From Xestospongia bergquistia (taxonomy: Eukaryota; Porifera; Demospongiae; Haplosclerida; Petrosiidae), in the NCBI GenBank assembly GCA_963965975.1, contig OZ014420.1:5296001-5360000 (forward strand): a stretch of 64,000 nucleotides of DNA, in the 5' to 3' direction. Below, one piece after another: positions 1 to 64,000 of this stretch. The notes below the pieces were generated by a model. It was not told the origin of the DNA, searched no databases, and was given only the letters and a program-made list of their open reading frames with translations. The translations under genes and the position numbers were made by a program. Position 1 is the first letter of the stretch. Every line of letters starts with the position of its first letter.

Positions 1-1196
1 TCTGGTTATAACAAAGGGCAACCCTTATAAAGGAACAAGACCAATACTTTCTTGGAGTGGACGATACCTAGAACATGTGATATTGGAGGTGACCTTTGGG
101 ATCATTACGGTAAGATGATTGTTATTTCAAGTTAACAAGATTTAAATGTAAAAATCATACTGTGATCATTTTGACTTGTTAATTGTTACAATAAAACTCT
201 AAAATTGAAAAAGGTAAAGCCTTGAAACAGGATTAGTCACACCCATTGTTTTAACATTCATGATAGTGGTGAATGAAAAGCATTCATTGGTAGTTTACAA
301 GTGCATGTAAAATTCATCATCTCTAATAGTAAAAACATATTTAAGTGAACATCGCCCAAAATATGATACATAGTCCAAAGCAAATATAAGAAACTGTTTG
401 TCTTGATAACAAAAATAAATTGTAATATTTCTTGACTTTACATGTATTGATACTTACATAAAACATTGTTTTCTATTAGTCATCAACATGCTACAATGAA
501 GATGATTATATAACAGACCAATCTGTCATCAATCATTCTGGTCCACGTCGTGGAGATACATCTATCGTTCTGTGTTCACCTCAAGGGACCTGTTCAACAC
601 TTTTACCTGAGCGTCCTCGTGATTTTGTTAACTGTGTAGGATATCCTAAGAATTGGCCATTTATGAGTGTCCATTTCTGGGGAGAGAATCCAATAGGTAA
701 TTGGACAGTTGAAATGAGTTTTGACAGTGATACAGGTGGTGCTAGTCTTGAGTCAATGAATCTAATTTTGTTTGCAGTACAAAGCAAACCAGGTGGTCAA
801 TGTGACCCTGCTTGTGCCACACCCACTGGATGTAGCTATGGCAATGGTTCTCAATATTGTGATATATGCGGTAATGGTTATTATCGAAATGTCAGTACAA
901 TGGAATGTGTACATAGCTGTTCTCCAGGTGCATGTATTATAGAGGGTACATGTGTATTTTATAATGGATCTTGTCCTCAAACTACCACAAGTGGGTTGAC
1001 TTCAAAGGATATTATTATTATAGCAGTAGTATCTTCGGTACTGGTCATTACATGTCTTGTGTTATTGTGTGTATGTGTAATACTGTGCTGTACTTGCTGT
1101 ACAAAAAAGAAGTATCATAGATTAACTCTTCAGAATGAAGTGGAGGAATCTTCTTATCAACCTTATGATGTTGTTAAGACCCCAGTTACTGTGTGA
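1..1196 (+). CDS. Furin/kexin-like proprotein convertase, copy A, 3' part only
   Basis: Partial gene cut by the window start. Two exons are visible, 1-109 and 480-1196, joined in phase 0; stop 1194-1196. They encode the second half of the P (homoB) domain, a short Cys-rich stretch (eight or more Cys, starting CDPACATPTGC), a single transmembrane helix and a short cytoplasmic tail with a tyrosine motif (YDVV) suited to endosome/TGN sorting. Convertases of this family cleave secretory precursors after basic residues; the catalytic domain of this copy lies outside the window. Exons, intron and 3' flank are almost identical to copy B (6829-8280), so A and B are recent duplicates or kept alike by conversion. 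Copy A lacks nine bases (three codons, E-D-I/V region) found in B and C at the P-domain/Cys-rich border near 790. Confidence 0.85.
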
Positions 1197-1344
1197 CACA
1201 ATTTATTGTCATTACTTTAATTTTTTTTTCTCAATCTGTAATAGATAGTACTGAGTGCTTTTAAATTTTTTTTAAATTAAATTTTTAATCACTAAGTGGC
1301 CATGGGTGGGGTATATAGTGTAGTTGTCATGGAAATAAACTAAT
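1197..1344. other. 3' flank of copy A, shared with copy B
   Basis: AT-rich spacer between the convertase stop and the coiled-coil relic. It matches the corresponding stretch after copy B (8042-8192), including the GTTGTCATGGAAAT motif around 1323-1337 that is also just upstream of the intact coiled-coil gene. No gene seen. Confidence 0.6.
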
Positions 1345-1543
1345 ATGAAGAAAGATTGTTCAAGCAGTAACATTGAATCACAATCTCTTAAAAGAGTAGA
1401 AAGTAATAGTACTTGCCACTTAGTGGCATCCATATCAAATATAAAGACAAATACACTATAAACAAAATAACTTCGAATTTTAGCCTAAGACAGATTTAAT
1501 TACAACAAATAGGTCACATTCTAATGCTACCACATTTTAGAAA
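1345..1543 (+). pseudogene. Decayed exon 1 of the coiled-coil gene (relic after copy A)
   Basis: Sequence aligns with exon 1 of the coiled-coil gene at 15485-15710: the start region, the run of codons for Ser/Asn/Ile/Gln/Ser and the ending GCTACCACATTT are all recognisable. Frame is destroyed by deletions and stops. It sits at the same position relative to convertase copy A as the intact gene sits relative to copy C, so it is the relic of a duplicated neighbour. Confidence 0.8.
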
Positions 1544-1754
1544 TTTCAATGCTGTCTAACTAAATGGTGTTGTTGTATCATGAACTCATACAGTATAGTA
1601 TGTAGTCACTGGCTTATAGGCGCGATGTATGCCAGAGCAAAAAATTGGGGTCTCTCTATATAATGTTTATTACTTTAAAGTTATGTTTTCAATTGCAGTC
1701 ATTAAGATCTAATTGGTAACTGATTGTAAATAGTTAATTAACATAAGTTTCACA
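1544..1754. other. Spacer without recognisable gene
   Basis: About 200 bases of AT-rich sequence between the coiled-coil relic and the LINE. Nothing recognised. Confidence 0.4.
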
Positions 1755-3310
1755 GGTGGTTTTAATCTCTTACTTCAACATGTTCCTCTGTTCCAACATA
1801 TCAAAGTTGCAAAGCTCCTTCTTCAGATTCCATCTAATACTTCTACAGGTCCCGATGGTATTTCAGCTCGTATGTTAAAAGAAACTGCCTACCCCATTTC
1901 ATCACCACTTCTACTTTAATCTTTCAATTAAGTCTGGTATCTTTCCTGATGACTGGAAAAACTCTCATATTATCCCAATACCAAAGCACTCTTCAGCTCC
2001 ATCTTCTCCCACAGGTTATCTTCCCATATCTCTACTACCACTTATCAGCAAAGTTTTAGAAAGACATATTTTCAACTGGCTACTGGACTTTTGCCAGACT
2101 CATAATCTTTTATCTGAATCTCAGTTCGGCTTTAGACCTGGTTATTCCACAGAGTCCGCCCTGATTACTTCCACTAATGCATGGTTTACTCAGCTGGATA
2201 AGGGGTACTCTATCTGTGCAACCTTTTTTGATCTAACTAAAGCTTTTGACTTAGTTCCACATCAACCCCTTCTTGACGTACTTTCTTCACTTGACATCCC
2301 TCATCACCTTATCCTTTGGCTTCAAAGTTATCTCACACTTCGTTTGATCTCAGCAAGTAGTTGTTGATGGCTGTTCCTCTTCTAAGTCCTCTGTCCTATC
2401 TGGTGTTCCTCAAGGCTCGATTCTTGGACCACTTCTCTTCATTTTGTATGTGAATGACATATTCCAGTTACCTTTCTCCTCAACTTTATCAATCATCCTA
2501 TATGCTGATGACATCCTTTTATCGTGTCCCTTCAAATCATTCCTCAAATTTTCACTTGCACAATCTAACGTTAATATTCTCTCTTCCTGGGTCAAATCTA
2601 AACACCTAACGATTAATAACTCAAAAACCAAATACATGATCATTTCCAGAAAGTCTCCTACATCCTTTACTACTCTTCCTTCTCTTTTCCTTGATGGATC
2701 ACCTCTTGAATTAGTCTCTTCATTTAAGTACCTAGGTGTTACTCTAACCTCTAATCTCTCCTGGTCTACTCACATCAATGAAACCTGTTCAAGAAACTGC
2801 TTGGTCACATCTATCGTTAATTTTACTATAACTCCTCTTCTTCTTTTCTTATTAAATTATACTTGACATTAATCCTCCCCATCCTTATGTACAGCTCGTC
2901 TGTTTGGGACCCATATTCCATTCTTAACATCAATAAATTGGAAAAAGTTCAACATTTTGCACTAAAACTCTGCAGTAAAAATTGGACCTCTGATTACCCT
3001 CTACTTCTATAACTCTTCAATCTTCCTTCTCTATCTTCCAGTAGAACGACATCTAAGCTTGTCCTTTTATACAAGTTCATCTTTAGTAAGCTCTACATTC
3101 CTGCTGGTTCTTTTTCATTTCAAAACCAGTCCTCTTATAATTTACATTCTTCCCATCCTTTAAACCTGAATCTGCCCTTCTCCAGATCTTCTGCTACCCT
3201 CAACTCCTTCCTTCCCAGTGCTATTTCCTTGTGGAATTCCCTTCCATCATCACTCAAAGATCTCAACTCTGCAAGTCAGTTCAAGCAAAATATTTCTTAT
3301 TTACTTTAAA
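1755..3310 (+). mobile_element. Broken non-LTR retrotransposon (LINE) reverse transcriptase
   Basis: Frame-shifted remains of a LINE reverse transcriptase. Visible in several frames: a TGPDGISARMLK-type start of the RT domain (about 1850), the motif VPQGSILGPLLFILYVND (about 2400-2455), the catalytic YADD box at 2501-2512, then the thumb-region features KTKYMIISRK and KYLGVTL (about 2620-2750), and a C-terminal stretch ending near WNSLPSSLKDL (about 3230-3265), typical of CR1/jockey-like elements. No endonuclease domain, no intact frame, so it is a dead 5'-truncated copy. It landed between convertase copies A and B, after the coiled-coil relic had formed or while it decayed. Clade assignment is uncertain. 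Confidence 0.85.
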
Positions 3311-3483
3311 ATTATCAGAAATATAGCATACATGTTGTTCATTCATTCATCTGTTAATATCATCACTCTTCATAAATCATTCACCTCCTATTTCTATTGT
3401 TTTTTTTTTGATGCTCTTCATATTAGCTTTGCTATTGAGTGTCTTTTGTGTTTTAATAATAAAAAAGTTTATGCAGTAATTAG

Positions 3484-3745
3484 AGCACGTTGTTGTGATC
3501 CTGCTTGTTCCACACACACTAGATATAGCTACAGCAATGGATGTGGTAATGCTTGTTATCAAAATGCCACTACAATAATTGAATGTATATGTACCTGTTC
3601 TCCAGGTGAATGTATTATAGAGGATACATATGTGTATTTTATAATGGGTCTTGTCTTCAAACTATTACAATTATGTTGGTTGACTTTAAAGAAAATTATT
3701 ATTATAGCAGTAGTATCTTTAATACTGAGCATTACGTATAATACT
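3484..3745 (+). pseudogene. Relic of a further convertase copy (Cys-rich and TM part)
   Basis: Reads as a corrupted version of the convertase 3' exon: CCDPACSTHT, a degraded Cys-rich stretch with CSPGECIIE, then the transmembrane start KKIIIIAVVS. Compare 800-1080 and 7640-7930. The linker is frameshifted and the tail is missing. This is an extra copy, distinct from A, B and C, so the ancestral array had at least four members. Confidence 0.8.
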
Positions 3746-3845
3746 ATTATAATCTATGTTGTAGTTTTGAGCATAGATTATAATAGTATTATACGTAATG
3801 CCCAGTATTAAAGATACTGCTGCTATAATAATTTCCTTTAAAGTC
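3682..3845. repeat. Long hairpin formed from convertase TM sequence
   Basis: Arms 3682-3758 and 3772-3845 are near-perfect reverse complements with a 13-base loop. The left arm is the TM-coding part of the convertase relic, so the right arm is an inverted copy of it, made by a local inverted duplication. Confidence 0.85.
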
Positions 3846-3922
3846 AGTTGCTTTTCCAAGGGATTTTCCCAGCTATGTGCTTGGGTAGGCGGAGCTACAT
3901 TTAAGGGTGTGGCTAAACTAAA

Positions 3923-6900
3923 ATGACTTTACTTACTTTGACTTTGTTATTATTATACCTTGGAATCGGAGTGCGCGCAGGATATCACTCTAGTTGGCTT
4001 ATAAAGATAGCACCTGCCAATCAAGCAAGTGCTGTTTTTTATGCTGACTCTTTAGCGCAACAAAACGGACTGGTCAACGTAGGCCAGGTGAGTACAGTGA
4101 TCTCGTTGCAATGAGTAACTATATTTTATTGAGAAACTAGTACACAAAATCTTGTCTATTATTTTAAGCATGAAAGAATATATTAAATGTACTATCTGTC
4201 AGCTAATCCTGCTCACTCTCAGATACTTGTTCCTTTGAAGAGGTGTGTACTCAGACTATACCCTCAGTTATCAATAGATTAAGTTTGTTGTTTAGATTTT
4301 AGTCATTCATTTAGTGTTGTTGTTCATATTTTGAGATGGCCTGTTTATGGCACGTTTAAAAATCCTGTGATAATACACACAAGTACATTAATGATTTATC
4401 GTTCTTTTTTCAGGTAGGACAATTAAAAAATGTCTTCCAATTTAAATATCCTCAAGGGAAAAGACAATCTTATCCTAACATCACAGCATCTTTACAGAAT
4501 GGAAGCCAGGTTCATATAGAACAACACTACAATAGAGTCTTTATATGTTGTATTAGGTAGTGTATGTGGAACAAGAGCAATCTCTGAATCATGTTAAGAG
4601 GAACTTTTCTCTTCCTTCTGATCCTTACTGGCAATATCAATGGCCATGGGTAAAAATAAATTGTTTTCAATATATACATGTATAATCTATAGTGTGATCA
4701 TGGTTTTATAACATTCCTTGAAGTTATTTGTTATAGTATTGAGAGGATGAATGAATCACGTGACTATAACTATAATTTATAATGTAACATACTCTATAAT
4801 ATTTCATGACACATTCAATGATATCATCCTTTATATATATCACACTGTATCAGTAATATTGTCTTTATTTTATTAGTACAACACAGGTCAAAGTGGAGGA
4901 CCATCTGACTATGATATTAATGTAGTACCAGTTTGGATTGAAGGAGTCTCTGGAGCTAATACTGCTGTCTTAGTTATTGATAATGGTAAAGATATATTCA
5001 TGAAATCCTAGTTTATTTATTCCATATATAGGCATACAAACTAATCATCCTGACCTCCAAGACAACATTGTAAGTAGTCTGCTTCAAATATTATTAGAAA
5101 GACATTTTTGTGATGTTGCCTCTAGTTTATGTAATACAGTGTTATTCCCTCACATTGAGGAATTTATAGTATAGGTTCATTTTTAACACAATTAAATGAT
5201 CCTTGTCTCGTGTAATATCAATTAGTCAATGACCTCTTCTTTTAGGATCTATCACTATGTTATAGTGTTATAAGAGATAATAATGATATCTCAGCTATTT
5301 CTTCATTTAATGATTTTGGACATGGTACGTCATGTGCTGGAGAGATTGCTATGATTAGAGATAATGGTGTTTGTGGAGCTGGTGTAGCTTTTAATACCAG
5401 AATAGGAGGTCAGTTATACATGTATGGAATGAGAATATTAAAAGAAGAGATTTTGTGGTTATCTTGAATTCAATGTTTTCTTAGAGAGACGTTAAAACTG
5501 TGACATTTTCAATGGCAACATAATATAATTGTTTACAAACAGTGGAGTATTTAGAAAGACTAGTATATTTAAATTTGTTAAAAGGTCTTCTAATTCTCTA
5601 TAACCATTAAATCTAACATTACTATAATGTCTACTGTTAATCATGTGATTTACTCTTAAAGAGAATGTGCATATCATAGCTTTAACATTTTTGTAATAGT
5701 GTCTGTATAAACGTTGAAAAACAGCAAAGCATTAGTCTTTGTTTTTTCTAAACACCATTTTAGGTTTTCAAATCAATTTTACTGATTTCTTACCAAGCTA
5801 TGAAGTGACAGCATTTGGTTTTCGTTCTGATGTTATTCAAGTATACAGTAATAGTTGGGGTCCTGATGATGATGGATTTGTTGTACAAGGACCGGGTCAA
5901 TTTACATATGATGCTCTCTATGATGGAATAACTAATGTTAGTTTATATTATGTTGTCTTAAGAATAAATTGTGTTCTCATCTGCAGTGATTGCTTATATC
6001 AATATTTCTTATACCTTCCAGGGACGTAATGGTAATGGATCAATTTATATCTTCTCTTCTGGTAATGGAGGACATAATGGAGACTCATGTGCTGCAGATG
6101 GCTATGCATCTAGTATATACACAATAGCTGTAGGATCTGCTAATCAGTTAGGAGAACAAGCCTTCTATGATGAAGATTGTTCTGCTAAAATGGCTGTCAC
6201 TTACAGCTATAACAGTTTTCATGCAAGTAATCAAGTTGTAAGTACCTTATAGTGTAAACCATATAAAATATAATATGTTATAGGCAACTACATTTCCAAG
6301 TAGTGAGTGTGTAAGAAATTTTACTGGTACAAGTGCATCTGCTCCACTAGTAGCTGGAGTCATTCTATTAGCTCTTGAAGTCAAGTGAGTTCAGTTACAG
6401 AATATATTAGCATTTTCTATTATCTTATTTATAGTCCTGTATTGTCTTGGCGTGATGTGCAATACCTTATTGCCTATACTTCTAAGACAGCTAACTTAGA
6501 AGGAGAGTTTGTAACTAATGGTGCTGGTCTTAAAGTTAGTAATCAGTTTGGATTTGGAGCTATTGATGCTGAGGCTTTGGTAACAAGAGCTAGATACTGG
6601 ACACCTGTAGGAGAGGTAGTAAATATTACGGAACCTATAATGTGAGTATATTTTATTGTCAAGTTATTAGGATTTTAGTGTTCATTTACAATGTTTGTTT
6701 CACGATATTACAAACTCAAGACAAGTGATTTTTTATAATAGATGTATATATGTCTCTATTATTACAAAACATTTTACAATGCTATATTTTACTGTTGTAT
6801 TTTTGTCTTCAATAGAGGTGGACCTTCTCTGGTTATAACAAAGGGCAACCCTTATAAAGGAACAAAACCAATACTTTCTTGGAGTGGACGACACCTAGAA

Positions 6901-8041
6901 CATGTGATATTGGAGGTGACCTTTGGGATCATTACGGTAAGATGATTGTTATTTCAAGTCAACAAGATTAAAACGTAAAAATCATACTGTGATCCTTTTG
7001 TCTTGTTAATTGTTACAATAAAACTCTAAAATTGAAAAAAGGTAAAGCCTTGAAACAGAATTAGTCACACCCATTGTTTTAACATTCATGGTAGTGGTGA
7101 ATGAAAAACATTCATTGGTAGTTTACAAGTGCATGTTAAGTTAAAATTCATCATCTCTAATAATAATAACAACATATCGAAGTGGACATCATACATTATA
7201 TGATACATAGTCCAAAGCAAATATAAGAAACTGTTTGTCTTGATAACAAAAAAAATTGTAATATTTCTTGACTTTACATGTATTGATACTTACATAAAAC
7301 ATTGTTTTCTATTAGTCATCAACATGCTACAACGAAGATGATTATATAACAGACCAATCTGTCATCAATCATTCTGGTCCACGTCGTGGAGATACATCTA
7401 TTGTTCTGTGTTCACCTCAAGGGACCTGTTCAACACTTTTACCTGAGCGTCCTCATGATTTTGTTAACTGTGTAGGATATCCTGAGAATTGGCCATTTAT
7501 GAGTGTCCATTTCTGGGGAGAGAATCCAATAGGTAATTGGACAGTTGAAATGAGTTTTGACAGTGATACAGGTGGTGCTAGTCTTGAGTCAATGAATCTA
7601 GTTTTGTTTGCAGTACAAAGCAAACCAGAGGACATAGTTGGTCAATGTGACCCTGCTTGTGCCACACCCACTGGATGTAGTTATGGCAATGGTTCTCAAT
7701 ATTGTGATATATGCGGTAATGGTTATTATCGAAATGCCAGTACAATGGAATGTGTACATAGCTGTTCTCCAGGTGCATGTATTATAGAGGGTACATGTGT
7801 ATTTTATAATGGATCTTGTCCTCAAACTACCACAAGTGGGTTGACTTCAAAGGATATTATTATTATAGCAGTAGTATCTTCGGTACTGGTCATTACATGT
7901 CTTGTGTTATTGTGTGTATGTGTAATACTGTGCTGTACTTGCTGTACAAAAAAGAAGTATCATAGATTAACTCTTCAGAATGAAGTGGAGGAATCTTCTT
8001 ATCAACCTTATGATGTTGTTAAGACCCCAGTTACTGTGTGA
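3923..8041 (+). CDS. Furin/kexin-like proprotein convertase, copy B (complete)
   Basis: Twelve exons: 3923-4087, 4414-4509, 4557-4649, 4877-4985, 5032-5069, 5246-5408, 5764-5936, 6022-6237, 6284-6384, 6435-6641, 6816-6936, 7316-8041; about 735 aa. Order: signal peptide, S8 pro-region ending in a dibasic KR (4596-4601) before the NFSLPSDPYW start of the mature enzyme, catalytic domain, P domain, Cys-rich segment, TM helix, short tail with YDVV. Catalytic Asp 4979-4981 (VIDNG), His 5321-5323 (HGTSCAGE), oxyanion Asn 6064-6066 (SSGNGG), Ser 6332-6334 (GTSASAPL). Acidic residues lining the basic-specific S1 pocket (DSCAADGY, SWGPDDDG) are present, so cleavage after Arg/Lys is expected in the secretory pathway. 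The residue after the catalytic Asp is Asn instead of the usual Asp. The start aligned with copy C is mutated to GTG; the ATG at 3923 is a shifted start. Confidence 0.88.
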
Positions 8042-8192
8042 CACAATTTATTGTCATTACTTTAATTTTTTTTTCTCAATCTGTAATAGATAGTACTGAG
8101 TGCTTTTAATTTTTTTTTTTAAAATTAAATTTTTAATCACTAAGTGGCCATGGGTGGGGTATATAGTGTAGTTGTCATGGAAATAAACTAAT

Positions 8193-8897
8193 ATGAAGAA
8201 AGATTGTTCAAGCAGTAACATTGAACCACAATCTCTTGAAAGAGTAGAAAGTAATAGTACTTGCCACTTAGTGGCATCCATATCAAATATAAAGATAAAT
8301 ACACTATAAACAAAATAACTTCGAATTTTAGCCTAAGACAGATTCAATTACAACAAATAGTTCACATTCTAATGCTACCACATTTAAAGCTAGTCGTTTA
8401 ATGTTTAGGTTTAGAGTTATTTCCATATCAATAACTACAGCATAAACTTATATTTGATTGGCATTGTTTTAATTTAATTGTTAACATTTTCTTTTGGTTT
8501 AAGTATTAATTACCAACTTTATAGTTTCACCATTTTAGTATTATTAATTAATATTAGTAATACAAAGGGAAAAGGTTTGCTTAAATTGCCAAAAGTTAAG
8601 AGCATTTTTAATATCAAAATATACTTTTTTGACTATTTTCAGTATGTCACTATAACAGTAAGTCCAACATTCAAGTAATAGTCACCGTTCATTTTCATAA
8701 ATTTAACATGTGACACTGTGGTTTCCAGTAGTAGGGGAAGTATTAATAATAGCTGTTATTGATTACTGAGATGACTAATGAATAAAAATATTAATTAATA
8801 ACTAACATTAGCAAAACCTTAATATATTAAAATGAATTTAGTTAAAGTTTTATTAGTTTACTAAAACAACACTATAATTATTTAATTATGCAATCAA

Positions 8898-8934
<37 letters not shown>

Positions 8935-9060
8935 TGTATCTTGGAAATCTGCCAAAGATAAAAAACAAAGGGAAAGTCAAACTCTGTTCACTTATAATCC
9001 TGATCCAAGACATCCTCCTAAGAACCAACTCATACAAGTACACCATATTCAGAAAGTATT
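8193..9060 (+). pseudogene. Decayed copy of the coiled-coil gene (relic after copy B)
   Basis: Three blocks align with the intact gene at 15485-16932: 8193-8400 with exon 1, 8405-8455 with intron 3 (TTATTTCCATATCAATAACT), and 8935-9060 with the exon 4 segment coding for a SWKSAKDK and NPDPR stretch, with an internal deletion that joins it to the later STPY part. Stops and frameshifts throughout. An (AAT)n microsatellite interrupts it. Confidence 0.85.
8898..8934. repeat. (AAT)n microsatellite
   Basis: Uninterrupted AAT repeats, about twelve units, inside the coiled-coil relic. Confidence 0.9.
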
Positions 9061-10915
9061 TCAGTGAACAATAAGATACTTTTTACCTTTTACCTGCCCT
9101 CTAACATTCAGCAAACACTGTAGAACCTACACACCAAACATTAAATCCTCATACTTGTATCACTACGAGTACCTCACATAGACTTCACAGTCACCAATAA
9201 CAATAGAAGCAGTTGGAGTTAAGTGTTATTTGAAAGTGGAGAAGAGTCTATCTGCATTGTAAGACTATCTTAATGTGCTAACATGGATGCAATACTGTAC
9301 GAAGATGATGGCAACAACACAATACTTTCAACATGCACATTTGGAGCAGAAAAATTAGATGAACTTATTGATGAATAAAATATTAAAATACTGAAAGAAG
9401 ACAGGATTTTAAGATCATTCAAGGTACGGGTGGTCCAATTAAAAAAGGTGTTGACTGAATATTTACTTGAATTGAGGTAAAAGGGAATGTAGATTTATAA
9501 TATTTGAGGTAGCATTGTCAGCTAGACAGTTAACCTGCATCTAAACACTGTAGCAGTTTAGGCCCCTATGGCCTCTCTTCTTCTCTGGCTGAATGCAGTC
9601 TATCTAGTGTGCTTATAAAAGCACATGACCAATTCAGAAACAAAGTAATCTGAATCATTTATTGATGCTGTAACTCTTCTAATACCTTCAAAAATGCTTT
9701 CTAGCTATAGTACTACTCATGTCAACAGATCTCTGATGGTCTTCATTTGTTGCATCCTAGACAAAAACAAGAATGCACATTATTAGTATTAGCCCAGCCA
9801 ATATTGCATTTTAGGGTCTAAAAAGGTTTAAGCAAAAGAATAACAGTAGTACTCATTGTGCATGTGTATATGAAAGAAAATTTACAAACAGCACAATGTA
9901 TGCATAAATATCAAAAAGTATTGTACTATGTTTTCTCATTGACATGACCAAAACATCCTCAATCTCAGTTCATCCACTGCCAAGAAGACCTTATGTGTAT
10001 AAGCAGGTGCAGTTCATTTTCAACATTAAGTAATTCTACCTCTTTCAAAAAATGGAACAATTCATAATGCACATTCATGCAACCAGCAAATACATCTACA
10101 TCATACTTTTATTTTTTTGGTTATGAACCCAGCAACCAGTTATAAAACTTCCTCTATTAGAACCTCTGTACCTTAGTATTAGCATGCCAACTAAAATGTT
10201 TTCACCACCATGGTCACAACATACGTACTCCTGAAGGAAGACCATACACACTGACTACGTATACTCTGACAAAACAGACTATAACTGTGCTGGATAAGTT
10301 ATTATTTATAGCTTAAGATAGATTATTAACTTACTGTAACCATGTATTCCTTCATTAATAACAATTCTGTACCTATATATATTCTGTATTAAAAGAATGT
10401 TCAGCCAATATATTAAAAGATAGAGCTCCTCTTACACCCTAAAATTCCCTCCAAATTGTAAAAACACATACTCACTTGATTCTGTTGTATTTGTCTACAA
10501 CTCACATTAACCATTTCCTGCAGTGGAGTGTGTCAACTAAGACATCATGTGAAACATCGTATTAATTGGCCAAAATAATTCCACATGTGATTTGTCCACA
10601 TCCTGATTCAATCATAGCTACAGTGTTTAGAACCACAAAATGATTGAAAATTGATTGCAATGTCGTAAAGATATTTTAAACTGATTAACTCAGTTTGACA
10701 GTTTCAATCATAGATACATTTCATGTGTGTCATTTAAACTTCACACTTAGAAGTTAGAAGTTTTTATTATGACGTATGTTATTTACATAACAAGAGTGGG
10801 ATTAAAAATCACATGCGTTGTAATCATTATTATCACTTGTGTCATTTCCTGATTTATGACTCAAACGGCCTTTCCATAGGATTTTGGTAAGGTTGCGTTC
10901 CGACAGATACTATCT
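9061..10915. other. Intergenic spacer before convertase copy C
   Basis: About 1.85 kb with no gene recognised on either strand. The last 50 bases resemble the flank upstream of copy B (CCTTTCCATAGGATTTTGG against CTTTTCCAAGGGATTTTCC), so they probably include the shared 5' leader/promoter edge of the convertase unit. Confidence 0.5.
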
Positions 10916-13745
10916 ATGGCTAAACTAAGCATTACTTTATTGACTCCAACTTTGTTGTTATTGTATCTCAGAATAGGAGTACGCGCAGGATATTACCCTA
11001 GTTGGATTATAAAGATAGGACGTGTCAGTGAAGCAGTTGCTCCTGGTTCTTATGCTGATTCTTTAGCACAACAAAACGGTCTGGTCAACGTAGGCCAAGT
11101 GAGTAAAGTGATTTCATTGCCATGGGTAACCATATTTTATTGAGAATCCAGTAGCAAAATCTTATCTATTATTTAAACATAGTACCTTCCTTGCATCAAA
11201 TGCTGAAGGTACCTCACTCTGAGATACCTCTCCCTTTGAAGCAATTTGTACTCAGACTATACCCTCAGTTAGCAATTGATCGAGTTTGTTCTTTAGATGT
11301 TAGTTAGTGTTCTCATTATTATTAAGAGTCCCTATTTATTTCTCCTTTAAAAATGCTGTGCTGGTTACACACAAGTATATTTATGATTTACTGTTTCCTT
11401 TTCTAGGTAGGACAATTAAAACACGTCTTCCGATTAAAACATCCTCAAGGAAAAAGACAACCTTATCCTAACATCACAGCATCTTTACAGAATGGAAGCC
11501 AGGTTCATATAGAACAACACTACAATAGAGTCTTTATATGTTATATTAGGTAGCGTATGTGGAACAAGAGCAATCTCTGAATCATGTTCTAAAGAACTTT
11601 TCTCTTCCTTCTGATCCTTACTGGCAATATCAATGGCCATGGGTAAAAATAATTTTTTAAAAATAACTTGTATGATTCATTGTATGATCAAGGTTTTATA
11701 TCATTCCTTGAAGTAATATTAAATATTCTTTGTTTTATTATTGAAAGGATGAATGAATCATGTGACTATAACTATCATTTATAGTGTAACATACTCTATA
11801 ATATTTCATGACACATTCAATGATATCATATACTCTATAACACACTGTATCCAGTAATATTGTCTTTGTTTTATTAGTACAACACAGGTCAAAGTGGAGG
11901 ACCATCTGACTATGATATTAATGTAGTACCAGTTTGGATTGAAGGAGTCTCTGGAGCTAATACTGCTGTCTTAGTTATTGATGACGGTAAAGAAATGTTC
12001 ATTTATCAAATCTTTTTTTATTCTATATATAGGCATACAAACTAATCATCCTGACCTCCAAGACAACATTGTAAGTAATCTACTTACTCCCTCACAATAG
12101 GTTCATTTTTAACACAATTAAACCATCCTTGTCTCATGTAATATTAATTAGTCAATGACCTCTTCTTTTAGGATCTATCACTATGTTATAGTGTTATAAG
12201 AGAGAATAATGATATCTCAGCTATTCCTTCATTTAATGATTTTGGACATGGTACGTCTTGTGCTGGAGAGATTGCTATGATTAGAGATAATGGTGTTTGT
12301 GGAACTGGTGTAGCTTTTAATACCAGAATAGGAGGTCAGTTATACATGTATGGAATGAGAATATTAAAAGAAGAGATTTTATGGTCATCTTGAATTGAAA
12401 GTTTTCTTAGAGAGATGTTAAAACTGTGACATTTTCAATGGCAACATAATATAATTGTTTACAAACAGTGAAGTATTTAGAAAGACTAGTATATTTAAAT
12501 TTGTTAGAAGGTCTTCTAATTCTCTATAACCATTAAATCTAACATTACTATAATGTCTACTGTTAATCATGTGATTTACTCTTAAAGAGAATGTGCATAT
12601 CATAGCTCTAACATTTTTGTAATAGTGTCTGTATAAACATTGAAAAACAGCAAAGCATTAATTAGTCTTTGTTCTTTGTAATTACCATTTTAGGTTTTCA
12701 AGTTGATTTTAGTGATTTCTTACCAAGCTATGAAGTGAAAGCATTTGGTTTTCGTTCTGATGTTATTCAAGTGTACAGTAATAGTTGGGGTCCTAATGAT
12801 GATGGATTTGTTGTACAAGGACCAGGTCTATTTTCATATGATGCTCTCTATGAGGGAATAACTAATGTGAGTTTATATTACATTGTCTTAAGAATAAATT
12901 GTGTTCTTGTTTGCAATGATTGCTTATATCAATATTTCTTATACCTTCCAGGGACGTAATGGTAATGGATCAATTTATATCTTCTCTTCTGGTAATGGAG
13001 GCCATTATGGAGACTCATGTGCTGCAGATGGCTATGCATCTAATATATACACAATAGCTGTAGGATCTGCTAATCAGTTAGGAGAACAAGCCTTCTATGA
13101 TGAAGATTGTTCTGCTAAAATGGCTGTCACTTACAGCTATAACAGTTTTCATGCAAGTGATCAAGTTGTAAGTATCTTATAGTGTAAACCACATAAAATA
13201 TAATATTTTATAGGCAACTACATTTCCAAGTAGTGAGTGTGTAAGAAATTTTACTGGTACAAGTGCATCAGCTCCACTAGTAGCTGGAGTCATTCTATTA
13301 GCTCTTGAAGTCAAGTAAGTTCAGTTACAGGATATATTAGCATTTTCTATTATCTTATTTATAGTCCTGAATTGTCTTGGCGTGATGTGCAATACCTTAT
13401 TGCCTATACTTCTAAGACAGCTAACTTAGAAGGAGAGTTTGTAACTAATGGTGCTGGTCTTAAAGTTAGTAATCAGTTTGGATTTGGAGCTATTGATGCT
13501 GAGGCTTTAGTAACAAGAGCTAGATACTGGACACCTGTAGGAGAGGTAGTAAATCTTACCGAACCTATAATGTGAGTATATTTGACTGTCACTTTTTGAC
13601 ATTAAAGTATCATATATTGGATGATGTCCACATCAAGATATTAAGATAAATTTTGATAAATTTTAATGTTTATTTACATTGTTTGACCATATTACAAACT
13701 CATGACAAGAGATCTTTTTATAATAGATAAATCAATTTCAAATTG

Positions 13746-13796
<51 letters not shown>

Positions 13797-15322
13797 AATT
13801 GAGCATTATGAACATGGTATGATATCTGAGTTAAGGATGTAAATGTATTTCTAGGATACCTAAATGCCTACAAGAAGGGAAGGAGATTCCATAGTAAATG
13901 ATAAATAAATATATAGAATCTCCCCCTCTTGTAGGCATTTAGGTATCCTAGAACTACATTTATGTCCTTAACTCAGATATCATACCATGTTCTTACGCTC
14001 AATTATATATATAACAATTTGAAATTATTAAACAAGGTAAAGAATCTATACAAGATAAATCAATGTCACTATTATTATGGAACATTTTACAATGTTATTT
14101 ATGTACTTGTCTTCAATAGAACTGGAGCTTCTCTGGTTATAACAAAGGATAACCCTTATAAAGGAACAAGACCAATACTTTCTTGGAGTGGACGATACCT
14201 AGAACATGTGATATTGGAGGTGACCTTTGGGATCATTACGGTAAGATGATTGTTATTTCAATTTAACAAGATTTAAATGTAGATATCATTCTATGATAGT
14301 TAATTGTTACAATAAAACTCTAAAAATTGAAGCCAGATTAGTCACACCCATTGTTTTAACATTCATGGTAGTGGTGAATGAAAAGCATTCATTGGTGGTT
14401 TACAAGTGGATGTTAAGTTAAAATTTATCATCTCTAATAGTAACAACATATTGAAGTGGACATCATACATTATATGATACATAGTCCAAAGCAAATATAA
14501 GAAACTGTTTGTCTTGATAACAAAAATAAATTGTAATATTTCTTGACTTTACATGTATTGATACTTACATAAAACATTGTTTTCTATTAGTCATCAACAT
14601 GCTACAATGAAAATAATTATGCAACAAACCCATATGTCATCAATCATTCTGGTCCACGTCGTGGAGATACATCTATCGTTCTGTGTTCACCTCAAGGGAC
14701 CTGTTCAACACTTTTACCTGAGCGTCCTCGTGATTTTGTTAACTGTGTAGGATATCCTAAGAATTGGCCATTTATGAGTGTCCATTTCTGGGGAGAGAAT
14801 CCAATAGGTAATTGGACAGTTGAAATGAGTTTTGACAGTGATACAGGTGGTGCTAGTCTTGAGTCAATGAATCTAATTTTGTTTGCAGTACAAAGCAAAC
14901 CAGAGGACATAGTTGGTCAATGTGACCCTGCTTGTGCCACACCCACTGGATGTAGCTATGGAAATGGTTCTCAATATTGTGATATATGCGGTAATGGTTA
15001 TTATCGAAATGCCAGTACAATGGAATGTGTACATAGCTGTTCTCCAGGTGCATGTATTATAGAGGGTACATGTGTATTTTATAATGGATCTTGTCCTCAA
15101 ACTACCACAAGTGGGTTGACTTCAAAGGATATTATTATTATAGCAGTAGTATCTTCAGTACTGGTCATTACATGTCTTGTGTTATTGTGTGTATGTGTGA
15201 TACTGTGCTGTTCTTGCTCTACAAATAAAATCAAGAAATATCGTGAAGTAACTATTAAGGATGAAGTGGAGGAATCTTCTTATCAACCTTATGAATACGT
15301 TAGAACCCCAATTACTGTGTAA
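10916..15322 (+). CDS. Furin/kexin-like proprotein convertase, copy C (complete, altered pro-site)
   Basis: Twelve exons matching copy B one for one: 10916-11098, 11407-11502, 11550-11642, 11878-11986, 12033-12070, 12172-12334, 12694-12866, 12952-13167, 13214-13314, 13365-13571, 14120-14240, 14591-15322; about 743 aa. Signal peptide, S8 pro-region, catalytic domain with Asp 11980-11982 (VIDDG), His 12247-12249, oxyanion Asn 12994-12996 and Ser 13262-13264, P domain, Cys-rich part, TM helix, tail. All catalytic residues are kept, but the dibasic site at the pro/mature border is replaced by Leu-Lys (11589-11594), so self-cleavage may be lost or done elsewhere, for example at the internal GKR of the pro-region. 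The tail differs from A/B (KIKKYREVTIKDEVEE, ending with a YEYV tyrosine motif). Intron 10 carries a foldback insertion absent from copy B. Confidence 0.88.
13734..14026. mobile_element. Foldback/MITE-like insertion in intron 10 of copy C
   Basis: Arms starting AATTTCAAATTGTTATATAT (13734) and ending ATATAACAATTTGAAATT (14026) are inverted copies; the inner arms share ATGGTATGATATCTGAGTTA and CTAGGATACCTAAATGCCTA. A (TA)n tract lies in the left arm (13749-13798). Copy B has no such insert in the same intron. AGATAAATCAAT occurs at about 13725 and again at about 14053, a possible target duplication, though the second lies 27 bases beyond the arm. Confidence 0.7.
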
Positions 15323-15455
15323 TACAATTTATTATCATTACTTTAAATAATTTTTTTGCGTTTTTTACTCAATTTGTAAAGATAGTAATAATAATTATTA
15401 TTTGTGCTTTTAATTTTTTATAAATTAATCACTGAGTGGGTGGGTATATAGAATG

Positions 15456-15469
15456 GTTGTCATGGAAAT
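15456..15469 (+). promoter_or_regulatory. X-box-like motif upstream of the coiled-coil gene
   Basis: GTTGTCATGGAAAT, 15 bases before the ATG at 15485, resembles the 14-base RFX X-box form GTTNCCATGGNAAC with mismatches at the edges. The same motif is kept in the relics after copies A and B, as expected of shared ancestry, so conservation alone is not proof of function. Confidence 0.4.
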
Positions 15470-15484
15470 AAACTAATATCAAAT

Positions 15485-16932
15485 ATGGAGGAAGATTTCT
15501 CAAGCAATGACATTCAATCACAGTCTCTTGAAAGCGAAGAAGGTAAAGAAAACGCGGCAGTCATTTACAAACCACCTAGTGGTATCCACCTCAAACGTAC
15601 AGGCACAAAGCTCGAAGCAGTAACAAAATGTACTAGAGACAAAAGAATTTCTAGCCTAAGTACAGATTCATTTATTACAAATAGGCCACATTCTAATGCT
15701 ACCACATTTAAAGCTAGTCAGTTACTTGATGCTAGCTTTACGGAGTGGTTAGCAGAGAAAGAGAAGGATAGGAAGTGTCAACAGGAAGCCATCAAGGAGT
15801 TCAAACTAAAACAAGAGGAAGAAGCATCCTTGAAAAAGGTAATGACAATATAATCTGTCGCTAACACCTGCTATAATTAGTATAGTCTCCTGTTTATAAT
15901 TTGCCATGAAATTTATCAGGTACTTTTCCATTCATAGACTGTTAAGGAGGAACGGTCTAAAGAAGCTATTGAGAGATGGAGACAAAATAAAAGGAAAGAT
16001 TCAATAGAGACAGCTAAGAGGAAAGAAGAAGAGAGTATGCAAACATCTAAAAAGGTTAGCTTTGTACCTTTACTTAATTTTGCTAGCTCATCACAATGAC
16101 TATAATTTATAATAGGCAGAAGACCAGCAAATGAAGCAGCAATGTTCAGAAGAAGCTGCAAAAAAGTGGCGATTGGAGAAAAACAGAGAGTTGAGAGAGA
16201 TACAACAAGAAAAAGCACAAAAAGAGAAAAAAGAAAAAGAAGAAAAGACAGAGGAATTAAAAGAGAGAATAGAATCTTCTACTCAAGCATTCAAAGCTTG
16301 GTAATTATCACCAGCATACATGAACATAGAGTTATTTCCACATCAATAACTACAGCATAGACTTTTATTTGATTGTATGTTCATATTAATGATATACTTA
16401 ATATCCTTACAGGTGTGAGAGGAAAGACAAGATACAAAAAGAAGTTGTACATAAAAAGATAAATGAAAGAAAACACCTGACGCAAAGACAATTATCAGAG
16501 AAGCAAGACAGACAGGAACAAGCCAAGAGTGCATATGCATCTTGGAAATCTGCTAAAGATAAAAAACTAAAGGAAAGTCAAACTCTGTACACTTATAATC
16601 CTGATCCAAGACAACCTCCTAAGCATAACAAATGGTGTCCTGTAAGAGGTATCAAATATTCCTATCCTGCTGATACTAGATTCTCTGTAAAGAGAACAAG
16701 TACTAATACAGAAGATATTACTTCAGTGAAATCAACTGAATCTTATAGCAATTGTTCTTTTGAATCTGACAATGACTCAGTTGGTCATAAAGAACCAACC
16801 CGTACTAGTACACCATATAATTCCTCTATAGAGGATACTGCTATTAATAAGACAGGAAAATTAAAACAAATTACTGTATGTTGTCAGACTCTTGAATATT
16901 GGTGTACTTGTCATGAAGAAAATGATGACTAA
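15485..16932 (+). CDS. Coiled-coil protein of CCDC34/MAP9-like type
   Basis: Four exons, 15485-15838, 15938-16054, 16116-16300 and 16413-16932, give 391 aa in one frame; stop 16930-16932. N-terminal 70 residues are polar and low in structure, then about 180 residues are charged Lys/Glu/Arg coiled coil with repeated aromatic anchors (FTEWLAEKEKD, IERWRQNKRKD, AFKAWCERKDK, AYASWKSAKDK). This spacing of Trp within Lys/Glu helices is seen in CCDC34, CCDC181 and MAP9, microtubule- or cilium-linked proteins; I cannot say which. The C-terminus holds NPDPRQPPKHNKWCPVR and a Ser-rich tail ending in a Cys-rich patch. It lies 160 bases after copy C, and relics of it follow copies A and B. An X-box-like motif lies just upstream. 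Confidence 0.75.
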
Positions 16933-17022
16933 TGATCATAGGCAGTATAATTTTTCACTCTTTTTTAAGAAAATTATAATTTTTAACTACGATGCACACC
17001 CACGCATCTGATTACTAATCGT
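16933..17022. other. Short spacer between coiled-coil and HEAT-repeat genes
   Basis: AT-rich 3' flank of the coiled-coil gene; no coding sign. It leads directly into the X-box of the next gene. Confidence 0.5.
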
Positions 17023-17035
17023 GTTGCTAGGCAAC
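17023..17035 (+). promoter_or_regulatory. Palindromic RFX X-box
   Basis: GTTGCTAGGCAAC is a perfect match to the 13-base palindromic X-box (GTNRC..GGYAAC half-sites) bound by RFX factors, 66 bases before the HEAT-repeat ATG at 17102. X-boxes within about 150 bases of the start are the classic mark of ciliary genes in animals. Confidence 0.75.
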
Positions 17036-17101
17036 CAAATAGCTACTTGCTAGCAAGCAGAGTACTAGCATTGCCTGGGTACCAGGAATATTACATGCAT
17101 C

Positions 17102-18481
17102 ATGGACTTGTATGCGTGTGGATCCTTAGTTCATGTACCTTCTTTAGGTATCAACTCGACAAATAAACAACTACCTATCTCTACATCCAGTGCTGTAACT
17201 AAATTGTCATTACATTCAGGAACGGCAGTAGCTACTTTAGGAAACGACCAACAAGATAAGCCAACTGCTCCAAGACGGTTAGCCAGACGTCAAATCATAT
17301 CTGAATTATGCCATAATTTGAAATTTGAGAACAAAGTTGTATCCACTCGTTGTCCTGAAGCTATTACATACAGAGATGCTAAGAAGAAGTTCAATGGATT
17401 ATATTATAATAAGACTACTCATCAAAATAGAACTAAGAATATAATTGTTGGTCGGTGTAACATGAGAGGGGATGGACGTCGTCATATGCCTTGTCATTTA
17501 GGTCAATCATCAACTGTTAATAAACTTCCATCTTTAACAACCACTCAGTCTCAATTCAAATCAGTTAAAACTACAGGATTAACTGGTATGCCAATAAATC
17601 TTCCTCAGGCTAGTAAGTCAATTGCTGTAAAATGGGAGGAGACTGCATTAGAGGGTGTGTCATTGCCTACAGCAAAAACCTTAGTTGGTCGGTCTCATGG
17701 TGATGAAAAAGAACATCTAGAAGTGATACTCAGAGAGAGAGAAGAACGACTAAAGCCACAAAAGTCTAGTTATCAAGTATCTGATATGACTACACAAGTT
17801 GAAGAAGTAATTTATTACTGAGAATGTATACAATACTACATTAGTAATGGCCTATTCTAGTTAATTGAGTAGATCCATATGTGTATGTCAAGTAATCATA
17901 GAAGTGTAATACTCAGACATTAAAGTATACACCAACAATTCCATGTATAAAAGTTGAAGTATAATTTATGCTTTCGTCCTTTAGAGAGACAAGCCAACAG
18001 TTAAAATTGAACCAACTCTATACACAAAAGACTACCTCACTGAACTAGCTGAGGGTGCAATTCCTTTATATCAATCACAAATTAACGGTCCTACTGATGT
18101 CATTGTTTTAAGTAACAATACAACTTTCAACAAAGTATTACAACCAACTTATCCCAAGGATCCTGGATCATTTATAGGACATGAGACAAGTAACCAAGAT
18201 ATGGAGACAGTAAAGTGTGTTAAAGGCCAAAGAAGATGGCTCTCTCAACCTGTACGAGCCCCAGTAAGTAAAGTGACACTAATAACGCATTTATTGCACA
18301 TAATAATATAAGTAATTTTACTCTTATTTTCTTGTCCTAAAGACACCTACAGAGATCCAGTGGGTGGTTCAAACTAGTATATCAGAGTCTAGTAGAGAAA
18401 TACAGAAGGAGGAGTCTCAAGAAGATTATAAAATTACAAAAACAGAGGAGCTTTTGAAAGTTGGTATGTAATAGACATTAT

Positions 18482-18538
<57 letters not shown>

Positions 18539-21175
18539 TATATATTATATATATAAGAGCTAAATTGTCTGTTAAAATATTACATGGACTAACCACTGCA
18601 GTTCTGCAATTGGAAGATTACCTATAATGTCCTTTGTCTATTTTGTATCTATTTATTAGCTCAAGAGCTGCTCGGAAAATGGCATGTTTATGTTCAACAT
18701 CAAGATATCAATCCAGAGAGAGCATTACAAGATCTAACTGCTGTCAGTGTTAATGTACAGTTATATGGTTTGGGTATTGCTGCTAATATAATACAAAACA
18801 ATATAATGAACCATTTAAAACATACATCTTCCTGTAATCTAATTTCAATGAGAAGTAAAGAAGAAAGTGGACCTAATTTACCGGAAGATGTAGTACAAAA
18901 AATATCTGATCTCTTACTGGCGGAAGTGGAGAAGGTGAGAGTAATCTCTGCTGTATTGCTTTGCTGTCTAGGAGAAACAAATGATGAGGTATTAATTGTT
19001 TGTATGACTGAATGATATAAATGATACCATATCTAGATCTTCCATACTTTACACTGTTCAAGTGAAAATGGTGGTAGTACTGAGCAGTGGGCTGCTATTC
19101 AATGCTTGGCTCTCGAAGGGATTTCTACTGCAGCCATTGTAAAGGGCCTTCTCTCCAGTCTCTCATCCTCTATGACCTCCACATTGAAATATGGACCTAA
19201 ACAAGAAAGGGCAGCTGTTCTTTTAGCTAGACTAAGTCGGGATTCGGTATATTAATTTTAATAGTAATTTAATATTGTAATCTATTGCCTCTAAATTTAG
19301 GGCCTTGTTTATGCCATGTTATTGGAGCAACTTAACAGTAAGAGCCCTCAAGACAGATATACTGCTTGTAAACTATTACCTCAATTACATGGAGGAATTA
19401 ATAGGGTCAGTCCATCTGGAATATACACATATTATCATTAATTTTGTATGCATATTTGATTGTTCTTAGGATGTTTGTAACCGTCTTGTCACTATGTCTT
19501 GGGATGATTGGAGCCCTGATGTAAAAATGGCTGCTGCACAAGCACTTGGAACTACAGGACATGCCAAGGTGCCTGCTAATTTAACTCAACCTCAACCTAT
19601 GTTACCTTACTGTACACTTAGTATTTTAATTTATACTGTGTTCTTATTACTATAGCTGATTCATGATGAACTAGAAAGAAGACTAAAGGAAAAATATGAG
19701 AGCACAAGGCTTGATGCCTTAAGGAAAGTACGTACTTTCTAGTATCTTTGTTCTTCATGTTAGTGGAATTGTATATAGTTACATATTCTTCATTTGATGA
19801 CCACTAAATTGTTACCGGCATTTGTGGAGTGTTTCAAAGATGACCACATATCTGTAAAACTGGAAACAATTGCAGTAAGTATATTACTGTAAATTTTAAT
19901 AAATTGTTTTAATTTGTTGATAATTATTTAGATTGCAGATAACAGAAAAATTTTATTTGCTTAAAATAAGTAGACAGTTTGGAGCATATGCCAACTATGT
20001 AATGCTGTACATAGAGCTTGGTTGTATACTGGTTAGTTACAGATGCTTTGTTGAAACAGTATTTATCCCTTGTTCATATCTTCAATAATTGGAAAATACG
20101 ATTACTTTTGGCATTGTGATTTTTGAGTTATGCTAGTTTGGCTTTGTGGATATATAACTCAGTATTGTGCTGTACATTGTATTGATAAAACTATGTTAAC
20201 TAACTAAACCAAGACTTGGTTTAAATGACTTAATGCATTTTTAAGTGTACTAAAATAATACATCAGACTGACAGGACTGTGCTTGTACAACAACACTACA
20301 TCTTTGCTATACAGGTAGCTGAGGCATTATCATTGAACGATGATGATGTAATTGCAGCTCTCACAAACTTGATGCATGATAGATGTTGGAAGATTAAAGC
20401 TCATGCTATACGAGGTAAAGAAGTATGTTTGAACTGATCATAAAATTAATTGTCTAAACTCCTTAGCTCTTGGTGTTCTGAAAGCTAAAAATATTCTTTC
20501 TCATCTCCTGTGGGCAGTAAGGTTTGAGAGACTACCTGAAGTAAGAGCTGAGGCGTGTAATGCATTAGCTCTGTTAGGAATACGTAATGATAAAGTGGCC
20601 AGTGCTCTGAAAGATATCTTAATCGTTGAAGATAACGGTCTTGTCTTAAAGTATGTCACTCAATGTATTATTAATGTAGCAACACTCTTTCTACCTCCTT
20701 ATAGCCAAGCCAAGGAAGCTCTTCTTCAATTAGGATATGAACCAATGGCCGAAGACAGTATGGCTGAGACTGTTTGTGCTGAAGTAAAAAGACTTGGCTC
20801 TCAGAATGCTATAACTGAACAGATCTTAGCCTCTCAAGAGAAACAGATGGTTGATTATGTCATCACCAGACCATTGTGTTCTTTAAGCAGCAGAGACTAC
20901 CTCAACGAAAAACTAAGGTATTATTTAAAAGAGACTTGCTTACAGTATTTACATTGTATATATATCTTTGTATTTATAGGCATAAATATATCATTAACAA
21001 AGCTACCCACCCAAATCAATCTCCTGATAAAAATGATATAGTGTGGCCATCAGTTTATCAAGACATTGAAGACAGGCCTTGGTCACCAGATAAAGAAGGT
21101 ATAAATGGACATCTTGAAACTATCAGAAGACATTGTCAACTTGATACCACCAATTTTACTACTGTCAGCTCTTAA
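17102..21175 (+). CDS. HEAT-repeat protein, probably HEATR4-like
   Basis: Thirteen exons: 17102-17806, 17985-18263, 18343-18463, 18660-18988, 19037-19246, 19301-19405, 19470-19568, 19656-19727, 19779-19874, 20315-20414, 20467-20650, 20705-20917, 20980-21175; 902 aa with no frame break. The first 370 residues are basic and poorly ordered (RRLARRQIISELCHNLKFEN; RDKPTVKIEPTLYTKDYL). From about residue 380 the chain is paired helices typical of HEAT repeats: AVLLCCLGETND, AAIQCLALEGIS, AAVLLARLSRDS, ACKLLPQLHG, VKMAAAQALGTTGHAK, VKLETIAVAEALS, VRAEACNALALLGI. The end (WPSVYQDIEDRPWSPDK) has no repeat. HEATR4 is the best fit by layout; other HEAT scaffolds are possible. A perfect X-box upstream suggests ciliary use. 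A 54-base in-frame intron at 20651-20704 could be retained without breaking the frame. Confidence 0.72.
18487..18556. repeat. (TA)n microsatellite in an intron of the HEAT-repeat gene
   Basis: Mostly pure TA dinucleotides, about 70 bases, between exons 3 and 4. Confidence 0.9.
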
Positions 21176-21984
21176 GTACTTATTTTTTAAATAAGTTAAT
21201 TTATATGATTAGTGCTTGAATTAAAATATAAAGAATATGGTATAATTATGACATAATTATAATTAACTACATACATCATTTAGTAATTCTAGACTTTCTG
21301 TGTGGAACTAAACTCAGTACTCTGCATTACTGTGTCATTCATTGCTTGAAGCACAAGCTAAAAATTGAATTGAGCCTAAAGAATCTAACATCACAATTAA
21401 TCTAGATGCTACAACTGGACAAGATTTACATGTTACTTTACTCAACTACAAACATCTTCTGTTTCTCTATGGGAATGATGAAGAATCGATTTCTACTTGC
21501 TATAGTTATCGTTGTATTTAAAACAAACATTGCTTTTTTTGACTGTGCCTATATGATCCAACAATGAAATTGAAGTTGTATGTGATCTATGAAGTAGATA
21601 GTATGCAGTATGATATAACTTTCAAGTTATTGATTTGAGCATTTTTGTCTGTAGACTGTTTTGCTAGACCATTTAGATCTGTCTGTTGAGATTTGGTAGT
21701 CTTACATTCATGTAACTTAACTCAATGAGACAATGTCTCATCATGCAGTTCAACAGTACAGTGAGGTCTTAACATTATCAGAATTATTAGTAATATTTAC
21801 CTTACTGTCATCATTGCAGTACTGAGTTTTTAATAATAGTAACAGTAATATTTATGTTAGGATTTGTTCATATCACAATTTACAACAAAGTGTATTGCTT
21901 TATGATGATATTGTTAATGAATGTCAAGGAGCAACTAAGTTGCTATTCTCTATAGCTTCTTCTGCGACCCACTTTCTGTAGCTG
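21176..21984. other. Convergent spacer, no gene seen
   Basis: About 800 AT-rich bases between the convergent 3' ends of the HEAT-repeat gene and the thioredoxin gene. No frame, repeat or RNA gene recognised; it should hold both 3' untranslated regions. Confidence 0.5.
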
Positions 21985-22407
21985 TCAGTCCTTTGGTACA
22001 AACTCATCAATTTCTTTTTCTGATATAAGACCGAGAAATGATGCTGTCATTTCTCCATCTCTCATAACTAGAACAGTGGGAACAGCAGCTACACCATATT
22101 TGATTGCTAATTCTTGGTGGTTATCAATATTGACCTTAGCCAAATCCACTTTATTGTTTCTTGTTTCGACCACTTTAGTCAATATAGGCCCTAACGTTTT
22201 ACAAGGTTGACACCATATAGCATGAAAGTCAACTACAACTGGTTTCTTCGCTTCTAGAACTTTCTTCTTGAAATCTTCTTCGCTTTCTACATCAAAGACA
22301 TCACTGAGTGTGCTTGAGAGAGAGAGAGCGCGCCATTGAAGTTTGACCAGCCTTCTAATAAGAGTAGATCTACTGATAGAGACAGCAGATCTGAATAAAG
22401 TAGCCAT
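21985..22407 (-). CDS. TXN2: Mitochondrial thioredoxin (TXN2-like), intronless
   Basis: Single exon, 140 aa. Residues 1 to about 36 are rich in Arg, Ser and Leu with almost no acids, a mitochondrial presequence; the rest is a full thioredoxin fold: VVVDFHAIWCQPCKTLGPIL with the redox Cys pair at 22201-22212, VDLAKVNIDNHQELAIKYGV, and the cis-proline motif AAVPTVLVMRDG. It should reduce disulfides in the matrix as part of the thioredoxin/peroxiredoxin system. The active site is CQPC instead of the usual CGPC. It is the only intronless gene in the window, which may mean a processed retrocopy that stayed functional. The start lies 74 bases from the divergent gene at 22482. Confidence 0.92.
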   Translation of the reverse strand: MATLFRSAVSISRSTLIRRLVKLQWRALSLSSTLSDVFDVESEEDFKKKVLEAKKPVVVDFHAIWCQPCKTLGPILTKVVETRNNKVDLAKVNIDNHQELAIKYGVAAVPTVLVMRDGEMTASFLGLISEKEIDEFVPKD

Positions 22408-22481
22408 TTTTCACTGAAGGGTTAAAAACATCCTAGAGGCAACGCCCATAGAATGGAGGGAGGTTCAAAACACAATATAGT
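22408..22481. promoter_or_regulatory. Short bidirectional promoter
   Basis: Only 74 bases separate the two start codons. It contains TCCTAGAGGCAAC (about 22431-22443), whose right half GGCAAC is a good X-box half-site while the left half is poor. No TATA box seen. Confidence 0.4.
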
Positions 22482-24456
22482 TTGCTAACCACAAGCATTC
22501 ATTGTGTTGACATGAGCATTATTGCTGCCTGCTTCAGAGGTATCTACCATCATTTTAATCCTTATTTTCATCAGAGGACCCGAATTGAACCTAGAAGAGA
22601 TGTAACAAGAAGAGAAAGTAGATCTGATCTGCAGCAACAGAATCCACCAGTTCCATACACTATAACTACATTTATTGAAGACTCTACTGACTCTACTGAC
22701 TCTACTGATGATCAACCACGAGAACATTATTGGGCTCTGTTGATTGAGAAATTTTGTAAAAAATCTGTTTATATTATTAACAAAGACTACCGCTATGCTA
22801 CAGTGTATTGCTACATTGTTGCAACATTAAAGGATTTTGACAAGGTATATTACACATAATCATAAAAGATAAAATCCACAGTGAATGCTACTCATCTACT
22901 GGCATATCTTAATGTACATTGATTATAATGTTTTCATGTGACATGTATTTGATTGTGTTTTTTCTAGGAAAGGGCCATCATTTTACAAGAGGTATGTCAG
23001 ATACATGATTCTGATTGTACTGACATGATATATTTAATAATTATAGATAATTCCTGAAGTGGAGGAATTGTGTGGTAACTTACAAGTACAATTTATTTAT
23101 ATCAATTTACAACAAGTAAGATAAAGTGATTATTGTTAATTTACAATATATATATATGTGAGGATATAAATAAACAAACAATAACAATTCTGTTTACTAT
23201 TGTTTTGTATACTAGAATGAAGTTCCCTCCCCTGAAGTATTATCACTAACACTTCATGAACTGGAAAGGTATTTTATAAGTATATAATTTTATTAGTATT
23301 ATTATTATCCTATAGAATTACTGACAGTACATGTATGTCATTTATAATAGTACTTATCTCTGAGAGTCTTGGCTGGATACCTACTGAAAAAGAGAAAAGC
23401 GAAGCTGGAGTTAAAGGATGGCCTGAGGGTGTGTCATTCCTTGAAATGGAGATAATAAAAGGAGCTTTTGCCACCACCAATCGTAATGGTATGATTTTGA
23501 TTAGATTTTGTAGGTGTGGTTTCATTACTTGTTAATTATATAGCTATATTCATGTTTCGTAGTCCTAGTTTTCTGAAAGAATTGTCTGAAGAATGTCTGT
23601 CTTTATTTCAAGAGCCTGATTCAAGGCAACAATTGGAGTTTATCAAAAAGAAAATCAATAAAACTTTTCCAGTAAATTAACAATTTTGATATTTAATTAA
23701 TGATTAATTCTTTATTTTTATATAGCATCAAGTGTTTCATTATAAGTGTACTGTAAATGCTGACTCATCTTCAGGAACAGCTAGTACTAGCAGTGTCAAT
23801 ATTGAAGTGGGTTTCTATTTCAAGAAGGCAATTAATGAATTCATTACCAAAAGGTTAAATATAATCTATTTATCAATACTAAATTCAAACCACAGTCTAA
23901 ACCAATAAAACCAGTAGGAAAATTGAGTCATTACATCAAAAATTATTATGATGTATATTGTATAATAAATGAAGTATACACTTTTTTGTAGACTTCTAAG
24001 GGATTTTTCCGCGAAGACAGTTTCTTCAATGTCTGTTGTACAGAGTAATTATCAACAAAATGAACTGGAGACTTACTCTCAAATAGACAAGTCAAATGTT
24101 GAAGAAATAATGTCAAAAGTAAATCCAATACTTAATATCCTAGTATGTTATATTGTCTAGTCATAGACATTAGATTGAGATAGTCTAGTTCATGATAACT
24201 GTTGTGCAGATTTGTAACAGCATCATGACCTTATCCCTCATGTGTTATCTCTTGTACAATACTAACTAATTTTGAGATCATTTATTATATTAGTATTGTG
24301 GATATATTAGTATTGTGGATATATTAGTATTATAGCTCCTTGTTAAATGTGAAATTAATACTCTGTATTTAATACGAAGGAGCATAACTGGACTTAACTT
24401 GACATTCAATATAATGATTTTCCTTTCTCTATTATAACTTCATAGTATAAACCCTA

Positions 24457-24489
<33 letters not shown>

Positions 24490-27400
24490 ACACACTCATG
24501 AGTTGTTATTATATTCTATAGATTCATTTCTACATAAATTCCATTGACTACAGTCCTCCATTAGTACTAGTTGGTGAAGAAGGTAGTGGTAAATCTACTA
24601 TACTTGCAGCATTGGCCAAGGAGTATATGCTAAGACAATCTACTACTAGTCTAACTGAGAATAATGATCTCCATCAGACTCTCAATGAATTTGTAGACTT
24701 TGCAGTTGTACCACAACCTCAAAATCAACTACAGGCTACTGATACTGAATTCAGAGACTTAAACCAATACTTATGGCATGTATTTTATCATTTCGTTGGG
24801 ATGTGCCCTCGCTCTTCAGACCTTCATCGTATTCTTCAAAGAGTGTGGTCTATACCCAGCCTTTCGTATCCCAGAACAACACTAAAGAAATGTGATGTTA
24901 ACTCATTAGCCAAGGAAGTTTTATTGTTATTAAGTTCAAGAAGTGAGAAGAGAACACTAATCATTATTGACTCAATTGACAAGGTATAAACTATATTTTG
25001 ATATACCAACATTGTTGATGTTAACAATATGTACTATATTGGTAGGAATGAATATCATACTGCAAAAGTAATGCAATTTAGGGCAATGATCTTTGGTTAA
25101 ATCTTTTTGAAGTATATTGTTTATAGTTGACATTTTAAACTATATATATGATGTTAATGGTATCAATATCTATTGGTTCACTAACTTTACATTCTTAGCT
25201 AATGTCAGACATAATTCTGTTATCTTTTTAGATCAAAGATGAGCATCCTTCTCATGTTCTCAAGTGGTTACCAGCCAACCTCCCTCCCACGATTAAAGTT
25301 ATAGTCAGTCTTGGACCAGCATCTGTTACTAGAAAGGTAGGTGTGGCTCTATTATTCTACTCATTATAATTATTGTGCAGGTGTTTTCTAGTCGTGAGCC
25401 ACAATGTCAAGAAGTGATTATTGATTCTTTATCTTTGATGTTGTCTAAGAACATTATAGTATCTTCTCTTTTAAAAGATGGTCTTCCTAATAATGAAAGT
25501 ATGGATTGAAAAAGGATAAATGAATTATTGAATGAAACCATATACTTTTAATATGATCTACTTTTATTTCAATAGCATTAATTGACATTCTTCTTGGAAA
25601 ACTAAGCATATCTAATCCACTTTACATCAAAGAAGTTATAGAGTTTCTTAGTCGACACACATCAGAACTAACAACTGAAGATGATATTATTCAAATTGCA
25701 AGATCTCTTCCTGACAACTTAACAAAGTTAGTCAGTAGAAATAGTCTACTAGTAATATATATATCTTTCTTCATTATAGGTTACATCATAGGTCTATTAT
25801 AGAATTAGAGTCAAGTCTTCATGGACGTTACATTATAACTTGTCTTTGTCTGTTGCATTGTTCACATTATGGATTACAAGAATCAGAACTGAGGACACTT
25901 CTCTCGGCCATCACATTATCTGGAGATAATCAATCTACCTCTCCTCCTCAGTCACACAATCAGTCATGTGATCAACAAGATGTGTCGCAGAGACAAATTG
26001 ATCCAAAAACATGCCATGGTGAGTACCTCACAGTCGCACCCAATCAAAGACGTCACTCACTAACTATTCCCCACGGGTCCAATCCTACGATGCATACACT
26101 TTGTTGTCCCAACTCATTTAGCGATAATGATGGTACCTCAACACACAATGTCAAACCTACACTTAACACAAAAAGGAAAATGAGTGATTGTACTGATAAT
26201 CTATTGCAATCATTTCATGTACAAAACAGTCCAAAAGCTCAGAGTCTCATCGTGGGAAAACTGCACCCACCTTCAACACCTTCAAACATGCTCTCACCAT
26301 CTCACAGTCAGACTTTAGCTTGTCCTGAACTAAGTATTAATCTACCAGTCCCATCTCCTTCAATTATTTCAGAAGGTAGTCCACTTTCTAGTCGTCCTAA
26401 TCAATTACTTCCCATCCCTCCAAGATTTGGTTCCTCTATTAGTATTCTTAGTGTGGACTGTGCTCAGTCAACTTGTAAGAGCAAGTCAAATGGACAACAT
26501 AGTTCTGATAGAGACGAGATTGAAGAAGCTGTCTCTTGTTGTCCTGATGATCTTAAGCCACACCCATCTCCAACACCCCTCGTCGGTTTAGAAAGAGTCA
26601 ACATTTTAGAGCATCATTTGGAATCTACAGGTACTTGTGTGCCTGTATCATTATACATAATGGCATCCATTTTTAAATCTCTTAAGCCATTTTTGAAAAA
26701 TGTTGGTCGTCATGGAGAGAGTAGATGGTCTTTGAAAGACTCATCTTTCAGTAAAGCAGTTCACAAGCGTTATTTTAAGACTCCACCCACAGAATTATTT
26801 CCATTCTCTTTTTGTACTTCATCGACCTTTTATGGTGCTGATAAAGATCAAACTTTGTTTACGTTATTAACTGAAGCACATCGTAGGAACAGTAATCCTG
26901 ATAATAAAGAAGGGGAGGAGTCTCGGAGATCATCTGTTAGTAGTAGGAGTATATTAAGTGGGTGTGGTCTGGATAGTGCAACTAAGACAGTAGATATTGA
27001 TATTAGTAAGAGATATAATTGGTGGCATGCAAGGTCAGTACAATTATATGCTGAAAGTACATAGCATCCTATTATAGTTGTAGACCTATTGTTAAATTAG
27101 TATTACATTACTTAAGTATACTAGACATACTAGAATTATCCTTTCTAGATTGTAACTCAGCAAGAGGAAAGACAGTTTATTGTCTTTCTCTATACTTTTT
27201 CTAGATTAGCTGGTTACTTTTCAGCATCTACTAATGAAGAACGTCGCTTTGAGGAACTCCCCTATCATTTGTCACGTATTAATGATTATGGTCGTCTAGC
27301 ACATTGTCTTGTTCATATCCCTCTCTTTGAAAGATTGAGTACTGAAGAAAATGTGAGGAGTACCCCCTGTAATTATAATGAGAGAAGTGTGTTTGTAATA

Positions 27401-29804
27401 TAATAAAACCAAACTGTTATATGTTGTTGTAGATAGAAATAAAAGGTAATGTTGTAAAGGGATTATTATTGCACATAACAGATTGAATTTATATTAGATC
27501 TGTGCAAAATTGGATTAAATTGACATCTTTCTCATTGCATTGTATACACTCTATACAGTATTGCTTATAATGATGTAATGTATATTATGTCTTATAGGTA
27601 ATGGAGTTAATAAAATACTGGCATTATACTAGTGGATATAGTAATATTGTTGAGTTATATCGACATTCACTTGATGCTGTAGAAATTACAGGAACTAAAC
27701 CACGAGAAGTGATCAATTTAATGAAGAAAGTAGCCTGGTTTCTGTATCAGATGGGTAAAAATAGATCTGCTCAGCGAATATTAGTAAGACATCAGTTATG
27801 ACATACTTTATAATGGAATTGTTGGAACATATCTATACCAAACACTTTAGTATATTGAAAAACTTTTTTAGTGTAGATTTGTCTTTAATATGTAAAAGTA
27901 GTAGAAAAATACTTAATATTAATGGACAAAATTTATAAATAATATTGTAAAGCTCTCAGAGAATCTTTATGAAAAGGTGAGTATAAATTTATTGACTATC
28001 AGCTCCTTTCTAGACTAATTATATTCTCTATATTGTGTGTTAAGTACTCAGTATATTCTAATTCATTCAGACTATGTACTAATATTGTGTTAAGTACTCA
28101 GTATATTCTAATTCATTCACACTATGTACTAATATTGTGTTAAGTACTCAGTATATTCTAATTCATTCACACTATGTACTAGGTGGATGCTATACAATGT
28201 GAGGAAGATGAAAGATTAGAGTCATTAGCTCATTTAACATTAACACTAAGTGAAATGCTTAGTCATTCAATTCAACAACAAATTATTAACAATAAATCAA
28301 CATTAGAAGCTGAATATCAGTGAATTATTATATTAACTGGATGGATTGATAGAATAGTACATGGATGGATGGATTGATACATGGATGGATGGATTAATAC
28401 ATGGATGGATGAATTGTTACATGGATGGATGGATTGATACATGGATGGATGGATTGTTACATGGATGGATGAATTATTACATGGATGGATGGATTGACAC
28501 ATGGATGGATGAATTGTTACATGGATGGATGAATTGATACATGGACATATACAAATCTTGTAATATACATTGACTTCTCTTTCTACAGTTTAATATGTGT
28601 AGCCAGTCGATGTGTTCAATTTCTACGTTCTACATTCAATTCCGAAAGAGATTTATCAAAGATTCTCCTTCTCCTTAGCCATCACCTCTACCACTACTCA
28701 CAAATGAATAAATCACTTGGTCTCAGTCCAACTGATGCATTAGTACAAGCACAAGAAGCAGCACAGGAAGCTCAAGGTAATAATACTATAGATATTTAAC
28801 TAGCTAGTATTATTAACACAATATCTAATATGTCGTATCATTAGTATGTAATACAACTAAATACATGAAGTATACTGTAATACTTGAAAAGAATACCTTA
28901 GACTAGTTCATTATGATGACTAATATACCATCAGAGAGATAGGTACAAAATGACATATTGTAGACTTTGTAGCCATTTTTAACTATTATATAGATCACTT
29001 GTATGTGTATATCATGTAGCTCTTTTCTCTACAGAACTATATTCTGAGTTAGGTGATGTTTATCAGGTTTTACAGGCTTATCTCCAGCTCAGTATAGTAT
29101 ATCAATGTCAACCATTACAATCTATTGAGTTCTTATTTAAAGCTAAAACGTTATGTAGTGAACACTATGGTTCAATGAACACTGTTATGTTGACACTATT
29201 ATACAGACTGGCCTACGTCTATAAGGAACTAATGTATGATAAGGATACTGGATTAAACTATTACAGGTAATGATAATATAGTAGTAGTACAGTGGCTTAT
29301 AACAGGATAACACTGCATGCTTAGACTGGGTTTAACTAATAGTAATGAAATTAGTACTATAATATAGCTAATGCCATTTGCCCAAACCACATATGTTGTT
29401 ACTATAAATAGCAACATGTCTACTGTGTTCCTATATTTAGAGCTTACATTTTGCAGGTTTTATTATAGTAGTTATGTTGTACATTTGAAAACCATGAGTC
29501 TAATACATACAACAGTGACGTACTGATGTCAAATACAGTATAGCTGGTTATAGGAAGACATCATTTAATCCACCTACAATAATATTTATTTTTTAATAGA
29601 CAATGGATGGATTTGACATCATTCATTTATGGCAACCATCATTCTCTGACTATTGAAGCTAAAGAATTTGTACAGAATGAAACAGAGAGAACACAGGAAG
29701 ATGACAACAGAAAAGTTATAAAGGGAGTGGCTTCATCTTTCACTTCAAACGATGATGACAAATCAGAAAGAGAACTGACTATAGTGGCTGAAATAATGTC
29801 ATGA
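22482..29804 (+). CDS. NACHT-type NTPase with TPR region, TTC41/NPHP3-like
   Basis: Twenty exons: 22482-22844, 22968-22991, 23047-23115, 23216-23268, 23316-23488, 23544-23671, 23726-23853, 23992-24118, 24522-24983, 25232-25336, 25381-25498, 25576-25726, 25780-27033, 27205-27352, 27598-27783, 27953-27976, 28183-28319, 28589-28776, 29035-29266, 29600-29804; 1,424 aa in one frame. ATG 22512 is an alternative start. The N-terminal part has a DUF4062-like feel ([19 protein letters not shown]). The P-loop [10 protein letters not shown] (24573-24599) and the Walker B-like strand [10 protein letters not shown] mark a NACHT NTPase; [15 protein letters not shown] is typical of the family. Exon 13 (1.25 kb) inserts a Ser/Pro-rich stretch of about 230 residues. 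The C-terminal third is helical, TPR-like ([32 protein letters not shown]). TTC41 and NPHP3 share this layout; NPHP3 is ciliary. Confidence 0.75.
24455..24497. repeat. (CA)n microsatellite
   Basis: CA repeats with two CT interruptions in the intron before the P-loop exon. Confidence 0.9.
28031..28180. repeat. Three tandem 50-bp units ending at a splice acceptor
   Basis: Copies 28031-28080, 28081-28130 and 28131-28180 are nearly identical. The third is followed by AG, the acceptor of the exon at 28183, while the first two run into AATATTG and so lack the AG. Confidence 0.85.
28337..28545. repeat. Minisatellite of ATGGATGGAT units
   Basis: About ten copies of a 20-base unit (ATGGATGGATGGATTGATAC and variants) in an intron of the NACHT/TPR gene. 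Confidence 0.9.
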
Positions 29805-29844
29805 TTATCTCTGAGAATCAACTTGTATTGTAAAACACTTTATA

Positions 29845-29985
29845 TTATAATAATGGAAAATGAACTACTAAATTTATCAACAATAATTATAATAACGAAA
29901 ATGAACTACTAAATTTTCAACAATAATTATAATAACAAAAATGAACTACTAAATTTATCAACAATAATTATAATAACAACAAAAA
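29845..29985. repeat. Tandem repeat of about 46 bp, three copies
   Basis: AAAATGAACTACTAAATTT followed by CAACAATAATTATAATAA, repeated three times, in the tail-to-tail spacer between the NACHT/TPR and phosphatase genes. Confidence 0.8.
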
Positions 29986-30129
29986 CTACAAATAAAAAAC
30001 CAGCAATATTTTAATGTTATAATCAAAAGATCCTAACAATTCTACTTAATTCAATAAGACGGGTTATTTTGTTTTAATTCAAATACAAACAGTGATCTGC
30101 TGGGAAGATTAATATAACTACTGAAATGT

Positions 30130-32026
30130 TTAGAAGTTGTGATAAGCATCAAAGGAGTGTATGAAATCCAACAACAACTCATGACAGAAAACATAGTGTT
30201 CCTAAAAAAGAGAAAAAGAATTTTGTACATGTTTATACAAGTAGCACATATAGTAGTAAGTGGATATAATATATACCATATATAGAAGGTAGTACATATA
30301 GTATTAAATGGACATAATATATACCATATATAGAAGGTAGTACATATAGTATTAAATGGATATAATATATAGCATATATAGAAGGTAGTACATATAGTAT
30401 TAAATGGACATAATATATACCATATATAGAAGGTAGTACATATAGTATTAAATGGACATAATATATACCATATATAGAAGGTAGTACATATAGTATTAAA
30501 TGGATATAATATATAGCATATATAGAAGGTAGTACATATAGTATTAAATGGATATAATATATAGCATATATAGAAGGTAGTACATATAGTAGTAAATGGA
30601 TATAATATATAGCATATATAGAAGGTAGTACATATTGTATATTGTATCAACAAAGCTATGTCTTTGTATAAACAGCAACATTATAATGTTTAATAGACAA
30701 AATGCCTTCAGTGTACAATATAATTTAAAACACCATTAGCATTGCTATCTTTAAGATTAGAGGTTATCTCATGAGTATATCGTATAAACATGTTATTATT
30801 GATAATGAGTAGTAATATGTAATAGTGAGTAGTCATATGTAATAGTGAGTTGTTATATGTAATAGTGAGTAGTAATATGTAATAGTGAGTAGTTATATGT
30901 AATAGTGAGTAGTCATATGTAATAGTATTAGACATTTAGGTCACAAGTATAATCTATCATTAAGATTCATTATTCTAATTCATGTTGTTGGATTATTAAT
31001 TAATAGACTTACCACATTTTCTACTAAAGCAGGTCTATTAAAACGAGCTCCTTTAATATACTGAAATATATCAGCTACTCCTTCAATTTTGACTCGTTCT
31101 AATGTTGAGTATATACACATGAATGCACCAGTCCGACCAATACCATCACTATTATAATGTAAAGAAGAAAATTATAGAAACACACATACAATAGGAAGTC
31201 TATAGCTGAGAGTATAAAACAAATTATATGATTATGGAAATATTTCTTGACACCATATAGGTGTATGTCAATGTTATAATCAGGGTTGGGGTCAATTACA
31301 TAAGAACAATTATGATTATGATTACACAATGATTATGCAAGGTGATTACAATTACGATTATAGGGAAAAGCATGATTATGATTACGATTACAGATTACAG
31401 ATTACAGTCTAGCAATGACAATAATTATAGGTTTTTTGCAGTCAGCTGCAAATATACAAGATGTAATCAGTCTAAGTACATGTTCTTTCATGCATCATTT
31501 CATAAATTTACACAAGCAGATGCTAGCACAGGTGACATTGTTCCATGTACTACTTGCAAAGGTTACTGTAATTGCTGTAATCACTTTTGATTACAGCAAT
31601 TACTCTGTCTGATTATAATTACAATTACTGATTACACTATTTCTGGAAAGTTGATTATGATTACAATTGTAATCAGCCCCAACCCTGGTTATAATATAGG
31701 TGTATGTCAATGTTATAATATAGGTGTATGTCAATGTTATAATATAGGTGTATGTCAATGTTATAATATAGGTGTGTATTAATTATACATATATATTATA
31801 TAGGCGTGTGTATTAGAATGCCATGAGCTTTTTACACTTTAATTCCCATTACTATTGAGGACTTACTTGCATATAACAGTGATAGCTTTATTTCCAGTGT
31901 TCATTTGATTATGGAGTAATTGGTCTAACAGTTTGAGGAGAGGAGCTGGATCTTTTGGTGCACCATTTTCAGGCCATTCAGTATAATGATACTGTGTGAC
32001 TACAAGATGATCAGCAGAACCCTTGA

Positions 32027-32070
<44 letters not shown>

Positions 32071-35000
32071 ACATTATTCACATTACTCAAGGTATCATCA
32101 CTTACTGTAGACATATTGATGTAGGTATTTTCCTGACTCAAACGAAGCTTGCGAATGACAAAATGATTTTCTTTCTTTTCTGACAACAATTTCACAATCA
32201 TTTTGCCATAACTGGCAATCTCATCTACTTCTTCAGGCCAGTAACGTGCACAGACATCCTACATAACATCAAATAAGATCATATTGCATTATAATAGCAT
32301 CTTACCTCTTCTTCCTCTTGAAGATTACATAACATGACAATAGATCCAGACCACTGTTCCCATATCATACGCCAAAGATCTTCTACAGTGTTCTCTAAAG
32401 GTGCTTGAGTAGCTAAGAATGCACCACGATGTTTATAACCCTAGGAACATCAACAAGAGATGAAAGGTAACATTGAGGACATAGTTACAATTGTATGTGT
32501 TCATGCACTATTATATTGTATTATTAAATGCATTATTGTAATGTATTATTGTAATTTATTATTGTAATGTATTATTATAATGTATTATTATAATGTATTA
32601 TTAAATGTATTATTAAATGTAATATTATAATTTATTATTATATTGTATTATTAAATGCATTATTGTAATGTATTATTGTAATTTATTATTATATTGTATT
32701 ATTATAATGCACTATTATATTGTATTATTAAATGCATTATTGTAATGTATTATTGTAATTTATTATTGTAATGTTAATATTAAAAGTAGTGGCTACTTAT
32801 ATAACAATATTGTCTATACTCACATCAACGTGACTTGAGTTAATATAATCTCCAACACCACTAGTAGTTTTAAGACGAACTCTTGTACTGTCATCTACAA
32901 TGACAATATACACATACAAACATGACACATGTAATGATACACTAATATTATATATAATACTTAGTATTGGTAGTCAAGTATACAGCCTAATATAGGGAAG
33001 ACTAATAGACAACTAGTCATTGTTTATTCCACCAAACAGATAATAGTATGAATGATATTTTATTTGTCTATATTAACAACAATGATATAATAATATGTTA
33101 TAGTGAGGATGCCCCTAGTTATTATAAGATAATTAGATACTTCAGTTCTTACAAGGTAAGGTAGAGATTTTGTCTTTATATCGATTCTTGTCAGAGTTAA
33201 ATTTAGAGAGACCATCAGTACATAGTCCATCAGATGGTTGTCGAGCCACTTGATAAAGAAGCTAAAATAGGACAAATAAACTATTAATAACTGTCTTCAT
33301 TTCAACTGCAACATTCAAATATAGTAAGCCACACCCCCTCTTAAATCTTGGAAGTTCAGTGGGACAGTCCAAGATCAGCATATTTTACTGCTAATCACTA
33401 TAGCCTAAACACTAAACATTAAAGTATATGGTCTGAGGTTGAGACTGTCCTACTGAGCCTTGTCGTAAGATCAGACAGTTCTACAGAACCATTCCTAAAG
33501 TGAAACTGTCCTAATAGACTTTCAAAATGTGTGTACATAACAGTTATTATATTTCTTTATATTATCATGTTTTCTTACTTGGAGTTGATTTTCATAGCCA
33601 GAGTCTTTACTCAAGTCATCCATTTTGGATTTGAGACTTTTAGTTGTCATAGAAGTATCACCACATGTAATATATTCTGATAGAGCATCATGAATATAAA
33701 CATATTGAGCCTAAAAAGAAAGAAACAATGTCCATTAATAAATGTAATATAACTTCTGATATAACCAGCTCAATAGGAATCATTGTTTACAGGTTGTTAT
33801 AACACAATATTATGTACCAGTTAATATTAACAGTTTTTAATAACTAAATCAAATGCTGACATAATTAGGTAGTAAACTGTGGTCCTAAAGTTTCCATAAA
33901 TTCAAATTTTTCTGTTCTTATATCATTATAATAGAAGGCTTAATAATGTATGTTTAATCAAAGTGGGTGGACTGTTATTGTGCCACTCCTCCTCCTACTA
34001 CTACTAGCTTACATCTGCCTGGACCATGAGAACTCTTTTTGTTCTCATATCAGCCACAAATTCGTACACATTTAATGTCTCCTCCTTGTTGTCCAATCTC
34101 TGTAACATACTATCTAATGTGATAAATGTCCCAGTACGACCCACACCAGCACTACAATGTACAATCAAGGGTGGACCATCTGGTGGGTGTGTCTGTCGGA
34201 CACGACGTATAAAAGCAATCATAATTGTTTTGTCAGCAGGGACACCGTGATCTGGCCAGGCTAAGAAATGATAATGTGTAACATCAAGACGACCACCACC
34301 AGTTTCTGAGGTCTATAAAGAAAAAGAACAAACTTTAATTTGAATTTAAATAAATTTCCATAATTTACGAGAATATTCTCCTGAGGTATTCTGACACATA
34401 GGCAATACTACATTGTATGATGACTCACTTAATTGCATATGTTGCATAGTACATGTATATCTTGCTGTATACTTACATTAAGAAGTAAAAATTTCTTGAG
34501 TCTATAATCCACAAATTGTTGTTGTTCTACTAAAGTTACTTTAAGATTATAACCAACATCAAGTGTTTCATTAAGAGAGCGAGGCCAATAAAATGCACAC
34601 TTGTCCTAAAGAAAATAAACAGTGAACAATATCAGTATATGTGTTCCTTTCAACTTACCACTCCTTTCTCTATGCATTCAGTTAACATAACAACAGTTGG
34701 TAGTTGAAATTCCCAAATCATACGCCAAAAATCTCCTATAGTAGTAATCAAGGGACCTACAAAATAGTACACGTATTAGATCTATATACAAATAATAGAT
34801 TATTATATATATATATAGGTAATACATGTATTAGATCTATATACAAGTAATAGATGTATTATATATATATATAGGTAATACATGTATTAGATCTATATAC
34901 AAGTAATAGATGTATTATATATATATACAGATAGTACATGTATTAGATCTATATACAAGTAATAGATGTATTATATATATATACAGATAGTACATGTATT

Positions 35001-38000
35001 AGATCTATATACAAGTAATAGATGTATTATATATATATACAGATAGTACATGTATTAGATCTATATACAAGTAATAGATATATTATATATATATATACAG
35101 GCAATACATGTATTAGATCTATATACAAGTAATAGATGTATTATATATATATATAGGTAATACATGTATTAGATCTATATACAAGTAATAGATGTATTAT
35201 ATATATATACAGATAGTACATGTATTAGATCTATATACAAGTAATAGATGTATTATATATATATACAGATAGTACATGTATTAGATCTATATACAAGTAA
35301 TAGATGTATTATATATATATACAGATAGTACATGTATTAGATCTATATACAAGTAATAGATGTATTATATATATATATAGGTAATACATGTATTAGATCT
35401 ATATACAAGTAATAGATGTATTATATATAATTATATACAGGTAATACATGTATTAGATGTAAGTGAATGAAATCTACTAACCTTGAGCTGCAATGTAAGC
35501 TTTGGGTCTTCTATAACCCTGGAGATAAGAACAATGGCTTTTGACATTGTGTATGTGTGTGTGCGTGTGGGCTTACATTGATGTATGAAGCATTAATATA
35601 ATCTGTGCCAGGAAGATCATCTACTGGAGTTAATTCTATACGACTTGAGTCATCTATAATAAGACAATACATGATAATAATGGCAATTAATTAATAGGGG
35701 TTAACTCACATGGGAAGATATTCTCAAATCTGTTCTTTGGCAAGTTGTGTGGTAGCTTAGAAGCCATATAAGAGCCTTGCGGTGTACGTTTGAAAGTCTA
35801 AGTATATAAAAGGAGAATAGCTATGTGTATAAATATTTTAAACATTTCTATTCTAAGTGCACACTCTATATCACTATTATATCTACTGCTATCAGTTACT
35901 ATCATAATATAGCCTTAAGTCAAGAAGCAACAAGGTGTCCAAGTGTAGGATAAAATACTATCTATCCTTTCTTACACCATATTCTTCTTCAAAGCCAAGA
36001 TCTCTGTTGAAATGTAGTTTAGCTGTGTGAGCAGCAAAGTCTGCCACAGGAACTGCAATCCAATAATCAGAATCATCTAAATATTACACCAAATAATAAC
36101 AAGATCAACACAATGATAATAGTTACCATCTTCAGGTGTAGTCACACCCACTAACTCTAAACCTTTGCCATCTTTATCAGCAGTATTGAGTTCTTTTAAT
36201 GCAAGAGGATTAGTTTGAACAGTTAGTTCACCCTTAACATTTCTGCTCCTGTTGTGTGCATGTGTGTGTGAGAGAGAAAAGGTCAGAAAGATCCTCAAAC
36301 CAGGCCTTGATACATATTATTAGGTACTTATACTCTAACTGTATAGGTACATTACTGTCAATACTATAATATGTATATTATGTTTACAATTAATAATATT
36401 GGCTTTGTTGGTAAAAATATGATAGTAATATATACAATATTAACTGACCTTATATAGCATATGAAGATAATAATAACAACTACTATAATAGCAAATACAA
36501 TAGCTAATATGACAGCTATAGCAGCTACTGCACCACTTGACAGACCACCTGGAGCTACACAACAGAGATACATTTCAGTTATAAACTATTAAAACAGTTA
36601 TTAACATTTAGTATTACCTGGATCAGTAGGTACAGGTGGGATTGTTGGAATGCTATCATTGGACTGTCCTGGTCCACCTCCAGTAGTTGCATATACTGAT
36701 ATACTATAAGCTATATTTGATTGTAAACCAGTAACTTCTACAGTAGATTCTGTAGCTGGTACTGTCTCTGTTATGGCAGTAGCTTGACGTTTACGACTAC
36801 TAACAGGAGTAAGAGTGATGGTATAATTGTTAATGAAGCCATTAGCATTAACAAGAGTTAATGGTTCCCATGAAACACGTATTGCTGTGTCATTAATACG
36901 AGTAGCAGTGACACCTTGAACAATTGGGGGAGCTGGAGAGAGAAAGAGTGAGAGAGATAACATACAAATCACAATTCATGATATACCTCCTTCCTCAGTA
37001 AAGGCAATTTCTGTCATTGCTGTTCCATTTCCAGCACTAGTAGCTGCACTCACATTGATATTATAAGGAATATACTTAGCTAAGAGTAGAATATTATCCA
37101 ATAGTTTCTACATTTTAACAGACTTACTCAATCTTCCAATGATAGTAGCAAATGTAGTACCACTAACATTACTACTACCAGCAATAGTACCATTAGCATA
37201 ATATGTCACTATAACAATATATGAAATAATGATACCATTAGGTGGAGCTGGTTGACGCCATGAGATATTGAAGGATGTATCAGAAAGAGATGAGACTGCC
37301 AGAGATACCACTGAACTAGGAACTATATAATTTAATGATAATATATTAATGATTATAACAATACTTTATACACATACCATCTTCAGCAGTTCTACCAGTA
37401 ACATTTCCATTAGGACCTGAACCAACTCTAGTTGCAGCACTTACAAAACAGATATACTCAGTGTAGGCCTTAATCATTACATTAGTAATGACAGCAGTAG
37501 TACTTATAACAGTCCTTCTATCTACTTCATTACTATCTCCTAACTCAGTACAGTAATAGGTATAATTTATAATGATACCATTTTGTAATGACATTTCAGG
37601 AGGAGCCCAAGATAAAATAAATACATTAGGTTGACTTGATGTGATATTAATGGAGAGAGGAGGACCACTAGGAGCTGACAAACACACAATATAATCAATG
37701 ATGTAATAATGACTACATACCTGCTTGTCCAGTAACATTACTTACACTAGCAGGAGGTCCTACTCCAGCAGCTGTAGCAGCAGTTACATTACATGTATAT
37801 TGTCTAAATGGTTCTAGTCCAGTGAGTATAGCATTCCTCAATGATGAACTATTAGTCATCATATCACTGCTATAATAAGACATTGTAGCATTATCATCAG
37901 AACATGTGTAGTTATAATCAATGATGACTCCATTAGGTTGAGATGGTGGTTCCCATGAGAGATAGAGTGAAGTTGAGCTGAGACTTGTCAATTTTACATT

Positions 38001-41000
38001 AGTAGGTTCACTAGGAGCTATGTATGATCAGTAATAATAAAATAATTAAATAAAGTGATTTTACCTGATTCTGAAGTAATAAAACTGCTAATACTACTGT
38101 TGGTTGTACCGTTAGTATTGACAGATTGCACTTGATAATAATACATAACATTGATATTTAGTCCTTTTATCTTCACATTATATGATATATCAGTAGCTGT
38201 TATGAACATTAAGTTGTCAATATTAGTATTAACAACACTACTGATCATATTGAGTTCATCCATTGATGTACCAAATAATACAGTATAATTTTCTGGTGTA
38301 TATGATACTTGAGGTATAGTCCAGTAGATGGTAGCTGTAGTAGGAGTTACACTAACTGTTCCAAGTACAGGTTGTACTGGAACAGCAGGACCTATAACAG
38401 TTAGTATATATGTCATATATAATATATTGGGTATATAACTATACCTTTAACAATAACTGTGGCACTATCTGTAGTTATTGCTGTACCAATAGCTCCAATA
38501 ATAGTAACAGTAGCATTACAAGTGAAAGTAAATGTACCAGATGATATACCATCAACAGTTAAATTACTCTCAAGTCCATTATTCATAACATTACCAACTC
38601 CATATATATCTTCTTGTGGCCATACAAACATAACAGAGTCTGCATTATAAGTAGGAGGAGTAATGCCAATTTCACAGTTAAGACTGAATATATCATAAGG
38701 TCGTGTGTTCAAACGTGTGATATTAATTGGAGTGACAGTGGCATTTATTACTAAGGAATAAAGTTGAAATCAATATACCAACTGAGTCGAACTGACATAT
38801 AATGTCACTTATTACTACTATAACAAATATTTAGTAATACTGTTTAAATGTACTTACTGATAACAGAGAGAGTTCCAGTATCACTACCAGTAGTTGATGT
38901 CTGTATGTTATTATTACTAGTATGTTGTACCATAGTCTGACAGGTATACTCTCCAGCATTACTAGTAGTGACAGTAGATATGATATATTGTACAGTAAAG
39001 ACACGATCTTGTCGTTGTAGTATGTTCGTATTACCGCCAGATGGAGTGAACATTGTACTAGCCACTGAGAGACCATTTAAATCACTGTTACTAACATGGT
39101 CAGACACTGTGATAGTACATGTAAAAGTAGCTGTATTTCCAGCAATAACTGATATATCATTGAGTGATACATCTGGAACTGGAACTAAAGGAAGAGAAGA
39201 CAAGCAATACAACAGAAATGTTAAATAATTTAGTAAATTAAGTAAATTAATAAGGCATGTATTACCTCATGGCATTGAATATGCTCAATAATAACATTGA
39301 ATATATAGTTATTCCCTCCTTGCTTAGCTATATATAAAATGTGTCAGCAATATGTGTATTTTTGACTGACATGACTAACTTAAGTAGTAAGTTAATAATA
39401 GTGACTACTTTTAAAAGCTTGTTATTGCTTTAATTAAAGTGTTGATAATATTGTAAACAATTTTAAGTTATAAAGAAGGTGTGTCATCTACTCCTAACAA
39501 TCATAGAAAGCTTTTACGCTACATCAACAACACTAACTTTAAAAGTTCTAAGTATCACTGTCTTAGTCCAAAAAACTATACAGAAATAACATTAATTATT
39601 TAAATTCGCTACTAGCAAACTTTTAGCTGCAAAGCTAATAGAACTCACAAGATAGAAACTAGGAAGTAGCCAAAAAATTATAACATGCACAATCTGGTAA
39701 ATATTTTCAAGGTATATATGTACAAGTTTTTACTACGTGTTACTTGTACCTGCACACAGTAAAATATTAAAAGTCACACATTTGTTAATTCACTTTATGC
39801 ATGGGATAAAATCAACACAACAATAATGTAAAGCATTAAAGTATGGAACATTTACTGTTCTATATTCTTTGATGTTGAGCCATCAAAAGGGGGGGGAGGG
39901 GAGAGGAACATTGCAAATTATCAGGGCCCAGATGCAAGATACAGTTACAAACTTAAAATTAAGATTTGAATAAAAATAATTATGCACTATACAACTGTGG
40001 AAGTGGTATTATAATACAAGGATTGCTTGTGCCATTTTGGCATTAATTTTAATGTAGTCACTGATAAAACAAATACATTATGGGACGCTATTAAATCTTA
40101 ACAAATACAGTAGATCAAATTCATCATCAACTCTTTCCAGGTTATCCTATATATTAAATTATATATGATAATGTTTAGATTATATAGTACCAATAGTATG
40201 TACTCACTTTGAACACGAAGAGTTCCAGTGTCATTACTAGTAGTTGATGTCTGTATGTTATTATTACTAGTATGTCGTACCATAGTCTGACAGGTATACT
40301 CTCCAGCATTACTAGTAGTGACAGTAGATATGATATATTGTACAGTAAAGACACGATCTTGTCGTTGTAGTATGTTCGTATTACCGCCAGATGGAGTGAA
40401 CATTGTACTAGCCACTGAGAGACCATTTAAATCATTGTTACTAACATGGTCAGACACTGTGATAGTACATGTAAAAGTAGCTGTATTTCCAGCAATAACT
40501 GATATATCATTGAGTGATACATCTGGAACTGGAACTAAAGGAAGAGAAGACAAGCAATACAACAGAAATGTTAAATAATTTAGTAAATTAAGTAAATTAA
40601 TAAGGCATGTATTACCTCATGGCATTGAATATGCTCAATAATAACATTGAATATATAGTTATTCCCTCCTTGCTTAGCTATATATAAAATGTGTCAGCAA
40701 TATGTGTATTTTTGACTGACATGACTAACTTAAGTAGTAAGTTAATAATAGTTACTACTTTTTAAAAGCTTGTTATTGCTTTAATTAAAGTGTTGATAAT
40801 ATTGTAAACAATTTTAAGTTATAAAGAAGGTGTGTCATCTACTCCTAACAATCATAGAAAGCTTTTACGCTACATCAACAACACTAACTTTAAAAGTTCT
40901 AAGTATCACTGTCTTAGTCCAAAAAACTATACAGAAATAACATTAACTATTTAAATTCGCTACTAGCAAACTTTTAGCTGCAAAGCTAATAGAACTCACA

Positions 41001-44000
41001 AGATAGAAACTAGGAAGTAGCCAAAAAATTATAACATGCACAATCTGGTAAATATTTTCAAGGTATATATGTACAAGTTTTTACTACGTGTTACTTGTAC
41101 CTGCACACAGTAAAATATTAAAAGTCACACATTTGTTAATTCACTTTATGCATGGGATAAAATCAACACAACAATAATGTAAAGCATTAAAGTATGGAAC
41201 ATTTACTGTTCTATATTCTTTGATGTTGAGCCATCAAAAGGGGGGGGGGGGAGGGGAGAGGAACATTGCAAATTATCAGGGCCCAGATGCAAGATACAGT
41301 TAAAAACTTAAAATTAAGATTTGAATAAAAATAATTATGCACTATACAACTGTGGAAGTGGTATTATAATACAAGGATTGCTTGTGCCATTTTGGCATTA
41401 ATTTTAATGTAGTCACTGATAAAACAAATACATTATGGGACGCTATTAAATCTTAACAAATACAGTAGATCAAATTCATCATCAACTCTTTCCAGGTTAT
41501 CCTTTATATTTAGTTATATATGATAATGTTTAGATTATATAGTACCAATAGTATGTACTCACTTTGAACACGAAGAGTTCCAGTATCATTACTAGTAGTT
41601 GATGTCTGTATGTTATTATTACTAGTATGTTGTACCATAGTCTGACAGGTATACTCTCCAGCATTACTAGTAGTGACAGTAGATATGATATATTGTACAG
41701 TAAAGACACGATCTTGTCGTTGTAGTATGTTCGTATTACCACCAGATGGAGTGAACATTGTACTAGCCACTGAGAGACCATTTAAATCATTGTTACTAAC
41801 ATGGTCAGACACTGTGATAGTACATGTAAAAGTAGCTGTATTTCCAGCAATAACTGATATATTATTGAGTGATACATCTGGAGTTGGAACTAAAGGAAGA
41901 CAATAAATACAGCATGTAATTATGCAGTCTAAATACAGAAGATGTGACATAAAGCTAAGTTGGAAATGAAAAATTGGACAAAAATATCAGAAAGTCATCA
42001 GAAAATTAGTACCCAATTAATCAGGTTAACAATCAAGATGAAGACATAATGTGAAAAATTTGTTGAAGGCTTTCATTAATTATTGTTATTAAAATTGTTG
42101 ACAATTTGTCATTATAACAATAATGATTACAATCAAATATTTAATAAGCAACAAATTTACAAAAACTCCTGAGATAGCAATTCTGTGTCTTATATTGGGG
42201 AGCTATACACCATTTGAAAGTAAGCTGACCAAATCATACTACTTTATTTGTATCATACTATTTACTAGTCTAGTTACTGAGTAACTAGACTAGTAACAAT
42301 ATTCATTAGTTGCTATGTGCATCAGTAGTTACTGCATGCAGGTTAATTTTATTCGTCGTTCTCAAAAGTTGCACACAAACAATATAATAAAATGAAGAAA
42401 AGTAGACATACAAACATGGTTAACATGTGGTCCAAACCAATCCTATGATTGCCTGGCATGTGAAGTGTGTCAGGTAATAAAAACTAGAGCACAAGCCATT
42501 TAGGAAAATTACAAACCAGAAATCCCATATAAAGTGAATAATGTTCTTCAGATTCTATCACCATCTGGTGTCATGGATAACTTAACTATTATAAAAATGT
42601 TTGCACAAGCGTTCTCCAGCTTGAGCAGAAAAGTTCAGAAACTGTCAAAAATACCTTTAGAAGTAACAGTAGGCTTAATTAAGAAGAGATCGCTAGCGAC
42701 AAAAAACCACAAAAAGCTTTAATATGACTCACAAAATATTTTGCAACTATGACACCATGCCTAAGTGAGGTTGATGACATAGGCCATTATTGGATTTCTA
42801 CTAAACCACAGTCACCCTCAATGTGAACAAAGTATAGTTAAGAACTATTTTTACTAATTAGTTTCTCTACTAGAAACATTTTAACTACAAAGTACATAAC
42901 CAGGAAGCAACCAGAAAATCTACAACATGCATAAGCTGGTAACCAATTTTCCTATTTACTACCTGCTACCTCAATTAAGAAATTTGATACAGGGGCATAC
43001 TCTTGAGCTAAACTAAAAGCTAAGTTACTAAAGTATGAGGTTGTCAAATACAACCATTAAAACTGCTATGTAGATAAATGTCTAGCTAGACTTTCTGGTC
43101 TCAAAATGAAATCTTGCTGCTTTAATAGGCACTATATTACTACAAAAGCATTAGATCCAATCCATACAAATATGATCTGTCAAGTCTAACATCAAAGCAT
43201 CTACAGTAAAAATATATTAAATTAATTGATCATGACGTGTGTTAGTGATAGAATGAAAATTAATGAACTAAAGGAAGAAAATTAATGCAACAGAAATGTT
43301 AAACAAGATCGTTATTAAAAATATTATCCTATAATTGTTTTGTAAGATACTGAGTGAAGATTAAATAGCTAAACAATTCCACAAATTAAGGTAGAAAAGC
43401 TAATGCTATGAGTATGATAGTTCACACCTATTGTCGTAGTGCTCAAAGTCAGTTATGTCAATGAAATTCATTAGTCGTTATATATTTAAATATATCAATC
43501 AGAGGTTCGATGTAATTTCATTTCATAACACATGGTCTAATTAATTGAAACTTAAGTCAAAGTGTAATTGCATTGTAACTAATAAAATAAGATTATGATC
43601 ATTAAAAATCACTTCAAGTTGTAGAACATCTTAGAAACTACAAATATGATCTATCAAGTCTAACATCAACAGTAAAAGTATATTAAATTAATTGATTGTG
43701 ACTTGTTTGAGTGATAGAATGAAAATTTTGATCAATCAAATAAACAAAACTCCAATAACTCACTTTGTACATTGAGTGTTTCATCATTAGACATCACAAA
43801 AGTAGTGTTACTAGTCAGGTTAGCTCTACATTGATATATTCCAGCATGTGATGTAGTAATAGTACCCTCAGTAGTAAGGATACTTTGTACAGTAACACTA
43901 TCATTAACAAAGGTATCTCCAGTAGTAATGTTTACAAGAGAAGAGGTATCAGTAATGATGACATTATTAAAGAACCACTCAATATTGACAGTATCCATAC

Positions 44001-44120
44001 CACAATATGGTGTAGTACACTGGACACTAACAGAACATTTAAATGTATATGTTGTCATATTACCAGCAATAGGTATTGAATTTGGTGACTTTGTTAAAGA
44101 GACACTTGAAATTGTAATAT
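30130..44120 (-). CDS. LAR-type receptor protein tyrosine phosphatase (5' end not found)
   Basis: Exons read on the minus strand: 43764-44120, 41563-41889, 40208-40534, 38858-39184, 38445-38750, 38065-38391, 37721-38017, 37378-37674, 37128-37322, 36987-37079, 36618-36932, 36449-36554, 36127-36248, 35976-36076, 35710-35797, 35577-35653, 35482-35518, 34659-34756, 34477-34605, 34013-34312, 33579-33710, 33153-33261, 32824-32894, 32306-32440, 32106-32258, 31867-32021, 31013-31148, 30130-30201; at least 1,728 aa, all phases fit. Domains: five Ig, five FN3 (the fourth split by an intron), TM helix (36449-36554), then D1 with KNRFENI, WPDHGVP and [10 protein letters not shown] (34130-34159), intact for catalysis, and D2 with WPENG and CNDGIGRTG, the weak or regulatory form usual for D2. 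It should sit in the plasma membrane and remove phosphotyrosine in adhesion signalling. The signal-peptide exon was not identified upstream. Confidence 0.88.
30260..30635. repeat. 48-bp minisatellite, about eight copies
   Basis: Unit AAATGGATATAATATATAGC plus CATATATAGAAGGTAGTACATATAGTATT-type sequence, 48 bases long. Because 48 is a multiple of 3 it leaves a long artificial open frame on the minus strand. It lies in the last intron of the phosphatase gene. Confidence 0.92.
30806..30925. repeat. 20-bp minisatellite
   Basis: About six copies of GAGTAGTAATATGTAATAGT with small changes, last intron of the phosphatase gene. Confidence 0.85.
31273..31695. mobile_element. hAT-type MITE with 8-bp target duplication
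   Basis: Element 31281-31687 starts CAGGGTTGGGGTCAATTAC and ends with its inverted form GTAATCAGCCCCAACCCTG. GTTATAAT stands directly on both sides (31273-31280 and 31688-31695). CAGGG ends with an 8-bp duplication are the hallmark of hAT transposons. The inside (about 407 bp in all) is made of GATTAC/GTAATC-like repeats and has no transposase, so it is non-autonomous. It inserted into a 24-bp tandem repeat. Confidence 0.88.
31688..31775. repeat. 24-bp tandem repeat flanking the MITE
   Basis: GTTATAATATAGGTGTATGT plus CAAT repeated about four times; one more copy lies left of the MITE. Confidence 0.8.
32024..32068. repeat. (GA)n microsatellite abutting a splice acceptor
   Basis: On the coding (minus) strand this is (CT)n followed by CCCTCTCAAG and then the exon ending at 32021. 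It fills about half of a 79-base intron and forms its pyrimidine tract. Confidence 0.88.
32515..32780. repeat. Degenerate TATTATTGTAATG repeat
   Basis: Irregular reiteration of GTATTATTRTAATG-like and TTATTAAATGCATTATT units in an intron of the phosphatase gene. Confidence 0.75.
34765..35460. repeat. 59-bp minisatellite, about twelve copies
   Basis: Unit: ATTAGATCTATATACAAGTA, ATAGATGTATTATATATATA, then TACAGATAGTACATGT. Copies differ mostly in the length of the internal TA run. It fills almost the whole 725-base intron 34757-35481. Confidence 0.92.
38875..41889. repeat. Tandem triplication of an Ig exon with its intron
   Basis: Exons 38858-39184, 40208-40534 and 41563-41889 are all 327 bases and nearly identical, and the introns 39185-40207 and 40535-41562 (1,023 and 1,028 bases) are nearly identical too, differing by a few bases and a G-run length. 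Period about 1,350. The first exon ends differently (VI instead of RVQ), so the duplication edge lies near 38875. Confidence 0.92.
42240..42720. repeat. Dispersed repeat copy in a phosphatase intron
   Basis: 42300-42450 matches 62515-62720 in reverse complement, including ACATGTGGTCCAAACCAATC and ATATAATAAAATGAAGAAAA. A following part, ACCAGAAATCCCATATAAA near 42510-42530, recurs at about 45905-45935 and 49330-49365. A 17-bp palindrome with a one-base loop (42262-42296, TTACTAGTCTAGTTACT) lies at its left edge. Probably an uncharacterised transposon family. Confidence 0.65.
43155..43720. repeat. Old direct repeat around a lost Ig unit
   Basis: 43155-43260 and 43625-43720 share ACAAATATGATCTRTCAAGT, TATATTAAATTAATTGAT and GTGATAGAATGAAAATT. 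GAACTAAAGGAAGAAAA at about 43265 resembles the flank of the Ig exons at 39181 and 40531, as if an older Ig-exon unit had been here and decayed. Confidence 0.55.
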
Positions 44121-45929
44121 CTAAATGGAAGTTAATGGAAAATAAATTAATATAGTACTCAATAATATCATTATCATATGATATAGTATAATTATTATAT
44201 CAAGAAAAATAGTAATTGTGATTGTTCATAAACAGAAAAGTATATCTAGCAATTATATTTTTGTTATTAAATAAAATAATACTACAGATAATTATATATT
44301 TACAAACACTATAGTATTGTTAGTTATAGTCAGTTAAGACTTAAAAGAATGCTATAATTGTAAAACAACAAATAAAAAAATCATCGTCTAATTATTTCAT
44401 AAACAAAACATTTGAATTAGAGAAGTAACAGAGAAAATACAAACGCTAGAAGGCAGAAAAACAAGCTAGTTGGCCTGAAAAAGCTCAATCTGCCAAACCA
44501 TTATCAAAGTGCTCACAGTTAAAGATAATAAAATTCATTGGTTGGCGAGTGTATCAGGAAGTTTATACATGATGTTTAATTATATTCTTCACTTTTAATT
44601 GTCACATTACAATAATAGAATAAAACAATTCAAGTGGACATAACAATTATAGAAATATTCAGCACATTGTACATGTCAGACAGGTACACACCTAACATGC
44701 ACTGAGTGCCAGGTGGTCCAAGGATTGTTTTAGGTCATGTGTGTATATATAAAGATATGGATATTTTTATCATTTTGCATTATTTTATTTAATTGTTGTA
44801 TGCAACTTCAAAGAGCTACAAATGTAATCAAATTGGGAGTGACTTGTTGCTTTTGTAGCTCAAGAAAACAGAGCAGCTCTATAGTTTCTGACTACCTCTC
44901 AGGTCTTCAAACTAGCAAAATTTCAGACCCATAAATCAAAAATAGTATATTCCAAAAAACTTTTAAGTTGATTTTTTTTTTTTTCAGTAAACATATGAGT
45001 CAAAAAATTTTTAAAATGTATAGTTAGTTAATGCTAATCAAATCTTTATTGATATAACTTAAAAATAACAGATCTACCTACACTTGATAATTTTTCTCTT
45101 GTTTATATCCCCACCCACAAAAGTAAACATCAGTATTGCTATTTTAATTACATTATAAATTAACAAAATATATTAACATTTTAAAATATAAACAATTATA
45201 CTCAATCCCACGAAATATGGTACAGTATCCTATCTAGTCCACCCACTCACTATAAACTATAGACCATTGTCTACATTCTATCACTATAATGTAATAATAT
45301 CTAATCATTACTATATTAAATTAACTAATGACTTAACAACTTCAGAGAACTAGAAATGAAATGATAACTAAATACACTAGGGTATATTACAAGTTATAAT
45401 ATATTACTATCTCTAATGATTATATCATTACTACAGTATTATCTAGAGTATAATATGTAACAATATCTACTGTATACTAGTATTACCACTAGATACAGGT
45501 ATGGTATCTAGTGATGGTAATTGTGAAAGAAAAACAACAAAGATATTCCCTCTGTTATAAAAACAAATATTACTTAATAGAATTATTTATAAAGAGAATG
45601 TGTAAACTTCACAATAGTTTAAATAAACGAAGTTTACTGTCATACACTAAATTAGAATATAACAGCAGTCACAACATCAACACACCGTTTAATAACGTTA
45701 TAATAACTTGCGTTAATATTATTGCAAACACACTTGATTCATGTTTACATGAATATTCTCTGTCCAATTTGAGTCTGATTTCTGACTCAGTGTTTTATCA
45801 CAGATTTATGAATAAGCTAGAAAGAAACAGTTTGTACCATTCAATATATCTTGAAACTCTGCTTAAAATTAATAAATAAAGTTAGAGCACTAACTGTTCA
45901 GGAAAATAGCAAACTAGAAATACCATATA
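44121..45929. other. Sequence upstream of the first recognised phosphatase exon
   Basis: AT-rich, without a convincing exon on either strand. It should belong to the first intron(s) of the phosphatase gene if the signal-peptide exon lies further right. An open frame of 122 codons at 45511-45879 has no recognisable domain and is not called. Confidence 0.4.
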
Positions 45930-46405
45930 AAGTAATCTCACAAGCCAGACCCAACCTTTATGATTGAAGGATGGGCAGAAAAGGGCCTGGGAAGTTGTAA
46001 TAGATCAAGTTGTTCTGCAATAATGATGGGTGGGACTGAAAATTTGACAACATAATGTGATATATGAAGCAACGAGACAGAACTCGGTAAATTAAAGCAA
46101 TCAAAGAAATAGCTAAAAGTACTAGCTACTATCTAAATGAACAAGTTACTACTAGTATTAGGGACATTGACTTTATACCTTGAGATAACCACTATATAAC
46201 TCATGAAATATTATTACAACAATACATTTGACATTTATATCAAAACATCTACTTATAACATGTTTACTTTGTGACATGTTGCAATTTGATTGGCACACAA
46301 TATTTTATGCGTCCAGTACAAGTTGCTCTATTACAATTTCCCAGACCCTTTCCCATCTGTCGTTCAATCGTAGGGGGTGGGTCTGATTTGAGAGACTAAT
46401 CTAAG
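45930..46405. mobile_element. Foldback element
   Basis: Left arm from about 45931 (AGCCAGACCCAACC, ATGATTGAAGGATGGGCAGA, AAAGGGCCTGGGAAGTTGTA) is repeated inverted at about 46320-46405 (AATTTCCCAGACCCTTTCCC, ATCTGTCGTTCAATCGTAGG, GGGTGGGTCTGATTTGAGAG). Arms of about 75-85 bp enclose roughly 300 bp without coding sign. Confidence 0.65.
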
Positions 46406-49400
46406 TGAATGGTCTTTTCCACACCCACCATGATGTGACATCATACATAATTTGCACATCATTAACAAACACTAGTACAAGCATTCACTAACTTAGCAGA
46501 ATCTTTAGAAACAATAGAAAATGTCTTTCATATCAAGAACATGACAGATTAACAAAAAATAATAGCAAACAATAATGAATTGCTTCAATGGACTTACAAA
46601 CCTACAAGGCCACACCCAACATAGGTTGATGACTTTTCATTATCAAAATTCCACAAAACCTTCATCAAACTCAAATTGGACAAGGTATACAATATTATAA
46701 TGTAGTTTGTAACCCTTTCTATGGACAATGCCCACCTTTTTCTGACAATATTTCCAAGTAAACAACTTGGAGTTAGTTCAATAAATAGTCGCTATCTTTC
46801 CTACTACTATTAACATATATAACTATCAATGATTGTAAAATTTTGTTTGAAATTAACATTCTAAGTAGTGGGTGTGGTCCAATTGATACTTCAAGCTGTT
46901 CTTCAATGAACACAATCATGTACTTAATATACAGATAAATTGAGTATCATAAAATAACTGAAAAAATGTTTCCTTCAGTCATTAAGTCATGTCATTAACA
47001 ATTAAAAGACAAAAGAAGTGGCATACAAACAAGTTTATATTGAAAAGTATTTGGAAATAAAAATGTTGTTTTTTAAAAAATAGCTACTAATTACATAGAA
47101 TTATTTAAAATTATAAGAGGCTATTAAATTGGATTATAAAGTTGATGTGTGTTTATCTGATGATCTTACTAAGACAACGATAATATCCTATCATATCACT
47201 ATAATATAAACCAGTTACCTTTGTAATATAATACTAGTAGTAACAGTCATATCTTAGTAATAGTAACCAATTGTATTTTAAATTTTACTTTACACAAAGT
47301 TACCATTGTTAGAGTACCTCCTACACAATCTATTATTACTATATTTGATCATGGCTCCATATTGACTCGAGATAAGTGTTTATAGTACAAGTGAACAATT
47401 GATATACTACATACTATTACATGTAATAACGATAAATTAAAAGCACTAAAGATGAGACCTTTCAGCATGGCAGTGGTAACTGAAAAATTAGAGTGAATTC
47501 AGTTTTTTGTACTGCCACGGACAAATTACAATGAAGCAAGCAACAGACCTTGTCTCAATCAAAAGACAAAATTATTTTAATATAAAATAAGATCCAAAGT
47601 AACTTTCAATGGCAAAAGTAGCTCACAAGTTGCACAGGATAGTCTACTATGAACACGTGATGATCACATGATCTAAATCATCATCAGATAGGCATAGATA
47701 CAAAGATATCAGACTGGTAAGAATAAATTAAAATATTCAAAGCTTCAGAACAAAACATTTTACAAAAAATCCCATGTTGAATTTGTAGAAAATTACATAT
47801 TGTATACACAATAGATTTTTAGGAGCAATAAACTCTATTATTGTATTGACTATGCTTTTTACAGACACAACCATACAAAGTAAGTATTGTAACCTTTGTC
47901 AATGCAGTGAGTGGCAGGGGTTAATCAACAATAACAGTCAATTATAACTAATTTAGAGACATCCCTTTAAGGAAAATTAATTATAAAGCTATCAAATATA
48001 TACTAATAAACAAGAATAATAACTATCACAAAATCATCAACAATAATTAAATGTATGTTAGTTTTTTACAATGTAATTACATTTATGCATACTATAAATA
48101 TACAGTGGTTGTGTGTAATGATAACCCGTTCATTTGAAGTAAACTGTGTTTAGTACAAAAACTAACTGACAGAGTTTACTATGCAACTATTGACAACAAC
48201 ATCAACAATGCCCACTTACTAACAACAGTTCCTTCATTTATTATCAACACAAAAGCTACAATATACCATCTTTATAAACAGTTACCTCACCATTCACAAG
48301 ACAAGTCAATTTGGAATTTGTAGACATCACTACAAGTTGTCAATAAAGTATTCTGTCAATATAGAACATACACAGTGCAGTATAGACAACGGAAGCCAAC
48401 ACATTGCACACAGATGACACATGTCTACTACGTCAATGAACATATGTCAACAAGTAAGCAAGCATCTAAAGTTACAGTAATATGGAAGTTGTTATATGTT
48501 AAGACACCAATAGTGCGATATCCTGCTAATGTACAATTACTAACAGGTCATTAATATCATTAGTTACTACTATATTATGATAGTGACAACTTGACAATGT
48601 TAGTCAACAAGGATTTATCAATTGACTTTAATCATTTCATCAAAGTTGTGCTTACTTGTGACGGGTAAACATTTTTGTAACTTTAAAATTGGTAATTTAT
48701 CAGTAATGTAGTTTTAATGTGATACTATAGTGGGAAATGTCATTGTTTATATTTACACTTATCACTGTCAAGTGTCAATATGTCATTACTATACAATTTT
48801 ACTAGCAGCTGCTTGTTAATTGTTCAATGTATTTAGACCTATAAAGTCAAAATGAAATCTGATATTACTAGGAAGATAAAAAAGTTTTAGTCTAAACTCA
48901 ATTAAAAACATCAAGGGAATTGCTCAATTCAAAATATACTTATTTTTTCTTATTATCTAATCAACAAATCATATCAAATGTATATATAGTAAATGTATCC
49001 ATGTAGTACATATACATTGATACATATATATATATAGTATATGTATCCATGTAGTACATATACATTGATACATATATATATATATATAGTATATGTATCC
49101 ATGTAGTACATATACATTGATACATATATATATATATATATAGTAAATGTATCCATGTAGTACATATACATTGATACATATATATATGGATACTCTGTTC
49201 ATGTTGAGAATGAACACTAAGTCAGTATTATAACTCTAGCTAGGAATGAGCTAGAGAGAAATGATTTGCACCATTTAAAATACCTTGTAGCTCCACAAAG
49301 CTTATCAAAAAAATAGAGCGCTAGCTATTTAGGAAAGCCAAAAACCAGAAATCCCATATAAAATGAATGGTGCTCTTCATATTCCATCGTGACCAACATT

Positions 49401-50853
49401 ACAAATATTGTGCATATTATTAACAAACAATCACGCAAGCATTCATCAAAAACTTTGCAACTACGACACCATTGCCCAAGTTAGGTTGATGACATTTCAT
49501 AATCAAAATTCCACTAACTAGAATCATTCTCAACAAAAACAACAAGAACAAAAGAGTAATATATGTACATGGATACAGATACACAAGATATAGATACAGG
49601 TGGATAAAGATACATTTATACAGGCTAAGATGTTAAGATATATACATGTACAGATGTATTATGTATACATGTAAACATGTATACAGATGTACATGTTAAC
49701 ATGTATATATGTACAGATGTATATGTATACATGTAAACATGCACAGATGTACATACTGTACATGTATATACAGAGCCATACAAATGCTAAAGGAAAAATT
49801 AAAAATCAGTTAATGTAGACGCTATTACATGCTTGGAATGGAGTCATCTAATACCAACTACTTACAATGTGGATCTTATAGACATTATACAAACATTGTT
49901 TATGGATTGTGTAGTAAGATTTTAAAACAGGAATAACTGAAAGGAAACATGAGTATGTTTTTAATTTCATTTTAAAGTAATGAGTATTTATTTAAAATCA
50001 ATATGTAATTCATCATAAGTCAACAATTTGAAAGCAATGTCTGGACAATTGACTTAATGTAACAGTGATGATAAAGTGTTACATGACAACTTATCAACAA
50101 AAAGACTAACGACTACAAACAAACATCATTTATTATTGCATATAGTAATTATGGAGTCGTGATATCCTAATGTTTGCATTCTCTAATTAAAATACAGGCT
50201 TATGAAATATGATCACTAAACACTGGTGTCTTCATGCAGAACTAACATGAAAAGGTTAAAGCAATTTATAAAGAATTAGTAGAGCATATCTTGTTACAGA
50301 ACTTGTGTGTCAATGTTCTGAAGCAAGGTTCATTCAACAATCAAATACCATCACATTTCAACGGTAAATGGAGTAGGATAGATATTTCGACTACAGTATA
50401 CAATGATACAAAGATGATATGGCTAGCTAACTGTATTTGTGAGGGCACAACTTACTTTGACCTCGTGATGTAACAAAACAGGAGACGAGGAGTAAGAAAA
50501 GGCTAGCCTTCCAGCTTGCCCCCATCCTTCAACAATACTGCAAGATTTCGGTTGATGCGAAACGCTCAAAGTTGCTCAAAGACCTTCACCAGCGATTTTC
50601 ATAAAGTGGGTGGGTATGTGGAAAAAGTGACAATAGTTTCCTCCACCCCTTATTCTTAAAATGAAGGTTTAACCATCTATGGTTTAACATAACTATAAAC
50701 CTCGATGAATGAAGAATCATTTTTAATATAATATATGAACTAGGACAATACAATATAGAAAATATAGTTGTACTATTAAGTTCTGAAGTCTATGTACTTC
50801 GAGACTTATAAGATATGTACAATTTATTTTGATCTTAATTCACTGTTACGTTC
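46406..50853. other. Long spacer before SNRPB
   Basis: About 4.4 kb, AT-rich, with no gene I can support. It holds a minisatellite (48985-49190), a dispersed-repeat fragment (about 49220-49390) and ACATGTATA-rich simple sequence (49550-49770). A minus-strand signal-peptide exon for the phosphatase could lie here but was not found. Confidence 0.4.
48985..49190. repeat. Minisatellite of about 50 bp, four copies
   Basis: TAGTAWATGTATCCATGTAG, TACATATACATTGATACATA, then a TA run of varying length, four times. Near-regular period leaves artificial open frames on the minus strand in three phases. Confidence 0.9.
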
Positions 50854-50865
50854 TGCGCATGCGCA
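50854..50865. promoter_or_regulatory. NRF1 (alpha-Pal) palindrome
   Basis: TGCGCATGCGCA is a perfect match to the NRF1 consensus YGCGCAYGCGCR, 43 bases before the SNRPB ATG at 50909. It is an island of CpG in AT-rich sequence. NRF1 sites at this distance are typical of housekeeping promoters in animals. Confidence 0.8.
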
Positions 50866-50908
50866 ATTGCAATTAACGTGGAGAAAACGTGTGAGAGGGC
50901 ATATCAAA

Positions 50909-53900
50909 ATGGTAAGTCACCTTGCTTTCGTAAAACTGGCTTAAATTATTTCATTGTGTGTCTGAATGATCTTTTTTTTCTTTTAGTTGGGTAAAAGCTC
51001 AAAGTTATTACAACATATGCACCATCGTATCAGGGTCACACTTCTAGATGGACGCATGTTCGTTGGTACTTTCCTTGCCTTTGATCAACATCTCAATTTA
51101 GTCCTAGCAGATTGTGAAGAGTTTCGTAAAATACGACCTAAAAACCAAAAAATGCCAGAGAGGGAGGAGAAGAGAACGCTGGGCTTGGTATTATTGCGTG
51201 GGATGAACCTCGTTTCACTGACAATTGAGGGTCCACCTCCCTCTAGAGTAATACACATGACTTGATCTATCATGTATTATCAATACTATATTTTTAGGAT
51301 CGTTCCAGACAAGGACAGTCTCAAGCTCAACCTGGTCCTGGTATGGGACGAGCTGTAGGTAGGGGACTACCAATGGCTCCTACGGCATCTGCTGCACCTG
51401 CTGGTAAGCACGGTATACTGTGTTATATTAAATAATTTCACACCTGCGAAGCTGATATAATTCGTATTATAATTTTAGTTAATATTTGATATACCTTTAA
51501 TTTTAACATGTAATGCAACATTAGTGAATGAAACTATTGCTTAGCAACTGACTCTGTTGTTGTCTTTATATTTTACAGTTTGAAAGTGAAAATCTCCTAT
51601 AATTATTTTATAAAAGCAGTTTAACGTGTAATTTTAATTGAATGAGTGGGTAAAACATCTTGTTATGTTTCTTATATTACATATGGCAATCCTAATTAAA
51701 AGGTATATCATGTGATTACCATGAGTCTATAATTATTAATAACTTATCTTTATTATAACGATTACCTTAATGATCACTTAAATTTATACACTCTTAATTT
51801 TAAATATATGGATGGTTCGACAAGGATAGAAAATTACGAAAATTACTAAAATTAAGGTTTGCTAGATTTGAACATTTTCACTTTCAAACTGTAAAATATA
51901 AAGACAACAACAGAGTCAGTTACTAAGCAATAGTTTCATTCACTAATGTTGCATTACATGTTAAAATTGAAGGTATATCAAATTTTAACTAAAATTATAA
52001 TACGAATTATATCAGCTTCGCAGGTAATGATTCTATGAAAAGACAGTTACCAATAAAGTCTTAATTACCTCACTAAGATAGAAAAATAATTTTGTAAATA
52101 ATTAATAGTTATTGAGAAATCCAGGCCTCTTGTCAAAAATGTGAAAAGCCCAACAGAATTTGCACATCTTAAATTGTAAAACATATGTAATTCACTAATT
52201 TTTAAGTGAATTCATTCTATAACTGTTTTGAACCCTTTTTAATATCTGCCATTTTGTCCCATATGGGGTGTGGCCTGTTGATAACTTTATTTATTCTGCT
52301 TTTGCAATATTTGGAGGTGTGGCTTGATTTTGCTGAAATGATTTTGACCGTGTACCTTAATTCCTTTCAAGAGATAGCTATATTATTTAGCTACCACATT
52401 TTATAAGTTAAATTATATAGTTGCACTATGAGCTTAACTTAATGCTATGGCAAATATTTTTCAGTTTTCAGTTTAATGAAATGCCAATTTTTGTGTCTTA
52501 CTGAGGTCTGTCGACATTGTTGCTTGTAAAATAACTAAATAAATGAAACATTTTATTTAAAAATATGAAGAATAATAGAGCAGTCACTAATGAGATAGTA
52601 GAGTTACAATTATCATATATAATGACACAGTCACAAAATATAACAATTACACTGTTCAAAGTATTTTATATTTCCTTCTTTTGTAGTCAGAAAAAAGCTT
52701 GACTGTTTATGTCTGTGCTATTATGTAGGGTTGATGAAATTGATATCACCACTTTTCTTTAATTTTTTTTTTAAATTCTCTTTTCAATAGTTTACATGAT
52801 TTTTAAATTAAAGCTATTGTGGTCAGAAATCATATCCTTAAATTTTCAAAAGTCTATTGTTAAAAATTGTTGACATAGTTCAACTTGTTGATTTTTGCTT
52901 TGATTTTCATTTGTGACATAACAAAAGTGTGCTTGTTAAGTTTTGCTAATTGGTTTTCTTATTAGACTACACACTATAAAGATTAACTTTAAGTGGCTAT
53001 TGTATTATCAATTATAAAAGACTTCTAGAAGTCTATTCAATGAATAATTTATTGATTGCCCTGTTTGTTAGGAGTGTTAATGTGTGCTGTTATTTGTTGT
53101 CTTCATGTGTCACATACAACAATGTAATACTAATTAGCAAATAACCATACACATAGTGTGTAATATATAATACTATTATATGGCCTACCTAAAGTCTAAC
53201 CAATAAAAAGTTTTTATGATGACTGACTTCATCAAAGATCAGTACCGACTGGTGTTGGATAATCAGAGCAAATGATCTTGGGGTGATTTTTACAATTATT
53301 TTCTAATAACTAATAATGAATTAATTAGTTTCAACAAAAACACATACCAGAAAGTAAGATGTACTCCACTTGTTGTTAATCAATGTGATTACAATACTTA
53401 CAATGAGATTAATGAAACTTGATACATCATTTTAAATTATGACCTACTATGTTAAAATAATCTTCAAAAGTCTATTAATTTTTGAGTTACCCTAACATAA
53501 CACCTTTTATGGGTTCTTAAATGTGGTGCTTCTTTTATTAGGTTTGACTGGTCCTGTTCGAGGGGTAGGAGGTCCTTCTCCTCAAGCAATGGCACCCACT
53601 CAAGGACAGACTGGCCGTAAGTACATTTACTAGCTAATAATAATAACAATGTTGTTTATTTTATTATTTCTTAGCTGGTGGTCCTGTCCCATTTAATTTA
53701 CCTCCAGCCGGTGGACCACCACGCCCACCTCCACCTGGAATGCCTCCAGGTACATTACATTAAAATAACATATTTAGTAGTTCTTAAACAAACTGTTGTG
53801 TAGTTGTTGGCATTTGAATTGTGATCTTTTCACCAGACTACTTCTACTATATACAAGTTATAAATAATATAATATTTTTCTGCCCACATCCTGTTACAAA

Positions 53901-54335
53901 GAGTTGTGACGTTTGATGTGGTTTCACTGTTATTGCATTGTTATCATAATAGATAGCTATCAATTACATACTTTTTTGATTTGCTTACTGAGAAGTTATT
54001 GTAGGTTCTGAAGTTGGTGTTCTTAGTAAGCTTTCTTTTTTGTGCTACCATTAATGAAGAATGACTAAAATAATCACAGTTCAAATTTTCTTTGGCTATA
54101 TATTTAATTTCTTTCTGTAGGTCGTCTTCCTCCTCCTGGTATGCCACCCATGGCAGGACGCGGGATGCCTCCCCCTGGGATGCCCCCTCCTGGTATGCCA
54201 CCCCCAGGGATGCCACCTCGTGGGCCTCCTGTTCCCCCTCCTGGAATGAGAGGTATATACAAACAGTACATGTTCACTAACATATTCTTACTATCTATAT
54301 ACATAGGTCCACCTCCTCCTGGTGCACCAAGATAA
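50909..54335 (+). CDS. SNRPB: Small nuclear ribonucleoprotein-associated protein B (SmB/N)
   Basis: Seven coding exons: 50909-50911, 50987-51247, 51298-51403, 53542-53616, 53675-53749, 54121-54252, 54307-54335; 226 aa. The first holds only the ATG. The Sm fold fills residues 2 to about 88: Sm1 with [20 protein letters not shown], and Sm2 with [20 protein letters not shown]. The rest is low-complexity Gly/Arg/Pro sequence ending in repeats of PPPGMPP, the proline-rich tail typical of SmB that binds WW/GYF splicing proteins. SmB is part of the heptameric Sm ring on U1, U2, U4 and U5 snRNA. Intron 3 (2.1 kb) is unusually long for this gene and carries a foldback element. [14 protein letters not shown] is a strongly conserved part of the family. 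A perfect NRF1 site precedes the gene. Confidence 0.96.
51443..52024. mobile_element. Foldback element in SNRPB intron 3
   Basis: Arms 51443-51593 and 51874-52024 are each 151 bases and near-perfect reverse complements (CCTGCGAAGCTGATATAATT at the left edge, AATTATATCAGCTTCGCAGG at the right), with a 280-base centre that has no coding sign. Equal arms with sharp edges suggest a MITE or foldback transposon; no certain target duplication was found. Confidence 0.85.
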
Positions 54336-54860
54336 GTAACTTTTAACTACATTTTGTCGCATTTAGTAATCTCCTTGGCAACATTCTTCTAATGTCAATA
54401 TTGTGTTATTTTTGAGACAACTTAACTTTTTGTTAGTTGATACAAGCTCTTGTTTTATGTATATTATTTGAATGTCTGTACTGATTGAAGAAGACTCTCT
54501 ACCATACTGACTAAGAAAAGACATGTTTTCTACATAAATATGTCAAATTCCTTAAAACACTACAGAGCTTCATTTACATGTACCTAGTCATCTTAAAGCT
54601 AGTAACTTCTTTTTAAGCTAATATATGTTGTTGATATTGTAGCATGTGAGCCAAAACAAAGTTAATGAATTATCCAAAGTAATATTTAAAACATACCAAT
54701 ACTTCGTTCAAATATACTAATTTTTAAAATTTATTTAACAAAGATGTCAAATATTAACATGTATCCATAAATTAAATTTTATTGGCCAATTAGTACTATT
54801 ATAGTAATAAATAATAAAGTTATTTAAGAAGCATAGTTTTAATAAAATCTTAAATAATTA

Positions 54861-55512
54861 CTAGACTAAATTTTCACTAATTTTTTTTAGCACTGTATAG
54901 GTAGCATTAGGAAAATCTGACATTCTTTCATCTAGCCATGTTTTTTGGCTGATGTTATTATGTGACTGTAGTTTTCTGAGTGTTTTATATATTTTCCACA
55001 AGTCTGACTTGATTTTTCTAAATATCATGAATTCCATTAAGTAACTGTAAAATTCATCTTCATTGCAAGACAAGAAGGAAAAAGAAGTGACATTCTTTAT
55101 CTATACAACAAATACAGCATAATATGATCATAGTGTATGATAAAGAGACTTACCCAATGACAAACTTTTGTCAATGTAACATTAAGCTCATTCAGAGTAG
55201 TGTTTAGTTCATAACTAGTACTAGCAGAGCCTTCTTGTGTAAGTATTTCATGCTGTATTTGTTTATGATATTTCATCAATTGAAGAGTCTTATTGACAAT
55301 ATTAATTGTTACATCTTGTGTTGAGGTTTGCTATATTATATATACATATGACTAAACAAAGATAATAATACATGCTAAATTACCACAACAGAACGAGCAG
55401 CTCCTAATCCTGCAATCATATCTCTATGTCCTTCTGGTATTTCACAAGTGTTGGTCCAAATTATGAGACTGGTCAGTAATAAAAAGTGAAGGCACACAGC
55501 TTCCTTAACCAT
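54861..55512 (-). CDS. Short secreted, probably helical protein 1 (unknown family)
   Basis: Three minus-strand exons, 55384-55512, 55154-55330 and 54861-55100, all phase 0, give 181 aa. Residues 1 to about 22 are a signal peptide (CLHFLLLTSLIIWTNT). The mature chain has no TM segment, five N-glycosylation sequons (NKT, NTT, NVT twice, NAT) and Cys 23, 100 and 114. Sequence looks like several amphipathic helices: DMIAGLGAARSVV; NIVNKTLQLMKYHKQIQHEI; LNTTLNELNVTLTKVCHW; EDEFYSYLMEFMIFRKIKSD plus LWKIYKTLRKL. Size, helices, glycosylation and phase-0 introns recall helical cytokines, but I recognise no family signature. It is head-to-head with the gene at 55985, which has a similar CxW and CN pattern. 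Function unknown. Confidence 0.75.
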
Positions 55513-55984
55513 GATATATAATAAAGAAATTAAAGTAGTAGTTTAAATTAAATTGATGTCGATACTGGCACTTTTTCTGTCTTTTATAGAATAGAATATT
55601 TCATCATAGCTGAAATCATGCATGAAGGGGAAGATAGACTTGCAAAATTGCTACAATTCAGGAAATGTATTAAACTAAATAAGAAACAACACACTTTGTT
55701 TCCAAGGATCCAGAACACAGAACTAACAATGCATAAAAAATCTCATTTTTGAGACAAAGCAATTATAATTATTGCATAACTTACCAGTCAACTATTGAAA
55801 TCCCATCCACATTGTTCATATGTATATATGGTATGTCTTAGAATTGTCTCTGGCTGCAATATATATGTTAGTTGCCAAAGGGTAGTTCCATGAATGTATA
55901 CTCTAAGTCTTATAAAAGAACAGCTAGGACATGAACAAAGTTTAAATCAAAGAAACTAAACAACAGTCATTCATAAGATATAGT
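55513..55984. promoter_or_regulatory. Shared region between the two divergent secreted-protein genes
   Basis: 472 bases between divergent start codons; probably holds both promoters and 5' leaders. No specific motif recognised. Confidence 0.45.
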
Positions 55985-56500
55985 ATGTTTCTTCAAAGCA
56001 GATTCTTATTGTTTGCCCTTTTTGCTACTCTCATAGCCTATACATGGACTCTACCTTTAGGAGCGCTAGTGACAAGAAATGCCAATTTTGAACCACTCCT
56101 GGTATAAGAAAAAAATTAAAGTCTAACAGTTTCATTTTTTCATAGGAAAGTGAACTGGACAATTTGCTGTCATCTCTTTCAAACAAGAGTGATCCTGACA
56201 CCCTCTGTAATGTTACCGTTGAACGTGATGTTTATACACAGCTAGGACAACATGATTTTATTGAACACAAGGCTGTAAAAGTTGTAATAGATCTTGCATT
56301 TAAGGAAATGTGCCAATGGGTAAATAAATATAAATTTCTGGAATTGTCCAATCAGGTATGTGAAAGGAGCATGCATGTCACTAGATAGTTTATTTTTTGC
56401 TTTTGTTTAGCTATATGAACTCTTTTCAATCAATTGCAATGTGCTGCTGGAGTCATTTTGGAGAAAGTATATACGTCAATTAATAAATTGTCATGATTAA
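55985..56500 (+). CDS. Short secreted, probably helical protein 2 (unknown family)
   Basis: Three exons, 55985-56101, 56146-56355 and 56411-56500, all phase 0, give 138 aa; introns are 44 and 55 bases. Signal peptide at 1 to about 22 (FLLFALFATLIAYTWT). The mature part has four Cys (60, 95, 118, 136), two sequons (NKS, NVT) and helical stretches (ESELDNLLSSLSN; AVKVVIDLAFKEMCQWVNKY; LLESFWRKYIRQLI). No TM segment. The order CQW, then CN followed by a helix with aromatic residues, parallels CHW and CN in the divergent neighbour (spacing 23 against 14), so the two may be distant paralogues that share three-exon phase-0 structure. Family unknown; a small secreted ligand is an inference. Confidence 0.72.
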
Positions 56501-57033
56501 TGTGAATATGATGGATAGGTTCAAAAGATAGACTAATTGTTATAACTTATTTTAAATATATATATAATTAATTATTTCATGTTGAATTATGATAATTTTT
56601 TTATATGTGCATTATCAATTTATTTTCTATTATCTATTTTTAAATAATTAATATTTGTTCACCTTTTTATAATATTATGTTTGATATAAACGTTTCAGAT
56701 AAATAGTACATTCTACTCTAAAAAAGGGCCAAATTGCATTGAAATTTCCTATACTGTTTTTATATAAAATAAAAAAGTTTCAACCTCTTAACTGACTCAT
56801 TAATTTAAACTACTTTCCTCCACCACTCTATTATAATAATTGTACTAAAAATATTTTGAACCACTATTCTTAATTGTAATAAATATTGTCAAATGCAGAT
56901 GAAAAGTGTGTTACAGTCAATATGACAAATTACCCAACCTGGTTTCAATTGCTATCCCTATGTATAGATAAACAAAAGTAAACTGCATGGCATAAATTGT
57001 AAGCATTGGTTGTCATAATATACATATAGGATA
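56501..57033. other. AT-rich spacer, nothing recognised
   Basis: 3' flank of the secreted-protein gene, very AT-rich; no gene or repeat identified. Confidence 0.45.
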
Positions 57034-59306
57034 TACACACCACATATAGTAGTGGAAATTATTATTATTATATGGAATTATGTTTTGTTTTTCAAATCAA
57101 ACAAATATATGTACAAAGACTTATCATTTAGTACATTATATTAGTATAAATCATCACACACACGACATATAATTTGACTACAAATATACCATTATGCCTC
57201 AAAAACTAATTCAATGAAGTATATGTCAGATTGTAATTCACAAGTTAACATAATCATTCATTATATGATGCTTGATATTTTATATAACAATAAGTGGATG
57301 CATGAGCTTGATCAACTGTCAGCCTTTGAAGTACAACCACTGTAACTGAGCCTTTTATAACTGCCTGAGCTAGGCTATTCAACAAGTTACTGGTATTTCT
57401 TTTGGGTGTCACACTAGTGACCTCAGTCTAGCTAGCTGGCCTACATCACCAGTTTGTAATAGGACACTGATAGTCTGACATTTCATGATCCACTACATCA
57501 TCATGACTGTTCTGTATACATATATAGAATTTATTAATAGATATTAGACTTTCCCTTTCCACAGTGCATTCTAATATTAATGATTTAACTTAGTTGCATG
57601 GGTTCCAAGTTAGCCCTACATGCAAAATAATCCAGCTGCATGTCTGTGTAAATATAATAGCATGAAATCACAAACTGATTCTATAAATAACATGATTTGC
57701 TTGTATATATAGTCATATCAACTTATATTATAGTGACACAGGATATTGGCACCCCATAAATTGTGTTATTCCATTGATCATCTATGCAAATAAATAATAA
57801 TTAATTGTTTGTTCTTTGCAGCTGCATATTTTAAAATCCAACATTAATCATTAAGGTAGTCAGTAACATATGCAATGATTCTAGTCTTATTAATTGGTCA
57901 TTAAGATTGGTGTTATAGTTTGGCTTTCATTGGATCTTTGAGAAGGTTGAAATTGTAGTCACTTCACCCAGGGAATGCTGCCACTACTGCACGTACTTGT
58001 GTGCATGGATACTACGTCCAGGTGACATACTGATGACAAAATTATGCACAAACACACACACACACCACATACAGTAGTGGAAATTATTATTATTATACGG
58101 AATTATATTTTGTTTTTCAAACCAAACAAGTGACATACATGTACAAAGATCTATCATTTAGTACATTATATTAGTACAAATCATCACACACACATGACAT
58201 ATAATTTGACTGCAAATATACCATTTTGCCTCAAAAGCTAATCTACTGAAGTATTTCAGATTATAATTCACAAGCTAACATAATCATTTATTGTAATAAT
58301 GCTTGATATTTGTATCAATGAATAGATGCATAGGCTTGATCAATTGTCAACTTTTGAAGTACAACCAATGTAACTGAGCCTTTTATAATTATATAAAAGG
58401 GTCAGTTATAGTTATAACTGTCTGAGCTAGGCTATTCAACAAATAACTAGTATTTCTTTTGGCTGTCAGTCTGTCACACTAGTGATCTCAGTCTAGCAAA
58501 CTAGGCTACATTTCAGTTCATGTATGTATTGACACTGACACTTTATGATCCACTACATCATCGTTACATTGTGGTTAGCAAGGCTGCATGTCAGTTCATG
58601 TACGTAGTGACACTGACACTTTATGATCCACTACATCATCGTTATATTGTGTTCACTTTAGTTAGCTAGGGTGCATGTCAGTTTGTACAGGGATACTCCA
58701 CTACATCATCGTTGTAGTGTGTTCACTCTGGTTAATTAGCTAGGCTGGATGCCAGTTTGCCAAAGACACTGTATGACCCACTATATCATCATATCACGAC
58801 TGTGCAGGATATATGTGTACATAGAATTTATTGATAGATATTAGACTTTCCTTTCCCAGTTCTAATATTAATGATTTCACTTAGTCGTGTTTCAATATGA
58901 ATTCCAAGTTAGCCCTCATGCAAAATAGTCCAGCTGTCTTGGAGTCTGTGGGGTTTCAATAACATGAAATCACAATCTGATTCTAATAACTTCAATTGTT
59001 TACATAGTCAGGTCAACTTATATCATAGTGACACAGATATTGGTAATTTGTGACATTTCCATTGATTATCCATGCAAATCAACATTAATTGATTGCCTGT
59101 ATTCAGTGGCAGCTATTATTGGCTGTTAGTAATATTATAACACACATTACAATTATTCTAGACTTATTGGCTACTAAGATCGATGAAATTTGACTTTTAT
59201 TGGCATTGGATGATTGAGAAGGTTGGAATTGTAGTCTATCCGCTCAATAAATGCTGTACGTCCGAGTGACGCACTAACGCAAAAAATTATGCACGAACAT
59301 CGCTCT
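57034..59306. repeat. Direct repeat of about 1.0-1.2 kb, two copies
   Basis: Unit 1 (57034 to about 58060) and unit 2 (about 58066-59306) share blocks in the same order: CACATATAGTAGTGGAAATT, TATCATTTAGTACATTATAT, CTGTCTGAGCTAGGCTATTC-like sequence, TTATGATCCACTACATCATC, TGAGAAGGTTGAAATTGTAG and AAAATTATGCAC. Unit 2 is longer because CTACATCATCGTT-containing sub-units are repeated (58545-58760). No coding sign in either copy. Confidence 0.85.
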
Positions 59307-59329
59307 GAATTTAGTAATGATTAAACGTA

Positions 59330-59562
59330 TAATTGCGGATGTAGGAGGAGTCATAATCTAGCGCACGCTCTACGCGACGAAGGCGTAAGACCAGGGCGTC
59401 TGAAGATTCAAGCGAATCAAGACAAGGGTATTTCAAAAACTCAAACTAGAGTCAAATCCTTGTTGTATTATCACTAAAGTGATCCCTTGATATCACTTCA
59501 AACTTATTCAATCTAGATTTTTCATCTTGGTTGGCGCCCTCGATTCTTCAGTTCAGTCAAGG
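59330..59562 (+). promoter_or_regulatory. CpG-rich promoter and probable 5' UTR exon of the CXXC gene
   Basis: Local island of CpG (GCGCACGCTCTACGCGACGA, GGCGTAAGACCAGGGCGTCT) in AT-rich DNA, followed by TCAGTCAAG and a consensus donor GTGAGAA near 59562. The acceptor TTTTAG at 61157 opens the ATG exon. GCGCACGC is half of an NRF1-type site. Transcription start not determined. Confidence 0.5.
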
Positions 59563-61157
59563 TGAGAAATTTTTAATTTGCATAATTAATTAGATAGTCA
59601 ACATAAATAAAATATTTTAACAGCAATATACTGTGCCATTGTGTATTATTGAAATTAAATAAACAACACTTAGTGAAGACAAGTTATTACACATTCAGCA
59701 ATAACATGAATAAAAATAGCAACGTTTATGGTATAACTGGTGGAGATGACATTTTATTGTGGAAAGCAATGTCCTTGGAGTCTGAGAATCATTGCCTAAG
59801 TTTCTAAATTTTTGTACAACATTCAGACTAATGTATATATAGTTAGTTCTTAATAAATAATTACTGGCTTCAATACATATAATCATATATATGTCATGTC
59901 ATTTTTTATCACATGACATGTCATCAGCATTGAAAATAATACTAGTAAAAGAATTACTTATAACGACAATATTAGAAAAATAAATATTTCATAAACCTTA
60001 TTAGCAGTATTATTAGCACACAGTAATTTGACGTAACATATTTTGATCCTCTATTTAATTGACTTGGAATGTTGTGGGATACTTGACGCTTAAAAACAGC
60101 TTAAAGATTTGCTTGATCTTTTGATAGTGGTAGTACTAATCTAATGAAATTATTTGGGTGGTCTTAATATTTATTGCATTCAGAACAAATGCATACCTAG
60201 TATTGTTATCTGACCATTTTGTAAAAGTAGCTAACTAAAGGTAGTATCAAGAAAGACTTTAAAGATTCTTTTCAAACACTAACTCTACTAATCCTCCTTG
60301 TTACAGAGTTAATTATGATACTATTATCATTATGATTACTCAGTCCTACTGTTATTATAGAGTGATTAGGTTTTCCAAGTATTTTTGGAATCCTCCCATA
60401 TAAAGTCCTGTATAAAAATTTCTCTCTGTTTGCAGAGTTAATTTCAAACAGTTTTGTTTTAAGTTTAATTAGGAGGTCAGGTTTATATAGAGAATTAAAT
60501 GTTACTCACCTACAAAGATAAACCCAGCCACAAAGTTATGACAACACTTGTCAATTTAAAAGTAATACGCCTTTTGCAGTTTTGCTGTTTATGTCAATAT
60601 GTTCTTATAATTGTGTGGGTGGTATTATACTATTATTGTTATTAGACCCCACCCCCTAAATCTTCCTAAACCTAAAAGCTTAAATAAACGATCTGGAGTC
60701 AGTAGTAAACCACTCCCATTGTTGCAAATTAATTTGACACAGGTGACATGTCATAGTTTGCATTTGAAGTTTTGCCCTTAAAGGATGGTATATTGTGTAT
60801 TATATAAATATAATAATAATAAACTATTTTAAGTACAATATGATATAGTGTATATTTTATGATTTAAGATTAGAATTAGTCTAATTTCTGAGCCATATCC
60901 TTTGTGTATATTCATAAGTGAAATTTTTATTGTATTTTTGTTAATATTACCACTTCAATTAATACATACAATTAATAATACACTTAAGATACATGTATTA
61001 ATAAATATTGGTCTCATTTTATGAAATGTCACATTTCAAGGTCCACATTTTATACTAAAGTAAAGTTTTCAATATTTTTCTTGCTCTGTTAATACAAGCT
61101 ACATATATTATCATAGTTGTTTATAATATTGATCTACTTTGTTGTATCTCATTTTAG
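59563..61157. other. Probable 5' intron of the CXXC gene
   Basis: About 1.6 kb of AT-rich sequence bounded by a good donor and acceptor. No coding frame or clear repeat recognised inside. Confidence 0.45.
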
Positions 61158-61184
61158 GCAAATCCAATAACTAGTCAAGCCACA

Positions 61185-64000
61185 ATGGCTGAAATATGTA
61201 ACAATAAAAATAATTCCCAGCTCAACAATAAAAATACTACAACCACATATAATGGGAACTCTTCACTCATGGCTGCAATTCCACCACTCATACAAGCTCC
61301 ATCTCTACCAAATACTGCCGCATTAAACGAGGGGATGTCAAAAGCACCATCTCGTAAAATCCCTCCTAAATTGATCAAAGTGGTAGATGATCCTTTAAGT
61401 GAGAGTTCTGAAATATTTCCTTCGGTGGCATCTACTCTAGACATCTTTAAACCAATATTTACTGCATCTAAAGCTCCAGAGAATTCTCCTTTTTCAATTC
61501 CTAAACTTGTACAAGCCACACCCATTACTTTGCTTTGCAATAACTCAGCAATAGCTACTGTTCCTAAGCTCATACAAGTCACACCCACAGCACCACTTTC
61601 CATGACACCTCCTATTTCTAAACCTGTACAAGCTACACCCACTAAACCCCTTACAATGATTAATATTCCTAAACCTGTGCAGGCCACATTTATTGCATCG
61701 TCTTCCAGTAAATCATCAATGGTTACTGTTCCTGAGCCTGTACAAGCCACACCCATCATATCGTCTTCCAATAAATTGAATACAGATACTGTTCCTAAGC
61801 CTGTACAAACCACACCCATCATATTGTCTTCCAATAAATTGAATACAGATACTGTTCCTAAGCCTGTACGAACCACACCCGTCATATCATCTTCCAGTAA
61901 ACCATCAACAGGTACTGTTCCTAAGCCTGTACAAACCACTCCCACCATATCATCTTCCAATAACTCAATAAATACTGTTTCTAAACCTGTACAAGCCACA
62001 CCCATCACATCATCTTCCAGTAAATCATCATTGGCTACTGTTCCTAAGCCTGTGCAAGCCACACCCATCACATCGTCTTCCAATAAATTATCAATGGGTA
62101 CTGTTCCTAAGCCTGTGCAAACCACACCCATTGGATCTACTAATAAAGAACTGTTAAAGACCACACCTCTTGCCATCAGTCCATTGTCTGATAAAGAGTC
62201 CTCTCTGGATACATTGTCCAATTCAAATACCAAGTGTCGTCGAAGAGGAAGAGGATGTGGCAAATGTGAAGGCTGTACTCGTGATGATTGTAAAACATGT
62301 TCATATTGTTTAGACAAACCTAAATATGGTGGACCAGGAAAAAGAAAACAACGTTGTGCTTTAAGAATTTGCTCTCAATTTGTAAGTTAACACTTTAATT
62401 TGTATATGTAATTAGGATATTAAAAAGAAGTAAATCATTAACTGGAACTTTTACACAATAATTTATTTCAATGTGTGATAGTCTTATTGAGTTGGAAGTC
62501 ATTATTAGGACTACATGTGCTAAGCAGTCCTAAGATTGGTTTGGACCACATGTTAATTATATTTGTGTTTCTAGTGACTTTCTACTTTTCTTCATTTTAT
62601 TATATTGTTGTATGTGACTTTCGAGAGTGACCAATAAAATTAACCCCATACAGTAACCACTGACCCAAACAGCAATCAATGTATATCATTACTTTTACTG
62701 CGAGTTCTTTGATTTGAGTATGAATCTGTTACTTCTTTGAGCATATACATGGCTTCTGCCAACTCTTCAGTCTTCAAAGTTAGCAATAATCCTGTCCCCT
62801 TATAGCAACAGCAATGCTATCAAAATAATCTTAGAATAATTAAATTTAGCCAAGCTTAGCTTACGCATAATTTATGAAATTGTGTGTGTCGTATAATTTA
62901 CTTTAGCTAGTTTTGTACACATTATTGACTTTTAGTAATTATAATAGTTTTGTACAACTAAAACTAAAACTATTAAAAAATCAGTACATGGAATTAAGAC
63001 TAAAGTTTGTCTTGTCAGATTGATTACAAATTCTAACTTTGCTGTGCAGTTTGTTACAAAGTTGATTTTAATAGCATTGGATTCCTCCTCTCGGTATTCT
63101 TATTAACAACCTTCTATGTCAATTTATCCCATATAAGGAATTATTTCTATCTCCAAAGTCAAAACAGAGTATTTACTAGCTACTAGCTAAATGACAATAA
63201 TGTAGTCTTAATTGAAGGCATTTAATAACAGAGGAAGTGGAATGTAAGCACATACCAAAGGAGGAAGACTGTAACTCATTTAGACCAAAATCTACTTAGC
63301 TGTCACAACCAAAGCTATTCAAAGGGTTTTTCTGATGAATTTTTAATAAGTGATCATGAATACTTTGTTAACCATAATTGCATTATAAATATGACTACAT
63401 GTAATCATGTCTACTCTTTGTTATACATAGTATATCTCCTTCACTACTTTGACCATATATGGAATGTACTGATGACTCTAAATTTTTGTGGTATAATTAT
63501 TTCATTGCACATAGTCACAAAATAAACAGTAGTAACCAAAAAAAAACAGAAATTATATATTATGTATTATTCAAACAATGAAGCAAATGAGAAAATGAAA
63601 GCATCCATGAGCATGCTATTCTTAGGCTAACTTTAATCTCGTAGTTAACCATTAGACCATTTGAGATGCTGCAAAGTCTTGTAGTTTGTTCAAGTAGTTC
63701 AAGTTAGGCAAAGAGACTTGGCAGAAGATATAGCATAAAGTACAATAGTTAAGAGGGATTATAACTTTTCATTTTTTATCACGAAACAAAAGGTTTTTAG
63801 ACTGTAAATTTTAACTCTATGATAATAATTGTAAAGACTCATTATTAGCTACATTATGTAAATTTCATTCTCTTTGTTATAGCAAGCCGCTCCAGGAGTT
63901 AAAAATACAATCCATACTCCTATTAAAGCAGCTTCTGTAATGAATTCCTCAGCTATAGATCAAACAGACACCACAGAGAGTGTCCCTACTACCACCTCAT
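61185..64000 (+). CDS. CXXC zinc-finger protein, 5' part (runs off the window)
   Basis: Exon 61185-62381 (399 codons) and the start of a second exon, 63883-64000, phase 0. Residues about 110-325 hold roughly ten degenerate repeats of 20-23 residues built on VPKPVQATPITSSSSK-like units, Ser/Thr/Pro-rich and probably unstructured. A CXXC domain closes the exon (about 62234-62375): CGKCEGC, DDCKTCSYC, the KYGG turn, KRKQRC and LRIC, giving the eight zinc-binding Cys of a domain that binds unmethylated CpG DNA, as in KMT2, CFP1, KDM2, DNMT1, MBD1 and TET. Which subfamily cannot be told because the downstream part is missing. Nine in-frame codons precede the ATG after the acceptor at 61157, so an upstream start is conceivable. 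Confidence 0.85.
62515..62720. repeat. Dispersed repeat, inverted relative to 42300-42450
   Basis: GATTGGTTTGGACCACATGT, TTTTCTTCATTTTATTATAT and the following 80 bases match the phosphatase-intron copy in reverse complement. It lies in the intron after the CXXC exon (62382-63882), which is otherwise AT-rich and without recognised features. Confidence 0.7.

Follow-up and report, generated by a model that had tools for sequence, protein, structure and literature searches.

The locus raises the question of what two small, divergently oriented sponge genes encode, and whether they are, as the sequence-only reading suggested, an inverted duplicate that gave a cytokine-like ligand pair under one promoter. 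The window, i.e. the whole stretch of DNA analysed, has 64,000 nucleotides (C10:5296001-5360000), and the genome searched comprised 146.46 Mb in 21 contigs. Gene A (54861-55512, minus strand) encodes 181 amino acids and gene B (55985-56500, plus strand) 138 amino acids, each in three exons. The ATG codons are at 55512 and 55985, respectively, with 472 bases between them, and all four introns are of phase 0 with GT-AG borders (Table 1). The three-exon divergent layout, the intron phase and the gap stand as first described.

Table 1. Exons and TATA boxes of genes A and B (positions in the window), with TATA positions and gene order in the family.
Feature	Position	Strand	Description
Gene A exon 1	55384..55512	-	signal-type segment, after which the first helix begins; 43 codons in all; donor GTAATT
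Gene A exon 2	55154..55330	-	two helical stretches, C-H-W at end; donor GTAAGT immediately after
Gene A exon 3	54861..55100	-	SCN with the conserved Cys; a long amphipathic helix; C-terminal end and stop codon TAG
TATA box TATAAAAG of gene A	55581..55588	-	76 bases before ATG
TATA box TATAAAAG of gene B	55911..55918	+	74 bases before ATG
Gene B exon 1	55985..56101	+	signal-type segment followed by LPLxA..TRN, which paralogue C also has
Gene B exon 2	56146..56355	+	C-Q-W (56311-56319), with GTAAAT at 56320 as another possible donor that keeps the frame
Gene B exon 3	56411..56500	+	NCN, short aromatic-rich helix, stop TAA
TATA positions from ATG			A -76, B -74, C -68, D -62, E -93, F -74, H -82, I -82, K040 -77, K041 -76
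Cluster order			A(-), B(+), F(+), C(+), G(+), D(+), H(-), I(-); 244 kb of region read

A and B are not alone. At least 13 intact members of the same family were found in this genome (8 in a cluster, 4 on C1 and 1 elsewhere on C10), together with broken copies; this count covers the members that were read, and more divergent ones could be missed. The cluster consists of eight intact genes within 45 kb (C10:5350861-5396214) and starts with A and B; an exon-3 remnant lies inside it near 5369734. The proposed ligand pair is therefore too narrow a frame, as A and B are two members of a much larger set. All eight cluster genes have three exons, all 16 of their introns are in phase 0, and the same layout is common to the 13 intact genes read. 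In seven of the eight, intron 2 follows directly after C-x-W or a variant of it (C-x-W in five, SQW in F and CHQ in G). A shows this arrangement in full, and B in everything except the place of the second donor, which lies 36 bases later; an in-frame GTAAAT stands at exactly the common place, right after CQW, and the position of the second donor of B is uncertain from the sequence. Exon 3 of B also lacks most of the C-terminal region that is present in the other members.

The members were connected by protein searches within the same genome. A as a query found paralogues about 26 and 39 kb downstream, and B found no match except itself. C and F detected a second array at C1 26.730-26.767 Mb (seven places) and a copy on C6 at 7.835 Mb with a broken exon 1. 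Six of the seven C1 places were read: four copies are intact and nearly identical (K040-K043) and two are broken, L038 by a stop in exon 1 and L047 by a frame break in exon 3. C found in addition gene E on C10 at 6.518 Mb, which is intact and has the same layout as the cluster genes; E in turn matched itself, C (E 3.9e-5) and D (0.004), and H and I matched themselves and otherwise gave weak matches only. A weak match to C (E 0.21) at C10:6510298-6510399 on the minus strand, 8 kb from gene E, is a possible further member. With two arrays, near-identical recent copies and broken copies, the family grows and decays by tandem duplication.

Several other features were seen around the cluster and elsewhere. 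Receptor-type tyrosine phosphatase-like exons occupy window positions 31866-44199 (minus strand), about 11 kb from gene A; Pfam found there one Ig and three fn3 domains over the cutoff, one weaker Ig and one Y_phosphatase exon. GMPPPG-rich exons at 54108-54335 (plus strand) converge on gene A; they have no Pfam match, and we take them to resemble the snRNP protein B tail. An ORF (61158-62387, plus strand) that separates A and B from the remaining cluster has a CXXC zinc finger and, by eye, degenerate KPVQATP repeats. Three plus-strand ORFs of 238-243 amino acids with very similar starts (SSTCYNE...) are spaced at about 7 kb (480-1193, 7316-8038 and 14591-15319), and pieces of a LINE-like reverse transcriptase were recognised by eye at 1879-2863. 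Outside the window, C10:5435363-5466015 (L019-L022) carries a tandem array of large ORFs of up to 1248 amino acids which, by eye, have a signal peptide, a long outer part and many membrane helices; two of them (5454180-5457923 and 5462272-5466015) are of equal length and have an identical start. A cathepsin-type exon on C9 (L055, 3183978-3184200) has sponge silicatein alpha as its best PDB match and carries Cys (CCSCYAF) instead of Ser at the catalytic place. Together with the sequence-only reading, this match points to a demosponge as the likely source. A peptide of Amphimedon STAT, in partial back-translation, was not found.

The membership of A and B was evaluated with a full-length profile built from eight other members (C, D, E, F, G, H, I and K041). 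A scored 55.4 bits (E 8.9e-16) against 12.3 bits for the best of 993 scored shuffles of A. B scored 15.4 bits, and none of the 993 scored shuffles (of 1000), in which the first 22 residues of B were kept, reached this value, the best having 11.7 bits. When an exon-2 profile made without A and B was run against 5060 ORFs, A was found at E 1.2e-8 and B ranked next after it at E 0.43. A is thus placed securely in the family by its sequence. B is a weaker case, weak indeed by sequence alone, and its assignment draws jointly on the profile, the three phase 0 exons, C-x-W, an LPLxA..TRN start like that of C, the TATA box and the place in the genome. That the two proteins are relatives of each other, as had been supposed, is supported.

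The manner of their relationship is a different matter. An A+B clade was present in 0 of 200 bootstrap trees, both with 13 and with 10 proteins, and both A and B are long branches. In a four-way BLAST comparison of A to D, A was best against C, and B was better against D and C than against A. An origin of just this pair by inverted duplication finds no support in these results, although forcing the two together in the 10-protein tree lowers the log-likelihood by 1.62 units, which the AU test does not reject (p 0.33). Apparently, A and B are divergent members of a fast-evolving, lineage-specific family that has no name in the libraries and the literature searched.

Evolutionary constraint was estimated from dN/dS in the 36 of 91 pairs listed, i.e. 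those with dN below 0.7; A, B, E, H and I have dN of 0.7 or more and are outside this test. The ratio was 0.40-0.72 in 26 pairs between C, D, F, G and the C1 copies (0.50 for C versus D), with many dS values near saturation and four of the 26 pairs, including the one at 0.72, involving the broken L047. Within the C1 array the ten pairs gave values from 0.19 to 2.78 and are based on very few changes. For C, D, F, G and the C1 copies the ratios indicate constraint, though a loose one.

Each cluster protein, A and B included, begins with a hydrophobic, signal-type segment (judged by eye). This agrees with the signal peptides proposed for A and B, and the family proteins are probably secreted, as their N-termini suggest. 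N-x-S/T sites number six in A and two in B, in agreement with the N-glycosylation sites noted earlier. Arg sites (KRQ, RRQ, FSRQ, TRN) were seen by eye a few residues into the mature chain of B, C, D, E, F and the C1 copies and are not evident in A, G, H and I; propeptide processing is possible.

The common order of C-(H/Q)-W followed by C-N, described at the outset, is indeed found in both proteins (CHW and SCN in A, CQW and NCN in B). Its second half is not a property of the family: in the relatives the place of C-N is taken by C-T or C-S, and F has no Cys there. What is shared is the pair of cysteines, one in C-x-W or its variant and one early in exon 3, and both are present in 12 of the 13 intact members, the exon-3 Cys of B falling in a different alignment column from that of the other members. 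F is devoid of both, and its relatives K040-K043 keep both, as would be expected of a disulfide pair; these two cysteines may therefore form a disulfide. Additional Cys residues are found in the C-terminal part of most members, A excepted, and the C-termini are variable.

Helicity was investigated by the 100-degree periodicity of the averaged profile. Exon 1 (p 0.0015), the last part of exon 2 (p 0.0015) and the exon-3 helix (p 0.0005) showed it clearly, at p values uncorrected for the number of windows. Elsewhere it was weak or absent; in the first half of exon 2 one window reached p 0.04 and the rest were not significant. The amphipathic helices originally described are accordingly confirmed in part, namely for these three regions and not for most of the first half of exon 2. 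AlphaFold, given A alone as a single sequence, returned a weak helical bundle (mean pLDDT 54, pTM 0.50) with helices at 43-74, 79-107, 116-150, 155-162 and 165-180, i.e. four long helices at pLDDT 54. B alone gave an uninformative model (44, pTM 0.26). The proteins are probably helical, as asserted, and we infer a simple bundle of about four helices.

A TATAAA[AGT] motif is present in 10 of the 11 family genes examined, at -62 to -93 from the ATG, a range that was chosen after the hits were known; G has none. As K040 and K041 are near-copies, this amounts to 9 of 10 independent genes. For comparison, across the 244-kb region the related pattern TATAAA[AG] has a background of 0.57 per kb per strand. 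Because A and B each have a TATA box of their own, the idea of one promoter for the two genes is not borne out, and a single common promoter is unlikely. The core promoters are separate and face away from each other across the 472 bases; enhancers common to both genes are possible. NF-kB, STAT, IRF, AP-1 and ETS patterns upstream of the family genes showed nothing consistent.

The comparison with known families agrees with the initial impression that none is evident, as neither Pfam nor PDB sequence matches explain A or B. Among the eight cluster proteins the best Pfam E-value was 0.0067, and seven families appeared at E up to 1, each in one member (VAPB_antitox, IZUMO and KIP1 are among them); no cytokine model is among the seven, and the scores of A, B and C are under the curated cutoff wherever shown. 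Against PDB the family profile had no hits at E up to 10, A matched two entries called Ika8 (E 1e-5) and Ika4 (0.034) with no stretch passing alone, B gave nothing convincing, and none of the sequence matches of A, B or the profile is a cytokine.

We tentatively favour, with a probability of about 0.4, the explanation that the family consists of small, secreted, disulfide-stapled helical bundles with N-glycosylation sites, which serve as short-range signalling ligands between sponge cells. The mature proteins would act outside the cell by binding other proteins, and their likeness to cytokines would lie in their role more than in their descent. A and B would be transcribed from separate promoters and not as one unit, and the TATA promoters may point to inducible or cell-type-restricted transcription. 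The STAT_bind match in this genome and the STAT response of Amphimedon, both described below, count in favour of this explanation; the weak model of A, the uninformative one of B, the upstream patterns without consistency and the weak sequence match of B count against it. We note that tandem clusters and fast evolution fit immune effectors, gamete proteins or carriers equally well.

Among these, secreted antimicrobial or anti-predator effectors, i.e. bundles that bind microbes or membranes and were diversified in an arms race, are unlikely without being far-fetched. The birth and death of tandem copies, with near-identical recent and broken ones, the variable C-termini and the TATA promoters would all suit them, but the Pfam matches include no known effector domain. 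The several N-glycosylation sites and Cys pairs of the family also count against this view, being untypical of pore-forming helices.

Proteins of gamete or self recognition are a doubtful alternative. Abalone lysin and the IZUMO/SPACA6 bundle are fast-evolving secreted helical bundles, the present family evolves fast as well, and member C has an IZUMO match (PF15005; E 0.0098). However, this match has 17 bits against a cutoff of 25 and occurs in one of the eight members at E up to 1, and neither a membrane anchor nor an Ig part was seen in the gene models.

It is no less doubtful that these are true helical cytokines, homologous to those of bilaterians and acting through STAT. The signal-type start and the helical prediction are compatible with it, and this genome has a STAT_bind match above the Pfam cutoff (the JAK domain FERM_F2 had no match in this genome, nor did the search control). 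Phase 0 introns are common, so they are by themselves no proof of a cytokine relation. They are nevertheless a shared trait, as the vertebrate IFN-lambda and IL-10 genes have phase 0 introns according to the relevant portion of PMC2654155. JAK and STAT are reported in Porifera in excerpts of PMC13203501, which trace IL6R only from Mollusca on and IL6 only in vertebrates; and CRLF3, a class I cytokine receptor whose range extends from Cnidaria to mammals, is reported to be missing in Porifera (PMC6797617). Against homology stands also the lack of any cytokine among the Pfam or PDB sequence matches. Moreover, the A-B inter-helix linkers have about 6-15 residues and the C-D linker of the C1 copies is very short, which, by our reading of the alignment, would argue against an up-up-down-down cytokine topology and against descent from bilaterian helical cytokines.

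Carrier or matrix proteins, i.e. helical bundles that hold lipids or build the mesohyl matrix, are rather improbable in our estimate, with the same equal fit to clusters and fast evolution in their favour. That A and B are chance ORFs is hardly credible: B is short and weakly matched, but the layout is identical in all 13 intact genes read, the TATA position recurs in 10 of 11, both profile scores exceed the shuffles, and dN/dS shows coding constraint on C, D, F, G and the copies on C1 (a test that leaves A and B outside).

Of the options, a cytokine-like ligand, though unproven, is the most interesting, and it is attractive because it would fill the place of a ligand so far missing from sponges. 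A study of 2026 (PMC13372038) reports a cytokine-like response in Amphimedon: on exposure to live native bacteria, STAT moved into the nuclei of amoebocytes in which no bacteria were detectable. Its authors attribute this to a signal passed between cells, and they identify no cytokine. That the present family is the source of such a signal, as a non-bilaterian cytokine system, either independently evolved or unrecognisably diverged, with A and B among its ligands, strikes us as improbable. The 13 intact candidate genes, mostly with TATA boxes where examined, open the sponge cytokine question to tests. Should they turn out not to be ligands, they would still represent a secreted family, seemingly unrecognised so far, from an early branch of the animals, conserved in gene structure and very divergent in sequence.

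Among known systems, plant pectin methylesterase and invertase inhibitors are similar in arrangement only, with 8% identity and a low-confidence model. IZUMO likewise has a helical region with Cys, but also an Ig domain and a membrane anchor, neither of which was seen in the family gene models. The insect Unpaired (Upd) proteins, ligands of Domeless, are described in excerpts of PMC13203501 as secreted JAK-STAT ligands outside vertebrates; no match of the Upd type was found for the family in the Pfam or PDB searches. For the vertebrate helical cytokines no sequence match to the family was found. The family genes consist of three exons, the second of which holds two helical stretches, and the inter-helix linkers look too short for the long crossovers of cytokines. 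In general character, IFN-lambda/IL-10 and the class I cytokines are small, secreted, helical proteins with disulfides, as is probable for the family, and they too occur with phase 0 introns (PMC2654155) and in multiple, fast-evolving copies.
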